Source of the DNA: Marinicella marina
Lineage (GTDB): Bacteria; Pseudomonadota; Gammaproteobacteria; Xanthomonadales; Marinicellaceae
Assembly: GCF_030065545.1 (NCBI RefSeq)
Contig: NZ_JASJNC010000001.1
Span: 496,001-560,000, forward strand
DNA length: 64,000 nt
Direction: 5' to 3'
The position numbers were made by a program, and so were the translations under genes. Below the pieces are notes generated by a model, which had not been told where the DNA came from, ran no database searches, and was given only the letters and a program-made list of their open reading frames with translations. Positions 1 through 64,000 of the stretch are shown here, one piece after another; within the stretch, counting starts at the first letter, position 1, and each line of letters opens with the position of its first letter.

Positions 1-389
1 TTGCGGTTGCCTTCAGCCAATTGCTCTAACCAAATAAACACTTCAGTCCAGACGGTTTGAGGGCAGGCATAACCGCACCACAACCGACCGGCCAATGCAG
101 TGAAGAAGAACAGTGAAAAAGCGGCAATGATCAGCATCAAAGCCAGAAAGATAAAATCTTGTGGCCACAGGGTGATGCCAAAAATATGGAATCGCCTTTG
201 CGGCAAGTCAAACAACACGGCTTGTTCGCCACCCCAGCTGATCCAAGGCAGTAAATAAAATAAGCCAAGTAACAGCCACACAGCTAATTTACGTTTGAAT
301 TGAAACCGTCCTTTGACTTCTCTTGGGTATATTTTTTCGTGGGCTTTATACAGGCTCAGCTCAACAGGCTTGGTATCTTGGTTGGACAT
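1..389 (-). CDS. ccoG: Cytochrome c oxidase accessory protein CcoG (FixG), C-terminus outside window
   Basis: Partial gene: the start lies here and the rest runs off the left edge, so about 129 residues are visible. The translation begins MSNQDTKPVELSLYKAHEKI and has two hydrophobic segments (about residues 32-52 and 78-105) followed by LAGRLWCGYACPQTVW. The CGYACPQT segment is the first conserved part of the FixG/CcoG/RdxA 4Fe-4S membrane protein family. Family knowledge: CcoG is a membrane iron-sulfur protein needed for copper handling in cbb3 oxidase assembly. It follows the small membrane gene by 8 bases and is last in the visible oxidase operon. No good ribosome site is seen before this ATG, but the conserved N-terminal region begins close behind it. 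Confidence 0.93.
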   Translation of the reverse strand, partial: MSNQDTKPVELSLYKAHEKIYPREVKGRFQFKRKLAVWLLLGLFYLLPWISWGGEQAVLFDLPQRRFHIFGITLWPQDFIFLALMLIIAAFSLFFFTALAGRLWCGYACPQTVWTEVFIWLEQLAEGNR

Positions 390-397
390 GGGTTTGT

Positions 398-712
398 TTA
401 CGCGTTGGGGTTACGTTTGGCCAATTTGGTTCTGGGCAGAGCCAACACCAAACCACTGAACAATGCGGCAGAGAAGGTGAAGACCCAAAAGAACATGAAG
501 CCCAATGCGTAACCCTGCCATTGTGAGACATCAACGCCAAAACTTGACAGTTGTCCCAGATAGGCAGGGTCAAACAGGGCAAAAAACACCATGGATTCAA
601 CCGCGGCGGTAAAAAATGAAACCCACAATACAATCGCCATACGGCGCCAGAAAATTCGTTTGATTTGTCTTTCGTTAAATCCTTGGTTTTTTACTATGGG
701 TTCAGTTGTCAT
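398..712 (-). CDS. Small two-helix membrane protein in cbb3 oxidase operon
   Basis: A 104-residue protein with two strong hydrophobic segments (about residues 23-47 and 67-91), a basic N-terminus and a basic C-terminus (RTKLAKRNPNA). It sits 21 bases after ccoP and 8 bases before ccoG on the same strand. It is therefore almost certainly cotranscribed with the oxidase genes. It has no heme-binding CXXCH and does not look like FixH/CcoH or CcoS. I do not recognise the family. A role in oxidase assembly or stability is an inference from position only. Confidence 0.75.
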   Translation of the reverse strand: MTTEPIVKNQGFNERQIKRIFWRRMAIVLWVSFFTAAVESMVFFALFDPAYLGQLSSFGVDVSQWQGYALGFMFFWVFTFSAALFSGLVLALPRTKLAKRNPNA

Positions 713-733
713 GATGGTTTCAGTTGTATAGGT

Positions 734-1618
734 TTATTTGTTACTCAATGAATAAACATAAGCCGCTACCAGCTTGATGCGGTTTTCATCCAATATTTCA
801 CTTTGTGACGGCATGTTGCCATTGAGGCCTTCATAAAGCGCCGTTTCAATGATTTCATGCGAACCATACAACCAAATGTCATCGGTCAGGTTAGGCGCGC
901 CCAAAGCAGCAATACCTTTGCCTTCGGGGCCATGACAAGCGACACAAAACATCCCAAATTTAGCTTCGCCTTCAGCCGCCAAAGCGCCATCGTGATCGAT
1001 GCCAGATAAGCTTCTGACATAAGCAGCGACTTGTTTCACACCATCATCACCCAATGCAGGGGCCCAAGGAGGCATCACGCCCATGCGACCATTATTTAAA
1101 GTGTAAAGAATGTCGGCATATTCACCGCCCCAATTCCAATCGTCATCATTGAGGTTGGGAAAACCGGTTGCGCCACCGGCATCAGAGCCGTGGCATTGGG
1201 CACAGTTGTTGGCGAAAATTCTTTGGCCCAGAAGCATGGCCTGATCATCTTGAATCAGCTCATCTAAAGGTTTGTTGATAAAACCAGCAAAAGACTTATC
1301 GCGTGCATCGTTTACTTTGGCATAGTTGGCTTCAAAGCGATTAATTTGAGTCCACTCTTTGCTGCCTTTGAAATTACCCATACCAGGATAAAGGTACAAA
1401 TAAGCGATTGAGAAAACAATGGTAATCACAAACAACCACAACCACCAACGTGGCATGGGGTTATCTAATTCCGTTAAATCTTCATCCCACACGTGACCGG
1501 TGGTGTTATCGGCTCGTTTATCCACTTTTTTCTTTGAGGTGGCAAATAACAGCCACAAATAAGCAATGATGTGGGCAACAACCACAATAATTACTGTCCA
1601 ATGCCAAAAATTACTCAT
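734..1618 (-). CDS. ccoP: cbb3-type cytochrome c oxidase subunit III (diheme cytochrome c)
   Basis: 294 residues. Two N-terminal membrane segments (about 4-26 and 58-77) are followed by a periplasmic part with two heme c attachment motifs, CAQCH at 139-143 and CVACH at 225-229. Each is followed by a methionine-containing segment (GVMPPWAP, NMPSQSE) of the kind that gives the distal heme ligand. This is the classic CcoP/FixP layout and length. Its start overlaps the end of ccoQ by eight bases (ATGAGTAA), implying translational coupling. It carries electrons from soluble cytochrome c or the bc1 complex to the CcoO/CcoN core. Confidence 0.97.
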   Translation of the reverse strand: MSNFWHWTVIIVVVAHIIAYLWLLFATSKKKVDKRADNTTGHVWDEDLTELDNPMPRWWLWLFVITIVFSIAYLYLYPGMGNFKGSKEWTQINRFEANYAKVNDARDKSFAGFINKPLDELIQDDQAMLLGQRIFANNCAQCHGSDAGGATGFPNLNDDDWNWGGEYADILYTLNNGRMGVMPPWAPALGDDGVKQVAAYVRSLSGIDHDGALAAEGEAKFGMFCVACHGPEGKGIAALGAPNLTDDIWLYGSHEIIETALYEGLNGNMPSQSEILDENRIKLVAAYVYSLSNK

Positions 1619-1775
1619 GAGTTTTCTCCTCAGTTTTGTCGGTTATTTCATCATCATCTTTTAATGCCATTTGTGACATTTCATCAAACTTGGCTTTGTT
1701 TTTCTTACTCCAAGCCCATGCTACGATGCCAAGAAAGACCACCAGTAACAGACCTGTATATATTCCACTGATCAT
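1611..1775 (-). CDS. ccoQ: cbb3-type cytochrome oxidase subunit CcoQ
   Basis: A 54-residue protein (MISGIYTGLLLVVFLGIVAW at the start) with a single membrane helix, then AWSKKNK and an acidic, hydrophilic tail. That is the standard form of CcoQ/FixQ. A clear ribosome site (AGGAG) lies about eight bases upstream. The gene lies exactly between ccoO and ccoP and overlaps ccoP by eight bases. Family knowledge: CcoQ is a small accessory subunit that stabilises the interaction of CcoP with the core complex and is dispensable in some species. Confidence 0.93.
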   Translation of the reverse strand: MISGIYTGLLLVVFLGIVAWAWSKKNKAKFDEMSQMALKDDDEITDKTEEKTHE

Positions 1776-1787
1776 ATTAACTGCTCC

Positions 1788-2402
1788 TTATTGGTAGCGT
1801 TTAGGCATGGCTGTGCCCAAATCTTGTAAATATGCCACCAACGCATCAAGTTGGGTTTTACCTTCGATGCTGGTTGCGGCGTTGGCAATTTGTTCATCAG
1901 AGTAAGGGTGACCTAACATTTGTAGTACCTTCATACTGGCAACGGTTTCCTCAACGTCGATTTCAGTCTCAGCCAACCAAGGGTAACCTGGCATGTTTGA
2001 AGTTGGCACCACAGCACGTGGATCTATCAAATGAATTTCATGCCATTCATTTGAATAACGCCCACCAACTCGCGCCAAGTCCGGACCAGTTCGTTTCGAA
2101 CCCCATTGGAATGGGCGGTCATACACCGATTCACCAGCCACCGAATAATGGCCGTAGCGCAGGGTTTCATCAACGAATGGACGCACTTGTTGTGAGTGAC
2201 AGTTGTAACAACCTTCAGAGACGTAAATGTTTTGACCCGCCAACTCTAAAGCGTTGCGAGGTTCCAAACCTTCAACTGGTTCTACCACGCTGGCTTGGGT
2301 CATCAGCGGGGCAATTTCAATGACGCCGGCAAAGCCAATAACCACTGCTATCAACACCCCCATCAGGCCAATGTTTTTTTCTATTTTTTCATGCTTGCTC
2401 AT
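1788..2402 (-). CDS. ccoO: cbb3-type cytochrome c oxidase subunit II (monoheme cytochrome c)
   Basis: 204 residues with one N-terminal membrane anchor (about 11-30) and a single heme c site CYNCH at 65-69, followed by SQQVRPF. The family segment [13 protein letters not shown] comes later, and NMPGYPWL supplies the likely distal methionine. Length and motifs match CcoO/FixO. Its ATG overlaps the ccoN stop by four bases (ATGA), so translation is coupled. CcoO passes electrons from CcoP to the heme b/b3-CuB catalytic subunit. Confidence 0.97.
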
Positions 2403-3817
2403 GCTTTTGCTCCTGCAGCTTCAGTACTCACTGCCACTTCGGCTTGATCGCCTTTGATGGTTTTGTAGGTGTTGTAGGCTTGAATCAATGCGCCAATTAA
2501 GAACAACACACCACCGATAATGCGGATGACATAGTATGGGTAAGTGGCTTCAATACTTTCTACATGGCTGTAAACCAAAGAGCCATTGGCATCAATTTCA
2601 CGCCACATCAAGCCTTGCATCACACCAGCAATCCACATAGAAGCGATGTACAGCACAATACCCAGAGTAGAGATCCAAAAATGAACATTAATCAGTTGTG
2701 TCGAGTACATGCCATCCCTGCCCCACAGTCTGGGTACCAAGGTGTACATGGAGGCCATGGTCATCAATGCCACCCAACCCAGCGCACCTGAATGTACGTG
2801 GCCTATGGTCCAGTCGGTGTAATGTGACAATGCGTTGACTGTTTTAATTGATAGCATAGGACCTTCAAAGGTACTCATGCCATAGAATGACAGCGCCACA
2901 ATCATCATTTTAATGATAGGGTCTGAGCGCAATTTGTCCCAAGCACCGGATAAAGTCATGATGCCGTTGATCATGCCACCCCAAGAAGGTGCCAACAGAA
3001 TCAATGAAAACACCATGCCCAGAGATTGGGCCCAATCTGGCAGGGAGGTGTAATGCAAGTGGTGTGGTCCAGCCCACATGTAAGTGGAAATCAAGGCCCA
3101 AAAGTGCACGATTGATAAGCGGTAGGAATAGACCGGACGGCCAGCCTGTTTGGGTACGAAGTAATACATCATGCCTAAAAAGCCAGCGGTTAAGAAAAAG
3201 CCCACTGCATTGTGACCGTACCACCATTGAACCAGAGCATCAACCGAACCTGAGAATACGGGGTAAGACAAATGCCAGTTCACTGGTATGGCTAAATTAT
3301 TGACAATATGCAACACCGCAATGGTGATGATAAAGGCTGAATAAAACCAGTTAGCAACATAAATGTGTTTGACCGTACGGGTTGCAATGGTACCGAAATA
3401 AACAATGGCATACAAAACCCAAACCACAGTCAGTAAAACATCCAAAGGCCAAATCAGTTCAGCATACTCCTTACTTTGGGTGAAGCCAAAGGGTAAGGTT
3501 AATACAGCCCCCACAATGACCAACTGATAACCCCAAAAGACCATGCTGGCTAAAGTGTTCGAAAACAGTTTGACTTGGCAAGTGCGCTGCGCAACATACA
3601 TCGATGTGCCTAACAAGGCATTACCACCGAAAGCGAAAATAACGGCATTGGTGTGTAACGGCCTCAAGCGACTGTAAGTCAGCCATGGAATATCAAAATT
3701 GAATGCCGGCCATGCCAGTTGTATCGCGATGATAACGCCGACCAACATGCCAACAATTCCCCAGAATATCGTCGCAATGGTGAATTGCTTGACTACTTTA
3801 TCGTTAAAATCAATCAT
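2399..3817 (-). CDS. ccoN: cbb3-type cytochrome c oxidase subunit I (catalytic)
   Basis: Heme-copper oxidase subunit I of the C family, about 472 residues from the start chosen here. Visible signatures are [16 protein letters not shown] (heme b ligand region), [26 protein letters not shown] (CuB histidines) and [17 protein letters not shown] (heme b3/b ligands). The open frame extends upstream to a TTG at 3871. However, the predicted promoter (TATAAT at 3862-3857, start site near 3851) lies inside that extension. The ATG at 3817 is therefore chosen, and it gives the usual family length and N-terminus ([12 protein letters not shown]). Neither start has a strong ribosome site. The protein reduces O2 to water at high affinity in the inner membrane. 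Confidence 0.96.
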
Positions 3818-3856
3818 ATTTTCAATGCTTAGTTGCCCATTTAGTGATTGCCATGA

Positions 3857-3862
3857 ATTATA
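3857..3862 (-). promoter_or_regulatory. Predicted -10 element of the ccoN operon promoter
   Basis: A perfect TATAAT reads on the minus strand. Its predicted start site (about 3850-3851) puts the FNR-type palindrome at 3886-3899 at -41.5 to -42, which is the class II activator position. The leader to the ATG at 3817 would be about 33 bases. Confidence 0.7.
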
Positions 3863-3885
3863 ATGACTCAACGACCAAGCAATGA

Positions 3886-3899
3886 TTGACCTAGGTCAA
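3886..3899. promoter_or_regulatory. FNR/ANR-type operator between ccoN and the Crp/Fnr gene
   Basis: TTGACCTAGGTCAA is a perfect 14-base palindrome. It fits the FNR/ANR consensus TTGAT-N4-ATCAA with one symmetrical change in each half. It is centred at 3892.5, in the divergent region between the oxidase operon and a Crp/Fnr-family regulator gene. The spacing to the minus-strand TATAAT is that of an activated class II promoter. It could also act on the plus-strand regulator gene, where no comparably good -10 element is visible. Confidence 0.75.
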
Positions 3900-3942
3900 G
3901 ATTTTGTGACATTGACTGAGATAACAATAAAATGAATACACC

Positions 3943-4677
3943 ATGCTGAACACCAACCTCAATAACAACAAGAAAATTGAACAAAAACCAACTGGCTATT
4001 GTGGCGATTGTGAGCTGTGCACCAAAACAGTGGATAACCGCAGGGTCAGGATACAATCCAACGAAATCGCAGCCATTGAGGCCATCATTGACTCTCACAT
4101 CATGATTGAGAAAAACCAGACGGTATATACAGCAGGGAATACTTTTCAGAATTTATACACAGTACACTCTGGCATGTTTAAGTCGGTTTACTTGACTCAA
4201 CAGGGTGATGAGCGCATTGTTGATGTATTCATTCCAGGCCAAATCATGGGTTTTGATGGCATCCATGATGGCAAATATAAGACCACCGTCAAAGCGGTGA
4301 GTTCAGGTTCATACTGTGTGATTCCCTTCTACCCCTTACAAGAGCTGTCGATGAAACACCGTGATATTCAAAATCGATTGATGAAGATGATGAGCGAGAA
4401 AATCATTCAATTCGAAATCACCCACAGTGAATACAATGCCCAACAAAAACTGGTGAGCTTCGTCAAGGATGTATCAGAACTATATTACTCCAGGGGGTTT
4501 TCGGCCAAACAATTTCCATTTCAAATTTCACAGCGTGACCTGGCTAATTATTTGGGTTTGGCAGAGGAAACATTGAGCCGCGTGTTCAAAAAGCTCAAGA
4601 AAAATGATGTGTTGGCGCTCGCCGACCACCAAATCACCATCATTGACATGCCCAAATTCTTAAGTGTGCTTGATTAA
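3943..4677 (+). CDS. Crp/Fnr-family oxygen-responsive transcription regulator
   Basis: 244 residues laid out like FNR: N-terminal cysteine cluster, cyclic-nucleotide-binding-like barrel (about 40-130), dimer helix and a C-terminal winged helix. Cysteines at 20, 23 and 26 plus C125 (SYCVIPF) match FNR's cluster region and its C122. The recognition helix has E209, S212 and R213, identical in type and number to FNR residues that read TTGA half-sites. The odd point is the cysteine spacing: C-x2-C-x2-C here, against C-x2-C-x5-C in E. coli FNR and ANR. It is divergent from ccoN with an FNR-like palindrome between them, so it probably controls that operon. Activation by loss of oxygen is inferred. 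Confidence 0.92.
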   Translation: MLNTNLNNNKKIEQKPTGYCGDCELCTKTVDNRRVRIQSNEIAAIEAIIDSHIMIEKNQTVYTAGNTFQNLYTVHSGMFKSVYLTQQGDERIVDVFIPGQIMGFDGIHDGKYKTTVKAVSSGSYCVIPFYPLQELSMKHRDIQNRLMKMMSEKIIQFEITHSEYNAQQKLVSFVKDVSELYYSRGFSAKQFPFQISQRDLANYLGLAEETLSRVFKKLKKNDVLALADHQITIIDMPKFLSVLD

Positions 4678-4760
4678 GATTGAATTTATACCAACTGACC
4701 CCATATAGCGCACAACTAACAATTCAGCCTTAGACCCAAGGTTATTAATGGAGAACATAA

Positions 4761-5087
4761 ATGAGTGAAAACATAATCCAGGCCACTGATGCCACATTTG
4801 AAGAAATTACCAACTCTGACACACCGGTATTGGTTGATTACTGGGCAGAGTGGTGTGGCCCATGCCGCATGATTGCACCAATCCTTGAGGAAGTGGCTGG
4901 CGAATTGGAAGGCCAAGTTAAGGTAGCCAAACTCAATATTGAAGACAACAAAGAGACAGCAGTTAAAATGGCCATACGTGGTATACCAACTTTGATGGTT
5001 TTCAAAAACGGCGAAGTCATTGATCAGCACGTGGGTGCTGTTTCAAAAGGTCAGTTAATGGATTTCTTATCTAAACACACTGCCTGA
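4761..5087 (+). CDS. trxA: Thioredoxin 1
   Basis: 108 residues with the thioredoxin fold and the active site WCGPC at 31-35. The cis-proline segment GIPTLMVFKNGE also matches. Length equals that of E. coli TrxA. A good ribosome site (GGAG) precedes the ATG. Cytoplasmic dithiol reductant for ribonucleotide reductase, methionine sulfoxide reductase and other partners. It is followed by an intrinsic terminator and then rho, the same neighbour order as in E. coli. Confidence 0.97.
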   Translation: MSENIIQATDATFEEITNSDTPVLVDYWAEWCGPCRMIAPILEEVAGELEGQVKVAKLNIEDNKETAVKMAIRGIPTLMVFKNGEVIDQHVGAVSKGQLMDFLSKHTA

Positions 5088-5102
5088 TACCAAAGTCACC
5101 GA

Positions 5103-5139
5103 AAAAAACGCCTGAATAAGTCAATATCGGGCGTTTTTT
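5103..5139 (+). terminator. Intrinsic terminator after trxA
   Basis: AAAAAACGCC pairs with GGCGTTTTTT around a 17-base loop, with the T run as part of the right arm. It begins 15 bases after the trxA stop. The remaining ~200 bases before rho hold no gene I can support and probably form the rho leader. Confidence 0.85.
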
Positions 5140-5342
5140 GCTGTTCAGGCTGGACAGTTTCAAATTTACATGGTAGTTTATACAGCATCAACTCCGGCAA
5201 GCCTTTTGTCGCAATAACAACACCCTTAATTTTTAAACTTAAACTTGTATCAACTGTGTTCGAATGTTGGGGTTAAAAAATAAAAGAATTTAATAATAAC
5301 AAACAACCATCTAACAGGCTTTCTGCCAAAAACAATTAACTT

Positions 5343-6599
5343 ATGAATCTCTCTGAACTGAAACAAATGTCAACGCCAAAGTTGACTGAAATTGCTAAAA
5401 AAACGGGTGTAGAAACACGCTCTCGAGTCCACAAACAACAAATGATTTTTTCAATCTTGAAAAAACATGCCAAAAAAGGTGAAGACATCTTTGGTGATGG
5501 TGTCTTAGAAGTACTGCCTGATGGTTTTGGTTTTTTAAGAGCACCGGAAGGATCTTATCAAGCAGGACCTGATGATATTTATGTTTCACCCAGCCAAATC
5601 AGACGTTTTGGTTTACAAACCGGTGATACCATCGAAGGCAAAATCAGACCACCAAAAGACTCAGAAAGGTATTTTGCTTTGTTGCAGATCAGTACCATCA
5701 ACTACGAGCCACCTGAGAACACCAAAGGCAAAATCATATTTGAAAACTTGACACCATTGTTTGCTACGGAGCAGTTAAAGATGGAACGTGGTGATGGCTC
5801 AAGAGAGGATTTAACCACCCGAATCATTGATTTGGTCTCGCCCATTGGTAAGGGCCAACGTGGCTTGATCGTATCACCTCCAAAAGCCGGTAAAACCATG
5901 ATTTTGCAGAACATTGCTACATCGATTGCACAAAACAATCCTGAGGCTAAATTGTTCGTACTGTTGATTGATGAACGTCCGGAAGAGGTGACAGACATGC
6001 AACGCACAGTCAAAGGTGAAGTGATAGCTTCGACCTTTGATGAACCGGCCACACGTCACGTACAAGTCGCTGATATGGTGATTGAACGTGCCAAACGTTT
6101 GGTGGAGCACAAACAAGACGTAATCATCTTATTGGATTCGATCACCCGTTTGGCCCGTGCCTACAATACCGTGACGCCGGCCTCTGGTAAAATTCTTACC
6201 GGTGGTGTGGATGCCAATGCTTTGCATCGGCCGAAAAAATTCTTTGGTGCAGCCAGAAACGTTGAGGAAGGTGGGTCATTGACCATCATAGCCACTGGCT
6301 TGGTTGAAACGGGCTCTAAAATGGACGAAGTTATTTTTGAGGAATTCAAAGGCACCGGTAATATGGAGGTTCATCTGGACCGTCGTGCAGCAGAAAAACG
6401 CATCTGGCCTGCCATGAACATCAATAAATCAGGTACGCGCCGTGAAGATTTGATTGTTGATCCTGAATTCTTGCAAAAAGCCCATATTTTGCGCAAAATC
6501 CTGAATCCAATGGATGACTTACAAGCCATTGAGTTCTTATTAGATAAACTGAAAGACACCAAAACCAACGAGGAATTCTTTACCTCAATGAAACGGTAG
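5343..6599 (+). CDS. rho: Transcription termination factor Rho
   Basis: 418 residues, very close to the usual Rho length of about 419. N-terminal helical Rho_N domain (1-45), then the cold-shock-like RNA-binding domain with [12 protein letters not shown] near 61-72. The RecA-type ATPase core has Walker A SPPKAGKT ending at 185, with [10 protein letters not shown] and [11 protein letters not shown] further on. The Q and R loops are in the second half (GALTGG-like segment [20 protein letters not shown]). It is a hexameric ATP-dependent helicase that ends transcription on untranslated RNA. No strong ribosome site is visible, but the conserved N-terminus fixes the start. The preceding ~200-base leader may carry autoregulation. 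Confidence 0.98.
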
Positions 6600-6616
6600 T
6601 TTTTATCTCAAAATAC

Positions 6617-6643
6617 GGTGCGCAGTAAATCTCACTGCGCACC
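6617..6643 (+). terminator. Stem-loop downstream of rho, no T run
   Basis: GGTGCGCAGT and ACTGCGCACC form a perfect 10-base stem with a 7-base loop, 17 bases after the rho stop. There is no T tract on either strand, so it may be an RNA-stabilising 3' hairpin rather than a true intrinsic terminator. Confidence 0.5.
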
Positions 6644-6709
6644 ACAAAGAAATCCCCCAATTCATTATTATCTGAACACAAAGTGCCTTCCATTGGTTAA
6701 AATAATGGC

Positions 6710-8227
6710 ATGTCACAATCCAAACCGCTCAGTTACGCAGCCATTGACCTTGGTTCGAACTCCTTTCATTTGCTGGTTGCCACCTTCAAGTCAGGACAAA
6801 TTTATCCATTAGATTCAGTCAAATACATGGTGCGATTGGCTGCTGGTTTAGATCACAGAAAAATGATTTCATCCGAATACCTCAATAAAGCCTATGAAGC
6901 GCTTGAGGCGATGTCGGCAAGAATTGAAAACATTCCTGATCAGCGGGTCCGAATCGTAGGCACCAACACCCTGAGGGTGGCTAAAAACTCACAACAGTTT
7001 CTGGCAAGAGCAGAGCAAATCTTGGGCCATGAGATTGAAATCATATCAGGCCGGGAAGAGGCGCGGATGCTGTATTTGGGTGTGGCCCAATCGACCAGTG
7101 ACAGCCCCTCGCGAAAGCTGGTGATGGACATTGGTGGTGGCAGTACCGAATTGATTATTGGTGAAGGGGTTAAATCGGAAAAAAGAGAGAGCTTACACAT
7201 GGGTTGTGTCAGTTACACCAAAAAGTATTTCAGTGACGGTATGATCAATGAGCACAACTGGAAACGTGCATTGATACATGCTTTACAAGAGCTTAATCCA
7301 TTCATCCAATCATTTAAAAAACAAGGCTGGGAACACAGTGTGGGTGCTTCAGGTACCATGCGTGCCACGGCAAAAATTCTAGAAGTCAATGAATTTGCTT
7401 TGACTGGCATCACAGTGGCAGGATTGGAGCAACTCAAAGAAAGGTGTTTTGATTTGGGAACAATAGATCAATTGACGGAGTTGTCAGGCTTGAGTGAAGA
7501 CCGACGGCCTGTTTTTATTGGCGGTTTGGCCATTGTTTATGCCTTGATGAAGGCCTTCACTTTGCAGCAAATGGAGGTTTCAACAGGTGCTTTGCGTGAA
7601 GGCTTGATTTATGAAATGTTGGATGGGCCCAAATCCATTTCTGTCACTAAGCGCAGTATCAGAAAATTGGTTGAACAATTCACCGTTGATACAGTTCAGG
7701 CAGAAAACGTGCAGAGGCACAGCGAAGATTTGTTGGGACACTCAGAGGTGAAAATTAAGAAACGCTTACTGAATTTACTTTTTGGTGCGGTCAAACTACA
7801 TGAGATTGGTTTATCCATTGCCCACAGCCAGTACCATAAAATCGGTGCTTATGTGGTTCAACACGCTGACATGCCAGGCTTTTCGAACCAGCAGAAGTTA
7901 GTGATGGCAACATTGATTAGACTGCATCGCAGAAAAATCAGTAAGTCTGTTTTGGCCAATTTAACCGAGCGCCAACATGAGGTGGTGATGTCATTGCTTG
8001 TGGTATTGCGGTTGGCAGTCATATTTGCTCGCAACAGGCACTTTGAGCCGGTACCCGTCGAACACTTTAACTACAACGATAAACGCATTGAAATAACCAT
8101 TAAAACCGAATGGTTGGTTGATCATCCATTAATCAAGGCTGATTTAAAGGATGAAATCAAACGCTGGCGATCGGTTGGTGTTGAAATGACAGTTAATCAA
8201 CCGCAAAAAGCTGCTGTAAATCCTTGA
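6710..8227 (+). CDS. ppx: Exopolyphosphatase (Ppx/GppA family)
   Basis: 505 residues, typical of PPX (about 510). The sugar-kinase/actin-fold phosphate motifs are IDLGSNSFH at 12-20 and DIGGGSTE at 140-147, with GTMRATAKI-type segment GASGTMRA after them. The C-terminal half resembles the HD-like helical domain of PPX. It hydrolyses terminal phosphate from long-chain polyphosphate; the related GppA acts on pppGpp, and length favours PPX. It lies downstream of trxA-rho, as in many gammaproteobacteria. Its 3' end overlaps the convergent VOC gene by 35 bases. No clear ribosome site before the ATG. Confidence 0.94.
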   Translation: MSQSKPLSYAAIDLGSNSFHLLVATFKSGQIYPLDSVKYMVRLAAGLDHRKMISSEYLNKAYEALEAMSARIENIPDQRVRIVGTNTLRVAKNSQQFLARAEQILGHEIEIISGREEARMLYLGVAQSTSDSPSRKLVMDIGGGSTELIIGEGVKSEKRESLHMGCVSYTKKYFSDGMINEHNWKRALIHALQELNPFIQSFKKQGWEHSVGASGTMRATAKILEVNEFALTGITVAGLEQLKERCFDLGTIDQLTELSGLSEDRRPVFIGGLAIVYALMKAFTLQQMEVSTGALREGLIYEMLDGPKSISVTKRSIRKLVEQFTVDTVQAENVQRHSEDLLGHSEVKIKKRLLNLLFGAVKLHEIGLSIAHSQYHKIGAYVVQHADMPGFSNQQKLVMATLIRLHRRKISKSVLANLTERQHEVVMSLLVVLRLAVIFARNRHFEPVPVEHFNYNDKRIEITIKTEWLVDHPLIKADLKDEIKRWRSVGVEMTVNQPQKAAVNP

Positions 8228-8636
8228 AAGCTTTGAACTCGAGTGCGTTGCCTGATGGGTCGAAGAAAAACAAAGTGGCTTGTTCACCCGCCTTGCCCTT
8301 GAAACGCACGTAAGGTTCAATCACAAAGTCAGTACCGGCAGCGGTTAGGGTATCTGCCAGTTTTTGCCACTGGGCCATGTCCAGAACCACACCAAAATGT
8401 GGCACAGGCACGCCATGGGCATCGACCTCATTATTGATTAATTTGACCTTGCCTTCTGGTCCCAATGACGGGTCTAAATGACAAACCAACTGGTGTCCAA
8501 ATAAATCCAAATCAATCCACTCTTCACTGCTTCTGCCCGGTTTACAACCCAGGGTGTTGATGTAAAAATCTTTAGATTCACTGATGTTTCTGACCGGAAT
8601 GGCCAAATGAAAAGGCGCATGTATGTGTTTCGACAT
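8193..8636 (-). CDS. VOC-family (glyoxalase/dioxygenase-like) protein
   Basis: 147 residues with two βαβββ halves. The first starts FHLAIPVRNISESKDFYINT and contains the metal-ligand type histidine in FHLAIPV. The second starts HFGVVLDMAQW and ends with FFFDPSGNALEFKAF, which carries the usual glutamate ligand. This pattern is typical of the vicinal-oxygen-chelate superfamily. The substrate cannot be told from sequence; relatives include lyases, dioxygenases and antibiotic-binding proteins. Convergent with ppx, overlapping its last 35 bases. Confidence 0.88.
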   Translation of the reverse strand: MSKHIHAPFHLAIPVRNISESKDFYINTLGCKPGRSSEEWIDLDLFGHQLVCHLDPSLGPEGKVKLINNEVDAHGVPVPHFGVVLDMAQWQKLADTLTAAGTDFVIEPYVRFKGKAGEQATLFFFDPSGNALEFKAFKDLQQLFAVD

Positions 8637-8689
8637 GGTGAAAGTTGTTATAATCCAAAGACATCATCATAGCAGCATGAGAATAATTT

Positions 8690-9817
8690 TTGAAAGTCAT
8701 TTTAAACGTTGACGCCATTACCCACCCTTTGACTGGAATTGGTCGTTATGCGCTCAACTTGGGTCAAGCCTTGGCTGCACATGAAGAGATCGAACACATC
8801 AAATTTTTCTCAGCGGATCACTGGGTTGAAGACATTGAGCTATCAACAGCAGAAAACAAATGGTTATCAGCGGCCAGGACGTGGATACCTATTAAATCAC
8901 TGGCACTGAAACTTTATGCCAGTCGCCGAGCAAGTAAGTTTACTCAGTTGTCTGTAGGCATGGAAGAGCATGTGTTGCACAGCCCTAATTTTATATTGAT
9001 GCCTTTTGTTGGACGTTCAGTGGCTACCTTTCATGACCTCTCATTCGTAAATTACCGAGAGACTCAGCCGGGCTACCGACTCAAATTTTTAGACCATGCG
9101 ATACCAAAGACCTTGCAACAGGCAGATGCTTTGGTCACGCCAACTAACTATGTGAAACAAGAAATCATCAAGCATTATGCTTATCCAGCCGAACGAATTC
9201 ATGTCACACCTTTGGGTGTCAGCGAGGGGTTCAAAACTTATACCGAAGAGCAGTGTCAAGCAACCTTACAAGCTCATGGATTGGGATTCAAAACTTATGT
9301 ATTGGCCGTGGCGACCACAGAACCACGTAAGAACCTGATGCGGTTGATACAGGCCTACAGCTTGCTATCGCCTGCTTTGAGAAGGGCCCAGCCCTTGGTC
9401 TTGGTGGGTTCAGCTGGTTGGCTCAATGGTAAGCTCAATAGAACCATCAAAACAATGGTACAACAGGGCCAAATCATCAGTTTGGGCTATGTCAGCCAAC
9501 AACAGTTACAACACTTGTATGCAGCAGCCACCCTTACGGCTTTTCCTTCTCTGTATGAGGGTTTTGGACTGCCCATCATTGAATCTATGGCTTCAGGCAC
9601 ACCGGTACTGACCAGTACCGATTCAGCCATGGCTGAGGTGGCAGCCAACCATGCTTTGTTGTGTAATCCATTGGATGTTGATGACATTGCCGCTCGATTA
9701 AAGCGTGGGCTTGAAGATGTAGACTGGATCAGCCAAGCGCAATCAGCTGGTTGTGATCATGCTGCCAACTTCACTTGGCAGCGCTGTGCAACTGCAACAA
9801 CCAAGGCATACAGATAG
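8690..9817 (+). CDS. Glycosyltransferase family 4 (GT-B) protein
   Basis: 375 residues. The N-terminal domain begins KVILNVDAITHPLTGIGRYA, a family-4 start with the flexible GIGRY loop. The C-terminal Rossmann domain has EPRKNLMRLIQAY, and SLYEGFGLPIIESMASGTPV contains the E-x7-E nucleotide-sugar motif. Predicted to transfer a sugar (mannose-like in many relatives) in cell-surface or exopolysaccharide synthesis at the cytoplasmic face. The start codon appears to be TTG at 8690; the nearby ATG at 8677 opens only an 11-codon frame in another phase. It stands alone, without other polysaccharide genes, so the pathway is unknown. Confidence 0.9.
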   Translation: MKVILNVDAITHPLTGIGRYALNLGQALAAHEEIEHIKFFSADHWVEDIELSTAENKWLSAARTWIPIKSLALKLYASRRASKFTQLSVGMEEHVLHSPNFILMPFVGRSVATFHDLSFVNYRETQPGYRLKFLDHAIPKTLQQADALVTPTNYVKQEIIKHYAYPAERIHVTPLGVSEGFKTYTEEQCQATLQAHGLGFKTYVLAVATTEPRKNLMRLIQAYSLLSPALRRAQPLVLVGSAGWLNGKLNRTIKTMVQQGQIISLGYVSQQQLQHLYAAATLTAFPSLYEGFGLPIIESMASGTPVLTSTDSAMAEVAANHALLCNPLDVDDIAARLKRGLEDVDWISQAQSAGCDHAANFTWQRCATATTKAYR

Positions 9818-9871
9818 CGGCTTCATTCGTTCGCAGTAAGACGTGTTATTGAGCATTGTTAAAACCCTTTC

Positions 9872-9885
9872 TTGATATCAATCAA
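9872..9885 (+). promoter_or_regulatory. FNR box upstream of the Na/phosphate-type transporter
   Basis: TTGATATCAATCAA matches the FNR consensus TTGAT-N4-ATCAA in all ten defined positions. Its centre is at 9878.5. The candidate -10 CATAAT at 9908-9913 predicts a start site near 9920, placing the box at -41.5, the class II activation position. The leader to the ATG at 9937 would be about 17 bases. Confidence 0.78.
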
Positions 9886-9907
9886 AACTTGAAATGAGGC
9901 CATAGCG

Positions 9908-9913
9908 CATAAT
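9908..9913 (+). promoter_or_regulatory. Predicted -10 element of the transporter promoter
   Basis: CATAAT, five of six consensus bases, correctly spaced from the FNR box at 9872-9885 for activator contact. No separate -35 hexamer is needed at a class II promoter, and none is evident. Confidence 0.6.
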
Positions 9914-9936
9914 GGTGCTTTAAGCTGATTCATTAA

Positions 9937-11580
9937 ATGATGGGACTTTGGCAAGCATTGGCAGGTTTGGGTTTGTTTCTTTTTGGGATGAAACAGCTCG
10001 AGACAGCCTTAAAACTTTTGGCCGGACCCCACTTCAATCGCTGGATTGTAACTTCAACCAACCAACCATTGCGCTCTGTCAGCACGGGCATTCTGGCCAC
10101 AGCCATGGTGCAAAGCAGCTCTTTGGTTGGTTTAATCACGCTGGCCTTTGTCGGCGCTGGCATCATGCCATTGGTCAACGGTATAGGTGTGGTTATTGGC
10201 TCAAACTTAGGCACTACTTTTACGGGTTGGTTGGTGGCCACACTGGGTTTTAAAGTTGATATGGGTGTGATGGTTTATCCGTTGCTGGGACTGGGTGGTT
10301 TGGGTTATGGTTTGTTGAAAAACAAATCTCAAGCAGTGGCCCTGGCGGTTTTGGGTTTGGCCTTGTTACTACTCGGCTTGGGCTTGATGAAAGACAGTGC
10401 CAGTGTGCTATCGGGTCAGCTCAGTTTGGGCGCTTTACAAGGCTACCCACTGATTGTCTATTTGTTGTTTGGGTTGGTGATTACCGCCATCATCCAAAGC
10501 AGTTCCGTCATGATGATGCTGGCTTTATCCGCTTTGTATGCTGATTTACTGACCTTACCAGCAGCAGCAGCCTTGGTCATCGGTGCCGATTTGGGTACCA
10601 CCAGCACAGTGATGCTGGGGGGTATACAAGGCGCCACAGCAAAGCGCAGATTGGCCTTGGCGCATGTGATATTTAATTTGGTGGTTGATGTCTTGGCATT
10701 TGTATCAATCCATTGGATATTAATGGTCATAGCTTATTTGCAGATCTCTGACCCATTGTTGGGTTTGGTGGCTTTCCACAGTTTTTTCAATTTGACGGGA
10801 TTACTGCTTTTTATCCCTTTTATCGGCACTTTCAGTGACTGGTTGGAACAGGTGGTAAAAACCAAAACACATCCGCATTCTGTGGCCTACATCGATGCTG
10901 TTCCGGCGAGTGTCACAGATGCTGCAATGCAGGCTTTGGCATTGGAAGTCAATCGTTTGATTGCCTTGGTGTTGTTCTTCAATATGCGTTTATTGGGTAT
11001 CAAAAATAATACAATAACCACTGAGGATCTACCCGTTGATTTCAGACAACACAGTACATTGGAATTTTACACCCACTTAAAAGGCCTGGAGGGTGAAATC
11101 ATCAGTTATGCCATGGCGGTGCAAAGAATGAGTCAACCTGAAACATCTAAAGCAAATAAAAATTATGTATTGGGGCATCAGATTGATCATTACATGCAGG
11201 CCATCAGAGCTGCTATATACGCGGCCAAGTCAGTCAAAGACATACATGAAAACATCCTCGAGTTTGATCAAAGTACTGAAAAAAGTATCCAGCAACTTTA
11301 TGCCACAATCATGAAGTCAACGGTTCGTGACTATCAATTCTTAATAAAGATGATGGCTGCAGATTGTGAAATTTTGCCTGATGAACTGGATGAGCTCAAA
11401 GTCCATGCCAATAACGCTCGGCGAGAAATACGCGCCTTCATTCATCAACAAATGATTCACTTAAAAGTTGACGCCACCAAGCTTTCGACCTTGTTGAATG
11501 TCAACAAAGAAACTTATAACTCAAAAAGCGCCTTGATCAAAGCCCTGCGAGCAATTGGTAGTCAGCAGCATAAGCGCTGA
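9937..11580 (+). CDS. Na+/phosphate cotransporter family protein with PhoU-like C-terminus
   Basis: 547 residues. The N-terminal ~310 residues are strongly hydrophobic. They contain the two inverted QSSS repeats of the NptA/SLC34 family, MVQSSSLVGL and IIQSSSVMMM, each followed by a glycine-rich turn (GSNLGTTFTG, GADLGTTSTV). The C-terminal ~220 residues are helical and charged, as in the PhoU-like tail of YjbB-type proteins. Likely moves phosphate across the inner membrane coupled to sodium; direction is not visible, and E. coli YjbB has been reported as an exporter. A consensus FNR box sits at -41.5 of its predicted promoter, so expression should rise when oxygen is low. Confidence 0.93.
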   Translation: MMGLWQALAGLGLFLFGMKQLETALKLLAGPHFNRWIVTSTNQPLRSVSTGILATAMVQSSSLVGLITLAFVGAGIMPLVNGIGVVIGSNLGTTFTGWLVATLGFKVDMGVMVYPLLGLGGLGYGLLKNKSQAVALAVLGLALLLLGLGLMKDSASVLSGQLSLGALQGYPLIVYLLFGLVITAIIQSSSVMMMLALSALYADLLTLPAAAALVIGADLGTTSTVMLGGIQGATAKRRLALAHVIFNLVVDVLAFVSIHWILMVIAYLQISDPLLGLVAFHSFFNLTGLLLFIPFIGTFSDWLEQVVKTKTHPHSVAYIDAVPASVTDAAMQALALEVNRLIALVLFFNMRLLGIKNNTITTEDLPVDFRQHSTLEFYTHLKGLEGEIISYAMAVQRMSQPETSKANKNYVLGHQIDHYMQAIRAAIYAAKSVKDIHENILEFDQSTEKSIQQLYATIMKSTVRDYQFLIKMMAADCEILPDELDELKVHANNARREIRAFIHQQMIHLKVDATKLSTLLNVNKETYNSKSALIKALRAIGSQQHKR

Positions 11581-11609
11581 TCATGCCCGTGGTATGCAAC
11601 CATAAGGAT

Positions 11610-11642
11610 TTAATCAAAGCCGTTATTGAAAATCACATCATC
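11610..11642 (-). other. C-terminal DVIFNNGFD tail motif
   Basis: The last ten residues, DDVIFNNGFD, match in pattern (D-hydrophobic-IF-x-x-GF-acidic) the tails of the proteins at 18704-19900 (DLIFFNGFE) and 54806-57556 (DVIFSTGFE). It may be a sorting or processing signal; function is not known to me. Confidence 0.6.
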
Positions 11643-13202
11643 CTGGTTAAAATCAACTCGCAATTCAACATCGGCATACATCACCCCATTGGTATCGGTG
11701 GTGATGTCCAAAACGGTGATGATTAAATCTTTGTTGTTTGACCAAAATGCGTTAAAAGTTTGAGACTCCCCAGAGGCCAGATTGGCAGCAACCAGTGATG
11801 TGTTGTAACCGGTTGGGCTGTTGGTTGAGGTTACCATCAAGCGATCTTGTCCGTCTCTGGTACCGCTGTTGATGCCAGCATCACGGTTGAAGTTGATGTG
11901 GATGCTTGATGAACTCTGATCACCGTCAATGCTGTGTACCTTGATTAGGTTATGCTGGTTGGCAGTGGCTTGATCATAATCAGCGATGCCGGTGATTTGG
12001 CCGCGCCAAGTATCCTGGCCAATGCGCCAATCACTCTCATAAAAAGTCAGCTCTTTGTTTTCATACCAGCCAAATTTTGAACTTTTGACCGCATTGAAGC
12101 ACATCCTAGGTCCATCGTCACTGGAATAAGAGTAGCCCATCATGCCTGATCTGTCAGCATACTCATTGGAGCCAATACCCGAGTGCCCCATGCCAAAATT
12201 ATGGCCCAGTTCATGCATTTGCGCACTGACATAGGTGGCCCAGCGGTTGTTATATGTGGATGAGGCGCCATTGATTGAGGCGTAAGCTATCCAGCCACCT
12301 TCGGTATTCGGAGGCAGGGCAAACATGATGTGATCGGCTTGGGCATATAAACTACCAAACAATTGATTGCCAGCAGCGACCACAGCATTCCTTACCGTAC
12401 CCCTTGATTCACCTTCGACATCGATGTTGATTGTCAGTTCTACCACGCCGTTGGTGATGTTTTGCCCTTGTGCCGGCATCATCTGTAACTGTCCGTAGGA
12501 ACAATTATCAAACTGAGAGGTCATGTTGACCTCATCGCCAGCGGTACCAAAGACCGAATCAGCCAAAGCAGCTGGGGTGTCGGTGGTGCTGAAATCATTG
12601 GCTGTGACATGAATCATCAAAGCAGTTCTTTCGTTGATGCCACCACCGGCTGCCAACAAAGTTGATTCATCGGCCACGGTCAACGCACTTATGTTGGCAT
12701 CGAATTCAGCCGCATCAAAAAATAGCGACCACTGGGATTGTGGGGATAAGATGATTTGATCGGATGTTTGCTGAAATTGGCTGATGCTGAGTTGTGGCTG
12801 TGCCGATGTTTTAAGCTGTTGACGAAGCCTGGCTTTGGCGGTGGTTATTTGAGCGGTTTGATGCTTTTTCAGTCCGGTGATTTGAATCACATTATGGATC
12901 AATGCCTCATCAATCAATTGACTGACTTTTTGCTGCTGTTGCAAGAATGCTTGAGTGAGGCCTTGCAGTTGATAGGACAGGCCATTGCTGTACTGACAGT
13001 GTAGGCTTTCGGTGTGTGATGTTTCAGTCTGCTGTGTGGCCACCAGATAGATGCTGCAGCGAATGGTCTCAGGTGATTCTTTAGGTGCTGTCTGTGCTGC
13101 AGCTTGGTTAATGAAAGCCAACAGCATAGTCACAAAAATTACCACTAATTGATGACGCTGCAGTTGGGTTGAACAGGTGGTTGGGTGGGATTCTTGGTTC
13201 AT
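11610..13202 (-). CDS. Exported zinc metallopeptidase (gametolysin-like zincin) with GFD tail
   Basis: 530 residues. A signal peptide (hydrophobic VVIFVTMLLAFINQAAAQ, about 24-41) is followed by a poorly conserved propeptide-like region. The zincin active site HELGHNFGMGH starts at H330 and MMGYSYS is the likely Met-turn. This H-E-x2-H-x5-G/H layout belongs to the metzincins; gametolysin (M11) is the closest type I recognise. A beta-rich domain follows and the protein ends DDVIFNNGFD. The last residues match the tails of two other exported proteins in this window. Likely a secreted protease. It is divergent from the S9 peptidase gene, with a 287-base shared upstream region. Confidence 0.88.
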   Translation of the reverse strand: MNQESHPTTCSTQLQRHQLVVIFVTMLLAFINQAAAQTAPKESPETIRCSIYLVATQQTETSHTESLHCQYSNGLSYQLQGLTQAFLQQQQKVSQLIDEALIHNVIQITGLKKHQTAQITTAKARLRQQLKTSAQPQLSISQFQQTSDQIILSPQSQWSLFFDAAEFDANISALTVADESTLLAAGGGINERTALMIHVTANDFSTTDTPAALADSVFGTAGDEVNMTSQFDNCSYGQLQMMPAQGQNITNGVVELTINIDVEGESRGTVRNAVVAAGNQLFGSLYAQADHIMFALPPNTEGGWIAYASINGASSTYNNRWATYVSAQMHELGHNFGMGHSGIGSNEYADRSGMMGYSYSSDDGPRMCFNAVKSSKFGWYENKELTFYESDWRIGQDTWRGQITGIADYDQATANQHNLIKVHSIDGDQSSSSIHINFNRDAGINSGTRDGQDRLMVTSTNSPTGYNTSLVAANLASGESQTFNAFWSNNKDLIITVLDITTDTNGVMYADVELRVDFNQDDVIFNNGFD

Positions 13203-13453
13203 AGGTGTTGCTTTGATTGATTTGATGGTATCGATTCATTATAGGTGTAATTTGATCCCTGGCTGCGAACTGGTTCAAATTATGGCGCTCAATATGGTTG
13301 TTTTTTTGATGCTTAGTGCTGAGATTGAATTAAAACCCAAGCATGGGTAATTTCGGCGCTCTTTTTATCAAATAATCAGTTTTATTTATATCCACGTGAG
13401 CTGTTATAATTTTTGCGAAAAGATAACCCATTTTGTATTTAACCCTGAGTCTC

Positions 13454-13459
13454 TATAAT
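13454..13459 (+). promoter_or_regulatory. Possible -10 element for the S9 peptidase gene
   Basis: TATAAT lies 30 bases before the ATG at 13490. A second TATAAT is at 13405-13410. Neither has a convincing -35 partner, so which one is used is unclear. The rest of the 287-base divergent region 13203-13489 shows no other feature. Confidence 0.4.
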
Positions 13460-13489
13460 GTATGACTCAATCACAACCGCCAAAATACC

Positions 13490-15832
13490 ATGTCAATCAT
13501 GCATAAACCATACCTAACAATCACCACAGCAGTCCTCGTCATGATGATGACCGCTTGTAGTACCACATCAAAGGAGAAGCCAGTCATGACCAAAGATTCT
13601 GCCGCTGTTATTTTGACCAATGAAGCCATTTACCAAGATTGGGAGTACAACCCACAGCGACCAGGGGTCATCAGATGGGCCGACGAGGGTGCTTACTTCA
13701 CGGCACTGGAGACGGCTCAAGGTTTTGAAGAGGCTGAGCTGGAAAAAGACCAGTACGGCGATGACATCAAGCTCTATGAAGAAATCGTTCAGTATGATCC
13801 GGCCACTTTAGAGCGTGAGGTGTTGATTTCATTGGCGCAATTAACCCCTGAGGGCAGCGAAAATGCCTTGCCGGTTGACAGTTACAATTGGTCGAAAGAC
13901 CGCAAGCTGGTGTTGATTTACACCAACGCCAAATACGTCTGGAGGGATAAAACGCGGGGAGAATACTGGGTATTGAACCTACAAAATGATGAGTTGTGGC
14001 AATTGGGTGGCGATGACTATGAACCCAGTCAAATGATGTTTGGTAAATTTTCACCCAATGGGCAGAAGTTTGCTTATGTTTACCACAACAATATTTATGT
14101 GCAGGATTTAAAGTCCCGTGAAATCACCGCCCTGACCACTGATGCATCAGACACCATCATCAATGGCTTGTTTGATTGGGCGTATGAAGAAGAGTTCAGC
14201 ATTCAAGATGGTTTTCGCTGGAGCCCTGACAGCCAGCGCATCGCTTATTGGCAACTGGACACCCACGCGGCCCAAGATTTTTTAATCATTAACAACACCG
14301 ACACGTTGTACCCAGAAGTAAACGCCATACCATATCCCAAAGTCGGTGAGGAAAATTCGGGTGCACGCATCGGTATCACCACCATTGCTGAACCGAAAAC
14401 TGTTTGGGTGACCTTACCGGGCGTGCCCAAAGACATGTATGTGCCGCGGATGGACTGGGCGGATAATGCTGATCAAGTACTGATTCAACAAATGAACCGC
14501 AAACAAGACACCAACACCTTGTTTTATGCCGATGCCAAAACCGGTGAGGCCAGACCTTTTTTTGTTGAACAAGAAGAAACATTCATTGAATTGGTGGAGG
14601 ACCCGAAGTGGCTCAAGGATTCTAAAAACTTCTTGTGGCAAAGCGAACGGGATGGCTGGAAGCATGTCTATCGAGTCTCTCGCGATGGTCAAGATGTGAT
14701 TGATTTGACTCCAGGTGACTTTGATGTCACCGAATTGGTGTCGGTCGATGAGGCTAAGGGTTGGTTGTATTTTATTGCCTCACCTGATGAAGTTTCGCAG
14801 CGTTATTTGTTCCGCACCCGCTTGGACGGCAATGGTGATACAAACAGCAGCCAAATGCAACGAATCACTCCCGTTGAGTCTGTTGGCACCAACAGTTACA
14901 AAATGTCAGCGGATGCCACCTGGGCGATACACACGGTTTCAAGTTTTTTGAGTCCACCAGTTTCAACCTTGGTGTCACTGCCTGATCATAAGGCGCATCA
15001 TGTACTGGAGGACAACGCCGAGTTGGTAGAAAAGATCGAAAAGTTGGCTAAGAATGAGGTTGAGTTCTACCGCGTAGAAGCCCGAGATGGTTTGCGTTTG
15101 GACGGGTTTTTGATGCGCCCGCCCAATTTTGATCCGAATAAAAAATATCCGTTAATTAATTTTGTCTATGGTGAACCAGCGGGCCAGACCGTGAGGGATG
15201 TCTACAGCACCCGTAATATCTGGCATTTAATGATGACGCAACAAGGTTTCATCGTGTCATCGATAGATAACCGCGGCACCAAAGCACCGCGCGGTCGTGA
15301 CTGGCGTCGCTCGGTGTACGGTAACATAGGCCCCTTGGGCGCCCGCGATCAAGCCGATGCCTTGCAAGCCATGTGTGCACGCTGGGATTATATTGATTGT
15401 GATCGAGTCGGTGTTTGGGGGCATTCTGGCGGTGGGTCAATGACCTTGAACTTGTTGTTCCGCTACCCTGACCAATACCATGTCGGTGTATCCAGAGCAC
15501 CAGTGCCTGACCAGCGTTTGTATGATTCCATTTACCAGGAGCGTTACTCAGGGTTACTGACGGATTTTGCCGAAAATTACCGCGAAGCATCAGCGATTAC
15601 ACATGCGAAAAACCTACAAGGGAAATTGTTATTGGTGCACGGTACCGGCGATGACAACGTGCATTACCAAGGTGCAGAGCGTTTGATCAATGAATTGATT
15701 AAACACAACCGACAGTTTGACTTCATGGCCTACCCCAACCGCCGTCACGGTATTGTTGAAGGCGAGGGTACCTCTTTGCATTTGTATACCATGCAGAGCA
15801 AGTACTTTATTGAGCATTTACAGCCTGATTGA
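13490..15832 (+). CDS. S9-family dipeptidyl-peptidase IV-like lipoprotein
   Basis: 780 residues. The N-terminus is a lipoprotein signal with lipobox MTAC (Cys about residue 23). An eight-bladed DPP-IV-type propeller follows (about 50-530; EEEFSIQDGFRWSPDSQRIAY includes the double-Glu motif that binds the substrate amino-terminus). The C-terminal α/β-hydrolase has nucleophile S646 in GHSGGGS, D721/D722 in HGTGDDNVH and H753 in RRHGIVEG. These are the prolyl oligopeptidase family triad positions. Likely removes X-Pro or X-Ala dipeptides from peptides in the periplasm. A second ATG nine bases in (MHKPYL) is an alternative start; no clear ribosome site supports either. Confidence 0.93.
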   Translation: MSIMHKPYLTITTAVLVMMMTACSTTSKEKPVMTKDSAAVILTNEAIYQDWEYNPQRPGVIRWADEGAYFTALETAQGFEEAELEKDQYGDDIKLYEEIVQYDPATLEREVLISLAQLTPEGSENALPVDSYNWSKDRKLVLIYTNAKYVWRDKTRGEYWVLNLQNDELWQLGGDDYEPSQMMFGKFSPNGQKFAYVYHNNIYVQDLKSREITALTTDASDTIINGLFDWAYEEEFSIQDGFRWSPDSQRIAYWQLDTHAAQDFLIINNTDTLYPEVNAIPYPKVGEENSGARIGITTIAEPKTVWVTLPGVPKDMYVPRMDWADNADQVLIQQMNRKQDTNTLFYADAKTGEARPFFVEQEETFIELVEDPKWLKDSKNFLWQSERDGWKHVYRVSRDGQDVIDLTPGDFDVTELVSVDEAKGWLYFIASPDEVSQRYLFRTRLDGNGDTNSSQMQRITPVESVGTNSYKMSADATWAIHTVSSFLSPPVSTLVSLPDHKAHHVLEDNAELVEKIEKLAKNEVEFYRVEARDGLRLDGFLMRPPNFDPNKKYPLINFVYGEPAGQTVRDVYSTRNIWHLMMTQQGFIVSSIDNRGTKAPRGRDWRRSVYGNIGPLGARDQADALQAMCARWDYIDCDRVGVWGHSGGGSMTLNLLFRYPDQYHVGVSRAPVPDQRLYDSIYQERYSGLLTDFAENYREASAITHAKNLQGKLLLVHGTGDDNVHYQGAERLINELIKHNRQFDFMAYPNRRHGIVEGEGTSLHLYTMQSKYFIEHLQPD

Positions 15833-15879
15833 TTGGTTATAGACAAAGCCTATGGGCTATTATCAAACAGCCCCAACGA

Positions 15880-15908
15880 AATAACAGCGGTTACACACCG
15901 CTGTTATT
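15880..15908 (+). terminator. Stem-loop after the S9 peptidase gene
   Basis: AATAACAGCGG pairs perfectly with CCGCTGTTATT (11 bases) around a 7-base loop, 47 bases after the stop. No T run follows immediately. It may serve the S9 gene, and the decayed SEC-C gene on the opposite strand as well. Confidence 0.55.
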
Positions 15909-15947
15909 GAGTCAGATTTTAACGTTGGTAATAATGCCGATTACTGT

Positions 15948-16155
15948 CGTCAAAAGCAACCTGACTTGAGGCAGCAATTTCTAAAATAACCTCCGTGATC
16001 CACATGGACAAGGATCATTGCGGCCTAACTTTTCTATCAGTTCTTTATCGCCGTGTACAAAGCGGTGGCCTTTTTTGACATGGGTTTCTGATGGGTAGCC
16101 TTTTCGGCGTTTACTGGTTGGCTCGAAAGGAATATGGATATTTACTGTTTTTCAT
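15948..16155 (-). pseudogene. SEC-C zinc-motif small protein, two frameshifts
   Basis: On the minus strand an ATG at 16155 has a strong ribosome site (AAGGAG). Its frame closes after 14 codons ([14 protein letters not shown]). Removing one A from the A5 run just after the start opens a frame with [20 protein letters not shown], then [20 protein letters not shown]. That is the SEC-C zinc-binding signature. This frame in turn stops after RRLF. Removing one T from the following T4 run restores [11 protein letters not shown] and a TGA near 15948. Corrected, it would be a 67-residue basic protein with the complete CxC...CC zinc site. Each break is a single extra base in a homopolymer, so either a real pseudogene or two sequencing errors. 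Confidence 0.72.
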
Positions 16156-16309
16156 GAGTTTCTCCTTTTTATCAATGGACTCTGTTTTTATGCCTGAGTC
16201 TTTGGCGAAATGCATTGTATTTGAAAACAGTTCTGTTGATGAAAGTTTTTCAACTGAAATTGGCTTCATTTGCGTTCAACCTAGGTAATATTTATTCGTG
16301 GTTTACGGG

Positions 16310-17467
16310 TCAGTAATTACCAATCAAACACTGTATCAACAGATCAATGTCCTCCCGTTCCAGCTCGCTGTTCAGGGTGATACGTAATCTGCATTGGTTT
16401 TTGGGTACGGTGGGTGGTCTGATGGCGGTGGTGATGATGCCACATGTTTTGAGGTAGTCGGATTTTTCAAGCGCCGCGGTTTCGGATTTGAGCATGATGG
16501 GTTGAATGGCAGAATCAGTGAATTTGGCTTGTTCGGCCAGCCCGTATTGGTCACATTGTTTTTTGTAATAATAGATTAAATCAGCGACTTTTTCACGCCG
16601 CCAAGGCTCTGTCTTTATCAATTCCAGTGCCTTCAATGTGGCCGCCACCACGGGAACAGGCAGGGCGGTGTTGTATTTATAAGTGCGGGCTTTCTGGATG
16701 ATGGTTTCAATGAGGGTTTCAGAACCAGCGACATAAGCCCCACAGGTACCGAACGCTTTACCAAAGGTACCTGAGAGGATAGGCACCTCGGACTCGCTCA
16801 GAGTCATGGTGTCTAACACGCCGCGGCCATTATCGCCCAATACACCTACACCATGGCAGTCATCGACCCATAGCAGGGCGTTGTAGGTGTGGGCGCTTAG
16901 CGCGGCCCTGAACAAATCATGTGAATCACCATCCATACTGAAAACGCCTTCGGTGGCCCATAATTTAAACTTATTTATTTCGTCCTTAAGAATGGCTTCT
17001 GCTTTTTCATTGTTTAAGTGTGGATAGCGTTTCAGCTCAGCGCCGGTAATGTGTGCTGCATCAATCAATGAGGCGTGGTTCAAGCGATCTTGAATGAACC
17101 AATCATTGCGCTTCAAAAAGGCCTGTGCAATACCAATATTGGCCAAGTAACCGGCTGAGAACAAAACCACTTTGGGATAACCGAGGAAATCAGCCATGGC
17201 ATATTCCAGTTCTTGGTGTAAGGATGTATAGCCAGACATCAAAGGTGAGCCTGTGGCGCCAAAACCAAACATCTGCGAGGCTTCTTGCGCCGCTGCCAGC
17301 ACTTCCGGATGGTTAGCCAGTCCCAGGTAATCATTGCTGTTGAAGTTCAACATCTGCCTACCTTCAATAGACACATATCGCGCTGCTTTTGAAGTTCTCG
17401 TCATGCGCTGACGAAACAAATTATCGGCTTTGAGTTTTTCCAGTTGTTGTTCGAGCTTGGTTGACAC
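16310..17467 (-). CDS. bioF: 8-amino-7-oxononanoate synthase
   Basis: 385 residues, usual BioF length. PLP-dependent α-oxoamine synthase: NSNDYLGLA at 43-51, glycine-rich FGFGATGSPLMSGY, HASLIDAAHITGA, DDCHGVGVLGDNGRG for cofactor contacts and the PLP lysine K237 in SGTFGKAFG. It condenses pimeloyl-ACP (or -CoA) with alanine to give KAPA, an early step of biotin synthesis. It lies 128 bases downstream of bioB on the same strand. bioA, bioC, bioD and bioH are not in this window. The 5-aminolevulinate synthase and KBL homologues share these motifs, but the bioB neighbour settles the call. Confidence 0.95.
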   Translation of the reverse strand: MSTKLEQQLEKLKADNLFRQRMTRTSKAARYVSIEGRQMLNFNSNDYLGLANHPEVLAAAQEASQMFGFGATGSPLMSGYTSLHQELEYAMADFLGYPKVVLFSAGYLANIGIAQAFLKRNDWFIQDRLNHASLIDAAHITGAELKRYPHLNNEKAEAILKDEINKFKLWATEGVFSMDGDSHDLFRAALSAHTYNALLWVDDCHGVGVLGDNGRGVLDTMTLSESEVPILSGTFGKAFGTCGAYVAGSETLIETIIQKARTYKYNTALPVPVVAATLKALELIKTEPWRREKVADLIYYYKKQCDQYGLAEQAKFTDSAIQPIMLKSETAALEKSDYLKTCGIITTAIRPPTVPKNQCRLRITLNSELEREDIDLLIQCLIGNY

Positions 17468-17520
17468 TGATGTAATGTTTCGGTTTGTTTGTGAACATTA
17501 TAAACCAGTTATAAACAAGC

Positions 17521-17542
17521 TGAGGCAGCTCATGATGCCTCA
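17521..17542 (-). terminator. Weak stem-loop between bioB and bioF
   Basis: TGAGGCA pairs with TGCCTCA around an 8-base loop. On the minus strand it is followed by GCTTGTTTATA, a weak T-containing tail. It may reduce read-through from bioB to bioF. The remaining gap also has AT-rich TATAAT-like sequence that could start bioF transcription. Confidence 0.35.
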
Positions 17543-17595
17543 CGCAATGGCCTTGGTTTGTTATGCTTCGTAGGCAGCAGCCACGGAATCATGTC

Positions 17596-18561
17596 TCAGT
17601 GATTCTTTGGCATAGGTTCAATGCCGAGTTTTCTGAACAGCGCCATGTCTTTGTTTTCTTCTGGATTGGCGGTAGTTAATAACTTCTCACCGTAAAAGAT
17701 GGAATTGGCGCCGGCAAAAAAGCACATCGCTTGCACCGCTTCTGACATGTCATTACGACCCGCGGATAAACGCACCATGGATTTCGGCATCATGATCCGT
17801 GCCACCGCAATGGTTCTGACGAAATCAAGCGCATCGATTTTGTCAATGCCATGCAGTGGTGTGCCCTCAACCTGCACCAATGAATTAATCGGTACACTGC
17901 CTGGGTGTTGGTCCAAGTTAGCCAAGGCCATTAACATGCCACCGCGGTCACGCTGTGATTCACCCATGCCAACGATTCCACCAGAGCAGACATTGATGCC
18001 TGATTCTTGAACATTTTTTAAGGTGTCCATGCGCATTTCAAATTTACGCGTGGTGATGATTTTCTGGTAATACTCTTCGGATGTGTCGATATTGTGGTTG
18101 TAGTAATCCAAGCCTGCATCAGAAAGCTTTTTTGATTGTTCAGGGGACAGCATACCTAAGGTCAGACAAGTCTCCATGCCTAAGGCTTTGACCCCTTTAA
18201 CCATGCCAATGACCTGATCCAAATCGCGATCTTTGGGGCTGCGCCAAGCGGCCCCCATACAAAATCGGGTGGCACCTTGTTCTTTGGCCAAACTGGCTTG
18301 TTCCAGAACGGCATCAACTGGCATCAATGGTTCGGCTTCAACCTCGGTGTCGTAACGCACCGACTGTGGACAGTAATTACAGTCCTCAGGGCAGGCTCCG
18401 GTTTTGATGCTCAATAGGGTGCTGATTTGGACGTGATTGGGGTTGAAAAATTCGCGGTGCGTTTGCTGTGCTTGGAACAGCAGATCATTGAACGGTACAG
18501 CGAACAAGGCTTCCACTTCATCAATGGTCCAGTCGTGTCTGATGGGTGTGCTTTTAGTCAT
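17596..18561 (-). CDS. bioB: Biotin synthase (radical SAM)
   Basis: About 321 residues from the ATG at 18561. The radical-SAM cluster motif CPEDCNYC gives C57, C61 and C64, within the family-diagnostic [18 protein letters not shown]. The 2Fe-2S ligand regions and [11 protein letters not shown] and RLSAGRNDM are also present. It inserts sulfur into dethiobiotin, the last step of biotin synthesis. The frame stays open upstream to a TTG at 18618, but [11 protein letters not shown] aligns with the start of E. coli BioB, so the ATG is preferred. First gene of a bioB-bioF pair. Confidence 0.97.
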
Positions 18562-18703
18562 CACAGGGCATTTTAAAACAAAGTAAGGCAGTATGCTTTC
18601 CCAATAGCCAATAGTCAATGATTGAGCCCGAATTTCAAACGACCGTTAGCCATAAAATGCCAGAGAAGCTCGGGTTGACATGAGCCCCTCCAGCGGTCAA
18701 AAC

Positions 18704-18748
18704 CTATTGAGTTTGTTCAAAACCATTAAAGAAGATTAAATCAGGCGC
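18704..18748 (-). other. C-terminal DLIFFNGFE tail motif
   Basis: The end of the sugar dehydrogenase-like protein, PAPDLIFFNGFEQTQ, repeats the pattern D-hydrophobic-IF-x-x-GF-acidic. Here four residues (QTQ after the acidic one) follow, so the motif need not be strictly terminal. Confidence 0.55.
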
Positions 18749-19900
18749 AGGGATGCCAACTAATTGATACAGGCTTTCGCCACCCATGATATACAATTCG
18801 CCATCATCACCTTCACCCATGCCTGTTACAGTAAAACTGCCAACCAGTGTGCCCAGGTTGTAACTGTTCCATGAATCATTTTGGCTGGGTTCAGCGGCCC
18901 AAAATTTCCCATCGCACCAGTCAGTATAAAAGTACCACCCGTACAAACCTGGATAATCATTACCACGGTAGCGAAAACCGCCCACTGCTGAACAATTTTC
19001 AGAGCCAGGGATGTCATGTTCCAAAACGGCAATGGGTGAAATTTGATTGGTAATGGCCTGACAAGTGGCATCGTTGGTAAAAAAGGCATCATTGTTTTCA
19101 AAACAAGGCCAGCCATAATTCTGTCCGCCGGCAGAGCCAGATTGTAGGTGATTGAATTCTTCCCAGCGGTCTTCGCCAACATCACCAATAAACAAATCGC
19201 CGTTCAAGCGATCAATTGAAAAACGCCAGGGGTTTCGAAAACCTTTGATCCAAACAGCATTACCAAATGGGTTATCGGCAGGAATGGCATAATTGATATC
19301 TTCAGTAGTTGGAAAATCATCACCATCGACATCTATTCTTAAAATTTTACCCAATAAACTGTTGTTGTTTTGTGGTTCAAATATATTCAAACCACCATCA
19401 CCGGTGCTTAAATAAAGCAAGCCATCAGGACCAAAGTGCAAATCGCCACCGTTGTGGTTTCCGGCTAATCCGGTTATTTTAAGTATTTTATAAGCACTGT
19501 TAGGATCAGCCAAATCAGGGTTGTTAGCAGAAATGGTATACCTGACCAGCTCATTATCGCCTTCATTGTTGCTGTAAAACACGAAGAAGTAACCATTGGT
19601 CTCATGGTCAGGGTGAAAAGCCAAGCCTAACAGTCCTCTTTCACCTCCAGATAAAACCAAAGCGTCAATGTCTAAAAGTGGCTCATTATTGACTTCATTA
19701 TTTTTCACTACCTGGATGGTACCGCCTTGTTCAACCACAAACAGTCTCTGGCTGTTGTCCTTGGCGGAAGTGACGCCAACGGATTGAAAAAAGCCGTTGG
19801 CCACTTCGATGACATCTACACCCACCGGTTGGGCCATGGATTGAAAACCCCACAAAATGTAAATCAGTGCTACGGCTTTGGTTTGCATGTTATTTTTCAT
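18704..19900 (-). CDS. Exported glucose/sorbosone dehydrogenase-like (PQQ-type) protein with GFE tail
   Basis: About 398 residues from the ATG at 19900, which has a ribosome site (CAGGGA); an upstream ATG at 19918 is in frame but less well placed. A signal peptide ends near SMAQ. The mature protein is the six-bladed GSDH propeller: GERGLLGLAFHPD, GNHNGGDLHFGPDGLLYLST with the catalytic-type His, FRNPWRFSID and QNYGWPCFE. Members oxidise aldose sugars with PQQ, though many are uncharacterised. The C-terminus continues to PAPDLIFFNGFEQTQ, sharing the IFxxGFE tail with two other exported proteins here. No PQQ genes are in this window. Confidence 0.9.
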   Translation of the reverse strand: MKNNMQTKAVALIYILWGFQSMAQPVGVDVIEVANGFFQSVGVTSAKDNSQRLFVVEQGGTIQVVKNNEVNNEPLLDIDALVLSGGERGLLGLAFHPDHETNGYFFVFYSNNEGDNELVRYTISANNPDLADPNSAYKILKITGLAGNHNGGDLHFGPDGLLYLSTGDGGLNIFEPQNNNSLLGKILRIDVDGDDFPTTEDINYAIPADNPFGNAVWIKGFRNPWRFSIDRLNGDLFIGDVGEDRWEEFNHLQSGSAGGQNYGWPCFENNDAFFTNDATCQAITNQISPIAVLEHDIPGSENCSAVGGFRYRGNDYPGLYGWYFYTDWCDGKFWAAEPSQNDSWNSYNLGTLVGSFTVTGMGEGDDGELYIMGGESLYQLVGIPAPDLIFFNGFEQTQ

Positions 19901-20083
19901 AATATCCCTGACAGACATCGGTACCCCAGTTCGTGTCTTTGTATTTTATGAATCAGTTTTAGGTGAAGTGAGTGATAAGGTAAATATGAAAAAGTATCAA
20001 CGGTCAATCTTGGCGACTAAACGGTTGATTTTAGGTAAGACACATCGTGGTTGTGTTGGTTTCGGTGTTTCTCAATAAGAAAT

Positions 20084-20545
20084 TTATGAACGTGTTTTTT
20101 TGTTCAGTTCTTTCAATGCCTGGTAGTCTTTTAGCTTGTGGCTGGTTAGTGTGCTCAGGTAGACAAAGTAAATAAATCCAATGACCACCCAGCTCAATAG
20201 CAGCGTTTTGAGCCACAATAAATTGATTGATCCGACGAATACCCAGACCATCATTATCAACAACACTTGTGCCAATGCCACAGAAATTAATGCAACGCGG
20301 AAACCTTTGTTGATGATTTTGTCTTTCTCTGATTGAGTTGGTCTTTGTAACTCTTCTCGATTCAGTTCAAAAACCGCACACAAGCTATTGAGGGTTTCGG
20401 TTGACACGGAGCCTTTACTTTCGGCGCGTTGAATGGTTCTCAGACTGATACCACTGACATCGGCCAGGTGTTGTTGGGTCCAGCCTTTGGTTTGTCTCAA
20501 AGTTTTTAGTTGGAAGGTGTCTATTTGCATCTCGGCTTGGTTCAT
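20084..20545 (-). CDS. XRE-family HTH regulator with two membrane helices
   Basis: 153 residues. The N-terminal domain is an XRE/Cro helix-turn-helix: LKTLRQTKGWTQQHLADVSG, then ISLRTIQRAESKGSVS (about 13-50). After a charged linker come two hydrophobic helices (about 83-104 and 110-131), then a charged tail. Membrane-linked XRE proteins of this size are common and poorly studied. Target genes are unknown; neighbours (sugar dehydrogenase-like, divergent upp) give no clear clue. Confidence 0.87.
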   Translation of the reverse strand: MNQAEMQIDTFQLKTLRQTKGWTQQHLADVSGISLRTIQRAESKGSVSTETLNSLCAVFELNREELQRPTQSEKDKIINKGFRVALISVALAQVLLIMMVWVFVGSINLLWLKTLLLSWVVIGFIYFVYLSTLTSHKLKDYQALKELNKKTRS

Positions 20546-20706
20546 GTTGTTTTGGTTACCCCATTATAAAGCCATCAGTAAAGCATAAATACCTCAAAGT
20601 CTTTACGTCATCCTTGCGTCACCAAGTCGCCATTACGTAGCGTATCCAATTAATCCAATCTGTTTCTATCTGTTAGAATGCTGTTTTTCCATTCAACGAG
20701 TATGCT

Positions 20707-21333
20707 ATGCCTGTACATGAAATCAATCACCCTTTGGTCAAACACAAAATCGGTTTGTTGCGTAACAAAGACATCTTGGTAAAAGATTTCAGGGCCATTG
20801 TGGCTGAAATAGGCGTCTTACTGACCTATGAAGCCACGCAAGATTTAAGCACCAAGGAAGTAACCATTGATACCTGGGCCGGCCAAGCCGAAGTGCAAAA
20901 AGTCAGTAACCAAGATATTTCAGTTGTGCCCATACTCCGTGCCGGTTTAGGTATGTTGGATGGGGTGCTACAAATGTTGCCTGGTGCTGGCGTCTCGGTG
21001 GTTGGGTTCGCGCGCAATGAGGATACATTAGAGGCTGAGAACTATTATGAGAAACTGGTTGCTGACATCAAAGATAAAACTGTCATTGTGATAGATCCAA
21101 TGTTAGCCACTGGGGGTACTTTAGATGCCACCTTGGATTTGCTGAAACAGGCCGGCTGCAAAAAGATCAAAGGGATTTTTTTAGTGGCAGCACCTGAGGG
21201 CATCGCACGCATTGAACAAAAGCATCCCGAGGTTGATATCTATGTCGCAGCAGTCGATGACCACCTCAACGAGCAAGGCTATATCTTGCCTGGTTTGGGA
21301 GATGCTGGCGATAAAATATTTGGTACTTTATAG
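20707..21333 (+). CDS. upp: Uracil phosphoribosyltransferase
   Basis: 208 residues, exactly the family length. The PRPP-binding segment is [17 protein letters not shown] and the uracil-binding C-terminus is [30 protein letters not shown] is the family loop. It converts uracil and PRPP to UMP in pyrimidine salvage in the cytoplasm. The conserved [17 protein letters not shown] just after the ATG fixes the start. The SGNH hydrolase gene follows after 22 bases. Confidence 0.97.
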
Positions 21334-21355
21334 CGGTTGAATTGGCTGCTCAAAG

Positions 21356-22057
21356 TTGATGCTGTTGTTGTTTAAAATACTGTTTGGCCCGATTCTGCTC
21401 ATTCAGGGTTGGTGGGTGCGGCACAAAACCCCAGTATTACCTGAGCCTGAAATACCAGCCAAAGGCGTCAAAGGTAAAGGCAGGCCATTAAAATTATTGC
21501 TAATGGGTGATTCCTCCGCAGCTGGTGTCGGTGCTCTGGTGCCTGAACAATCTTTATTGGAACAGCTGTTGAGCCAACTCTGTCAGCGGCACCAGGTTAA
21601 GTATCTGATGCTGGCAGAGACGGGACGCACCACTGCACAAATGATCGCCATATTGGAAACAAGCGAGGCCAGTCAATTTGATGTCGTCATCACCGCACTG
21701 GGGGTCAATGATGTGACTTCACAAGTGGCAGTTAAAGCATGGGTCAAGCAACAACAAAACCTGCTTTCATTGCTTAAAGCCAAACACCAACCACAACTCA
21801 TCATCATGTCTGGTCTGCCGCCTGTGGGTGATTTTCCCGCTTTGCCATGGCCGCTCAATGCTTATTTGGGTGCGGTGGCTGATCAAATGAATGTCGCGTT
21901 AGAGAAAATTTGCGCAGAACACGCGGAGGTGCATTTTCACTCTTTACGTGACTATCCAGATGATGCCAAAGCCGCCAGTGATGGCTTTCATCCCGGGCCT
22001 AGCACGTATCAAATATGGGCTGAGAGACTGGCTGCACAGATCATAAAATCGATTTGA
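21356..22057 (+). CDS. SGNH/GDSL-type hydrolase
   Basis: 233 residues. A hydrophobic N-terminal segment (about 2-20) is either a membrane anchor or an uncleaved signal. The SGNH blocks are MGDSSAAGVGA (nucleophile Ser near residue 51), the Gly block around AETGRTTAQ, GVND for block III and DGFHPG with the catalytic Asp/His. These match GDSL esterases/lysophospholipases such as TesA relatives. Substrate unknown. It may be cotranscribed with upp (22-base gap), though no functional link is obvious. Confidence 0.87.
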   Translation: MMLLLFKILFGPILLIQGWWVRHKTPVLPEPEIPAKGVKGKGRPLKLLLMGDSSAAGVGALVPEQSLLEQLLSQLCQRHQVKYLMLAETGRTTAQMIAILETSEASQFDVVITALGVNDVTSQVAVKAWVKQQQNLLSLLKAKHQPQLIIMSGLPPVGDFPALPWPLNAYLGAVADQMNVALEKICAEHAEVHFHSLRDYPDDAKAASDGFHPGPSTYQIWAERLAAQIIKSI

Positions 22058-22166
22058 GCATGTTATACTGCTGTCATATTCAAGGCCCATTAGCGCATCG
22101 ATGCTAGAACAACTGATAACCTTGAAACACTGAATAAAACCGCTCAATACAGGAAGCAGTTTACAA

Positions 22167-22256
22167 ATGCTGAACCGCATTCAAGAATTGGAAAGCTCAA
22201 CATCATGGCGGTTAACCGCGCCGTTAAGAAAGATCAAGCGTTGGCTCAATCGGTGA
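22167..22256 (+). pseudogene. C-terminal remnant of a glycosyltransferase
   Basis: A 29-codon frame contains SSTSWRLTAPLRKIKRW. SWR(L/I)TAPLR is a recurring C-terminal segment of large cell-surface glycosyltransferases, usually after a coiled-coil. Just upstream, in another frame, AQYRKQFTNAE looks like the preceding coiled-coil, suggesting a frameshift. No upstream glycosyltransferase body exists here. Its last bases overlap the 3' end of the serine hydrolase gene. It is likely a leftover of a deleted gene rather than a working small protein. Confidence 0.55.
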
Positions 22257-23598
22257 TTGATTCAGTTTTGCTGGACAAAATATAAGCTTGCGGCTCACCC
22301 CAGCCGATGAAATCAAGACCGTTTATTTGACCCTCATCGTTGGCTTTGAATGTTATCTTGGCATTCACAAGCTTCAACTTGAATGTGTTATCACCAATAT
22401 AAGACATGGCAAATTTAGGCTGTTTAGGAGCAACCAGATACAGCTGATCATCGCGACGCTCAATGCGCAAAGGTTTTTTATTTGATTCATTGTAAAATTC
22501 ACCGATGAAAGCATCCAACTCGCTGGGATCAATGGCCACAGGGAAGTCATGATTTCTCATCGGCTTGGATGGGTCCATTAAATGCACCGCAATGTCTTCA
22601 ACATTATTATTTGGATCAGCGTTGGTGATTACGGCTACCACCTTTTCTTGTGCTTTATCAATCATCAGCATGGAACTGAACCCTGCTGTACCTCCGTTGT
22701 GCCAGATGATTCCAGATGCCGTGAAGTGCCAGCCCAAGCCAACTTGAGTTCGGTTGTTGGAAAAATGCACTTGAGTAGCCAAATTCATGGCATCTTCAAG
22801 CGCTGACTGGTCGGCGGCCAAGTAGGCCATACCATAGTGCAACAGGTCTTTCACGGAGCTGCGAATCGAACCGGCGCCAGCCAATGCTTTGAAGTTCCAG
22901 GCTTGCGCGGTACTGTTACCGGAATAACCTTGAGCCAAAAGTTCATCTGGAACAGCTTCAAGAGTCATGTAAGTCTGATTTAACTCCAATGGCCCGAGGA
23001 CGTGTTGTTGAATCAAGTCGTTGTAGGTGGAATTGGTAATCACCGCCATGCTTTCGCCCAACAGGCCGGCACCGAAATTAGAGTAAGCATAGCTGCTACC
23101 AGCTTGTTGTGGTTTGCTGGCCATGACGCCGTTGATCAAATCATTGCGGTCATAGCTGGCATAAGGGTCGGTACTGAATAAGTTGAGGTTGCTGGGTAAG
23201 CGGGGTAAACCTGATGTGTGTGTGGCCAAATGTTTAAATGTAACTGGTTTTTCAGCCTGGTCAATCAGCTGAAAGGGTTTTGGCCAATGGTCTTGTACGG
23301 AATCATTGATTGTAAAGCCATGGGTTTGGCTCAAACTGGCCAGCAGCAAACTGGTAAAAGTTTTACTGATGGAACCTATTTCGTAAATACTTTCTCTGGT
23401 TGCAGGAATCTTCGCGGCTCGGTTTTGCCAGCCATTGACATAATAGTGCGACTTACCCTGTTCGAACACACCAATCACAACAGACGCATTGAGTCCGTGT
23501 TGGACGCGCAAATCGACTTCTTTCTTCACATCATCAGGGATTTGAGCCAGACCCAATTGAGTGACTAATAATGCAATGAAAGTGATTGTTTTCAACAT
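22246..23598 (-). CDS. Exported serine hydrolase, class C beta-lactamase fold
   Basis: About 450 residues from the ATG at 23598, which has a ribosome site (CGGAG) and opens a signal peptide (LKTITFIALLVTQLGLAQ). The frame extends 44 codons upstream without support. Active-site motifs are SISK (S76-x-x-K79), YSN in YAYSNFGAG and HNGG in IWHNGGTAGFSS in place of the KTG box. This set is typical of class C beta-lactamases and DD-peptidase/esterase relatives (PF00144). HxGG instead of KTG favours an esterase or peptidase over a true beta-lactamase. A ~100-residue C-terminal domain (DPSELDAFIGEFYNE) is the common DUF3471-like addition. Confidence 0.9.
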   Translation of the reverse strand: MLKTITFIALLVTQLGLAQIPDDVKKEVDLRVQHGLNASVVIGVFEQGKSHYYVNGWQNRAAKIPATRESIYEIGSISKTFTSLLLASLSQTHGFTINDSVQDHWPKPFQLIDQAEKPVTFKHLATHTSGLPRLPSNLNLFSTDPYASYDRNDLINGVMASKPQQAGSSYAYSNFGAGLLGESMAVITNSTYNDLIQQHVLGPLELNQTYMTLEAVPDELLAQGYSGNSTAQAWNFKALAGAGSIRSSVKDLLHYGMAYLAADQSALEDAMNLATQVHFSNNRTQVGLGWHFTASGIIWHNGGTAGFSSMLMIDKAQEKVVAVITNADPNNNVEDIAVHLMDPSKPMRNHDFPVAIDPSELDAFIGEFYNESNKKPLRIERRDDQLYLVAPKQPKFAMSYIGDNTFKLKLVNAKITFKANDEGQINGLDFIGWGEPQAYILSSKTESITD

Positions 23599-23793
23599 AT
23601 ATGCTCCGACTGGATTTGTTATTTTGATGATTTTAAATAAGTTTATTTTATGGCTGTAATGGCTCAATTGATATAGCCCATTAGGCAGTTTTACATACAG
23701 TAGTTGAAAGACAAATGTGACCAACAGCACTGTGTTTTGGCCTTGAGGTGGTTAAAATGTTTGTTTTCTTTGAATTGAAGTGGAGTGTAGAAG

Positions 23794-24555
23794 ATGAAAT
23801 TTAAATTATTAACTGCGGTAGCATTGTTGGGTACTTCAATGATGAGTTTAGCTGAGGACTTGAAATTAGATGATGTCTTGGCTGAATACATTGAAGCAAA
23901 AGGTGGTATGGAAGTGATTCAAAGCATGAAAACCATGAAAACCTCAGGAAAAATGATGATGGGTGTGATGGAAGCACCTTTTGAGTTCACTTACAAGGCA
24001 CCAGATAAAGTGCACACCACCTTTGAGGTGCAAGGCATGAAGGGCATCCAAGCCTATGACGGTGAAATGGGTTGGCAAGTGATGCCCTTTATGGGCAAGG
24101 ATGATCCAGTGGCACTATCAGCTGATGAATTGAAACAAGTCAAAGAGCAGTCAGACATCGAAGGCCCATTGGTCAATCATGAGGCCAAGGGAATTAAATT
24201 GGAATTGGTTGGATTAACTGAGATTGAAGGCACGCCAGTGATAGAAATCAAAGCAACTAAACCTTCAGGCGATGTGGTTGAGGTGTTTTTGGATGAAGAA
24301 TACAAAATCGAAGTCATGACCCGATCAAAAATGAAAATGATGGGGCAGGAAGTTGAAGCAGAAACATATTTCAGTGATTACAAAGAAGTTGGTGAGGCCA
24401 GTGTGCCCGTGGCTCATTCGATGCTGGTAAAAATGAATGGTGTTGAAGCTCAAAATTTAAGCTTAGAACAAGTCGAAATCAACCTTGAAGTTGACGATTC
24501 ACTATTTGAGATGCCGGTGGTTGCTGTCAAAGAGCCCGCTGAAAAAACTGAATAA
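23794..24555 (+). CDS. Exported LolA/LolB-like protein
   Basis: 253 residues with a signal peptide (KFKLLTAVALLGTSMMSLAE). The mature part reads as antiparallel beta strands, with APFEFTYKAPDKVHTTFEVQ, AYDGEMGWQVMP and VEVFLDEEYKIEVMTRSK. That is the outer-membrane-lipoprotein-sorting-like half-barrel. There is no lipobox and no lol partner nearby, so the true role is unknown. It precedes the BNR protein by 14 bases on the same strand, so the two probably form an operon. Confidence 0.78.
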   Translation: MKFKLLTAVALLGTSMMSLAEDLKLDDVLAEYIEAKGGMEVIQSMKTMKTSGKMMMGVMEAPFEFTYKAPDKVHTTFEVQGMKGIQAYDGEMGWQVMPFMGKDDPVALSADELKQVKEQSDIEGPLVNHEAKGIKLELVGLTEIEGTPVIEIKATKPSGDVVEVFLDEEYKIEVMTRSKMKMMGQEVEAETYFSDYKEVGEASVPVAHSMLVKMNGVEAQNLSLEQVEINLEVDDSLFEMPVVAVKEPAEKTE

Positions 24556-24569
24556 GCGGAGTTGACCAG

Positions 24570-27500
24570 ATGAAAATATCAACATTATGCTGGCTGGCGG
24601 GTTCCCTGCTGCCAGCTTCCTTTGTGGCGCAGTCTGCCAAAGTGGATTCATACACTTTTGGCGGACTACAAGCCAGGGCCATTGGGCCTGCTGTCATGAG
24701 TGGTCGCATCGCGGCACTGGATGCAACCAACAGTGATACCCCCGTGATTTATGTCGGCACGGCCAGTGGCGGGGTGTGGAAATCGAAAGATGGTGGCATT
24801 GGGTTTGAACCGATATTCGATGACTACAACCAATCAATCGGCGCCATAAAAGTCGACCCCAATAATGAGTCTAATGTTTGGGTGGGGACTGGTGAATCTT
24901 GGGTAAGAAATACGGTTTCAGTCGGTGATGGTGTCTATCTCTCGAACGATGGAGGCAATAAATGGCAGCATTTGGGTTTAGAAAAAACCGAACGCATTGC
25001 AGCCATTGAAGTCAGCAACCAATCATCCGACACGGTGTTTGTTTGTGCCACAGGTGCTTTGTGGAATGACGCCAAAGAACGTGGTGTATACAAAACATCT
25101 GATGCTGGAAAAACATGGCAACAAGTGCTTTATATCAATCAAAGCACCGGTTGTTCAGATTTGGTGATTGATCCCAATAACCCCAACATCATTTATGCGG
25201 GCATGTGGCAATTTCGTCGCTACCCTGACTATTTCACTTCAGGCGGTGAGGGCAGTGGTTTATACCGTTCTATCGACGGCGGTGATACATGGCAGGAAAT
25301 GATCAACGGCCTACCGGCTGATGACAAAGGTCGAATTGCTTTGGCCATTGCGCACTCACAAAGTACGACGGTGTATGCCACGGTAGAGGCTGAGGAGACT
25401 GCCTTATATCGCAGTGATGACATGGGCCGATCATGGCAGCGCAAATCCGATGCGGGTATGGTGCAAATGCGGCCTTTTTACTTTGGTGAATTAAAAGTCG
25501 ATCCCACTGACCCTGAGCGGGTCTACAAGCCCAGTTTCATCACGGTAACCAGTACCGATGGTGGCGAGACTTTCACTTCCATGTTTGGTGGTGGGTTCAA
25601 TATCCCCATCCATCCAGATCACCATGCTTTGTGGATCAATGAGAACAACCCCAACCAACTGGTACTTGGAACCGATGGTGGCGTTTACATCAGCTACAAC
25701 AAAGGTGGTAACTGGCGCATGGTGGGTACCTTGCCGGTCAGTCAGTTTTATCATGTTTCACACGATGATCAATGGCCGTACCATGTTTATGGTGGGTTAC
25801 AAGACAACGGTTCTTGGGAAGGCCCGTCGCGCGCGGCTGGTGGTATCAAGCCTGGTGATTGGAATTCGATTGGTATGGGTGATGGCTTTTGGGCCTTTGT
25901 TGATAAACAAGATCACAACACCATTTACTCAGAATACCAAGGCGGCAAGCTGTTGCGTTTGAACCGAGAAGTGGGAGAGTTGAAGAACATTCCACCGGTG
26001 GCCGGTGACGGTGAAGAGGCTTTGCGTTTTAACTGGAACACGCCATTGTTGGTCAGTGAGGCCAATATAGGCACCATTTATTACGGCTCACAGTACCTGC
26101 ATAAATCCACTGATCGTGGTGAGTCATGGCAAACCATTTCACCTGACTTAACCACCGATGACCCCAAGCGCCAGCGCCAAGCAAGTACCGGTGGCCTGAC
26201 CATTGATAATTCAACCGCCGAGAACAACGCCACCATTTATACCATCGCAGAATCGATGCTTGATAAAAAATTGTTGTGGGTCGGTTCGGATGATGGTTTG
26301 ATTCACGTTTCTAAAGATGCCGGTGACAGCTGGCAAAACGTCGGTAAAAACATCAAAGGCGTACCCAAAGGTACTTGGGTATCACGGGTCACAGCCAGTC
26401 CACACGAGGTGGGAACGGCTTTTGTTACCTTTGATGGGCATCGCACCGGTGACATGAAAACTTATACTTACCGCACCGATGATTTTGGTAAAAGCTGGCA
26501 AAAACTGGCGGCTGATGATTTGGGCTATGCTTGGGTGATAAAACAGGACCGAGTCAACCCAGACTTGTTGTTTTTGGGCACGGAATTTGGTCTGTATATC
26601 AGTTTAGATGCCGGTGCCAATTGGTCTCGTTTCAAAGAAAACCTACCTAAAGTCGCCATCCATGATTTGGTGATTCACCCCACTGAACATGATGTGATTT
26701 TAGCCACCCATGGTCGGGGTGTTTACATCATTGATGACATCTCACCATTGCGCGCATTGACCCAAGAAAACCTCACCGAGAACGTGGTGATGTTACCTTC
26801 ACGTCCGGCTGTCATGGTTGAAGGTGGGGCGCTACAAAGCTTTGCTGGTGGCGATGATTTCATCGGCGCCAACCCTTCAGAGGTGGCAGTGATTACCTAT
26901 TATTTGAAGAAGCGTCACATGTTTGGTGACATGAAAATCAACATCTTAGATGAAGATGATCAAGTCATCACTTCATTGGTGGCAGGCAAGCGCCGTGGGA
27001 TCAATCGAGTGGAGTGGCCAATGCGGCTGAAGGCGCCTAAGTTTCCGCCTTCAACCTCGCTGGTGCCGGGTTTTGTCGGACCCAGGGTGGCAGAAGGCAC
27101 TTACAAAGTCGAGTTGATAAAAGGCAAGAAGAAGTATTATTCAACGGTTGAATTGGTACCAGACCCAAGGTCTCAGCACACCCGCGAGGACCGCCAGGCA
27201 CAACAACAGTTGTCGATGCAACTGTATGATGCCATCAACGATTTGACTTTCAGCTTAAGCCAACTCAAAGATGTGGTCAGCCAGTTAGAGTCACAGGCGG
27301 ATCTTTCGGCTTCAGCACAGAAGAAAGTTGAGCGATTCAAGTTGTCCTATCAGGATTTGAATGCCCAGTTCACTGCCACCAAAAAAGGCATGATTACCGG
27401 CGAATCTAAGCTGCGCGAACAGTTGGGTACTTTGTTTGGTAACGTGGTGGGCTACAGCGGCCAACCGAGTCAGACGCAATACCAAACGGCAGCGCGTCTG

Positions 27501-27701
27501 ATTGCTGAGGTTGCAACCGCACTTGATGCCGGACAAAACCTGTTAGATAAACAACTGCCAGGTTTGAATAAGTTGATGGATAAAGCATCACCTATTGAGT
27601 TGCTTGATCGAGCCACTTGGGATGAGAAAAATGGCATGGGATTGGCCACGCCACCAGTGAACAAAGCGTGGTTGGTCAATGGGGCTCATGTGCATCATTG
27701 A
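24570..27701 (+). CDS. Large exported BNR/sortilin-like beta-propeller protein
   Basis: 1043 residues with a signal peptide. At least eleven Asp-box (S/T-x-D-x-G-x-x-W/F) repeats are visible: SKDGGIGF, SNDGGNKW, TSDAGKTW, SIDGGDTW, SDDMGRSW, STDGGETF, SYNKGGNW, STDRGESW, SKDAGDSW, TDDFGKSW and SLDAGANW. This implies two tandem seven-bladed propellers of the VPS10/xyloglucanase type over about residues 30-720. The last ~300 residues are a beta domain plus a helical segment (about 860-960). Relatives are usually annotated 'glycosyl hydrolase', but catalytic residues cannot be placed. A ribosome site (CGGAG) precedes the ATG. Downstream of the LolA-like gene in the same operon; an intrinsic terminator follows. 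Confidence 0.88.
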   Translation: MKISTLCWLAGSLLPASFVAQSAKVDSYTFGGLQARAIGPAVMSGRIAALDATNSDTPVIYVGTASGGVWKSKDGGIGFEPIFDDYNQSIGAIKVDPNNESNVWVGTGESWVRNTVSVGDGVYLSNDGGNKWQHLGLEKTERIAAIEVSNQSSDTVFVCATGALWNDAKERGVYKTSDAGKTWQQVLYINQSTGCSDLVIDPNNPNIIYAGMWQFRRYPDYFTSGGEGSGLYRSIDGGDTWQEMINGLPADDKGRIALAIAHSQSTTVYATVEAEETALYRSDDMGRSWQRKSDAGMVQMRPFYFGELKVDPTDPERVYKPSFITVTSTDGGETFTSMFGGGFNIPIHPDHHALWINENNPNQLVLGTDGGVYISYNKGGNWRMVGTLPVSQFYHVSHDDQWPYHVYGGLQDNGSWEGPSRAAGGIKPGDWNSIGMGDGFWAFVDKQDHNTIYSEYQGGKLLRLNREVGELKNIPPVAGDGEEALRFNWNTPLLVSEANIGTIYYGSQYLHKSTDRGESWQTISPDLTTDDPKRQRQASTGGLTIDNSTAENNATIYTIAESMLDKKLLWVGSDDGLIHVSKDAGDSWQNVGKNIKGVPKGTWVSRVTASPHEVGTAFVTFDGHRTGDMKTYTYRTDDFGKSWQKLAADDLGYAWVIKQDRVNPDLLFLGTEFGLYISLDAGANWSRFKENLPKVAIHDLVIHPTEHDVILATHGRGVYIIDDISPLRALTQENLTENVVMLPSRPAVMVEGGALQSFAGGDDFIGANPSEVAVITYYLKKRHMFGDMKINILDEDDQVITSLVAGKRRGINRVEWPMRLKAPKFPPSTSLVPGFVGPRVAEGTYKVELIKGKKKYYSTVELVPDPRSQHTREDRQAQQQLSMQLYDAINDLTFSLSQLKDVVSQLESQADLSASAQKKVERFKLSYQDLNAQFTATKKGMITGESKLREQLGTLFGNVVGYSGQPSQTQYQTAARLIAEVATALDAGQNLLDKQLPGLNKLMDKASPIELLDRATWDEKNGMGLATPPVNKAWLVNGAHVHH

Positions 27702-27716
27702 TGATTGTTTGCACTT

Positions 27717-27743
27717 AAAAGGGGCCGATGGGTCCCTTTTTTT
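27717..27743 (+). terminator. Intrinsic terminator after the BNR gene
   Basis: AAAAGGGGCC and GGGTCCCTTTT form a 10-pair stem (one G-T) with loop GATG and a run of seven T. It begins 16 bases after the BNR stop and its last T directly touches the ATG of the GNAT gene at 27744. Confidence 0.9.
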
Positions 27744-28202
27744 ATGTCCTTAGTCATCCAGTCTGCCGACCCCAGCCAAAGCCGCTTGCTGAGTCGACTG
27801 GCACAGCGTTCTAAGGCTCACTGGGGTTATTCAGCCGAGTTCATTCAAGCCTGCAAGCATGAGTTAACTTACACCGCACAGTCCATCAACAAGGAAATAA
27901 CTTTTGTGGCTTGGTGCGATGGGGAGATACTGGGCTTCTATCAGTTGGTGGGCATGAATCCATTAAAGGGCGAGCTGGAAGCTTTGTTTATTGAGCCCCA
28001 ACAGATTGGTTCAGGTGTGGGGAAAAGGTTGTTTACGCATGCCATGAATCAAGCTGGACAAGCCGGTTTTAAACAGGTACTGATTCAGTCGGATCCTTAT
28101 GCGGAAATGTTTTATCTCAAAATGGGTTGCGTCAAAGTCGGTGAAAAACCCTCTTTGAGTATCCCGGGGCGGGTTTTACCACTACTGATTTTTACTGTTT
28201 AA
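27744..28202 (+). CDS. GNAT-family N-acetyltransferase
   Basis: 152 residues from the ATG at 27744. The acetyl-CoA site QIGSGVGKRLF (Q-x-x-G-x-G) lies in the usual place, preceded by GELEALFIEP and followed by IQSDPYAEMFYLKMGCVKVGE, the family C-terminal pattern. Substrate unknown. The start directly follows the T run of a terminator and has no ribosome site, so it may be poorly expressed, leaderless, or started elsewhere. A TTG at 27705 is in frame, but the residues it adds are not family-like. Convergent with, and overlapping by 21 bases, the S41-like gene. Confidence 0.88.
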   Translation: MSLVIQSADPSQSRLLSRLAQRSKAHWGYSAEFIQACKHELTYTAQSINKEITFVAWCDGEILGFYQLVGMNPLKGELEALFIEPQQIGSGVGKRLFTHAMNQAGQAGFKQVLIQSDPYAEMFYLKMGCVKVGEKPSLSIPGRVLPLLIFTV

Positions 28203-29405
28203 GTATGTGATGGCGGCAAGCAAAAGGTCATCGAATTCTTTCCCTTCGGCTGCTTGTAATATGTCTGGCTTGGCGGCCTCTCTTGGGGCGCCATCCACTT
28301 GGAATAATTGTTCTGTGGGCATTTGCATACTGAACCACACGCCGTGTAATTGGAATTGGTCAACTGCGCCTAGAAGGCCGGCCATCTCTGTGCCTATCCA
28401 AGTGGCCCTGCCCATGCCTTGTAGTCCAATGGTGATGCCTTCAGCCATGCTGCCGGTCCATGGGTTGGCTAATACCACCACGGGTTGGTTGTAATGGGGG
28501 GCTCTCGGTGAAACGTATTCAACCCAAGATCGGGTGACGCCCTCAGCATCGCCACGTTGTTCTATAAATTGGTGTTTCTGATAGGCTCTGGGCTGGTCTA
28601 TCAAACGACCCATAATCGCTCTGGCCATGTAGGAATCGCCACCACTGATGGTGTTGCGCAAGTCCAGAATCAAACCGTTGGTATCCTGCATTTCATTGAG
28701 CGCTTGATCAAAGGCTTCAATCAAGTCTGTGTTGCCCAGAGCATCATTGATGCGGATGACACCGATGTGTTCTCTTATTTCATGATCCAATAAAGACTGG
28801 TTGGTCTTTGCTGTCAGTTTATCCAGGTCTACTGTGTAATAGTTGTTGTCTAGAAGGGTCAGCTTTCGCGTCTCAGCGTATACACCTGCCAGCGCTTTGT
28901 TGATAATCCATGTTTGATTTTTACGATTGCTTTTATCCAGGCAATTGGTCGGAAATTCAGTGATGATTTGTTGTGGTATTTTCTGGTTCAGCGCCACAAA
29001 TTGAGCGCCCACTTTGATGGTCTTGGCCTTGTCTATTTGACTTTTCCTGACATCATACACCACATAATCATCGCCGTCAGCTCTCACCACAACAGGTGCG
29101 TCCAGCCGATAAGAATGGTTGTTATTGGTGTTTAATATCATGTGATTATCAGCAAACTCCAACATCAAATGTTCAAACGCCAGTAAGATGCTTTTGGCAT
29201 CATTTGCTTGTGAAGCGCGCTCAAGATAAGTCTGTTCCAGACATGTCCATTCTAGTTTGCTTTCTTTCAGGTAGGCATGGTTTTGCTTAATCAAAGCCAA
29301 AGCCTGATGCATGGCTGCTTGGTAGTGATGGTTGTTGCTGGCTGTCACATGATTCCAATTGAGCAGTGCAAGTACAAGCCAGAAAAGAAATCTATTCACC
29401 ATCAA
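28182..29405 (-). CDS. Exported S41-family (C-terminal-processing-like) peptidase homologue
   Basis: 407 residues with a signal peptide (NRFLFWLVLALLNWNHVTA). The second half matches the S41 tail-specific protease core: LILDLRNTISGGDSYMARAI, then VVVLANPWTGSMAEGITIGLQ with the serine of the TxSxxE-type motif, GTEMAGLLGAV and AKPDILQAAEG. There is no clear PDZ domain. The Lys of the usual Ser-Lys dyad cannot be placed with certainty, so activity is likely but unproven. The start overlaps the preceding membrane-protein gene by four bases (ATGA), placing it third in a three-gene unit from 30542. Confidence 0.83.
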   Translation of the reverse strand: MMVNRFLFWLVLALLNWNHVTASNNHHYQAAMHQALALIKQNHAYLKESKLEWTCLEQTYLERASQANDAKSILLAFEHLMLEFADNHMILNTNNNHSYRLDAPVVVRADGDDYVVYDVRKSQIDKAKTIKVGAQFVALNQKIPQQIITEFPTNCLDKSNRKNQTWIINKALAGVYAETRKLTLLDNNYYTVDLDKLTAKTNQSLLDHEIREHIGVIRINDALGNTDLIEAFDQALNEMQDTNGLILDLRNTISGGDSYMARAIMGRLIDQPRAYQKHQFIEQRGDAEGVTRSWVEYVSPRAPHYNQPVVVLANPWTGSMAEGITIGLQGMGRATWIGTEMAGLLGAVDQFQLHGVWFSMQMPTEQLFQVDGAPREAAKPDILQAAEGKEFDDLLLAAITYLNSKNQ

Positions 29406-29992
29406 TACTCCAGCGCATCAAATTCTTGAATATTTTTCAGCAGAATCAACGTGTTCTTTTCTAATTTTTGGCGATCATTAGAGTCGGCCAAGTGGCGCAT
29501 AGAATCCGTGATGGCAATCCACCAACGCATGTGGTTGGCACTGAGTTGAGCTGCCACCGGCACCAAATCTCTTACCAAGCCAAGAGAATGGATACAGGTT
29601 TTTTTCAAGTAAACCATACTCTCTAAATCCAACTCTTGGCTTTCTATTTGATTGATGAATCTTTGAATGATCTTGGGGTCTTTTTCCAGAACCACTGAAG
29701 GCATGGGCTCGGCATGTTGATCGAGAAAGCCAATGTCTAAATAAGACAGGAAGCTGCGCAATGATCCGCGCAAAGACAACCAAAGCTCATTTTTGCGTTG
29801 CATTTCTCGGGATTTTTGAAAGTAGGACAGCAGGCCAATCCAAAAAAAACCTTCTAAACAAAAACCAATCAGTTCTGGCACCAAGTTATCGCGAAAAGCA
29901 AACGGTTCATTTTGATGCATGAAGTATTGAAACAGGAAAAATGCGGTCAGGCCAAATACTGCCATTGGCGCATACATCAAGTATTTATTCAT
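29402..29992 (-). CDS. Membrane protein of unknown function, two N-terminal helices
   Basis: 196 residues from the ATG at 29992, which has a GGAG ribosome site. An in-frame ATG at 30007 is an alternative. Two hydrophobic helices (about 4-22 and 39-57) are followed by a helical cytosolic part rich in charged residues (LDLESMVYLKKTCIHSLGL). I do not recognise a family. It overlaps the upstream unknown gene by eight bases and the S41-like gene by four, so the three are one translationally coupled unit. Confidence 0.75.
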   Translation of the reverse strand: MNKYLMYAPMAVFGLTAFFLFQYFMHQNEPFAFRDNLVPELIGFCLEGFFWIGLLSYFQKSREMQRKNELWLSLRGSLRSFLSYLDIGFLDQHAEPMPSVVLEKDPKIIQRFINQIESQELDLESMVYLKKTCIHSLGLVRDLVPVAAQLSANHMRWWIAITDSMRHLADSNDRQKLEKNTLILLKNIQEFDALEY

Positions 29993-30542
29993 CGGCCGCT
30001 CCATCATCGCTTTGCACGTAGGCTTTGACCACGTTGACGATTTTATTGGCCTCGGTCTGGGTTAGGTTCAATGGCAGGCCTTGTAAATAAACAATCAACC
30101 CTTCACGCAGTGGTATTGGGATGATGTCATCTTGGGTGCCGGCATGGTGTAAGGCAATGGACTCAAGGGCTTTTTGTTCCTCGCTGTCGCGCTTTTGCAC
30201 CTGCTTGACCGGTGCTAGATTACTGCCAGTAGAGGTGAATGATTCAGGACATTGGAGGTAATTAAAATAATCATCAAGGGCTGATTTTAAGCGGGCATTG
30301 TAGAGGTTCATGGCTTCTTCACGTATCGATGAGTCTTCGATTTTATGAATCCGTGAACACAACTCATCCACATCCAAGACCCTCAAGTTGATGCGCTCTT
30401 CTGCTGTGACATGATCCAACAGTTTTTCAGCGGCTGTTTTGCGGCTTCTGGCAACACCAGGATTCATGATGCCTGATACTGCTGATTCCTTAAGAAAATT
30501 CAATAGACCGTCTTTGCTGTAATTTTGCTGGGTCATCTTCAC
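29985..30542 (-). CDS. Cytosolic helical protein of unknown function
   Basis: 185 residues, no signal or membrane segment, mostly helical. The N-terminal region (NYSKDGLLNFLKESAVSGIM, then GVARSRKTAAEKLLDHV) and VDELCSRIHKIEDSSIREEAMNLYNARLKSALDDYF faintly recall the N-terminal helical part of tyrosine recombinases or a SAM-like fold. There is no catalytic domain. First gene of a three-gene unit with a membrane protein and an S41-like exported protein. Function not inferred. Confidence 0.7.
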   Translation of the reverse strand: MKMTQQNYSKDGLLNFLKESAVSGIMNPGVARSRKTAAEKLLDHVTAEERINLRVLDVDELCSRIHKIEDSSIREEAMNLYNARLKSALDDYFNYLQCPESFTSTGSNLAPVKQVQKRDSEEQKALESIALHHAGTQDDIIPIPLREGLIVYLQGLPLNLTQTEANKIVNVVKAYVQSDDGAADE

Positions 30543-30607
30543 ACTGCCTTTTAAATTCTAGATTATAATCTTAACGAATCAGATGAGCAAAAGTAACAGA
30601 CAACATC

Positions 30608-32311
30608 ATGCACAAACACACACACAAACTATTGATATGCGTAATTTTTATTCAATTCACGGTAGCAGTCATGGCTGCTGATCGAGTCACTGGCTTTGAT
30701 TTTGCCACCCGTTCACCCGTTCTGGCCACTGAAGCCATGGCCGCAACTTCACAGCCATTGGCGACCCAAGTGGCTTTGGATGTGATGCGAAAAGGCGGCA
30801 ATGCCATTGATGCAGCGATTGCTGCCAATGCCATGTTGGGTTTGGTGGAACCGACTGGAAACGGCATCGGTGGTGATATATTTGCCATTGTTTGGGATGC
30901 CAAAAGCAAACAGCTTTACGGTTTGAATGGCTCTGGCCGCTCGCCCAAGTCATTGTCCTTACAATGGTTCAAAGACAATGGCTATGACAAAATCCCATCT
31001 CATGGTCCGTTACCAGTCTCCGTACCGGGTACCGTAGACGGCTGGTTCATGCTCCATGATAAGTTTGGCAAATTGCCAATGAAGGAGGTATTACAGCCGA
31101 CCATCGATTATGCCAACAAGGGCTTTCCGGTCTCGCAGTTGATTGCCTATTACTGGAACCGTTCAGTACCTATCTTGAGCAAATGGCCAGGATTCACTGA
31201 ACAGTTCACCACCGATGGACAAGCGCCTAAAGAAGGTGAAGTTTGGAAAAATCCACATTTAGCCAAAACCTTAAAAGCCATCGCTGCAGGTGGTCGTGAA
31301 GCTTTTTATGAAGGAGAGATGGCACGAACCATTGCTGATTACATGCAATCCAACGGTGGTTTTTTAAGTTATGAGGACCTGGCTTCCCACCGTGGTGAAT
31401 GGATCGACCCAGTGAGCAGTAATTACCGTGGATACGATGTGTGGGAATTACCACCCAATGGTCAAGGCATTGCCGCTTTACAAATCTTGAACATCATGGA
31501 ACAACATGACGTGGCTGCCATGGGCCATGACTCCCCAGAATATGTGCACCTGTTCACCGAAGCAAAAAAAGTGGTTTTCGAAGACCGTGCCAAGTACTAT
31601 GCCGATCCGGCATACAACGAAATTCCAGTACAACAGCTGATCAGCAAAGACTATGCCAAAAAACGAGCTGCGCTGATTGACCTCAATCGTGCTGGAAGTC
31701 ATTACCCTGCAGGCAACCCTGCTTTGGACCATGGTGATACCATATACCTCACCACAGCGGATAAAGACGGCAACATGGTGTCCTTGATTCAAAGTAATTA
31801 TCGCGGTATGGGTTCAGGCATGACGCCACCGGGTTTGGGATTTATTTTGCAGGACCGTGGTGAAATGTTTTCTTTACAAGAAGGTCACTTCAATGTGTTT
31901 GAGGGTGGCAAGCGACCTTTCCACACAATCATTCCGGCATTTGTCACCAAAAATGAAAAACCATGGATGAGTTTTGGCTTGATGGGCGGTGCCATGCAGC
32001 CTCAGGGTCATGCGCAAATCATCATTAACATGATTGATTTTGGAATGGATGTACAAGCTGCTGGTGATGCCCCAAGAATTCACCACACGGGTTCATCTGA
32101 GCCGACGGATGAGGTGATGAATGACGGTGGCATACTGAATTTAGAAACCGGTTTTTCCTACAGCACCATCCGCGCATTGATGCGCAAAGGCCATAAGATT
32201 CAATTTGCCAACGGGCCTTACGGTGGATATCAAGCCATCATGCGGGCTGAAAACGGTGTTTACTGGGGCGCCTCTGAATCACGCAAAGACGGCCACGCCG
32301 CTGGTTATTGA
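30608..32311 (+). CDS. ggt: Gamma-glutamyltransferase
   Basis: 567 residues. A signal peptide (LLICVIFIQFTVAVMAA) precedes the Ntn-hydrolase proenzyme. ALDVMRKGGNAIDAAIAAN and EPTGNGIGGD are the large-subunit signatures. The self-cleavage and nucleophile threonine is T378 in HGDTIYLTTADKDGN, at the expected junction. SNYRGMGSGM and ESRKDGHAAGY at the C-terminus also fit. Periplasmic or secreted, it splits gamma-glutamyl bonds of glutathione and transfers the group to amino acids or water. No strong ribosome site precedes the ATG. Gene symbol by family; several paralogues are usual in such bacteria. Confidence 0.94.
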   Translation: MHKHTHKLLICVIFIQFTVAVMAADRVTGFDFATRSPVLATEAMAATSQPLATQVALDVMRKGGNAIDAAIAANAMLGLVEPTGNGIGGDIFAIVWDAKSKQLYGLNGSGRSPKSLSLQWFKDNGYDKIPSHGPLPVSVPGTVDGWFMLHDKFGKLPMKEVLQPTIDYANKGFPVSQLIAYYWNRSVPILSKWPGFTEQFTTDGQAPKEGEVWKNPHLAKTLKAIAAGGREAFYEGEMARTIADYMQSNGGFLSYEDLASHRGEWIDPVSSNYRGYDVWELPPNGQGIAALQILNIMEQHDVAAMGHDSPEYVHLFTEAKKVVFEDRAKYYADPAYNEIPVQQLISKDYAKKRAALIDLNRAGSHYPAGNPALDHGDTIYLTTADKDGNMVSLIQSNYRGMGSGMTPPGLGFILQDRGEMFSLQEGHFNVFEGGKRPFHTIIPAFVTKNEKPWMSFGLMGGAMQPQGHAQIIINMIDFGMDVQAAGDAPRIHHTGSSEPTDEVMNDGGILNLETGFSYSTIRALMRKGHKIQFANGPYGGYQAIMRAENGVYWGASESRKDGHAAGY

Positions 32312-32676
32312 TTGGTACGTAAGCTGATAAATGCGAATGGCACATGTGTTAAATCATTCGACTTGTCTTTAATGGTGTGACCAAAAATACCGTAAAACAG
32401 CCGTTTTGGTTGGGTTGAAGCCAAACCAATCCGACAAAGTTAATGGTTAGTTGGGTGATAAAGGATTTTGATTAAGATGCTGAATATTAAAAATAACTAT
32501 ATATATCAGTTATATAGGGCGTTTATCTAAAATATTTATTAAAATATTTGATTTAAAACTTGCATTAAGAATATTCTGTATGTTATTGTTTTACTTATCA
32601 AATGTGCCCTATAACCGATTTCTCAAACATTCGGTTTATACCTCTTAATCCCAAGTCTTCTGATTTGGGATTTTTT
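32312..32676 (+). ncRNA. AT-rich intergenic region with possible small RNA ending in an intrinsic terminator
   Basis: No convincing coding frame. The left part has an imperfect inverted repeat near TTTGGTTGGG...AAACCAA (about 32403-32431) and a very AT-rich block around 32480-32580. The right part has a 6-pair hairpin (AACCGA 32613-32618 with TCGGTT 32631-32636) followed by a strong terminator at 32647-32678. Terminator polarity is plus, yet the nearest plus-strand gene ended 336 bases earlier. A short RNA of roughly 70-120 bases ending at 32678 is therefore possible. Confidence 0.35.
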
Positions 32677-32678
32677 TT
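32647..32678 (+). terminator. Intrinsic terminator, plus polarity
   Basis: AATCCCAA pairs with TTGGGATT, then a run of eight T. It points in the plus direction and overlaps the stop codon of the convergent sulfotransferase gene. It ends either a long ggt transcript or a separate small RNA. Confidence 0.82.
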
Positions 32679-33315
32679 AGAACTCATAACCAAAAGCATC
32701 CAAGTCAGCGGCAAAGTGTTGTTCGATGATTTGTTTGGCACGGTTATCATAAAATGTTTGATAGGACACCGGTTTAGTAGGTTTTAAATGCGGCAAATCA
32801 GCGCTCAGGCCAAATTTCTTTTTGATGGTTTGGAAGTCTTCTTGCAATGACTCAAAGTGGTAAACCGCATCAACCATAATTTGTCCTTGTTCATCGCACA
32901 ACCAATCAGTTTGTGGCATGAACATGCGTGGCTGATCATAATAAAAAGGTTTTTTTTCACCATAGCTCAAGGCGACCCAGTCACTGAAGGACAGTGGTTT
33001 GTCTTTCAGCTGAGTTTGGTTGGTCTTGACGCGGTAACGGTAGTGTGAACACACTTTATCAAAGGGGTTGCGCACGAATGAGAAAGTAAACTTATCTTGC
33101 CATTTTTGCATACCCACCTCAGCTTGCTTTTCCTGTGCGGTGAGGTGTTCAAATGGTAAATTAAGGGCTTTTTCAACACTGCTGCCGGCGGTTTTATTGA
33201 TGTGGATAAAAATAAAGTCCGGCTCGTCATACCACAGCGGTAATGTATGTGACTTGCGTTTCAGTTTCCGTCGGCCCTGTTTGAGCGTCCTGAGAGCACG
33301 TTTGGCCCAATTCAT
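32677..33315 (-). CDS. Sulfotransferase-family protein
   Basis: 212 residues from the ATG at 33315, which overlaps the M14 peptidase stop by four bases (ATGA). The 5'-phosphosulfate (PAPS) binding loop is FIHINKTAGSSV. FSFVRNPFDKVCSHYRYRV is the 3'-phosphate site, as in sulfotransferase family 2 / heparan O-sulfotransferases (PF03567). Likely sulfates a carbohydrate; the target is unknown. It is an unexpected passenger at the end of a housekeeping operon (rdgC-HD-slt-cca-M14). The open frame continues upstream to 33384 but inside the previous gene. Confidence 0.87.
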   Translation of the reverse strand: MNWAKRALRTLKQGRRKLKRKSHTLPLWYDEPDFIFIHINKTAGSSVEKALNLPFEHLTAQEKQAEVGMQKWQDKFTFSFVRNPFDKVCSHYRYRVKTNQTQLKDKPLSFSDWVALSYGEKKPFYYDQPRMFMPQTDWLCDEQGQIMVDAVYHFESLQEDFQTIKKKFGLSADLPHLKPTKPVSYQTFYDNRAKQIIEQHFAADLDAFGYEF

Positions 33316-35837
33316 CGTGCCGTTTTTCTGATCAAATCGGCCATGAAGACGCTGTTTATCATCCACCTTTGAGTGCCATACCAAAAAGCCCGAAAATTAG
33401 GATTAAAGCCAAACTTGATGAGGCTGCCATTGCCACTTCTTTCGGCCACCACCAATGGTGCCTCCTGTAACTTTTCCAGCCAGTAGTCAGAGACAAATCC
33501 AGCCGCTTTGATCTCAGCCGATACTTGCAAGGGGATGTTATAAATCTCTTGGTCATTTTTTGCATCTGGTTTTGATAACACAGAACTGCCTTTCATCAGC
33601 ACGTGCTGGGTGTTTAAATGTGTACCAAAGGCCAATGGATGAGTGAGGTCTGCATCCGCACTGATGATGGCGCCGCCCAGTACTTTTTGTGCCCGATCGG
33701 CCTCAAAATCACCATAGGCCTTGCGCTTGGCTGTTGCTTTTTCCTGTTCATCGCCTGAGGCTTTTTTTGACTCATCAGTGGCTGTTTTTTGTAGGTTGTT
33801 CTCTACCCACGTGGCGGCACTTTGAATCGCCACCAAATGCCCACCCTTTTTAACCCATGTATCGATCTTTTTGGTCATGCGCTCATCAAATGCCGACTTG
33901 TAATTACCACTGGGCATAATGATGTGAGTGTATTGATTCAGGTCAACTCGACTCAAATTTGATAAACGAACTTTAGTCAGTGGCAGGTAAACTTGGGTAT
34001 CAAACAAGTGCCAGAGACTGCCTGCTTGATAGGCATCAATGCCCATACCGACTAGCATCATTACTTTAGGTGTTTTGAGTTTTTGCACCGCTGGAGAACC
34101 CAAATCAACGCCTTTATCGGCCATCGAAGTACTCAAGGCATACCATTTGACCGAAAAAGCGTCGGTGATGGTGCTTAACAGTGAAAACAGTTCGTCTTCA
34201 TTGGCGTTATTGGCAATTGGCAGAATGAAACTACCGGCTGGTACTTTGACCCCATTTATATCCAATGATTTACCCGTGATGAAAATTTCTTTGTTTTGTT
34301 GGGTCAAGTACTGCAAGGCAGCTGGTGCATTGCCACTGTGCCAATCGAACACATAGGCTTTGGCATTTTTGTTATAACTGTTTTGTGGGCGGTATGAGGG
34401 TATTTCATTGTTGCTGCTGGGCCTTGAACTGACCTTGGTCCAATTCAGCCCCCACGCCATGCCCAAATTCCATGCCGAAACGTCATAAAAAGTGTTGTTT
34501 TCAAAAGTAGTATCGGTGTTGAATAAAGACTGTACCAAAGTGGTCTGGTCTTGATTTAATGGAATGTACAGCGCTTGGTTCTTTGAGTACTTGTGGCCAT
34601 CAACCGTTTTATCTGCGGCTAAATTTTCGAACTCAATGCGGTGTTGTTGTAAGTAGTCTCTTAACTTTTTAGCGGTCAGTGGGTTGGCGCCGACATCGAC
34701 TAAATAACCACTGTAAGAAAGTTTTTTGGCATTTTGTTTGGCTTGGGTAAAGAAATTCTTTTTGTAGTCAATAAAAGCTTGTCGATTGGCCTGTGCGCCG
34801 GCCAGAGTTGAACGTGCAGTCAGGAACTGGTTGCGAATGCCATTGGCCAATGTGGTTTGGCCGTTGCGGGTATCAATCACACCGCCCATGGCACGTGCTT
34901 GTTCAAATAAAATACCAACACTGCCTTGTAAGTCGGGATAAGTGGAACCCTTGCCTGGATAAAAATCATCAAATGATTCTTCGTTGTAATAACGTTGTCC
35001 CACAGCATCCAAAGCCTTGCCATGAAATTTGGCCAATTCATTGGTTAATTCAACGTTTTTAGCAGATATCAGCGGGTTTTTTCGGCTCGGTACACCGGGC
35101 TGGAAAAAGAAGGTGGCGGCTGAACCCATTTCATGGTGATCGGTGAGGATGTGTGGTTGCCATTGGTGGAATTGTTTGATTCTTGCTTTAGATTCGGTCT
35201 GGGTTAACAGCAACCAATCACGATTCAAATCAAACCAATAATGGTTGGTGCGACCGCTGGGCCATTGTTCCACATGTGACATGTCGTTGGCATCGGTTAC
35301 GGTAGTCAATGAACGGTTGTTATTGACGTAAGTGGTGAATCGCGAAAGGCCATCAGGATTGAAACTGGGGTCAATCAATACCACGGTGTTTTCCATGGCG
35401 GCTTTGACCTCTGGGTTATTGGTCGCCAATAAGTACCAAGCGAATAAAACCGAAGCGTTTGAGCCACTTGATTCGTTGCCGTGAACACTGAAGCCATTGA
35501 GTATTTTCAACACATCCGGGTCGGCTTTCACCTGTTCTATATTTTCAATGTTGGCAGCCGAACTGATGGCCAGCATAACCAAGCGGCGGCCTTCATTACT
35601 GCGGCCATAATCTATCAATTGGGCATTCGGTCGTGATGTAGACAAGACGCTCAAATAGCTGATCAATTGGTCATGGCGCAGGTGTTTATCTCCCAGCTGT
35701 TGGCCCAAAATGGCCTCAGGAGATGGAACACTGGCATCATACATTTCGCCCTCAGGTAAATAAAACTCAAGCGGTTTCGCCACCAGTAACGGCGCCAGTA
35801 TGAGCAGGGAAATTAAGGTAAGGGATTTTTTTATCAT
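33312..35837 (-). CDS. Exported M14-family zinc carboxypeptidase-like protein
   Basis: 841 residues. A signal peptide ([18 protein letters not shown]) precedes the carboxypeptidase fold. [18 protein letters not shown] and the zinc motif H119-G-N-E122 (SVHGNESSG) are present, with DLNRDWLLL and [12 protein letters not shown] for the third ligand area. The region past ~residue 380 is a long C-terminal part with a class-I-glutamine-amidotransferase-like segment ([16 protein letters not shown]). Such large M14 proteins are common in peptide-feeding marine bacteria. Its start overlaps cca by four bases and its end overlaps the sulfotransferase gene. Confidence 0.9.
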
Positions 35838-37084
35838 AAGTTTTCCATCAGTTCTTTTTTCTTGGATTGTATGGCAGAAATTCGCAGTTGTCTAATTTGC
35901 TGGCCCAATGCTTCGCCTTCATAACCGCGCTCAAACAGCGGTTTCTTGTCGACATGATAGGCCGCCTGAAAAAGTTGGCGGATGAAGTCAGCTTGTGGGT
36001 ATTGTTGAAACTCTTCGCCCCAGCGCCCAGTGGCATCGGCCTCACAGGCCAAGACAAATTTTTCTAACAATTGTGGTTGGCGGTAGGCCTGTAGGCGCGT
36101 GAATAATTTTTCGATGCTGGCGGCTTTTAATTCCATGATGGTGTGTGCATGTAAATGCCAACGACACACCAAGAGTGCCAGTTTCTTGTAGTGATTGGGT
36201 ACCTTTAAGCGTTCGCTGACGGCCTCAACCAAGGGCAAACCAGCAGCCTCGTGACCGCGGTGACTGGGCAACACGTCTTCGGGTGTGATGCCTTTGCCCA
36301 AATCATGTACCATCACCGCATAAGCCACATCATTGTCCAAGTCCTTGGCTTGATCAATGGCCAACATGGCATGCAAGCCAGTATCTATTTCAGGGTGCCA
36401 GCGTTTGGTTTGTGGGATGCCGAATAAGCAATCAATTTCTGGCAGCAGTTTGACCAATGCACCGCATTCACGCAAAGTCAGGAAGAATGCCGAAGGCTTG
36501 GCTTGGTTCAAGGAATTTTTGATTTCTTGCCAGACCCTTTCAGGCACCAAGTTTTCTATCTCACCGGCATCGACTAACTGCCGCATCAGTGCTTGAGTTT
36601 CGGAATGTATTTTGAAACCTAAATCGGCAAAACGGCTCATAAAACGAGCCACCCGCAACACCCGCACAGGGTCTTCCGCAAAAGCCGGCGAGACGTGTTT
36701 GAGTAAACCATTTTTGAGGTCCTCAACACCGCCGTAGGGATCAATCAACTTGCCTTGTTGGTCTTGCGCGATGGCGTTGATGGTGAGGTCGCGTCGCAGT
36801 AAGTCATCCTCTAATGTCACAGTGGTGTCAGTATTGAAGATGAAGCCGTGGTAACCAACACCTGATTTGCGCTCGGTTCTGGCCAAGGCATATTCATCTT
36901 TGGTTTCAGGGTGTAAAAACACTGGAAAATCTTTACCAATGGGTAAAAAGCCTTGTGCCGCCATAGCCTCAGGGGTTGCGCCGACTACCACGTAATCTCG
37001 GTCTTTGACTGTTAGGCCCAGTAATTGATCTCTGACCGCACCGCCTACCAAGTAGGTTGTTACTTGAGAGTCAAACTCAGTCAT
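35834..37084 (-). CDS. cca: CCA tRNA nucleotidyltransferase (multifunctional, with HD domain)
   Basis: 416 residues from the ATG at 37084, overlapping the slt stop by four bases. Class II nucleotidyltransferase head: [13 protein letters not shown] and [10 protein letters not shown] with the metal-binding D-x-[25 protein letters not shown]. The C-terminal HD domain (about 230-340; [10 protein letters not shown]...HRGHEAAG) gives the phosphatase/phosphodiesterase activity of the E. coli-type enzyme. It adds and repairs the 3'-CCA of tRNAs. Confidence 0.96.
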
Positions 37085-39066
37085 GGTGCACAAGTGGCAT
37101 TGACTTGTTGTTGGCTGACCAATTTATTTGGCCAGGGTCTGGGTACGGTGCCATCGATGGGCATGGTGGGCATCCAATTTGAGATGCGCTTAGGTTGTTG
37201 GTTAATTAACCAGTCGTAGATGGTCACGTTGGAAAGGATTTTAGTGATGTAGCCTCTGGTTTCTTTGTAGGGAATGGTTTCAATCCAAATGTCGGGTGAT
37301 TGAGAAAAGCCGGTGCTCCAATCAATTGACTTGCCCTCACCAGCATTGTACGCCGCTGCCACCAAGATGGGATGATTGAATTGTTTGTAGAGGTTTTTTT
37401 GGTATTGCACGCCCAGTTTGATGTTCAAAGCGGGCTGGTGTAATTCTCGGTTGTTGTTGAGGTTGAGGCCGAGTTGTTTAGCAATCGATTTGGCTGTCGG
37501 TGGAATCAGCTGCATCAAGCCATGGGCGTTGGCATGGGATACCGCATCTTTGGCCCAAGCACTTTCTTGTTTGATGATGGCCATGACCCACTGCGGCATC
37601 GGGTTGTTGCTGTTGGCTTCGTTTTTAATGATTTGTTCGTGGGCGATTGGATAACGCCAATCGTAATTGTGCCACAGGCCCAAGTCGGCCATGGTGGTGA
37701 TGACTTTGGCATACCAGCCCTCATCCTTGACCAAGGCAGCCAAAGCAATTTTTTCATCCCGACCCAAGGCTTTGTACTGGGTGTTCCACTCACGTCTGGC
37801 AGCCGTCATCAAGCCCGCATGATGTAATTCAATGGCGCGAACGATGGCTGGTGGTGGGGTGAAATTGGCTAAATTCGGTGTCACCGGTTTTTTGCACATG
37901 TGGTAGGGTTTGCGTAGGTGATCGGCAGCCAAAAAGCCATAGTAATTGGTTTTCAAACTCAAAGCTTCGAAGATTTTTTTGGCCTCTTTTTGTTTACCGG
38001 TTTTAGCCAGGGCGCGGGCGGTCCAGTATTGCCAGCGATCTTGTGTCAATTGGCGCAATGACATTTGTTTCAGGGCATCTAGGACACTGTGCCATTGTCC
38101 TGCATTTAAGTAATAACGCACAATCCATGCCAAGATTTGATCATCCTTCATGTTGCTGGGTAATTGTTGCATGGCATTGATAGAAAAAGGTTCATAATCA
38201 GTGGCAGCAAACAACGCCATGGTTCGTTCAATTTGGTGACGGTGCTCTTCTTCTAGGGCATGTGATGCCTTGATGTTGGGCCACATTTGATACAAGCTTG
38301 CAGGCTGTTTCTTGGCCATGCGCATGCTGGTTTTGAAAATTAACCATGGCAATTCAGCTTCACTGGGCCATTGAAACGAACTTTCGATACCGGTTTTAGG
38401 ATTGCGCATCAGTTCAATGGCATAATCAACCCAATGCGGGGCATTATTCAGTTGTGTCTTGAGGTGTTGTGCCAGTGAAATGTTGTTGCTTTCAAATGCC
38501 AGCTTGATTCGTTTTAGTAACAACTTATCATTTAAATGACCTTGTTGTTGCCACCATTTAAAAGCCGCATTACAACTGTCAGGTGCTGATAAGCCACTCA
38601 TCCACATGGCCTGAATCAGCGCAGGCAATCCTTGGGTTTGTTGTTGGTTGATTCTGGCCCGTAAGTACCAACATTGTCGATTGCCTTGATCAAAGCCATT
38701 GTGGTAATTGAGGTAGGTTGACCACTGTTTTTGTCGGCCTAACTCATTCAATAAATGCCGTTTGAGCTGTTTATTCAGCGGGCTGTCTGGGTGTTTCTTT
38801 TTAAAATCTGCTATGGCTTGTTCTGGTAGCGTTTTTATTTGGCTCCTGATTAAGGCATAGTCCAAATAATGGTCGATGGGGTAATTGTTCAGTGCCGCGC
38901 GTTTTTGGGTCACTTCTTGTGTTTTGCCTTGTAATGCTTTGGCATACAAAGACCTGAACAGTTTTCGTTCAGCATCGCTGCCAGCCATGAGCGGTGATGA
39001 GACCCACAGCAAACACATTACGGTGGTAATAACCAAAGTCAATGAGTGACTGAGTTTGTGGCTCAT
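37081..39066 (-). CDS. slt: Soluble lytic murein transglycosylase (Slt70-like)
   Basis: 661 residues with a signal peptide ([20 protein letters not shown]). A long superhelical TPR-like domain runs to about residue 470, then the SLT lysozyme-like domain: catalytic Glu near 501 in IIKQESAW, with [14 protein letters not shown] and [10 protein letters not shown] after it. Layout and length match E. coli Slt70 (645). A periplasmic enzyme that cleaves peptidoglycan to 1,6-anhydromuropeptides. Two bases separate it from the HD hydrolase gene, and it overlaps cca by four, so it is part of the packed operon. Confidence 0.95.
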
Positions 39067-39068
39067 AA

Positions 39069-39725
39069 TTAACTGATTTCCTGTTCTAGTTGTTGTAAGA
39101 AGGACCGCATGTATTGGTCTCTTTGAGTGGCTTCCTGTCTTCCAGATTTGGTCTGAAAAGTATCTCTCAAGGTCAATAGCTTGGTATAAAAATGATCAAT
39201 GATGGCGGCCTGATCGTCAGCTTTCCTATGATAACAAAAAGGGTCTTCATGAAATGTTAAAGGATTGCCAAATTGTGCGCCCACCAGCAATGTTCGGGCT
39301 ATGCCAATGGCACCCAATGCATCCATTCGATCGGCATCTTGTACCACTTTAGCCTCCAAGGTTTCGCAAGCTATGTTGGCTGAGAAACTGTGGGCAATAA
39401 TGGCATGGTGAATGGCTGGCCAGTCGGTGTGCGGGTATTGCCACTGTTGCAGTAACTCAATGGCTTCATCGGCTGCCATTTTCGATGCTTGGTTGCGCAA
39501 TGGTGACGACTTTTCTACTTGCACACAATCATGCAGCCATGCCGCGGGTAGCACCACCCAGAGGTTGGCTGCTTCGGCGGCACAGAACTGTTTAGCAGAT
39601 TTAACCACCCGTTTGATGTGAGCAATGTCATGACCCGCATCAGCTGCTTCAACTGTGGCAATGTGCGATTCAAACACAGCCTCCCAATGATTCAGTTGTT
39701 GATCTGTCATGGTTGTTAAAGTCAT
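39069..39725 (-). CDS. HD-domain phosphohydrolase
   Basis: About 218 residues. HD-superfamily signature: GHDIAHIKRV, WLHDC (the HD pair), AHSFSANI and DADRMDALGAIGIAR. The layout resembles the YedJ/YpgQ group of nucleotide or phosphate-ester hydrolases. The ATG at 39725 follows the rdgC stop by one base, suggesting coupling. An internal ATG at 39710 and a TTG at 39740 are other possible starts. Specific substrate not visible. Confidence 0.87.
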   Translation of the reverse strand: MTLTTMTDQQLNHWEAVFESHIATVEAADAGHDIAHIKRVVKSAKQFCAAEAANLWVVLPAAWLHDCVQVEKSSPLRNQASKMAADEAIELLQQWQYPHTDWPAIHHAIIAHSFSANIACETLEAKVVQDADRMDALGAIGIARTLLVGAQFGNPLTFHEDPFCYHRKADDQAAIIDHFYTKLLTLRDTFQTKSGRQEATQRDQYMRSFLQQLEQEIS

Positions 39726-39726
39726 A

Positions 39727-40626
39727 TCAATGGCTACCAAACACCTCGAATAAAGCTTTCAATAAAGCCCGTAATTCTAGACTGAACAAAGTGAAGCGGC
39801 TGTCTAATAACTGCCATTCTGACTCGATGGATTCATCATCCAGTTGGTCTAGCACGATGTCAGTGAATTTGATTTTCTTGATGCCCATGTCATGCGCCAA
39901 TACCAACTCAACCCGGTCATGGTAGGCCAGTCCCAACTCAGTGACCAGGTAGCCGTTGTCAATGTGCTGTTTCATCTGGTCATCTAAATGTGCAATGTTT
40001 CTGCCTCTGACCACGCCTTTGGAGTCATCTAAAGTTTCCAGCACAATCTCGCTGTCCAATTCAAAGCCACCATCACCCTGTGCTTTGATTACCCACTGTG
40101 TCAGCACTTGAGCCATGGAAGAAGAGGGGCCAAATGCCGCAGCTTTGAACGAGCCCAATGTTTGTCGTAATTGGGATACCAAATCCTCGGCAGCATTCTG
40201 ACTGGCACAATCGACCACCAGTAAATTCAGCTTGAGATCGATGTAAGCGCTGACGGTTTTGGGTTTGATGAAAGCTTGCGGCAACATCTCTAACATCAAT
40301 TGTTGTTTCATGTCAGTTTGTTGTTTGCGTCCTGGTTTTTGTCCTGATTCAGCTTTGATCGAATCAAGTTGTTGGTTCAGTTGGTGGTTGACCACCGCAG
40401 CAGGTAACACTTTTTCTTCAACTCCTAAGGTAAATAACAAAGCATCACCGCTTTGTAAAACAAACAATTCACTGCCAGAGCCAAAGGGTGAAACCCAGCC
40501 TTTTGAAACCGCCTCCATTGGCGCACAAGACTTCAATGCATCATTTTTCAGCGCATCTGAGAGCTGTTCAGCATCCATTGAAAAAGCTTCGTTGAGTTGA
40601 AACAAACGGGCATTTTTAAACCACAT
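39727..40626 (-). CDS. rdgC: Recombination-associated protein RdgC
   Basis: 299 residues, the usual RdgC length. The N-terminus (MWFKNARLFQLNE) and segments GWVSPFG and LRALLKALFEV at the end match the family. RdgC is a ring-shaped dimer that encircles DNA and restrains RecA loading. It is first in the rdgC-HD-slt-cca-M14-sulfotransferase operon. A modest ribosome site (GGATG) lies before the ATG. Confidence 0.94.
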   Translation of the reverse strand: MWFKNARLFQLNEAFSMDAEQLSDALKNDALKSCAPMEAVSKGWVSPFGSGSELFVLQSGDALLFTLGVEEKVLPAAVVNHQLNQQLDSIKAESGQKPGRKQQTDMKQQLMLEMLPQAFIKPKTVSAYIDLKLNLLVVDCASQNAAEDLVSQLRQTLGSFKAAAFGPSSSMAQVLTQWVIKAQGDGGFELDSEIVLETLDDSKGVVRGRNIAHLDDQMKQHIDNGYLVTELGLAYHDRVELVLAHDMGIKKIKFTDIVLDQLDDESIESEWQLLDSRFTLFSLELRALLKALFEVFGSH

Positions 40627-40714
40627 AAATCATCCAAAATTAAAAACCTCCATTTTAGTCAATTCTGTGAACGAAGATTGACAAAATGTGAGAAATTGTG
40701 GAGGAAAAAATCTG

Positions 40715-40727
40715 CTTATGGTATTTT
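40715..40727 (+). promoter_or_regulatory. Extended -10 promoter element, copy 1
   Basis: CTTATGGTATTTT contains an extended -10 (TG-n-TATTTT). The same 13 bases recur at 41032-41044 before the second arginine-rich gene, at nearly the same distance from its ATG (about 60 bases). Confidence 0.55.
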
Positions 40728-40788
40728 AATGTTGGGTACAAAAAAAATCATTGTACGTAGCAGGACAATAAATAATCAAGGTGATGGC

Positions 40789-40974
40789 ATGTTTGGGTTT
40801 TTTAAAAAAAAGAAAAAAGCAGTAAAAAGGGTTGATAAGCGAAAAAGGCAACGGCGTTCAGGTCAGCAAAGACGAGAGGAATTTCGTTGGGAGGAAGATA
40901 ACAAGCAAGACCGTCGGTCTCATGTTGACCGCAGAAAAGGTAATGACACGTGGGATGAAACCAATACCAAGTAG
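40789..40974 (+). CDS. Small arginine-rich protein (DRR repeats), copy 1
   Basis: 61 residues. After MFGFFKKKKKAVKRV the protein is almost all charged, with QDRRSHVDRRKGN near the end and RQRRSGQQRREEFRWEE in the middle. An AAGG-type ribosome site lies before the ATG at 40789, which is preferred to the longer frame from 40597 because that part has no protein-like composition. It pairs with a second gene of the same kind at 41101, both behind the same promoter-like 13-base element. Expected to be disordered and able to bind nucleic acid or an acidic surface; this is inference. No known family recalled. Confidence 0.68.
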   Translation: MFGFFKKKKKAVKRVDKRKRQRRSGQQRREEFRWEEDNKQDRRSHVDRRKGNDTWDETNTK

Positions 40975-41031
40975 AACAAAAACAGCACAATAGCGCAAAA
41001 AACCAACGGCATTTACTGTATTTTGATTGGC

Positions 41032-41044
41032 CTTATGGTATTTT
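41032..41044 (+). promoter_or_regulatory. Extended -10 promoter element, copy 2
   Basis: Exact second copy of CTTATGGTATTTT, and the following GTTGGGT is also seen after copy 1 with a small change. This supports duplication of gene plus promoter. Confidence 0.55.
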
Positions 41045-41100
41045 GGTTGGGTGTGAATCCATTGTTGGATGAATCATTAACAATGTAAAAAGGTATAAAT

Positions 41101-41268
41101 ATGTTTGAGACCAGAACCGCCTCACAAAGTGGCAACAAGAAAAAAATTCGCTACGAGCCGATTGAAAGAAGGCGCAAAAGCCGCCGCGATGCTTCATCTG
41201 ATCGCCGCACTGAACCCAGAGATGATGGTTCCACAGACCGTCGACAAAAGCACGACAGACGCAAGTAG
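41101..41268 (+). CDS. Small arginine-rich protein (DRR repeats), copy 2
   Basis: 55 residues beginning MFETRTASQSGNKKKIRYEP and ending with repeated Asp-Arg-Arg units (SDRRTEPRDD, STDRRQKHDRRK). A ribosome site (AAAAGG) lies about eight bases upstream. It resembles copy 1 in start (MF), composition, DRR spacing and upstream promoter element, though the two differ residue by residue. No annotated domain recognised. Ends 18 bases before the convergent saccharopine-dehydrogenase-like gene. Confidence 0.68.
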   Translation: MFETRTASQSGNKKKIRYEPIERRRKSRRDASSDRRTEPRDDGSTDRRQKHDRRK

Positions 41269-41286
41269 ACCTGACTTTTAAATTTG

Positions 41287-42408
41287 TCAGGCTGTGGTTG
41301 TTTTAATCTCACAGTCGGTTAGCTCGCGCAAGTATTCTTCCAAGCTGATTAAATTGACACAAGGCAACACCCCAATCTGATAGTCGCCCGTCAGTATTTT
41401 ATCGGCCATGACAATGGCTGGAACGGCAGGTATTTGTGGGCCGTGGTTGTTAAAAGCCTCAATAAACCAAGTCTTCTCTAACAGCTGATCACTTCCGTCT
41501 TCTGCCATAACATGCACATGCATGCCACCATCACAACTACCAAACCGATCGAACCACCGGCTCATTTTGAGCAGTCCTTGGGCATGTTTTTCAGGTTTAA
41601 GCGGTACCCCCAATCTGATTAACCAAGCCAACAAACCGATACACCTGTGCAGTGACTTACTTTCCATGCCTGCAGCGAAAGACAATTTTTTTATGTTGAA
41701 ATAACCGGGTAATAAGTCCAAGTCTGGTGCTTCGCAATTACTCATCAACCGCTCCTTTACATTCGGATAAGTTTGTAGATAGGTATCCATCCAACCGTAT
41801 TTTTTAGTTGGGTTGCCTTGCCATGAACGCATCGGTTTACCCAGATAGGAAAGTACCGCTTGGGTTGTAGCCAGCCCCCTGGGAGTGCGCTGACCGGGAG
41901 AAATGCCGATGTCGACCTGGTTAAAATGTTGGATTTTGAACTTGTTTTTTAGGTAAGTTAAAGCCGCAGAAGACAAAGCCGGAACGGTACTGGCAGCGGT
42001 GATGGCCGAGACCTGTTTGGATTGGGCCAAGGCATCCAATTCACTCATCTGATTAACGTAATCACGCGAATCAGCCAAATCGATACAGTGCGCCCCTGTT
42101 TTGATGATGGTTCTTGCAATGGTGGTGTCTTGACCTTGAAATGGGCCACAGGTATGTATCACTAAATCAGGTTTAAGTTTATTTAAATGCACTTTCAGCT
42201 GCTGACCGACATCAAAACAAGAGACCTTAACCCGCGCATTGATGTTGTGCGCCAAGATACTGAGCTTGAGGTTTTGAGCTTGGTGAAAATGACGACCATT
42301 GATGGTCACCAGATAACCCTTGTCACACAAAGCACGCACAATGCGACTGCCAAAGGTGCCATAACCTCCCAATACCAAGACGTGCTTGCTGTCAGTCGTG
42401 GTGTTCAT
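41287..42408 (-). CDS. Saccharopine-dehydrogenase-like NAD(P)-binding protein
   Basis: 373 residues. A Rossmann fold opens the protein: VLVLGGYGTFGSRIVRAL (G-x-G-x-x-G type), then the CGPFQGQ loop and DLADSRDYV, as in saccharopine dehydrogenase-like oxidoreductases. The C-terminal domain is unlike true saccharopine dehydrogenase, so the substrate is unknown. Its start overlaps the DUF4166 gene by 17 bases. The two families are, as I recall, also found fused in one protein, which supports a joint function. Confidence 0.87.
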   Translation of the reverse strand: MNTTTDSKHVLVLGGYGTFGSRIVRALCDKGYLVTINGRHFHQAQNLKLSILAHNINARVKVSCFDVGQQLKVHLNKLKPDLVIHTCGPFQGQDTTIARTIIKTGAHCIDLADSRDYVNQMSELDALAQSKQVSAITAASTVPALSSAALTYLKNKFKIQHFNQVDIGISPGQRTPRGLATTQAVLSYLGKPMRSWQGNPTKKYGWMDTYLQTYPNVKERLMSNCEAPDLDLLPGYFNIKKLSFAAGMESKSLHRCIGLLAWLIRLGVPLKPEKHAQGLLKMSRWFDRFGSCDGGMHVHVMAEDGSDQLLEKTWFIEAFNNHGPQIPAVPAIVMADKILTGDYQIGVLPCVNLISLEEYLRELTDCEIKTTTA

Positions 42409-43009
42409 GAAAAATTCCTGTTTGGTAAAAAGTCCTTTTCAACACAGGGTGATCCATGGTGATGCTGAAGCGAAAGTTCCCTTGTCCTAAATCTTGGTGT
42501 ATGACGTGGGTTTTACCTGGGCTGAGCCAATGGGGCAGGGGCAGATACCAGCGCATAAATTTCCACACATAGCGGCTGCTTACAAAGTGTAGTTCGCCGC
42601 TTTTAGCAAACACATCCAAGAACATACCAAAACCACCACCGACCATTTCCATCATTTGGCCTTGATCATCTTTTTTCACCGAGGTTACACTGAATGGTTT
42701 TTTATTGGGAAAATAATAGGTGCGGCACCAATAAACCCCAGGGCGGTCCGGGCGGGTGGTCAAAACCACATCCATGGGGATGTTCTTGCCTTGGTATGGG
42801 CTCAATGGGTTACCAATGATTTTAGTCAAAAAAGCAAACAACCAACCCGCTTTTGAACAAGCCACCACTTCCATGTTGCCTTTGTAAACGATGGGCTTGT
42901 CAGCGGTGGGTAAGCGATTGAAACGACGTTGAACAGCGGGATGAAGCCGGTGCCAATTTTTACCCAAATGCCATTTGATGTGGTTGTTTCCTTGGTTTTG
43001 CTTGTGCAC
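42392..43009 (-). CDS. DUF4166-family protein
   Basis: 205 residues, cytosolic. It begins with WHRLHPAVQRRFNR and has PDRPGVYWCRTYYFP, GGGFGMFLDV and FVSSRYVWKFMRWYLPLPHW, features I associate with DUF4166. The start appears to be GTG at 43009 with no strong ribosome site. It is upstream of, and overlapping, the saccharopine-dehydrogenase-like gene. The family's activity is unknown to me. Confidence 0.75.
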   Translation of the reverse strand: MHKQNQGNNHIKWHLGKNWHRLHPAVQRRFNRLPTADKPIVYKGNMEVVACSKAGWLFAFLTKIIGNPLSPYQGKNIPMDVVLTTRPDRPGVYWCRTYYFPNKKPFSVTSVKKDDQGQMMEMVGGGFGMFLDVFAKSGELHFVSSRYVWKFMRWYLPLPHWLSPGKTHVIHQDLGQGNFRFSITMDHPVLKRTFYQTGIFHEHHD

Positions 43010-43292
43010 AGTCGTTGGCCTGCAAATCGATGGTTACTATTATACTACAGCACCCTGTTTGGTGGGCTGAATTTCACTTGCAAAACAAACGCTAACCACG
43101 CCTGAGGCTTGCTTGGAGACTTTCAACAACAAGACAAAACATATCATTTGGAACATAGGTTTCATCAAAGCAGTATAGGGTTTCATTTTAAAGCTAGCAA
43201 TAGGCTGACATTCAAATGGCTGTAGCAAACTTTAATCACAAAAATTTCAAAAAAATTATAACCAAATTAATCTTAGCTGCGTTTAAGCTGAC

Positions 43293-43844
43293 ATGATGAA
43301 CGAAATCGACCAGCAGATCGTACAGCGCGCCGCTCAAGGTGATAAACAAGCCTTTCGCTTGATTGTGTTGCATTATGCGACAGCTGTTAATCGATTGGCA
43401 TACCGATATACGGCTGATGCCAGTTATGCAGAAGACATTGCACAAGAAACATTCATCAAGGCATTTCAAGCGATAAATCGCTACCAAGCCAACGCCAAGT
43501 TTTCAACCTGGTTGCTCAGAATAACCACCAACAGTGCCATTGACTATTTGCGTAAATCTAATCGGCTATTAGCAGATTCGTTGGATACAGAAGACCTGCA
43601 ACAAGACATTCCAGACCACGGCATCAACACTGAAGATCACTTGGATTTGAACCAACGGCTGAGCCAAGCCATGTCTGATTTAAGTGATGTGGAAAGGTTG
43701 GCGGTGACCATGAAGCATCACCAAGGCTATTCGATTAATGAAACAGCTCAAGTATTGAACATTAAAAGTAATGCCTGTAAACAAACCATATTCCGCGCGG
43801 TACAAAAACTGCGTAAACAATTGACCACAGGGGCAAATGTATGA
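43293..43844 (+). CDS. RpoE-type ECF sigma factor
   Basis: 183 residues with sigma-2 (about 12-80; YAEDIAQETFIKAFQAINRY, STWLLRITTNSAIDYLRK) and sigma-4 (about 125-178; DVERLAVTMKHHQGYSINETAQVLNI plus the DNA-binding helix SNACKQTIFRAVQKLRK). Regions 1 and 3 are absent, as in ECF factors. A second ATG (43296) is an equally good start. It overlaps the anti-sigma-like gene by four bases, a usual pairing. It probably directs transcription of its own operon, although I could not identify a clear ECF promoter in the 60 bases upstream. The preceding 283 bases (43010-43292) hold no gene I can support. Confidence 0.94.
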   Translation: MMNEIDQQIVQRAAQGDKQAFRLIVLHYATAVNRLAYRYTADASYAEDIAQETFIKAFQAINRYQANAKFSTWLLRITTNSAIDYLRKSNRLLADSLDTEDLQQDIPDHGINTEDHLDLNQRLSQAMSDLSDVERLAVTMKHHQGYSINETAQVLNIKSNACKQTIFRAVQKLRKQLTTGANV

Positions 43845-44572
43845 AACACATTGATGATGAAAAGCTATTGATGGTTTACTTAGGTGAAGCCAGTCAAGAA
43901 GAGACTGATGCTGTTTTGCAATCAAAACAAGCCTGTGAACAATTGGACCAACTGGAGGCTGATATGCAAGCCATAGAAAACGCATCTAATGCACACAACC
44001 AGAATCCATTGCCAGCTGATTATGGACAACAATTGTGGCACCAGATTGCCGACCAATTAGAAAGTCCTGCTGAAAATAAAGTGAGCTGGTGGCATAAACT
44101 TCAGAGCTACATGCTACAGCCACATTATTCCCTGGCCAGTTTTGTCTTGGTTGCAGGTTTGGTTATGGTGGCATTTTGGGCTGGTAGACAACAAGTGAAT
44201 GGTGGCATTGATGGGCAACTACAAGAGCAGTTATTGGCCCAAAATATTCAGTTACACCTGACACAAAGCGAAATTTTTCTGACCCAAGTCAGTAATGGCA
44301 ATGGCACCAGTACTATGCAATCAACAGCACAACGCTTGCTGACATCGAACCGCATTTTTAAACAAGCTTTGGCCAATTACGAGGGCCAGTTTACCCAACA
44401 AATTTTAAAGAATTTAGAACCGGTGTTGCTGGAATATGCCAACAACCCGGCCAACCAAATCCATGGCCAACAACCCGCTGCCAACTGGGTCAATAACTCA
44501 ACCTCGAATGACCTGATGTTTCAAATCAAAACAATGAAGAAACAATTGGCAGAGAAAAACGACATTATTTAG
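43841..44572 (+). CDS. Membrane-bound anti-sigma-like protein
   Basis: 243 residues. The N-terminal ~90 residues are cytosolic and acidic, beginning HIDDEKLLMVYLGEASQEE, as in anti-sigma factors that bind sigma. One membrane helix (about 105-123, SLASFVLVAGLVMVAFWAG) follows. The periplasmic part (124-243) is helical and Gln/Asn-rich with coiled-coil character. No zinc HxxxCxxC motif is present, so it is not a ZAS-type anti-sigma. Overlap with the sigma gene (ATGA) and the membrane layout support the call. Ten bases separate it from the HEAT-repeat gene. Confidence 0.8.
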   Translation: MKHIDDEKLLMVYLGEASQEETDAVLQSKQACEQLDQLEADMQAIENASNAHNQNPLPADYGQQLWHQIADQLESPAENKVSWWHKLQSYMLQPHYSLASFVLVAGLVMVAFWAGRQQVNGGIDGQLQEQLLAQNIQLHLTQSEIFLTQVSNGNGTSTMQSTAQRLLTSNRIFKQALANYEGQFTQQILKNLEPVLLEYANNPANQIHGQQPAANWVNNSTSNDLMFQIKTMKKQLAEKNDII

Positions 44573-44582
44573 GAGCAGAACC

Positions 44583-46109
44583 ATGCGTGTATCAATAAAA
44601 AAAATTACCATGCTGATTTTATTATTCAGTACCCCAGCCATTTATGGCGCTGATAAAGAGGCCACAGAAGCTTATGAATTCGGTCATGCCGCCATGATGA
44701 GCAAAGACTGGAATGATGCCATTGGAGCCTTTGAACAAGCTGCCAAAGAACGCGAGCTGAAGGCGGCTGCAAAGTATTGGCAGGCTTATTCACACTATAA
44801 GATCAAACAAAAAGCCCAAGCCAAAAGGTTGCTTGAACGTCTGATCAAGAACCACCCTGAAAGTGACTGGGTTGATGATGCCCAAGTGCTGTTGTTTGAA
44901 CATGGTGATGGCGGTGAAAACTCAAGTCACCAAGCAGCATTGGATGAAGAGTTGAAGCTGTTCACTTTACAACAAATCATGTTCAACAACCCAGCAAAAG
45001 CCTTGCCTAAAATCCAAGCCATGCTAAAAACTTCTGAGTCAATGCGCGTCAAACAAAACGCGATTCAGTTACTGGGCTTAAGTGACAGTGATGAGGTGGT
45101 TGATTATTTGTTCGGATTCGCCACGTCTGAAACCAACAGAAGTCTAAAGCAACAAGCCATCCAAATGCTCAGCTTAAGAGACAGTGATAAGAGTCGTGAA
45201 AAATTGAAAAAGCTCTATGAGAACTCGCAAGACAAAGAAATTAAATCAGCGATTATTCAAGGGTTTATTCACCATGATGACAATGATGAATTGATCTCGA
45301 TGTTGAAACAAGAAACGGACCCTGAACTTAATCATTATTTGATTCAAATGTTGGGTATCAAAGGAGAATCAGCTGCACTGAAAAACCTCTATAAAAAGTC
45401 TATAGGAGACAGTAAGCGAGCCATCATGGAGGCATTGGCTTTATCAGGTGATGCCAGTTTTTTGTATGAGGTGATTGATAGTGAAACAGACCAAGAAATC
45501 AAAAACCAAGCGATCCATTCTTTGATCATGGTTGATGATGACAACATGGGTGATTACTTAGCAAAATTATATAAAAAAGCAAAGAATGAATCTGAAAAAG
45601 ACGTCATCAGCAGTGTGTTCATAGCCACTGATGTAGATGCGGATGTGATAGTTGATATTCTGAAATCTGAGAGCAGCCAAGGTCGAAAAGCGCACCTGAT
45701 AAATACCTTAATGGCGATGGATGAAGTCAAAGCGTTGCAGTCAGTTTATGTGGATGAGACAGATGGTGAAATTAAAAGTCAGATTATAAGACACTTGGGG
45801 ATTATGGATGCCACTGATGTTTTGATGAACATGTACAAAGACGATCCATCTTTAGCGAATGACGATGCTTTTTTCGAAGCCTTTGGGATGTCATCTACTG
45901 AGTTGGATGAGGACTTTTTAATGGCCAGATTCAAAGAAGGCGACCACCAAGTTAAAGACGGCGTACTCAATGCCCTCATGATGCAAGATAATTCAGAAGT
46001 CATGGTGAAATTGCTGAAAACAGAAACAGACCATGAAATCAAAAAGAAAATCATTCAAATGATCGGCATGACCAACCCTGATGCATTGATTGATGCCATA
46101 GAAGATTGA
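44583..46109 (+). CDS. Exported TPR/HEAT-repeat protein
   Basis: 508 residues with a signal peptide (RVSIKKITMLILLFSTPAIYG). Residues ~25-100 are a TPR-like segment (AYEFGHAAMMSKDWNDAIGA, then AKRLLERLIKNHPESDWVDD). From ~140 to the end there are about eleven 31-33-residue HEAT-like repeats, such as KQNAIQLLGLSDSDEVVDYL, KQQAIQMLSLRDSDKSREKL, KNQAIHSLIMVDDDNMGDYL and KKKIIQMIGMTNPDALIDAI. An excellent ribosome site (AGGAG) precedes it. Being exported and encoded with an ECF sigma/anti-sigma pair, it is probably a periplasmic partner or sensor of that system. No enzymatic motif is seen. Confidence 0.87.
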   Translation: MRVSIKKITMLILLFSTPAIYGADKEATEAYEFGHAAMMSKDWNDAIGAFEQAAKERELKAAAKYWQAYSHYKIKQKAQAKRLLERLIKNHPESDWVDDAQVLLFEHGDGGENSSHQAALDEELKLFTLQQIMFNNPAKALPKIQAMLKTSESMRVKQNAIQLLGLSDSDEVVDYLFGFATSETNRSLKQQAIQMLSLRDSDKSREKLKKLYENSQDKEIKSAIIQGFIHHDDNDELISMLKQETDPELNHYLIQMLGIKGESAALKNLYKKSIGDSKRAIMEALALSGDASFLYEVIDSETDQEIKNQAIHSLIMVDDDNMGDYLAKLYKKAKNESEKDVISSVFIATDVDADVIVDILKSESSQGRKAHLINTLMAMDEVKALQSVYVDETDGEIKSQIIRHLGIMDATDVLMNMYKDDPSLANDDAFFEAFGMSSTELDEDFLMARFKEGDHQVKDGVLNALMMQDNSEVMVKLLKTETDHEIKKKIIQMIGMTNPDALIDAIED

Positions 46110-46152
46110 AATAAACAATTCCCCCGAACACTGATTAATTATAAAACCATGC

Positions 46153-46172
46153 GCTCGTCAATTTTGACGAGC
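46153..46172 (+). promoter_or_regulatory. Hairpin just before the second HEAT gene
   Basis: GCTCGTCA pairs perfectly with TGACGAGC around a 4-base loop. It ends a few bases before the ribosome site (AGGAG) of the gene at 46185. There is no T run, so it is more likely an mRNA processing or translation-control hairpin than a terminator. Confidence 0.5.
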
Positions 46173-46184
46173 CTACAGGAGACT

Positions 46185-47381
46185 ATGATGAAAAATTTAT
46201 TGAAACTTACACAAATAGCAGGTATCAGTTTGATGTCTGTTGGCCTGGTAAACGCACAAACTTTTTTAGATTTAGAAACAAACGCTGTATCTGAAAACTT
46301 GTCTTCATATTTAAAAAGCGCCGATGATGGTTGGTTCGCCTACAGCATCCCTGCCGCCGCAGGAACCCATTCCATGTGTTGTTATAACCAAGGTGAAAAA
46401 GCCGCTTGTGATTTAACCAAGAAACAATATGGTTTTGGTTCATCCAGCGACAGCCTGTACACCGATAATATCCATGTGTTTGTTCATTTAGACAATGGCG
46501 GTATTAAGCGAGTGATGCCCATGGGTGATCATTGCCAAGTTAAGGCCAAAGGCTTGACCGTAGATTGGTTGACGGATGTGAGTAATAATGAAAGCATCAA
46601 CTGGTTGAAACACGAGGCCTCTCAGAATGCCCATGACTCTAACAACAGTCTGTATGTCTTGAGTTTACATCAAGGCGATGCCGCACCAGAGGCGTTGGTT
46701 GATTTAGCAGCAGACAATGCCGGCGAATATTCAGAACAAGCGGTGTTCTGGTTGGGTCAGCGCCAAAGTGATGGGTATGAGTACTTGGCAGAATTATATG
46801 ACAGCTTGCCGGTGGGTGAGGTGCGTCGCAAATTGAATTTCGCATTAAGCCAAAACAAGACCAAAGATTCAGTGGCATTGTTAAAAGGTATTGCATTGGA
46901 AGATCGAGATTCTGAACAACAAGCCGATGCCATCTTTTGGTTGAGCCAAACCGATGGCGTGACAGATTTACCAGAGTTTTTGATCGAATTAATGAGCACG
47001 ACTGAAAGTGATGAAGTACAGGAAAAAGCCATCTTCTCTTTGTCCCAAATCCAAACATCAGAAGCCAATCAGGAGCTGGCTAAATTGGTCAAAGACCACA
47101 AAGACGCTGAAGTGCGTGAAAAATCATTGTTTTGGTTGGCCCAAAACAGCCCTGAACGCGCCCGCGTTGCGGCCATGGATTTATTGAAAACATCAAGCCG
47201 AGAATCGGAACAAGAAAATGCCGTATTCGTCTTATCACAGCTACCCAGCGAACAATCATCAGCCGCTTTATTCAGTGTGATTAAAGGCGACTACAACCGT
47301 AACATTAAAAAGAAAGCTTTGTTCTGGCTCAGCCAATCCGACAATGAAGACACCATCAGTCAGTTGGAAAAATTGCTCTAA
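46185..47381 (+). CDS. Exported HEAT-repeat protein with FWLSQ repeats
   Basis: About 398 residues from the ATG pair at 46185/46188, which follow AGGAG; the frame upstream to 46149 lies in the leader hairpin. A signal peptide (LKLTQIAGISLMSVGLVNAQ) precedes a ~150-residue N-terminal domain with a cysteine pair and later Cys (HSMCCYNQGEKAACDL). Then come about six 31-residue repeats with a strongly conserved second helix: EQAVFWLGQ, DAIFWLSQ, KAIFSLSQ, KSLFWLAQ, NAVFVLSQ and KALFWLSQ. Same operon direction as the sigma/anti-sigma/HEAT genes. It appears to be a diverged partner of the preceding HEAT protein; the near-identical helix faces suggest a binding surface. Function unknown. Confidence 0.85.
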   Translation: MMKNLLKLTQIAGISLMSVGLVNAQTFLDLETNAVSENLSSYLKSADDGWFAYSIPAAAGTHSMCCYNQGEKAACDLTKKQYGFGSSSDSLYTDNIHVFVHLDNGGIKRVMPMGDHCQVKAKGLTVDWLTDVSNNESINWLKHEASQNAHDSNNSLYVLSLHQGDAAPEALVDLAADNAGEYSEQAVFWLGQRQSDGYEYLAELYDSLPVGEVRRKLNFALSQNKTKDSVALLKGIALEDRDSEQQADAIFWLSQTDGVTDLPEFLIELMSTTESDEVQEKAIFSLSQIQTSEANQELAKLVKDHKDAEVREKSLFWLAQNSPERARVAAMDLLKTSSRESEQENAVFVLSQLPSEQSSAALFSVIKGDYNRNIKKKALFWLSQSDNEDTISQLEKLL

Positions 47382-47397
47382 AAGTAAGCAAAAGCAA

Positions 47398-47427
47398 GCC
47401 GAAGTCTGAAATATATTAGGCTTCGGC
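47398..47427 (+). terminator. Stem-loop after the second HEAT gene
   Basis: GCCGAAG pairs with CTTCGGC around a 16-base loop, 17 bases after the stop. No T run; weak terminator or 3' stabilising hairpin. Confidence 0.4.
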
Positions 47428-47464
47428 CATCATCGTTATTCATAGAATGACAGGCGTTGGTTTT

Positions 47465-47481
47465 GGTGGGCAGAGCCCACC
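47465..47481. repeat. GGTGGGC/GCCCACC hairpin, repeat-like
   Basis: GGTGGGCAGAGCCCACC is a perfect 7-pair hairpin with a 3-base loop between convergent genes. Sequences of this type (GGTGGGC...GCCCACC) recur in intergenic regions of many proteobacteria. Only one copy was noticed in this window. Confidence 0.35.
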
Positions 47482-47514
47482 TTACGATGCTGATTTTATC
47501 AATAACATGCCCAA

Positions 47515-50500
47515 TCACCCTAAATCATTCAATGGTAAATGACCATGTTCATACAGGTGGTTGATAGCCACTTGCTCCGCGGCCATTCGCGCGGAGTAAC
47601 CATCAAGGTATTTGCTCTGGTGGGCATTGGAGCTGTCGATGATTGTGTTGTGCTGATCGTATACAGCCCACCACCAATCATTCTCCGCTAACATTTCAGC
47701 ATGCAAACGCAAACCATGGAACTCAGCACCACAATCATCATTCAAGTTGCCGGTCCAGTTGAAATGCATGCCATTTTTTTCAATGCCGTGGTGCTTCATG
47801 AACTGGCGGTAGAGTACCGGAATCATAAACAAAGTCAGCAAGGATGAAAAAGCCAAACCAAACACAATAGAGGAGGCCACAGGCCCCCAGAGTAATGATT
47901 TACCACCCAAGCCAGCGGCCAAAGAGAACAAACCAGCGATGGTCGTGGTGGTGGTCATGATGATTGGCACCACGCGGCGACGTGCGGCATAGACTGTTGC
48001 CAATAGAGGACGCTTACCATTTCTGATACGTTCATTGGCGGCATCAATCAGTACGATGGCACCGTTGACAGAGATACCTGTTAAGGCGATGATGCCATAT
48101 AAGGTGTACAAACTCAGTGGGTTGTTGGTAATAAATAAGCCAAACACCACGCCAGTAAAAGCCATCGGTACGGTGACGAGAATCAACAATGGCTGGAAGT
48201 AGCTTCGCATTTGTGTGGCCAAGATCAAATAAATCAAACCCAAACCGAGCAGGAACAGGGCGCCCATGGCACCCAGTGATTCATTGACATCATCTAGTTC
48301 ACCGGAAAAATCCAAGTCGGTATTGGGGTATTGGCTGCGGATCTCATTCCAAGCATCGACAATATCAGCATTGATGCGTGCGGTGTTGGTCAGTTCTGGA
48401 TCGATTTCGGCCTCAACCGTGATGGCTCGGCGCAAGTTATAGTGACGAATGGTACTGCGCCCCACGCTGGTGGTTTGGGTGAACAAATTAGCAAAAGTGG
48501 TTTGGCCACCACCAGGCAAGGCCACTGGATCATTCATGATTTCATCAATGGCTTGAAGGTTGCGTTTTTTTGCGCGCACCCGCAGTTCAACTTTCTCGCC
48601 TTCATCGCGCATCAAAGCCACCACTTCGCCATCCAAATGTAAACGCAACAAGCGCGAGACGGTACCGGGGTCCAGGCCTAAGTTACGGATGTTCTGGTGG
48701 TTCAATTCCAGCACCAATTCAGAGCGGCCTGGCACGTCGTTGTCATTAACGTCTTTGGCACCGACCCGGGTTTCAACAATTTGTTTGACGGCGGTGGCGG
48801 CAGCACGCAGTTCAACGAAATCATCGCTGCGAACCTTGACGCTGACGGGTTTGCCAGCCGGTGGTCCGCCAGAGAGTTCTAAGAAAGAAATGATGCCATC
48901 ACCTGGCGTATTGACTAAAGTCTCACGCATTGCTTCGACCACTTCAGCCACTGAACGCATGTCGCCTTGCTTTGGTAACAAAGCCACTTGGATTTGACCA
49001 TACTGGTCACCGAACAGAATTTCCAGCTCAGTGAATTTGATGCCAGCCAATGAGGTGATGGCTCGAATTTCTTCGTCCTCAACAAATCCTCGCAAACGTT
49101 TTTCAACTTCGATGGTGTGCGCCAATGTCTGTTCTAATGGGGTATTGGATGGCATGTCCACATTGACATAGAACAGCCGGAACGGATCGAAAGTAAAGAA
49201 TTCGGTTTTAACCTTTTCTTGTTGCATGATGCTGATGGCACCGAAGAAACAGAGGATTCCGAACACGATAATGACATACGGGCGCCGCATCATAAAACAC
49301 AGGGCCTTGGTGTACTGGGTGCGCAGTTTTCGGGTCCAATTATTGCGCCAGTGCTGGGTTCGATCGGCGCCTCGGCCCAATGCCCTTTTTAACGGTTGTT
49401 GTAGGTGCTTCCATCCGGCACTGAGGTGTTTCACCGGGTTGTATTTGCTGCGAATTTTAACTGGCTTAATGTGTTGTTTGCCCTCACTGCCAATCACATG
49501 CGCTGGTAGGATCCAAAATGCCTCAATCAAACTGATGGCCAATCCCAGCGTCACCACAAAAGGAATCACGAACATGAAAGCACCTAAGATTCCTGGTAAC
49601 AGCATCAAAGGCAAGAAAGCCGCAATGGTGGTCAACACACCTGCGGTGACTGGGGCACCCACTTCACGCAACGAATCAACCGCAGCCGTTAGGGCATCGG
49701 CACCTCGTTGCATGCGATAATAAATTGCCTCTACCACCACCACGGCATCATCCACCAACATACCCAGTACAATCACAATACCGAGCAACACCGAAACATT
49801 CAAGGTGTTACCGGTCATGTTCAATACCCACAAGGTGCCGGTGATCGAAAAGGCAATGCCCAAGGTCACAAAGAAGGCAATCTTAAAGCCCAAAAACAAC
49901 CAACAGACAAACAGCACCAAAATCATGCCCAGGGCGGCATTGGTTTGCATGATGGATAAGGCATTGCGTGTCATGATGGTTTGGTCATCGGCCAGGATTA
50001 ACTCAATACCCATGGCGTTGACCTGCTGGTTTTTATCATTGATGTAGGCATTGATGCGATCGACCAAGTCCAAGGTATTGACCATAGACACTTTAGTCAC
50101 AGCCATGGAAACGGCTGGTTTGCCGTTGTAGGCAGCCAGTTGGGCGGCGTCCTCTCGTCCTCTGGATATTGATGCGATGTTATCCAGTGTAATGGCTGAA
50201 TCGCCCACTGCAGGGAGCTGTATTTGTGCCACCAAGTCGGGTTGGTCGGTGGTGCCAGCCACCCTGACCAGCCATTCGTTACCGGCCACTTGGGCGCTGC
50301 CAGCTGAAACATCACGAAACGCACCGCGGATGGTTTCAGCCAATTGCACCGCGTTCAAGCCATGCGCAGCCAACAAATCAGGATCGAATTCAACATGTAA
50401 TTCAGGGTCATGTAAGCCCGAAGGTGTGACTTGATCAACGCCGCGTAAGCCTTCTAAATCCTCTTTGATTTTGCGCGCTTGAGCGCGCAGCACTTCGTCA

Positions 50501-50961
50501 TTGGCTTGGCCGGTGACCACCACCAAGGCGGTGGGGAAACCATTGGAAGTGGTCAACTCAATGATCAATGGGTCATCGGCATCATCGGGTAACTCGGCAC
50601 TGGCCTTGTTTTGAATTTCTCGCCTCAGGTCATTGATGCGTTTGTCAAAGTTTCGTTCTCCTATGTCACGAAAGCGCACCAAAATATTAGACACCGACTC
50701 CCTTGAGGTGGAGTTGGTGAAACTGATGTCTTGGACGTTTTTAATCGCATCTTCTAAGGGTGAAGTAACCAGTTTTTCGACATCTTCAGCTGATGCACCT
50801 GGTAGGATGGTGTTTATGTTGACCCAATAAAAGTTGATTTCGGGGTCTTGTTCACGCGGCATGATGAGGTAGGAAGTGAGGCCCATCAGCACCACCACGG
50901 TAAATAAGATATTAACCAATGGATGGTTGGTGAGCATGCGTGAGAAGAATTTCATAAACAA
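47515..50961 (-). CDS. RND-family efflux transporter permease with C-terminal extension
   Basis: 1148 residues, longer than the usual ~1030-1050. AcrB/HAE-type layout: first helix, large periplasmic loop (PREQDPEINFYWVNINTILPGASAEDVEKL), TM4 with GMLVDDAVVVVEAIYYRM carrying the proton-relay Asp pair, a second periplasmic loop and TM7-12 (GISVNGAIVLIDAANERI). After TM12, a ~95-residue tail follows KHHGIEKNG, rich in Trp, His and Asp (ENDWWWAVYDQHN, GYSARMAAEQVAINHLYEH). Such a tail is not part of standard pumps. It lies 9 bases downstream of the adaptor gene. Substrate unknown; no TolC-type gene or TetR regulator adjacent. Confidence 0.94.
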   Translation of the reverse strand: MFMKFFSRMLTNHPLVNILFTVVVLMGLTSYLIMPREQDPEINFYWVNINTILPGASAEDVEKLVTSPLEDAIKNVQDISFTNSTSRESVSNILVRFRDIGERNFDKRINDLRREIQNKASAELPDDADDPLIIELTTSNGFPTALVVVTGQANDEVLRAQARKIKEDLEGLRGVDQVTPSGLHDPELHVEFDPDLLAAHGLNAVQLAETIRGAFRDVSAGSAQVAGNEWLVRVAGTTDQPDLVAQIQLPAVGDSAITLDNIASISRGREDAAQLAAYNGKPAVSMAVTKVSMVNTLDLVDRINAYINDKNQQVNAMGIELILADDQTIMTRNALSIMQTNAALGMILVLFVCWLFLGFKIAFFVTLGIAFSITGTLWVLNMTGNTLNVSVLLGIVIVLGMLVDDAVVVVEAIYYRMQRGADALTAAVDSLREVGAPVTAGVLTTIAAFLPLMLLPGILGAFMFVIPFVVTLGLAISLIEAFWILPAHVIGSEGKQHIKPVKIRSKYNPVKHLSAGWKHLQQPLKRALGRGADRTQHWRNNWTRKLRTQYTKALCFMMRRPYVIIVFGILCFFGAISIMQQEKVKTEFFTFDPFRLFYVNVDMPSNTPLEQTLAHTIEVEKRLRGFVEDEEIRAITSLAGIKFTELEILFGDQYGQIQVALLPKQGDMRSVAEVVEAMRETLVNTPGDGIISFLELSGGPPAGKPVSVKVRSDDFVELRAAATAVKQIVETRVGAKDVNDNDVPGRSELVLELNHQNIRNLGLDPGTVSRLLRLHLDGEVVALMRDEGEKVELRVRAKKRNLQAIDEIMNDPVALPGGGQTTFANLFTQTTSVGRSTIRHYNLRRAITVEAEIDPELTNTARINADIVDAWNEIRSQYPNTDLDFSGELDDVNESLGAMGALFLLGLGLIYLILATQMRSYFQPLLILVTVPMAFTGVVFGLFITNNPLSLYTLYGIIALTGISVNGAIVLIDAANERIRNGKRPLLATVYAARRRVVPIIMTTTTTIAGLFSLAAGLGGKSLLWGPVASSIVFGLAFSSLLTLFMIPVLYRQFMKHHGIEKNGMHFNWTGNLNDDCGAEFHGLRLHAEMLAENDWWWAVYDQHNTIIDSSNAHQSKYLDGYSARMAAEQVAINHLYEHGHLPLNDLG

Positions 50962-50970
50962 GACCAGCCT

Positions 50971-51972
50971 TTATCTAACTGAGATGAGGTCGCCATCTTG
51001 CAGCCGTTCACGGCCACCGACAATGACCTGCCAGTTGTGATTTGCCTCAATGGCCACTGGCCGGCCTTCCTGCGCACCTGGCAAAGGAATGAATTTGGCT
51101 TGGTTGTTTTCTGCCACGAATACACCCAGTTGACCGGCTCGCTTGGTGATTAAATCAGCCGACAGCGATCGACCTGATAAGTACCACACCAGTTGGCCGG
51201 TTTGCCCCACCAGAGGGGCTCCTTCACTGGCCCTGAAACGGGCGTTTTGCATAGCTGCCTGGGTTTCTACCACCGGTGTCAGCTGAATCAATGTGGTGGG
51301 GTATGAAGCATTTTGTGTGACCAGTTCCATGCGACTGGCGCGACTCAATTGGTTGGCCAAATGACTGGGGATCTTGGCGTGAATTTCAGCATCAGTGGTT
51401 TGCACCAAACTCACCACTGGCCCACCTACTGCCATCAACTGACCCAGTTGGGCTTGACGCGCGCTAACAACGCCATCAAAGGGCGCTGTGATGGTGGTTT
51501 TTTCAAGTTGGCGTCTGGCGGTTTTTTCAGCCACTTTGAAGCGCATTAAGTCGGCTTTTAACACCGCCACATCGGTGTCTCTGGCTAACAAATCATCGGC
51601 CGAAATGTACTGACTGGTCTCTAATTCTTTGGCCCGATCTAAACGAACCTGAGCCTGTTTCAAGCGAGCTTGAGTGGCTGCTGTATTCGCCACTGCTTGA
51701 TCCAGTTGTAATTGCCAGTCTGTGACATCCAGCTGCACCAACAAATCACCCTGTTTAACGGCGTCGCCGATATCGACGTTGATGTTGGCGACCGTTGCTG
51801 TGACTTCTGCGGCAATTTGTGCTGCATTTTTAGCCACCACTTGGGCATTGGCGCTTAAGCGTTGTTCAATCAAAACCGCTGCCAGCGGCTTGGTGGTGAC
51901 AGGAATGGCAGCTGGTTGGTTGGTTTGTGCGCTGACTGAGAATGTGAACAGCAGTACTATTAAAAATTTCAA
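50971..51972 (-). CDS. RND efflux periplasmic adaptor (membrane fusion protein)
   Basis: 333 residues with a signal peptide (KFLIVLLFTFSVSAQ), no lipobox. The barrel-sandwich/lipoyl halves are VVAKNAAQIAAEVTATVANINVDIGDAVKQGDLLVQLD and TTITAPFDGVVSARQAQLGQ, flanking a helical hairpin (about 85-145; ARLKQAQVRLDRAKELE). Typical HlyD/AcrA-type adaptor linking the RND pump to an outer-membrane channel. First gene of the two-gene pump operon. Confidence 0.93.
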   Translation of the reverse strand: MKFLIVLLFTFSVSAQTNQPAAIPVTTKPLAAVLIEQRLSANAQVVAKNAAQIAAEVTATVANINVDIGDAVKQGDLLVQLDVTDWQLQLDQAVANTAATQARLKQAQVRLDRAKELETSQYISADDLLARDTDVAVLKADLMRFKVAEKTARRQLEKTTITAPFDGVVSARQAQLGQLMAVGGPVVSLVQTTDAEIHAKIPSHLANQLSRASRMELVTQNASYPTTLIQLTPVVETQAAMQNARFRASEGAPLVGQTGQLVWYLSGRSLSADLITKRAGQLGVFVAENNQAKFIPLPGAQEGRPVAIEANHNWQVIVGGRERLQDGDLISVR

Positions 51973-52069
51973 GTTGTTTTACTCCAGCAGTTCGATGCCA
52001 TGATGGCTGTTTGGTGCAATTGGTCTATTTTAAAACATTGTGGGTTTAATGTGGGTTAATCATGGGCAC

Positions 52070-52101
52070 AAAAAAACGCCTAAATTACCAGTCATTTAGG
52101 C
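52070..52101 (-). terminator. Intrinsic terminator of the diguanylate cyclase gene
   Basis: On the minus strand GCCTAAAT pairs with ATTTAGGC (8 bases), then a run of seven T. The left arm includes the gene's stop codon. Confidence 0.85.
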
Positions 52102-53247
52102 CCTGGTGTGCAGGCGATTGCGGCCTTTTTTCTTGGCTGTGTACAAAGCTTGGTCTGCGGTTTTGATGGTGTCAGAAGCATTGGCGTGGCCGATTGAATC
52201 GGTCACACCAATGGAGACGGTGACCTGTACGGCCTTGGGTTTTTGGCCTTTGCGACGGTTGACCACAAAGGGTGTGGTGGCCACATCATCGATCACAGCT
52301 TGCAGGTGTTGTTTGACTTCACTGGCGCTGTGGTTGTTGAAAAAGATGGTAAATTCTTCGCCGCCATAGCGGTAAGCAACACCGCCCCCAGCGACTTCCC
52401 CAATCTTAGCTGCTATCATGCGCAGCACATCATCACCAACATCATGCCCATAGGTGTCATTGAAGTTTTTAAAATGATCAACATCAACCATGGCCAGCGC
52501 ATAAATACCTAAACTGCGCTGTAACCGTTCTTCTAAGGCCCGCCTACCGGGTAGTGCTGTCAGCTCATCGACATAAGCCAAGTGCCAAGCATTTTGTAGT
52601 GCACTGAGCAACAGGATCAACAAGGCAGCAATGGCGGTTAGGGTGTTGATCAATGCACCATCGGTGATAAACAAAGACAACAAACCCAGTAGTGTGATCA
52701 AGGCATTGAAGGAGCCCCTTTGTTGTTTGAAAAACAGCCACAGTGATGTGATTGCACAACATAACAACCACAGCAACACCAGTACCTGTGGCAGTTCAGT
52801 GGCGACCCAATAGTCCGCCAACAATAAATTGTATTCAAATAACTCCGATAACCAATCGGGCTGACGGGTAGCCAGTCCTTGAGTCAGACCCAACAAGGAT
52901 AAATTAATGATATGCACAGGCAAAGACGCCCATCCGAACAAGCCCCTTTCTGGTAGCAAGCTCACAGCCAAAGTCATCAAACAACAGACCACAAACAGTA
53001 ACTCTATTGAAATGGCCCATAAGCCCTTGTCATCACCAAACAACGCCAGCATGATGATTAAACCCAAGTAAAACAGGGATGAAGTATTGAAATACAATGC
53101 GACCACTGTCACAAACAGCGCCAAAAAGTAGGGCAAATAAGGCACCATCAGCTGTAAGTTTTCAGGCAATTTTGAAAAATAAAAATAGCCAATCACCAAC
53201 AAACCAATGATAAAAAAAGCAGGTATGGATGTTTTCAGTAACTTCAA
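52096..53247 (-). CDS. Membrane diguanylate cyclase (GGDEF)
   Basis: 383 residues. The N-terminal ~215 residues are about seven to eight hydrophobic helices without a recognised sensor domain. The C-terminal GGDEF domain has DELTALPGRRALEERL, VDVDHFKNFNDTYGHDVGDD and the active loop RYGGEEF (GGEEF near 295-299), then KTADQALYTAKKKGRNR. All catalytic residues are present. It should make cyclic di-GMP from GTP. An inhibitory RxxD I-site is not evident before the loop (GEVAGGGVAYRYGGEEF), so product inhibition may be weak. Divergent from the amidohydrolase gene. Confidence 0.94.
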   Translation of the reverse strand: MKLLKTSIPAFFIIGLLVIGYFYFSKLPENLQLMVPYLPYFLALFVTVVALYFNTSSLFYLGLIIMLALFGDDKGLWAISIELLFVVCCLMTLAVSLLPERGLFGWASLPVHIINLSLLGLTQGLATRQPDWLSELFEYNLLLADYWVATELPQVLVLLWLLCCAITSLWLFFKQQRGSFNALITLLGLLSLFITDGALINTLTAIAALLILLLSALQNAWHLAYVDELTALPGRRALEERLQRSLGIYALAMVDVDHFKNFNDTYGHDVGDDVLRMIAAKIGEVAGGGVAYRYGGEEFTIFFNNHSASEVKQHLQAVIDDVATTPFVVNRRKGQKPKAVQVTVSIGVTDSIGHANASDTIKTADQALYTAKKKGRNRLHTRA

Positions 53248-53421
53248 AGTCTGTCAGTGGGTAAGGATTAATCAATGATAATCACTGGCGCCAGAAAATG
53301 CTATGATTATGGTTGTGAAGAGTGAAACGCTGCCAGATTGGAGTTGAATCAGATCCTGTGAATGATGGCAGTAAAAAGGCTCAAACACCACAAAATAAAA
53401 AACAACAAAAGAGAGAAAGCC

Positions 53422-54753
53422 ATGAACAAACTAACAGTTACCTTGCTGGCACTGCTGCTGCCATTCATCATTCAAGCAGAAAATATCAAAGCCTTGGTCG
53501 GCGGGGTATTGATTGATGGCTTCAAAGATCAGCCGATTCAAAACTCGGTGGTTATTATTGAAGGTGAAAGAATCAAAGCAGTGGGTGCCATGGGCGATGT
53601 TGAGATACCCGCAGGTGCTGAGGTTATTTCCACCGAGGGCATGACTGTGCTGCCCGGGTTGTGGGACATGCATGTGCACTTACAAATCAATGGCCATGCG
53701 GATTACAAGCACTGGCACAGCACCTACCCGCCGCGTTTTGAAAAAGAAATCATGCCGGCATCAGCCCATCAATTATTGATGGCGGGAGTGACATCTGCCA
53801 GGGATTTGGGCGCGCCACTTGAAACGATCATCAAGGTGCGTGATGCCATCAACAAAGGCGAAATACCCGGCCCTACCATGTATGTTTCCGGCCCCTTCAT
53901 TCAAAAAGCACCCTACCCAGGTACGGAACTCTACCGTTGGGGTGTGGACGGTGCAAGTGATGCCAGAGCCAAAGTGAAAAAATTAGCCGATGCCGGTGTC
54001 GATGTGATCAAACTGATTGACCAAGACCAAATGACTGAAGCAGAATTGATGGCTGTGGTTGATGAGGCTCATAAGCATGATTTGCCGGTGGTGGCCCACG
54101 CACACCGACCCAAAGAGATTTTATTGGGCCTGAAAGCGGGAGTTGATAATTTTGAACACACCGGGTTATCAACCGCGCCGGAATACCCGCCTGAAGTGAT
54201 TGCCGGATTGCGCGAACGGGCGGCACAAATGAACATTGGCCCATTGTTTTGGACGCCAACCGTAGAAGGGTTGTTTAACTATGATTATGTCAAAAACAAC
54301 ACCGAAAAGTTTGATAACAGCAGCTGGCATTTGGACATGCCAGAGGACATCATTGATGACATCAAACAATCCATCACCCACCCAGAACGGTTACCTTATT
54401 TTCAAATCACCAGCAAACGCAAACCCACCTTGAAACGCAAAATTCAGCAGTTACGCGATGCGGGGGTGGTGTTGATGATTGGAACAGACAGTGGTATCCC
54501 GCTGAAATTCCACAGTCAATCAACTTGGAATGAATTGGATATTTGGGTAAGAGAAATGGGTATTTCACCCATGGAAGCCATACGCGGTGCCAGCTACTGG
54601 CCATCGGTGATGATGAAAGTGGACCATGAAGTGGGTACCATTACCGAGGGCAAGTATGCCGACATCATCGCCGTTAAAGGCGATGTGCTGCGCTATATCA
54701 ACCTGCTACAAAATGTTGACATGGTGATTAAACACGGCGAACGCGTCAAATAA
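53422..54753 (+). CDS. Exported amidohydrolase-family metallo-hydrolase
   Basis: 443 residues from the ATG at 53422, which starts a signal peptide (NKLTVTLLALLLPFIIQAE); the upstream extension to 53362 is not signal-like. Metal site: H84-x-H86 in WDMHVHLQ, the bridging-Lys region VDVIKLID, His in VVAHAHRP and ...DNFEHTG, and the Asp in MIGTDSGIPL. This matches imidazolonepropionase/prolidase-like exported amidohydrolases. Probably a periplasmic peptide or cyclic amide hydrolase. Followed by a long hairpin. Confidence 0.91.
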   Translation: MNKLTVTLLALLLPFIIQAENIKALVGGVLIDGFKDQPIQNSVVIIEGERIKAVGAMGDVEIPAGAEVISTEGMTVLPGLWDMHVHLQINGHADYKHWHSTYPPRFEKEIMPASAHQLLMAGVTSARDLGAPLETIIKVRDAINKGEIPGPTMYVSGPFIQKAPYPGTELYRWGVDGASDARAKVKKLADAGVDVIKLIDQDQMTEAELMAVVDEAHKHDLPVVAHAHRPKEILLGLKAGVDNFEHTGLSTAPEYPPEVIAGLRERAAQMNIGPLFWTPTVEGLFNYDYVKNNTEKFDNSSWHLDMPEDIIDDIKQSITHPERLPYFQITSKRKPTLKRKIQQLRDAGVVLMIGTDSGIPLKFHSQSTWNELDIWVREMGISPMEAIRGASYWPSVMMKVDHEVGTITEGKYADIIAVKGDVLRYINLLQNVDMVIKHGERVK

Positions 54754-54761
54754 CAGTTGAG

Positions 54762-54799
54762 CAATCACTGACAACCATTCCGTTGGTTGCCAGTGATTG
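54762..54799. terminator. Long stem-loop between convergent amidohydrolase and PD40 genes
   Basis: CAATCACTG pairs with CAGTGATTG, and the inner CAACC with GGTTG after one mismatch. There is no T run on either strand. Positioned between two converging genes, it may act in both directions with poor T-dependence. Confidence 0.5.
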
Positions 54800-54805
54800 T
54801 GGTGA

Positions 54806-54838
54806 TTACTCAAAACCAGTGCTGAATATCACGTCATT
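54806..54838 (-). other. C-terminal DVIFSTGFE tail motif
   Basis: The protein ends NDVIFSTGFE. This is the third instance in the window of the D-hydrophobic-IF-x-x-GF-acidic tail, on a third unrelated fold. Confidence 0.6.
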
Positions 54839-57556
54839 TTCAGGAATGAAAATGGCGTTTATTTGTTTGTCTCTGTCCATGGTCAGCAAGCATGGGTTGG
54901 TGGCATCAACACATTGTCCTTGGCTGCTTTGCCAGCGATTGAATACATAGCCTGCATCGGGCACAGCCACAAGTGTCAAATTGGTTCCCAGTGGGAAGTC
55001 AAAATCACAGGTTCCCATACAACTCACGCCCTGGCTACCACTCACTGAACCCAATCCACTGACAGCCACGTCCAACAGGATGTTGGGCCCGCCCTGCTGG
55101 TACAAGAAAGCTTCATCATAGCCAGGATGTTCTGCCAAGCCGGTGAAACCCCCTTGGGCAGTAAAGACAATGCCCAGACGTGAGGGTGTGACTGACATAT
55201 CCTCTGTCACACTGGGGTATCGGGCATTGCCACCAAATTGCTGGTTGTTGGTTTGTTTGGATATCAAACTGGTGGTGCCCTGATCAAAGTCGTACAAGTA
55301 CACATCTTCTCTGAAATCATTATCCTCTGACAACGCCACTTCGCTGGTGGAGTAGGCTACATAACGCCCCGCATTAGATAGGCTGAGATAGGACAGACCA
55401 TTGTTGGACTGCAACGGATTGCCGTTGGTATCTTGGCTGACTAAATGCAGCAATTGCGTGGAGCGCTCGTACAGCAGCGCTTGATAAGTAAAGGTGTTCT
55501 CCAAATAGGTGTCGTTGGTCAAATTGGTGGCCAAAGTCAGAAAAGTGATGACGTTCGCATCATCATCGATTTGAGGAAAAAATGATTCTTGGTTGCCTTC
55601 TACCAGGGTTGGCGTTTGACTGACGCGGGTGATATCCCCCGCTGGCCAATCGACCACGAATACATCGTATGTGAGGTTGGTGTCTGTATTGACCAGGTTA
55701 TCAGCCAATGAAGCAAAAACAATACTGGTATTGTTGGCCGATCCATTGATTTGTGGCTGAAGGGAATCTGCATTGCCGGCCACACCACTTTCATTTTGGC
55801 TGACCAGGCTCAACGATGAATCCACCGGATCATAAAGGTAAGCATCAGAAAACGTATTGGTGTCTTCGTTGGTCAAGTTGACTCCGGATTGAAACACCAC
55901 CATACCAGCGTCATTGACGCTGGGAAAAAACCCGGCGGCGATTTGTGTGTATTGTTGATTGATGCGATCATATAAAAACACCTGAAAATCACCCAAATCA
56001 ACTGTGGCATTGGGTTGAAAAAATCGTGAGGTGAAGGTGATGTATTGGCCAGAAGGTGAGATGTCATGTGAATTTTGAGCCACATTGAAACCTACCTTTT
56101 GGTGTAGGTTGGTGTCTCTGTTGAGCAGGAACAAGTCATTGATGGCGTCCTGGTCGTTGGGGGTTGTGAGGTTGGTGGTGGTACTGTCATAGATGACCCA
56201 GTTGTGATCGTTGTTCATCTTCGGAAGACCCACATTGGCAATGATGGTGTTGGGATTGAAAGCCAATGGATTAATCAGTGAAGTTTGTTGTTGTGGCAAG
56301 TCATGAACATACAGCTTGCTGTAAGGTGAAAAATCTGATTCATTCAGTAGGTTGGATGACGTGATTAATAACAGTTGGTCACCATCGGCAGAGAGGCTGT
56401 AAGGAAAGGCCGATACTGTGATGTCTGGAAACTGCGGGTCAGGTGTGAATGCCAGGATGTCTAAATTCTCGCTCTGAGTGTCATAGATATAAATATCATT
56501 CTGGCTATTGGTGTCCTCTGTTAACAACACATTGGAAGTAGAAAAAATGATTTCACTGCTGTCGGCTTTGAACAGCACGCTGAACACATTGGGTGAAGTA
56601 AACTCTTGCCCATTCGGATCTAGGTTGATGCGGATGTTTTGAGTGCCATTGAAATAAAATAAATCACTGCGGTCATTGTTGTCATTGGCGACCAGGTCGT
56701 TATTTCGAGATTCATGCACAACCATGCCGCTGTTACTGACACCCAACTCCGATGCACCACTGAATTGGCTGTCTGCGGTTGGGTTGCCATTGGGTTGCAC
56801 AGTGACCAGTGTCGTTGAGCCAGTGTCTCTATCCAGTAAATAAACATTGCTGCCGACTACGGATGCATCGATCAAATTATCGGCTCGTGAGGCGAATGTA
56901 ATGTACCTGCCGTTGGCCGACACACTGAAATCCCTGATGTCGTCTTCGGCTTCTTCAGTCTGATCAAATGACAGACTCAACAAGGTATAGCTGTCATTGT
57001 CCAGATTTTTGAGGTACAGGTTTTCTCTGAAATTATTATGTAAAGGATCAATTTCTTCCCGAGTTAAAAATATGATTTGATCTCCCGCATCACTGAGAAA
57101 AACATCAGACTCCACTTCAAAAACGTCTCCTTGATCATCAACACTCACTATTTCCAATTGTCCGGATTGCATGTTTTTTAAATACAGGTAAGTGTCAAAG
57201 CTGTCCAAGCTTCGTGCTGTGAATGCCACCAGGGTACCGTCCGAGGTGGGTCGGGCTGGCGAGATGCTGAGAAAATCCAGTTGTTGTCCATTGGTCTGTT
57301 TGTTGACCATTTGCACCGTGTCCATTAATGTGTCATAAAGGAACAAGTCGGAGCTCTGATTGGTGTCATCGGCGACAATGTTGGACGCACTGCTGGTGAA
57401 AGCGATGAAACGTCCGTTGGCTGAATACACTGCGTCATTGACACTGGCATTCTGAATGGAAGGACTCTGTGCTTCTGGTTGACTCAACCAATGTATGGCT
57501 TGAGCATGGATAAATTGGCTGACACACAGTGACAGAATAAATACGACTGATTTCAT
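54806..57556 (-). CDS. Exported PD40/TolB-like propeller protein with GFE tail
   Basis: 916 residues with a signal peptide (KSVVFILSLCVSQFIHAQA). It contains many WD40-like/PD40 beta-propeller repeats of the form (I/V)xFxSxAxxLxxxDxN...DxYxxD: FIAFTSSASNIVADDTNQSS, ITFASRADNLI and VFASLADNLVNTDTN. The end (~830-905) is a bacterial-repeat/InlB-B-like domain (NLTLVAVPDAGYVFNRWQSS, INAIFIPEN) with two Cys. It closes with DVIFSTGFE, the tail shared with two other exported proteins here. Probably surface or secreted. It lies 180 bases downstream of a winged-helix/TPR regulator on the same strand. Confidence 0.83.
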   Translation of the reverse strand: MKSVVFILSLCVSQFIHAQAIHWLSQPEAQSPSIQNASVNDAVYSANGRFIAFTSSASNIVADDTNQSSDLFLYDTLMDTVQMVNKQTNGQQLDFLSISPARPTSDGTLVAFTARSLDSFDTYLYLKNMQSGQLEIVSVDDQGDVFEVESDVFLSDAGDQIIFLTREEIDPLHNNFRENLYLKNLDNDSYTLLSLSFDQTEEAEDDIRDFSVSANGRYITFASRADNLIDASVVGSNVYLLDRDTGSTTLVTVQPNGNPTADSQFSGASELGVSNSGMVVHESRNNDLVANDNNDRSDLFYFNGTQNIRINLDPNGQEFTSPNVFSVLFKADSSEIIFSTSNVLLTEDTNSQNDIYIYDTQSENLDILAFTPDPQFPDITVSAFPYSLSADGDQLLLITSSNLLNESDFSPYSKLYVHDLPQQQTSLINPLAFNPNTIIANVGLPKMNNDHNWVIYDSTTTNLTTPNDQDAINDLFLLNRDTNLHQKVGFNVAQNSHDISPSGQYITFTSRFFQPNATVDLGDFQVFLYDRINQQYTQIAAGFFPSVNDAGMVVFQSGVNLTNEDTNTFSDAYLYDPVDSSLSLVSQNESGVAGNADSLQPQINGSANNTSIVFASLADNLVNTDTNLTYDVFVVDWPAGDITRVSQTPTLVEGNQESFFPQIDDDANVITFLTLATNLTNDTYLENTFTYQALLYERSTQLLHLVSQDTNGNPLQSNNGLSYLSLSNAGRYVAYSTSEVALSEDNDFREDVYLYDFDQGTTSLISKQTNNQQFGGNARYPSVTEDMSVTPSRLGIVFTAQGGFTGLAEHPGYDEAFLYQQGGPNILLDVAVSGLGSVSGSQGVSCMGTCDFDFPLGTNLTLVAVPDAGYVFNRWQSSQGQCVDATNPCLLTMDRDKQINAIFIPENDVIFSTGFE

Positions 57557-57735
57557 GGTACGCTCCTACTAATTAAACTTGAATCGGCAACCCCGATTAA
57601 TGGTTCGAGTTTAGGAGATGTGATTTTTTTAGGTTTGAAAAAAAAATGAAAAAGTTCTGAAATTTGTTTTTTAAGACTTCAGACTGGTGATTTCAAGCCA
57701 TCCCAACGTTCATAAATTTCATGAAACGAATGCTT

Positions 57736-60000
57736 TCAGGGGTTGCCTTGATAGAGGGTATTGAGCCATTGTTGGTCCTCTGATTGCCAAAATTCATTGG
57801 CATTTTTTTGACTTTTTAAAGCTGCTTTAAGCGCTTCTTGGGTTTGCCCTGTCGCGGCCAACCATTTTGATTTTAATAACAGGAATGGGTAATCCGCCGG
57901 CGATTTTGGTAGGTCATCAACCGCATTGATGATGCTTTGAGCGTGCGCATAATTTTGCTTTTCAATGTGGAGCTCCAACAGTTTATTGTTGATGTCGTGA
58001 ATGGTTTCGTAATCGCTGGTTTGTAAAGCCAGCGCTTTGGTTTGGTGGAGTAAATCTAGTGCTTGTTGGCTGTTATTTTGGTGCATTAAAACCCGTGCGC
58101 GTTGCACATTCAGTCTGGGTTGTAGCCTGACTTCATGGCTGTCATTGATGTGGGTTTGAATGTTTTCGATGAGCGGTTGTGCTTTTTCAATCTGTCCTTG
58201 GTCCAAGGCCAGGTCCAAGGCCAGTAGTTGGTGTTTAAATAGGCCTCTCTGAAAATTATTATCGGAGGACAGGCGCAGGTATTCACTCAATGCAACTTCA
58301 GCTTGAGGCCATTGTTTGCGTTTTCTGGCAATTTCTATTTCAAATTGTTGGGCAGCCATCAGCATGGCGAAATAGTCAATTTCAATGGCAATTTGTCGCA
58401 TCTCACTCATGTGTTCCCATGCTTGACTGAGTTGACCGTTGGACATTTTGACATAGGCCAGCTCATTCAGTGCAGCACCCACACCGAGGCGGTAATCAGC
58501 TTCGCGATAAATGGCAATGGCACGCATCAAGTAATCACTGGCTTGATCATACTCTGCTTCGTGATTGGCAATGCGAGCCAGCAATGAACTGGTCATGGCA
58601 GCACTCATTAGATCAGACATGTTGTTGTAATGCTGGTAGGCCAGATCAGCTGCCTGTTTGGCTTCCTCAGTTCGCCCCACTTGTAACAGTACACTGCCTT
58701 TGCGGTGCCAGGCCTTAGACAACATGTCCAGATCGTATTCATCCTGTAACTCAACTATCACTTCATCCAGTAATTGTAATGCATCATCGTAGCGATGTAG
58801 GGCTGTTAATGGATAGCTGATTCCAATTTTAATCGGCAGCAACTGGCCGTTGTTTTCTTCAGGGAATTGATTCAATAAAGATTGGTAGACGCTGACAGAT
58901 TCATTGTGTAATCCCATGGTGTCAAGAATATCTGCATAAAGAGATTGGGCGGCGATTTGTATCGTGGGGTAGGCTGCATTATTTTTCAACAGTTCGAGGG
59001 TTTCCAAACTGGTTTCAGTATCGCCCATTGCATTTTGAACTTCGGCCAATTGCAGTTGGCCGAGTACAAATTCAGGGCTTTGCTCAATCACCAATTGAGT
59101 ATAGTTTTGTGCCTGGTCCAGTAATCCCTGATCCATTGCATCCAAACTGCGCAGGTATAATTCCAATACATGCACATCTGCTGGCAACATTTGAGTGATG
59201 CGCTCGGCTTTGCTGTTCAGCTTCGAGTTTTCAAATAACCATTGATGACCGTCTATCATCACCGCAGTCAGGTCATCAGAGGTGAATGATTGTTGTACTG
59301 TTTGTCCAGCTTGTTCCACACTGAGGCTCAGGAAGTAGCCGTTCTCTAACTGCAACAATTCACTGTTAATCACCTGTAGTTCTGGATTGATACGCTGGTA
59401 ATTGGCCACAAACTGATCAATGTCCAGGTGCCGAGGTTTGTCTTTGATGCCTATGATGCGGTTGTTTCCAGATTGTTTGAATAGTTTTTGCAGCAGTTGT
59501 TGGCTGCTGTTGTCTAGCCAGTTTTGTTCTTGATTGTTGTTATCGGTTTGTAGCCACAACACCGGTTGAGGTGGAACTTGTTCGGCCATAGATGTTTCTT
59601 GATTGAAGAAAAACCAAGTCAATAGGGCCAGAACAGGAAGTATGGTGGCCCATTTCAAGCCCCTGTTCTCTTTTTGTTCTGGTTCACTTGATGTCACTAA
59701 AATGACCTCTGGTATCCATTGAAAGCCCTTGCCATAGGCTGTTTTAATGATGGTTCGATCATCATGTTCTGCAAAGGTTTTACGGATTTTGGAAATGGCT
59801 TGATCGATTGAGTTTTGGGTGACGATTTTATCGTTCCACACTTCATCGATGATTTGTTCTTTGGTAATAACCTCACCTTGTTTTTGTAAAAACAACAGCA
59901 AAACCTGGTAGTTGGTCTTGGTGATTTCAATCTCTTTGCCCTGAAAGAACAGTGCTTGTTTTTTTGAATCCAGGGTAAAGCCCAAAAATTGGTACTTCAT
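57736..60000 (-). CDS. Membrane-anchored winged-helix regulator with TPR sensor domain
   Basis: 754 residues from the ATG at 60000 (MKYQFLGFTLDS, a family-like start); an in-frame ATG at 60021 adds seven residues. OmpR/CadC-type winged helix (about 1-95; TKTNYQVLLLFLQKQGEVITKEQ, then SIDQAISKIRKTF). One membrane helix (about 121-139, ATILPVLALLTWFFF). The rest is periplasmic, mainly TPR repeats from about 270 (AQNYTQLVIEQSPEFVLGQL, DALQLLDEVIVEL). CadC/ToxR-like one-component regulators have this membrane-spanning layout. Targets unknown; the nearest candidate is the PD40 gene downstream, 180 bases away on the same strand. Confidence 0.87.
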   Translation of the reverse strand: MKYQFLGFTLDSKKQALFFQGKEIEITKTNYQVLLLFLQKQGEVITKEQIIDEVWNDKIVTQNSIDQAISKIRKTFAEHDDRTIIKTAYGKGFQWIPEVILVTSSEPEQKENRGLKWATILPVLALLTWFFFNQETSMAEQVPPQPVLWLQTDNNNQEQNWLDNSSQQLLQKLFKQSGNNRIIGIKDKPRHLDIDQFVANYQRINPELQVINSELLQLENGYFLSLSVEQAGQTVQQSFTSDDLTAVMIDGHQWLFENSKLNSKAERITQMLPADVHVLELYLRSLDAMDQGLLDQAQNYTQLVIEQSPEFVLGQLQLAEVQNAMGDTETSLETLELLKNNAAYPTIQIAAQSLYADILDTMGLHNESVSVYQSLLNQFPEENNGQLLPIKIGISYPLTALHRYDDALQLLDEVIVELQDEYDLDMLSKAWHRKGSVLLQVGRTEEAKQAADLAYQHYNNMSDLMSAAMTSSLLARIANHEAEYDQASDYLMRAIAIYREADYRLGVGAALNELAYVKMSNGQLSQAWEHMSEMRQIAIEIDYFAMLMAAQQFEIEIARKRKQWPQAEVALSEYLRLSSDNNFQRGLFKHQLLALDLALDQGQIEKAQPLIENIQTHINDSHEVRLQPRLNVQRARVLMHQNNSQQALDLLHQTKALALQTSDYETIHDINNKLLELHIEKQNYAHAQSIINAVDDLPKSPADYPFLLLKSKWLAATGQTQEALKAALKSQKNANEFWQSEDQQWLNTLYQGNP

Positions 60001-60156
60001 GGTGGGTCGTTTATTTGGCATATTTAATTCTATTATTTTAGCAGGTTATCGTTTAACGGGTTGTTTTTTTGACCGTGGATTGTTGCAAGTTTTAGCGTTA
60101 TTTTAATCGCCACAAGGTTTGAATTGGCGGTTGTTGGTGGACTCAGATAAAGACCT

Positions 60157-60381
60157 TCAAAGCCAACCGTGACACCACTTTCTCTTATCATTCAATTCAG
60201 AGACATTGATTAAAAACGTTCTTTTGGTCAACACTGCCTGAATTTGGCAATGGTTAATCTCACCATTTTTTTGTTGTTCAATGCGGGTGATGAGAAAATG
60301 CTTTTCGCGATTTTCAGGGTGCAATGAGGTCCATTTGCTGTTGCGTAATTTTTTGGGGTTGGTGGGGGTTATGGGGCTCAC
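60157..60381 (-). CDS. Trp-rich conserved small protein (TIGR02450-like)
   Basis: 74 residues with NPKKLRNSKWTSLHPENREKHF and ELNDKRKWCHGWL, the pattern of the short Trp-rich TIGR02450 family. The start is GTG at 60381 inside a GTGA overlap with the plsB stop, so it is translated with plsB. Function of the family is unknown. The 135 bases downstream (60022-60156) contain no gene I can support. Confidence 0.85.
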   Translation of the reverse strand: MSPITPTNPKKLRNSKWTSLHPENREKHFLITRIEQQKNGEINHCQIQAVLTKRTFLINVSELNDKRKWCHGWL

Positions 60382-62789
60382 AACAAATACAAAATGCTGT
60401 GACGGATGCGCCTGGATAAAATGTTCTTCGCGCCTAAGTACATCGGCTCTAAATTATCTGAGTGGATGATTTTTCCGGCTGGATCGGTCTTGATGATTTG
60501 TTCTTCTTTCAGCACACTGATGAATTGTTTGAACAGGTTTTTGTCAAAGAAATCAGGTGAATTGAACTCATAGAGCAAGGATAACTGACTGGCCACTTGT
60601 TGACACAAGGATTCAAGCTCGCCACTGGTCAGGGTGCCTGAGCCACGTTTTTTCAGCAAGGCAATCACGATAAAGAATCGTTCGTAAGTTTGCATCAGCG
60701 CATTGGCTAAAACCCGCAGTTGTGCGGCTTGTAATGAGCCGCCTTTGTGGCGCTCTAAATTACGCCCCACCGATACCAGCAGGTCTAAATCCTTCAGCAG
60801 TTTCAGTGTTTTCCTGCCATATTCAACAAATTCTTCTCGGGTCCATTTGAGAAAAAGTTCATTTTTGATGAAGGGGTAAACAATCGCCATTAAACGCAAA
60901 ATCTCACGGCGGGGTTGTTTTAAATCATTAACAAAAAACATCGCTATGAATGAGCTGGCAGCAAATAGGTGCAGCACGTTGTTGCGGTAATAGGTCATCA
61001 ACACGCCCATTTCGTCTTTGACTTGAACAACATCACCCAATGGATGCTCAACGCGTTGGATGAAGCCTAAGTTCACGCCCTTGGCAATGATTTCATCCAC
61101 CGTTAATTCAGTGACGGTGGTGCGTTCAGAATATGGCAGATTCAGAATAATCTTTCGGTACAGTTCAATTTGTGCTCTCAGGTTCTTCTCAGATGCAGCA
61201 CGGTTGGGTGTTGATAACAGCGTCACAGCCAATAGGTTTATGGGGTTGACGTGTGAGGCCTTGTTGATGTTAGTGAGGATTTCATTGCCGGCCTCTGACA
61301 CCACATCTTTGAACCACTGTGGTTTCTCTTTCACCCCAAGCTTAATTTCACGCCAATTGGGTTGGTGTTTGTCCAATAAACGGTCCAACTCAATGTGTTC
61401 AGAAAAATTAACCGTCAATCGCCCATAGTCTTCTTTCAGTAACTTCCACGTTTTGAACAAACCACCGATGGACTCTTTCTTCTTGCCTTTACCACCCAAT
61501 TCATTTTTGTAGGAGGCACCTTCCATCAACTTTTCATAGTTCAGTGATGAGGGCACAAACACCAAAGGCTTGCTACGCTCATTCAAATAACTGCGCACTG
61601 TCATCGCCAACATGCCTGCTTTGGGGTGCAACAAACGGCCAGTTCGCGAACGGGTGCCTTCAATGAAATATTCAATTGATACACCGTGCGCAATCAATGA
61701 ACTTAAGTACTCAGAAAAAATGGTTGAGTACAGTGCCGAATTGAATGAACGCCGCAGAAAAAACGCACCTGAACCGCGCAAAATCCGACCGACTACAGGC
61801 AGGTTTAAATTGATACCTGCCGCTATGTGCGGTGGCACGATGCCCCGCTCATACAAGGAATATGACAGGATCAGGTAATCGATGTGGCTGCGGTGACAAG
61901 GAGTATAGATGATTTCTTTTTCAGTGGCCAAGTTCCTCAACTCATCAAAAAAGTTGAGTTTAACGCCGTCATAGACCTTGGTCCAAAACCAGCGGAAAAT
62001 GCCACTCATGAATTTGATGGCTGAATAGGAATAATCCGCGGCTATTTCACGGATAATTTTCTCTGCCTCCTTCTCAGCAATTTCCGGCGCCAACTTACGC
62101 CGTTCCGCATAATTCCGGATTTCTTGCTGGACAATGGGTCTTTTAATGATGTTCTTAGCAATGGTGCGACGATGCGATAAATCGCGGCCTACCACGGATG
62201 TTTTGACGCGGTTGTTGTGTAAGCGCAAAACCCGTGAAAGCTTGTGAGTCATCCTCACAGGGTCATCTTGGGTGTCTAAATCTTTGTTGACTAAAATCGG
62301 TTGGCTGAGCCTGACCAAAGTATGCTTGCCATGAACCAACACCGAGAAAAATTTCCTGAAGCGGCCTGTGATGCCCCACTTCTCGGAGAAAATGACTTTA
62401 AAGAAACCATGGTCTTTGTCTGGTGCTCGACCTAAAAAAACCGAGATGGGTATCAACTGCAGTTGTTTGTTTTGGTCGTTGCGGATTTGAACAATCAGGT
62501 CTTCTAGTTGTGTTTCAAAGTCTTTGAAGTCCAGTTTTTGGTTCCAAAAACCAACTGTTTTCTCTGATGCCAAAATGCTTTTTTTCAACCCAAACTCGGA
62601 GTCTAATTTGAATGGTTTGGGTAAATTGCCTCGATTGATTTCTTCCCACAATATGCTTCTTGATATGGTTGATTCGCTTGAGAGCACATATAAAAAAGGA
62701 ATGTCAGGGTTGATTCCCAGGCTTTTCAGCTTGGTAGGAGAATATTCTACTTTGACCCGCAGGTAAAGTAATTTACTTAACAGTGACAT
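60378..62789 (-). CDS. plsB: Glycerol-3-phosphate O-acyltransferase
   Basis: 803 residues, typical of proteobacterial PlsB (~806). The acyltransferase blocks are TPCHRSHIDY with the catalytic H-x4-D (H near 299), GAFFLRRSF, FIEGTRSRTGR and VFVPSSLNYEK. It acylates the sn-1 position of glycerol-3-phosphate, the first step of phospholipid synthesis, at the inner membrane. The stop overlaps the start of the Trp-rich gene. Confidence 0.97.
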   Translation of the reverse strand: MSLLSKLLYLRVKVEYSPTKLKSLGINPDIPFLYVLSSESTISRSILWEEINRGNLPKPFKLDSEFGLKKSILASEKTVGFWNQKLDFKDFETQLEDLIVQIRNDQNKQLQLIPISVFLGRAPDKDHGFFKVIFSEKWGITGRFRKFFSVLVHGKHTLVRLSQPILVNKDLDTQDDPVRMTHKLSRVLRLHNNRVKTSVVGRDLSHRRTIAKNIIKRPIVQQEIRNYAERRKLAPEIAEKEAEKIIREIAADYSYSAIKFMSGIFRWFWTKVYDGVKLNFFDELRNLATEKEIIYTPCHRSHIDYLILSYSLYERGIVPPHIAAGINLNLPVVGRILRGSGAFFLRRSFNSALYSTIFSEYLSSLIAHGVSIEYFIEGTRSRTGRLLHPKAGMLAMTVRSYLNERSKPLVFVPSSLNYEKLMEGASYKNELGGKGKKKESIGGLFKTWKLLKEDYGRLTVNFSEHIELDRLLDKHQPNWREIKLGVKEKPQWFKDVVSEAGNEILTNINKASHVNPINLLAVTLLSTPNRAASEKNLRAQIELYRKIILNLPYSERTTVTELTVDEIIAKGVNLGFIQRVEHPLGDVVQVKDEMGVLMTYYRNNVLHLFAASSFIAMFFVNDLKQPRREILRLMAIVYPFIKNELFLKWTREEFVEYGRKTLKLLKDLDLLVSVGRNLERHKGGSLQAAQLRVLANALMQTYERFFIVIALLKKRGSGTLTSGELESLCQQVASQLSLLYEFNSPDFFDKNLFKQFISVLKEEQIIKTDPAGKIIHSDNLEPMYLGAKNILSRRIRHSILYLL

Positions 62790-62813
62790 CAGCGCGTGGT
62801 AGCATCAAAGCTG

Positions 62814-62838
62814 AAAAAGGGCCGCAACGCGACCCTTT
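62814..62838 (-). terminator. Intrinsic terminator after the lipoprotein gene
   Basis: On the minus strand AAAGGG-CGC pairs with GCG-CCCTTT, with one T/G wobble and a short loop, and the right arm runs into TTTTT. It lies 23 bases after the lipoprotein stop. Confidence 0.85.
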
Positions 62839-62860
62839 CGCTGTGAAATGAATGGGTTGA

Positions 62861-63697
62861 TTACTGTTCGCCAACCCAAACGCCGTCTTTCTTAACCATG
62901 TTCATAACTTGTTTGACTTCTTCACCGAAAACATCAAATTTGACATTCATGGTGGCTTTATCGCCTTGCACGTCAACCGTTTCGACTTCCACTGAATCCA
63001 ACATGTCATTCATGGAGATACCGTAGGCACCCAAAACATCTTTAACACCACCGAATACCACCGAACCTTTTTCTAAGGCTTGGTCGAAACTCAGGTTTTG
63101 TACTTCATCCAACGAAGTCATGTTCAACGATCTGGCTGTGCTGACCACGGCAGCAATGGCTGCTTTGGTTTTTTCTTCACTCAAAATGTCATTTTCACCA
63201 GCCCAATCCATCGCCGCGCCAACTACAGTAGCGGCTGAATCGCGTTGTGCTTCTGGCAACATGGGGTTGGTTTTGATGCCTTGGATGATTTGGTCTTTAC
63301 CCATCATCAACATCATTGGCAGCATGGCACGCGCTTGTTCGAGTTGTGGTGCAGCCATAGCGTACAACTGGTCTTCAGCGCCTTCACCGGTCAACATGCC
63401 GATGGTGGTAGCAAACTGAGCTTTATCAGCTTCTGAAAAACTGGTTGATTTATTGTTTTCAAATTCAGTCACCAGTTCGTTGTACTGCTCTTCGCTCAAT
63501 GAATTTTTAACCAAGGAGGCCAAATCGTTGGACTTCATTGCCGCAATTGAAGCCATGAAGGCGCCATCTGGGCTGCTGGTGTCCAATTTAGCAATTTCAC
63601 TGGCTGCAGAGTTTGTGCCTTCATCATTGCCACCACAGGCAACCAATCCAACGGTTGCGATCAACAGCAGTGCTATCAGTTTAATTCGTTTGTTCAT
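62861..63697 (-). CDS. Lipoprotein of unknown function
   Basis: 278 residues from the ATG at 63697, which has a good ribosome site (AGAGGAAC). Lipoprotein signal with lipobox LVAC (NKRIKLIALLLIATVGLVAC). The mature part is helical (ASIAAMKSNDLASLVKNSLS, MLPMMLMMGKD) and ends with a beta-like segment (KATMNVKFDVFGEEVKQVMN). The C-terminal pattern resembles DUF4878-type or NTF2-like lipoproteins. No specific role seen. Located between hslU and plsB. Confidence 0.85.
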   Translation of the reverse strand: MNKRIKLIALLLIATVGLVACGGNDEGTNSAASEIAKLDTSSPDGAFMASIAAMKSNDLASLVKNSLSEEQYNELVTEFENNKSTSFSEADKAQFATTIGMLTGEGAEDQLYAMAAPQLEQARAMLPMMLMMGKDQIIQGIKTNPMLPEAQRDSAATVVGAAMDWAGENDILSEEKTKAAIAAVVSTARSLNMTSLDEVQNLSFDQALEKGSVVFGGVKDVLGAYGISMNDMLDSVEVETVDVQGDKATMNVKFDVFGEEVKQVMNMVKKDGVWVGEQ

Positions 63698-63769
63698 GTG
63701 TTCCTCTTCTCTGTATTTAAATGTAAACCAGCTATTATCCCTTGAATAAAGCCAATTCACAAGATTACT

Positions 63770-64000
63770 CTACAAAATGTAGCGACTTAAGTCCTCATCT
63801 TGGGCCAATTCACCCAATGCTTTATCAACATGTTCGGCATCAATCACATATTCTTGGCCTGATTTATCTGAAGCATCAAAAGCCACTTCATCCAAAAGAT
63901 TTTCCAGCACAGTATGTAGTCTTCGGGCCCCAATGTTTTCGGTTTTTTCGTTCACCGACCAAGAGATTTCAGCGATGCGCTTGATGCCCTCATCAGTGAA
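63770..64000 (-). CDS. hslU: ATP-dependent protease ATPase subunit HslU, N-terminal part outside window
   Basis: Only the last 76 residues are visible: [20 protein letters not shown], then [23 protein letters not shown] and the C-terminal DLSRYIL. The sensor-2 segment GARRLHT and the short C-terminal tail that docks into HslV are diagnostic of HslU/ClpY. It is an AAA+ unfoldase partner of the HslV peptidase. The rest, and probably hslV, lie beyond the right edge. Confidence 0.95.

What the first reader, a model, noticed from the sequence alone, without database searches (positions are those of the whole stretch)
11610..11642. Shared C-terminal tail 'D-x-IF-x-x-GF(E/D)' on three unrelated exported proteins
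Three exported proteins with unrelated folds end the same way: a zincin (DVIFNNGFD), a sugar-dehydrogenase propeller at 18704-18748 (DLIFFNGFE) and a PD40 propeller at 54806-54838 (DVIFSTGFE). All have signal peptides. Other exported proteins here (S9, M14, GGT, BNR) lack it. A short conserved tail on diverse secreted proteins is what a sorting, anchoring or processing tag looks like, comparable in logic to PEP-CTERM or the type IX secretion tail, but without a membrane helix or long domain.
Basis: partly seen in the sequence, partly recalled or inferred. Interest (0 to 1): 0.72.

Follow-up and report, generated by a model that had tools for sequence, protein, structure and literature searches.

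The report
Nine-residue tag on exported bacterial proteins
One group of bacteria ends dozens of unrelated exported proteins with the same nine-residue tail, in genomes that also carry one particular protein-export machine, so it is probably an address label for sending proteins to or past the outer membrane.

Summary
The three tails are real and are the tip of a genome-wide system. In the window's genome (same genus as Marinicella litoralis, order Lysobacterales) 77 ORFs among 1,219 examined end in D-[LV]-I-F-x-[ND]-G-F-[ED] or a close variant (shuffled: 0.42), 50 at the very last residue. The carriers look exported (Sec, two apparently Tat) and are of unrelated kinds: metalloproteases, nuclease, amidase, propellers, choice-of-anchor I and Q proteins. 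Selection is on the peptide, not the DNA. There is no membrane helix; the model leaves the sugar-dehydrogenase tail unfolded. Five strict copies lie elsewhere, two right behind a signal peptide, so this looks like a docking peptide rather than a purely C-terminal signal. All tag-bearing genomes found in the order and class samples belong to this order. In the order sample 41 of 41 genomes with five or more profile matches carry a GspL-type type II secretion system; a family sample adds one exception. Rhombosortase, exosortase and C13 peptidase do not track the tag. Best reading: a cargo tag for surface or extracellular proteins handled by that type II system. The receptor is unknown and nothing was tested at the bench.

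The parts
11610..11639 (-). Tag DVIFNNGFD plus stop, at the very C-terminus of the M11-type zincin
   Evidence: translation; DNA pattern; own-genome profile hit
11610..13202 (-). Tagged exported zincin, 530 aa, Peptidase_M11, signal peptide
18704..18742 (-). Tag DLIFFNGFE followed by QTQ and stop, on the sugar-dehydrogenase propeller
   Evidence: translation; profile hits; tail residues 390-404 at pLDDT under 50 in the model
18704..19918 (-). Tagged exported GSDH-type beta-propeller, 404 aa
54806..54835 (-). Tag DVIFSTGFE plus stop, on the PD40 propeller
   Evidence: I, F, G, F and E of the tag are invariant in six homologs
54806..57556 (-). Tagged exported PD40 propeller with InlB-like C-terminal repeat, 916 aa
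57736..60021 (-). Winged-helix plus TPR regulator directly upstream of the tagged propeller; associated gene, not a tag carrier
   Evidence: Pfam Trans_reg_C and TPR; its two homologs in the fetched parts of the genome also lie beside tagged genes

Best explanation
The nine residues are a portable cargo tag for proteins destined for the cell surface or the medium. Shown here: carriers appear to be exported by Sec or, in two cases, Tat signals; the tag is an appended, selected peptide with no membrane helix; and the genomes that use it heavily carry a particular class of type II secretion system (my 'class A', with a canonical GspL and, in this genome, a PDZ-bearing GspC). Inferred: after the inner-membrane step and folding in the periplasm, the exposed tag docks on a component of that type II system, or on an adaptor close to it, and so marks the folded protein for passage through the outer membrane. 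Recognition should be of an extended peptide with two aromatic anchors (F4, F8) and an x-[ND]-G turn, since the tag also occurs behind signal peptides and between domains, and up to 21 residues from the end.
For: 77 C-terminal carriers against 0.42 in shuffles; 50 exactly at the end, 19 within 1-5 residues and 8 within 6-21. Signal peptide by heuristic in 65 of 77; of the other 12, three start at a contig or fetched-stretch edge, two show twin-arginine motifs (one with a sub-cut-off Pfam TAT match) and seven have plausible Sec N-termini by eye. Two export routes point to a step after the inner membrane. Codon identity 0.73/0.85/0.445 at positions 1/2/3; in 174 homolog pairs tagged on both sides the tag is 74% identical and the 15 residues before it 20%, at 41% overall. 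Type II link: GspL (PF05134, E<=1e-10) in 41 of 41 genomes with 5 or more profile matches and in 44 of the other 110; within families: f1 24 of 24 tagged against 0 of 1 untagged, f12 4 of 4 against 0 of 20, f8 1 of 1 against 2 of 23; stratified chi-square 29.5; 17 of 17 tag-rich genera among 34 of 64 GspL genera, P=1.7e-6 (shared descent within a family is not removed). GspD tree: class A and B split at 100/100; all five tag-rich genomes examined have a class A copy and two GspD copies over the cut-off, against 3 of the other 20 genomes searched. GspC of the own class A operon has T2SSC and PDZ domains. G019, the only untagged genome in the family, has no GspL or GspD match.
Against: Class A systems also occur without tags (G037, G086; 23 of 24 f9 genomes have GspL and fewer than five tags), so the system does not need the tag and its presence is not sufficient. 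G518 has 44 tag matches and no GspL at E<=0.01 (94% complete, 360 contigs). Seven genomes with 1-3 matches lack GspL, though all seven have a GspD over the cut-off. Nearly every genome has some type II system, so necessity is weakly tested. No direct evidence of binding, secretion or location. 69 homolog pairs carry the tag on one side only, some through variants or cut ORFs.
Confidence: 0.45

Rival explanations
1. Surface anchor: proteins leave by the type II system (or another route) without needing the tag, and the tag then holds them on the cell by docking on an outer-surface receptor. Same kind of peptide recognition, later step.
For: The tag sits where other bacteria put anchors: one choice-of-anchor I protein (508.9 bits, cut-off 300) and three choice-of-anchor Q proteins over their cut-off, of ten tagged proteins scanned, end with it. 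Related bacteria with a class A type II system lack the tag. Position tolerance and the unfolded tail in the model suit a docking peptide.
Against: No receptor family found; the co-occurrence signal found here is with the secretion system. Searches for a receptor were limited to four known families.
Confidence: 0.35
2. Processing signal: a protease or transpeptidase cuts in the tag (for example at the Asx-Gly bond, as legumain-type enzymes do) and releases or links the protein.
For: Position 6 is N or D in 42 of 46 tails used for the profile, and G follows in 44 of 46. C-terminal placement dominates.
Against: C13 peptidases: none in the own genome, one of 16 genus members, 5 of 28 genomes with 10 or more tags. 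Rhombosortase over its cut-off in 12 of 151 genomes, none with more than 2 tags; four tagged genomes (G028, G108, G143, G150) score 2-10 bits under that cut-off. Exosortase matches in 14 of 28 genomes with 10 or more tags. H also occurs at position 6. Cutting at the tags behind signal peptides or between domains would make little sense. Other protease families were not tested.
Confidence: 0.08
3. Structural element: the tag is the first strand of a MAM-like jelly-roll domain that became detached, and it pairs with a beta-sandwich of its own protein or of a partner by strand addition.
For: One internal copy (C18:80589, L163) is followed by a stretch ending in a Reelin or MAM-like match, and several tagged proteins have such a domain just before the tag by eye.
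Against: The tag also follows propellers and beta-helix proteins without such a domain; only one of five non-terminal copies starts a jelly-roll-like stretch.
Confidence: 0.08
4. Coincidence, or a DNA repeat that happens to be read at gene ends.
For: None found.
Against: Shuffled and reversed controls; 71 different 27-mers in 72 tags and third-position identity of only 0.445; same consensus in other families of the order.
Confidence: 0.01

Closest known systems
GlyGly-CTERM and rhombosortase (TIGR03501 recalled, TIGR03902 tested)
   Same: Many diverse exported enzymes share one short C-terminal signal; carriers include M6, nuclease and protease types; genomes with the system generally also have type II secretion (passages of PMC3237569).
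   Different: No glycine pair, no membrane helix (one of the 77 tails exceeds the hydropathy threshold, at 1.68, in the 60 residues scanned); rhombosortase does not track the tag. That paper found no particular subclass of type II system; here one subclass is marked.
PEP-CTERM and exosortase
   Same: Logic: a tail on diverse exported proteins, present in many copies per genome.
   Different: No PEP motif, no membrane helix; exosortase found in 14 of 28 tag-rich genomes only.
Type IX secretion C-terminal domains
   Same: A C-terminal signal on Sec-exported cargo for an outer-membrane step.
   Different: Nine residues and no folded domain of about 80 residues (domain size recalled); type IX machinery was not searched.
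Type II secretion cargo
   Same: Sec or Tat export first, folded diverse enzymes, type II system present.
   Different: No general linear signal for type II cargo is established: a review says the recognition signals 'have not been elucidated' (passage of PMC5449463). This tag would be such a signal.
Choice-of-anchor families I and Q (NF038117, NF041518)
   Same: Four tagged proteins belong to them; going by the family name, members end in different anchors.
   Different: These are the carrier domains, not the tag; no NCBIfam model hit the tail itself.

Membership tests
GlyGly-CTERM | Hydrophobic membrane segment after the motif | tested here: not met
   18-residue hydropathy over the last 60 residues: 1 of the tagged tails above 1.6, median 0.82
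GlyGly-CTERM | Rhombosortase in the same genome | tested here: not met
   TIGR03902 over cut-off in 12 of 151 genomes, none of the 28 with 10 or more tags; four tagged genomes lie 2-10 bits below the cut-off
PEP-CTERM / exosortase | Exosortase in the same genome | tested here: inconclusive
   PF09721 at E<=1e-4 in 14 of 28 genomes with 10 or more tags, including the own genome; matches are short and near the cut-off, so absences may be misses
PEP-CTERM / exosortase | PEP motif, membrane helix and basic end (recalled) | tested here: not met
   sequence of the tails; hydropathy; pooled residues after the tag: 14 K/R and 12 D/E of 139
Legumain-type (C13) transpeptidase substrate | C13 enzyme in the same genome | tested here: not met
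   PF01650 absent from the own genome; 5 of 28 tag-rich genomes
Type IX secretion cargo | Type IX machinery and C-terminal beta domain | not tested
   no type IX family was searched; the tag is nine residues long
Type II secretion cargo | N-terminal Sec or Tat signal | tested here: met
   65 of 77 by heuristic, 9 of the other 12 by eye, 3 cut by an edge
Type II secretion cargo | Type II system in the genome | tested here: met
   GspL in 41 of 41 genomes with 5 or more tags, one exception in the family sample (G518); GspD over cut-off in 12 of 12 tag-bearing genomes searched for it
Type II secretion cargo | Secretion lost when the type II system is lost | not testable with these tools
   needs a gspD deletion and supernatant proteomics

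The most novel reading that the evidence does not exclude
The tag is a transferable linear secretion signal for a type II secretion system: nine residues, usable at either end or between domains, read by the class A system of Lysobacterales. It would be the first simple, portable signal for a pathway whose cargo recognition is described as unsolved.
Probability: 0.28. Interest if true: 0.92.

Novelty: new variant of a known kind. Interest (0 to 1): 0.74.

Why it matters
If right, a whole order of environmental bacteria has a simple readable label for its surface and secreted proteins, which would let annotators list an exoproteome from sequence. It would also give a nine-residue handle on how type II secretion chooses cargo, which a review describes as not elucidated (PMC5449463, passage seen), and a short tag that could be tried for displaying or exporting enzymes.

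Tried and rejected
Rejected or weakened: coincidence and DNA repeat (controls); rhombosortase and C13 peptidase as readers; exosortase as reader is unlikely but not excluded. Known families: no NCBIfam or Pfam model hit the tails of the three window proteins at E<=1 and 0.1, nor those of ten other proteins in NCBIfam at E<=0.001; a profile of 46 tails against the PDB gave five chains at E 0.22 to 2.7, not significant. Rfam: nothing in the window.

Led nowhere: the genome-contig search with the sugar dehydrogenase (no relative); gene neighbours of tags in genomes with one or two matches (G005, G092), where the GC-rich ORF calls were poor; recurring neighbours of tags in 80 public loci, where the untagged recurring families were mainly regulators. 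Neighbours of the type II genes showed no evident reader. Papers: ten searches; I found no paper describing this tag among their listings, which hold open-access text only. The matches to the tag strings were in papers on unrelated subjects; I read none of them. Of papers I saw passages of PMC5449463, PMC3237569 and PMC13269358; the last proved irrelevant. The rest are search listings.

Limits: the signal-peptide test is a rough heuristic (117 of 326 blind ORFs pass; a looser version used on 57 complete public ORFs passed 52 of them but also 156 of 326 blind ORFs). About 2.1 of 3.46 Mb of the own genome was never read; tags there were found only if the profile found them. Tag counts in other genomes are profile matches in six frames and were not each checked to be C-terminal. 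The class sample used a strict E<=0.003.

Full report
What was checked. The three tails were read directly from the window...DDVIFNNGFD*...PDLIFFNGFEQTQ* and ...NDVIFSTGFE*, all on the minus strand at the places given. Pfam gives Peptidase_M11, GSDH and PD40 plus an InlB-like repeat, so the folds are unrelated. The window is G000:C1:496001-560000 of a 3.46 Mb genome in 23 contigs.

From three to 77. A profile of the three tails found 53 places in that genome, 46 of them ending within 20 residues of a stop. A profile of 46 tails found 78 places. I fetched every one of these regions, together with 400 kb of contig 1 asked for before any hits were known, and called ORFs. Among 1,219 ORFs a broad motif marks 77 C-termini; shuffled sequences give 0.42 and reversed ones 0. 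50 tags are the last nine residues, 19 are followed by one to five residues and 8 by six to 21. A strict form gives 57 hits, 52 of them C-terminal, against 0.005 in shuffles. In the tails used for the profile, position 1 is D in 44 of 46, position 3 is I in 45, position 4 is F in 43, position 6 is N or D in 42, position 7 is G in 44, position 8 is F in 46 and position 9 is E or D in 44.

Who carries it. By a rough heuristic 65 of the 77 have a signal peptide. Of the other 12, three begin at a contig or stretch edge, seven have plausible Sec N-termini by eye, and two (C12:255845, C18:210373, both DUF1501 by Pfam) have twin-arginine motifs; one has a Pfam TAT match just under the cut-off (for the list). 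In the blind 400 kb, 6 of 6 tagged ORFs and 111 of 320 untagged ORFs pass the heuristic (P=0.002). Tagged proteins include M11, M64 and M14 peptidases, endonuclease I, an Amidase_3, an endonuclease/exonuclease/phosphatase, lactonase and FG-GAP propellers, DUF1028 and DUF4397 proteins, one choice-of-anchor I protein and three choice-of-anchor Q proteins. Of the 20 tagged proteins had no Pfam match at E<=1e-5.

It is selected as a peptide. 72 tags use 71 different 27-base sequences; identity between tags is 0.73, 0.85 and 0.445 at codon positions 1, 2 and 3. Among 174 homolog pairs tagged on both sides the tag is 74% identical while the 15 residues before it are 20% identical (41% overall). 69 homolog pairs are tagged on one side only, partly because of variants such as DLIFKHGFE and of cut ORFs. 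A sugar-dehydrogenase paralog without the tag stops where the propeller ends, and one relative of the PD40 protein (L228) carries the tag straight after the propeller without the InlB-like repeat that others have. The model of the window's sugar dehydrogenase (mean pLDDT 70, seven sequences) leaves residues 390-404 without structure at pLDDT under 50; the rest matches HHIP and PQQ-dependent sugar dehydrogenase structures. Low confidence may also reflect the shallow alignment.

It is not only C-terminal. The five strict copies elsewhere are two directly behind predicted signal peptides (C1:205893, C17:97476) and three inside large proteins (C12:328192, C18:80589, C20:42113). In other genomes L127 also shows the tag behind a signal peptide and L116 shows it inside a long ORF. 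L124, L236 and C17:340917 show two tags in tandem. This speaks for docking of an exposed peptide and against recognition of the free carboxyl end.

Where it occurs. A stop-anchored pattern over 84,980 species genomes gave 91 stretches, of which 80 were listed: 57 labelled with Lysobacterales taxa (Marinicella, Dokdonella, Pseudofulvimonas, Rudaea and others), one Wenzhouxiangella (Chromatiales in NCBI), 18 labelled only Gammaproteobacteria, Proteobacteria or Pseudomonadota, and 4 labelled Alcanivoracaceae (my count; taxonomy). Tails of L224 (labelled Alcanivoracaceae) and L201 equal those of genomes in the window's own family, so at least some labels are loose. The 81 matches in the listed loci all end in true stops, TGA, TAA or TAG. 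The own genome's genus is that of Marinicella litoralis: contig G036:C16 of the same genus has the length of NZ_NIHB01000004.1. In a sample of 151 genomes of the order, 67 have a match at E<=0.1, and all 16 genomes of the genus have 27-63. In a class sample only 2 of 369 genomes match at E<=0.003, both of this order.

The type II link. GspL (PF05134) at E<=1e-10 is found in 41 of 41 genomes with five or more tag matches and in 44 of the other 110. The contrast holds inside families (f1, f8, f12) and at genus level. In a GspD tree of 21 rows two clades separate at 100/100. The five tag-rich genomes examined have a copy in each; class A also holds G037, G086 and G073; class B also holds the copies of G039, G053, G060, G007 and G063; two further genomes, G092 and G027, gave no hit to the class A query and are not in the tree. 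In the own genome the class A genes for GspC to GspF lie at C19:102775-108258 between two tagged genes, and GspC carries a PDZ domain. G019, the one untagged genome of the family, has neither GspL nor GspD. In the family sample of 33 genomes 32 have tags and 31 GspL; G518 has 44 tags and no GspL match. So a class A system is close to necessary but not sufficient.

What does not track. Rhombosortase is over its cut-off in 12 of 151 genomes, none with more than two tag matches. Exosortase is found in 14 of 28 genomes with ten or more tags. C13 peptidase is absent from the own genome and present in 5 of those 28.

How it most likely works. Shown: export signals, portability, peptide-level selection, a probably unfolded tail, absence of a membrane anchor, co-occurrence with one class of type II system. 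Inferred: the tag is read outside the inner membrane, where Sec and Tat cargo meet, either by the type II system as an export label or by a surface receptor after export. I put the first at 0.45 and the second at 0.35. Neither step is shown.

Beyond the question. In the blind 400 kb four of five Ser/Thr kinase genes and four of four ECF sigma genes lie within three genes of a tagged gene (P=0.0007 for the kinases), so the tagged proteins may be under dedicated regulation.

Noticed in passing
G000 C1:1-400000 and other fetched contigs: Pairs of an ECF-type sigma factor gene and a Ser/Thr kinase gene lie beside tagged genes: 4 of 5 kinases and 4 of 4 sigma genes within three genes in the blind 400 kb (P=0.0007 for kinases).
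   Followed up: partly
57736-60021: A winged-helix plus TPR regulator lies upstream of the tagged propeller 54806-57556; its two homologs in the fetched parts (C21:36445, C23:8377) also lie near tagged genes.
   Followed up: partly
G000 C1:205893-209762 and C17:97476-97964: The tag sits directly behind the signal peptide instead of at the C-terminus.
   Followed up: partly
G000 C17:340917-342209, L124, L236: Two tags in tandem at the C-terminus.
   Followed up: no
G000 C21:275,400-279,000 (L275:14382-19230): Genes that look like gspL, gspM and gspN stand apart from gspC-F, next to a large membrane protein that looks like an RND-type exporter by eye; only GspL was confirmed by a model.
   Followed up: no
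G019 (same family, other genus): A 4.7 Mb genome in two contigs with no tag, no GspL and no GspD match, unlike its whole family.
   Followed up: no
G000 C12:1-371 and C7:3484-3843: Two nearly identical tagged fragments at contig ends, probably a repeat that broke the assembly.
   Followed up: no
PDB chain 4k6l_G: The mature N-terminal part of a pertussis-like toxin subunit (ArtA) resembles the tag over 11 residues, E=0.22, not significant.
   Followed up: no
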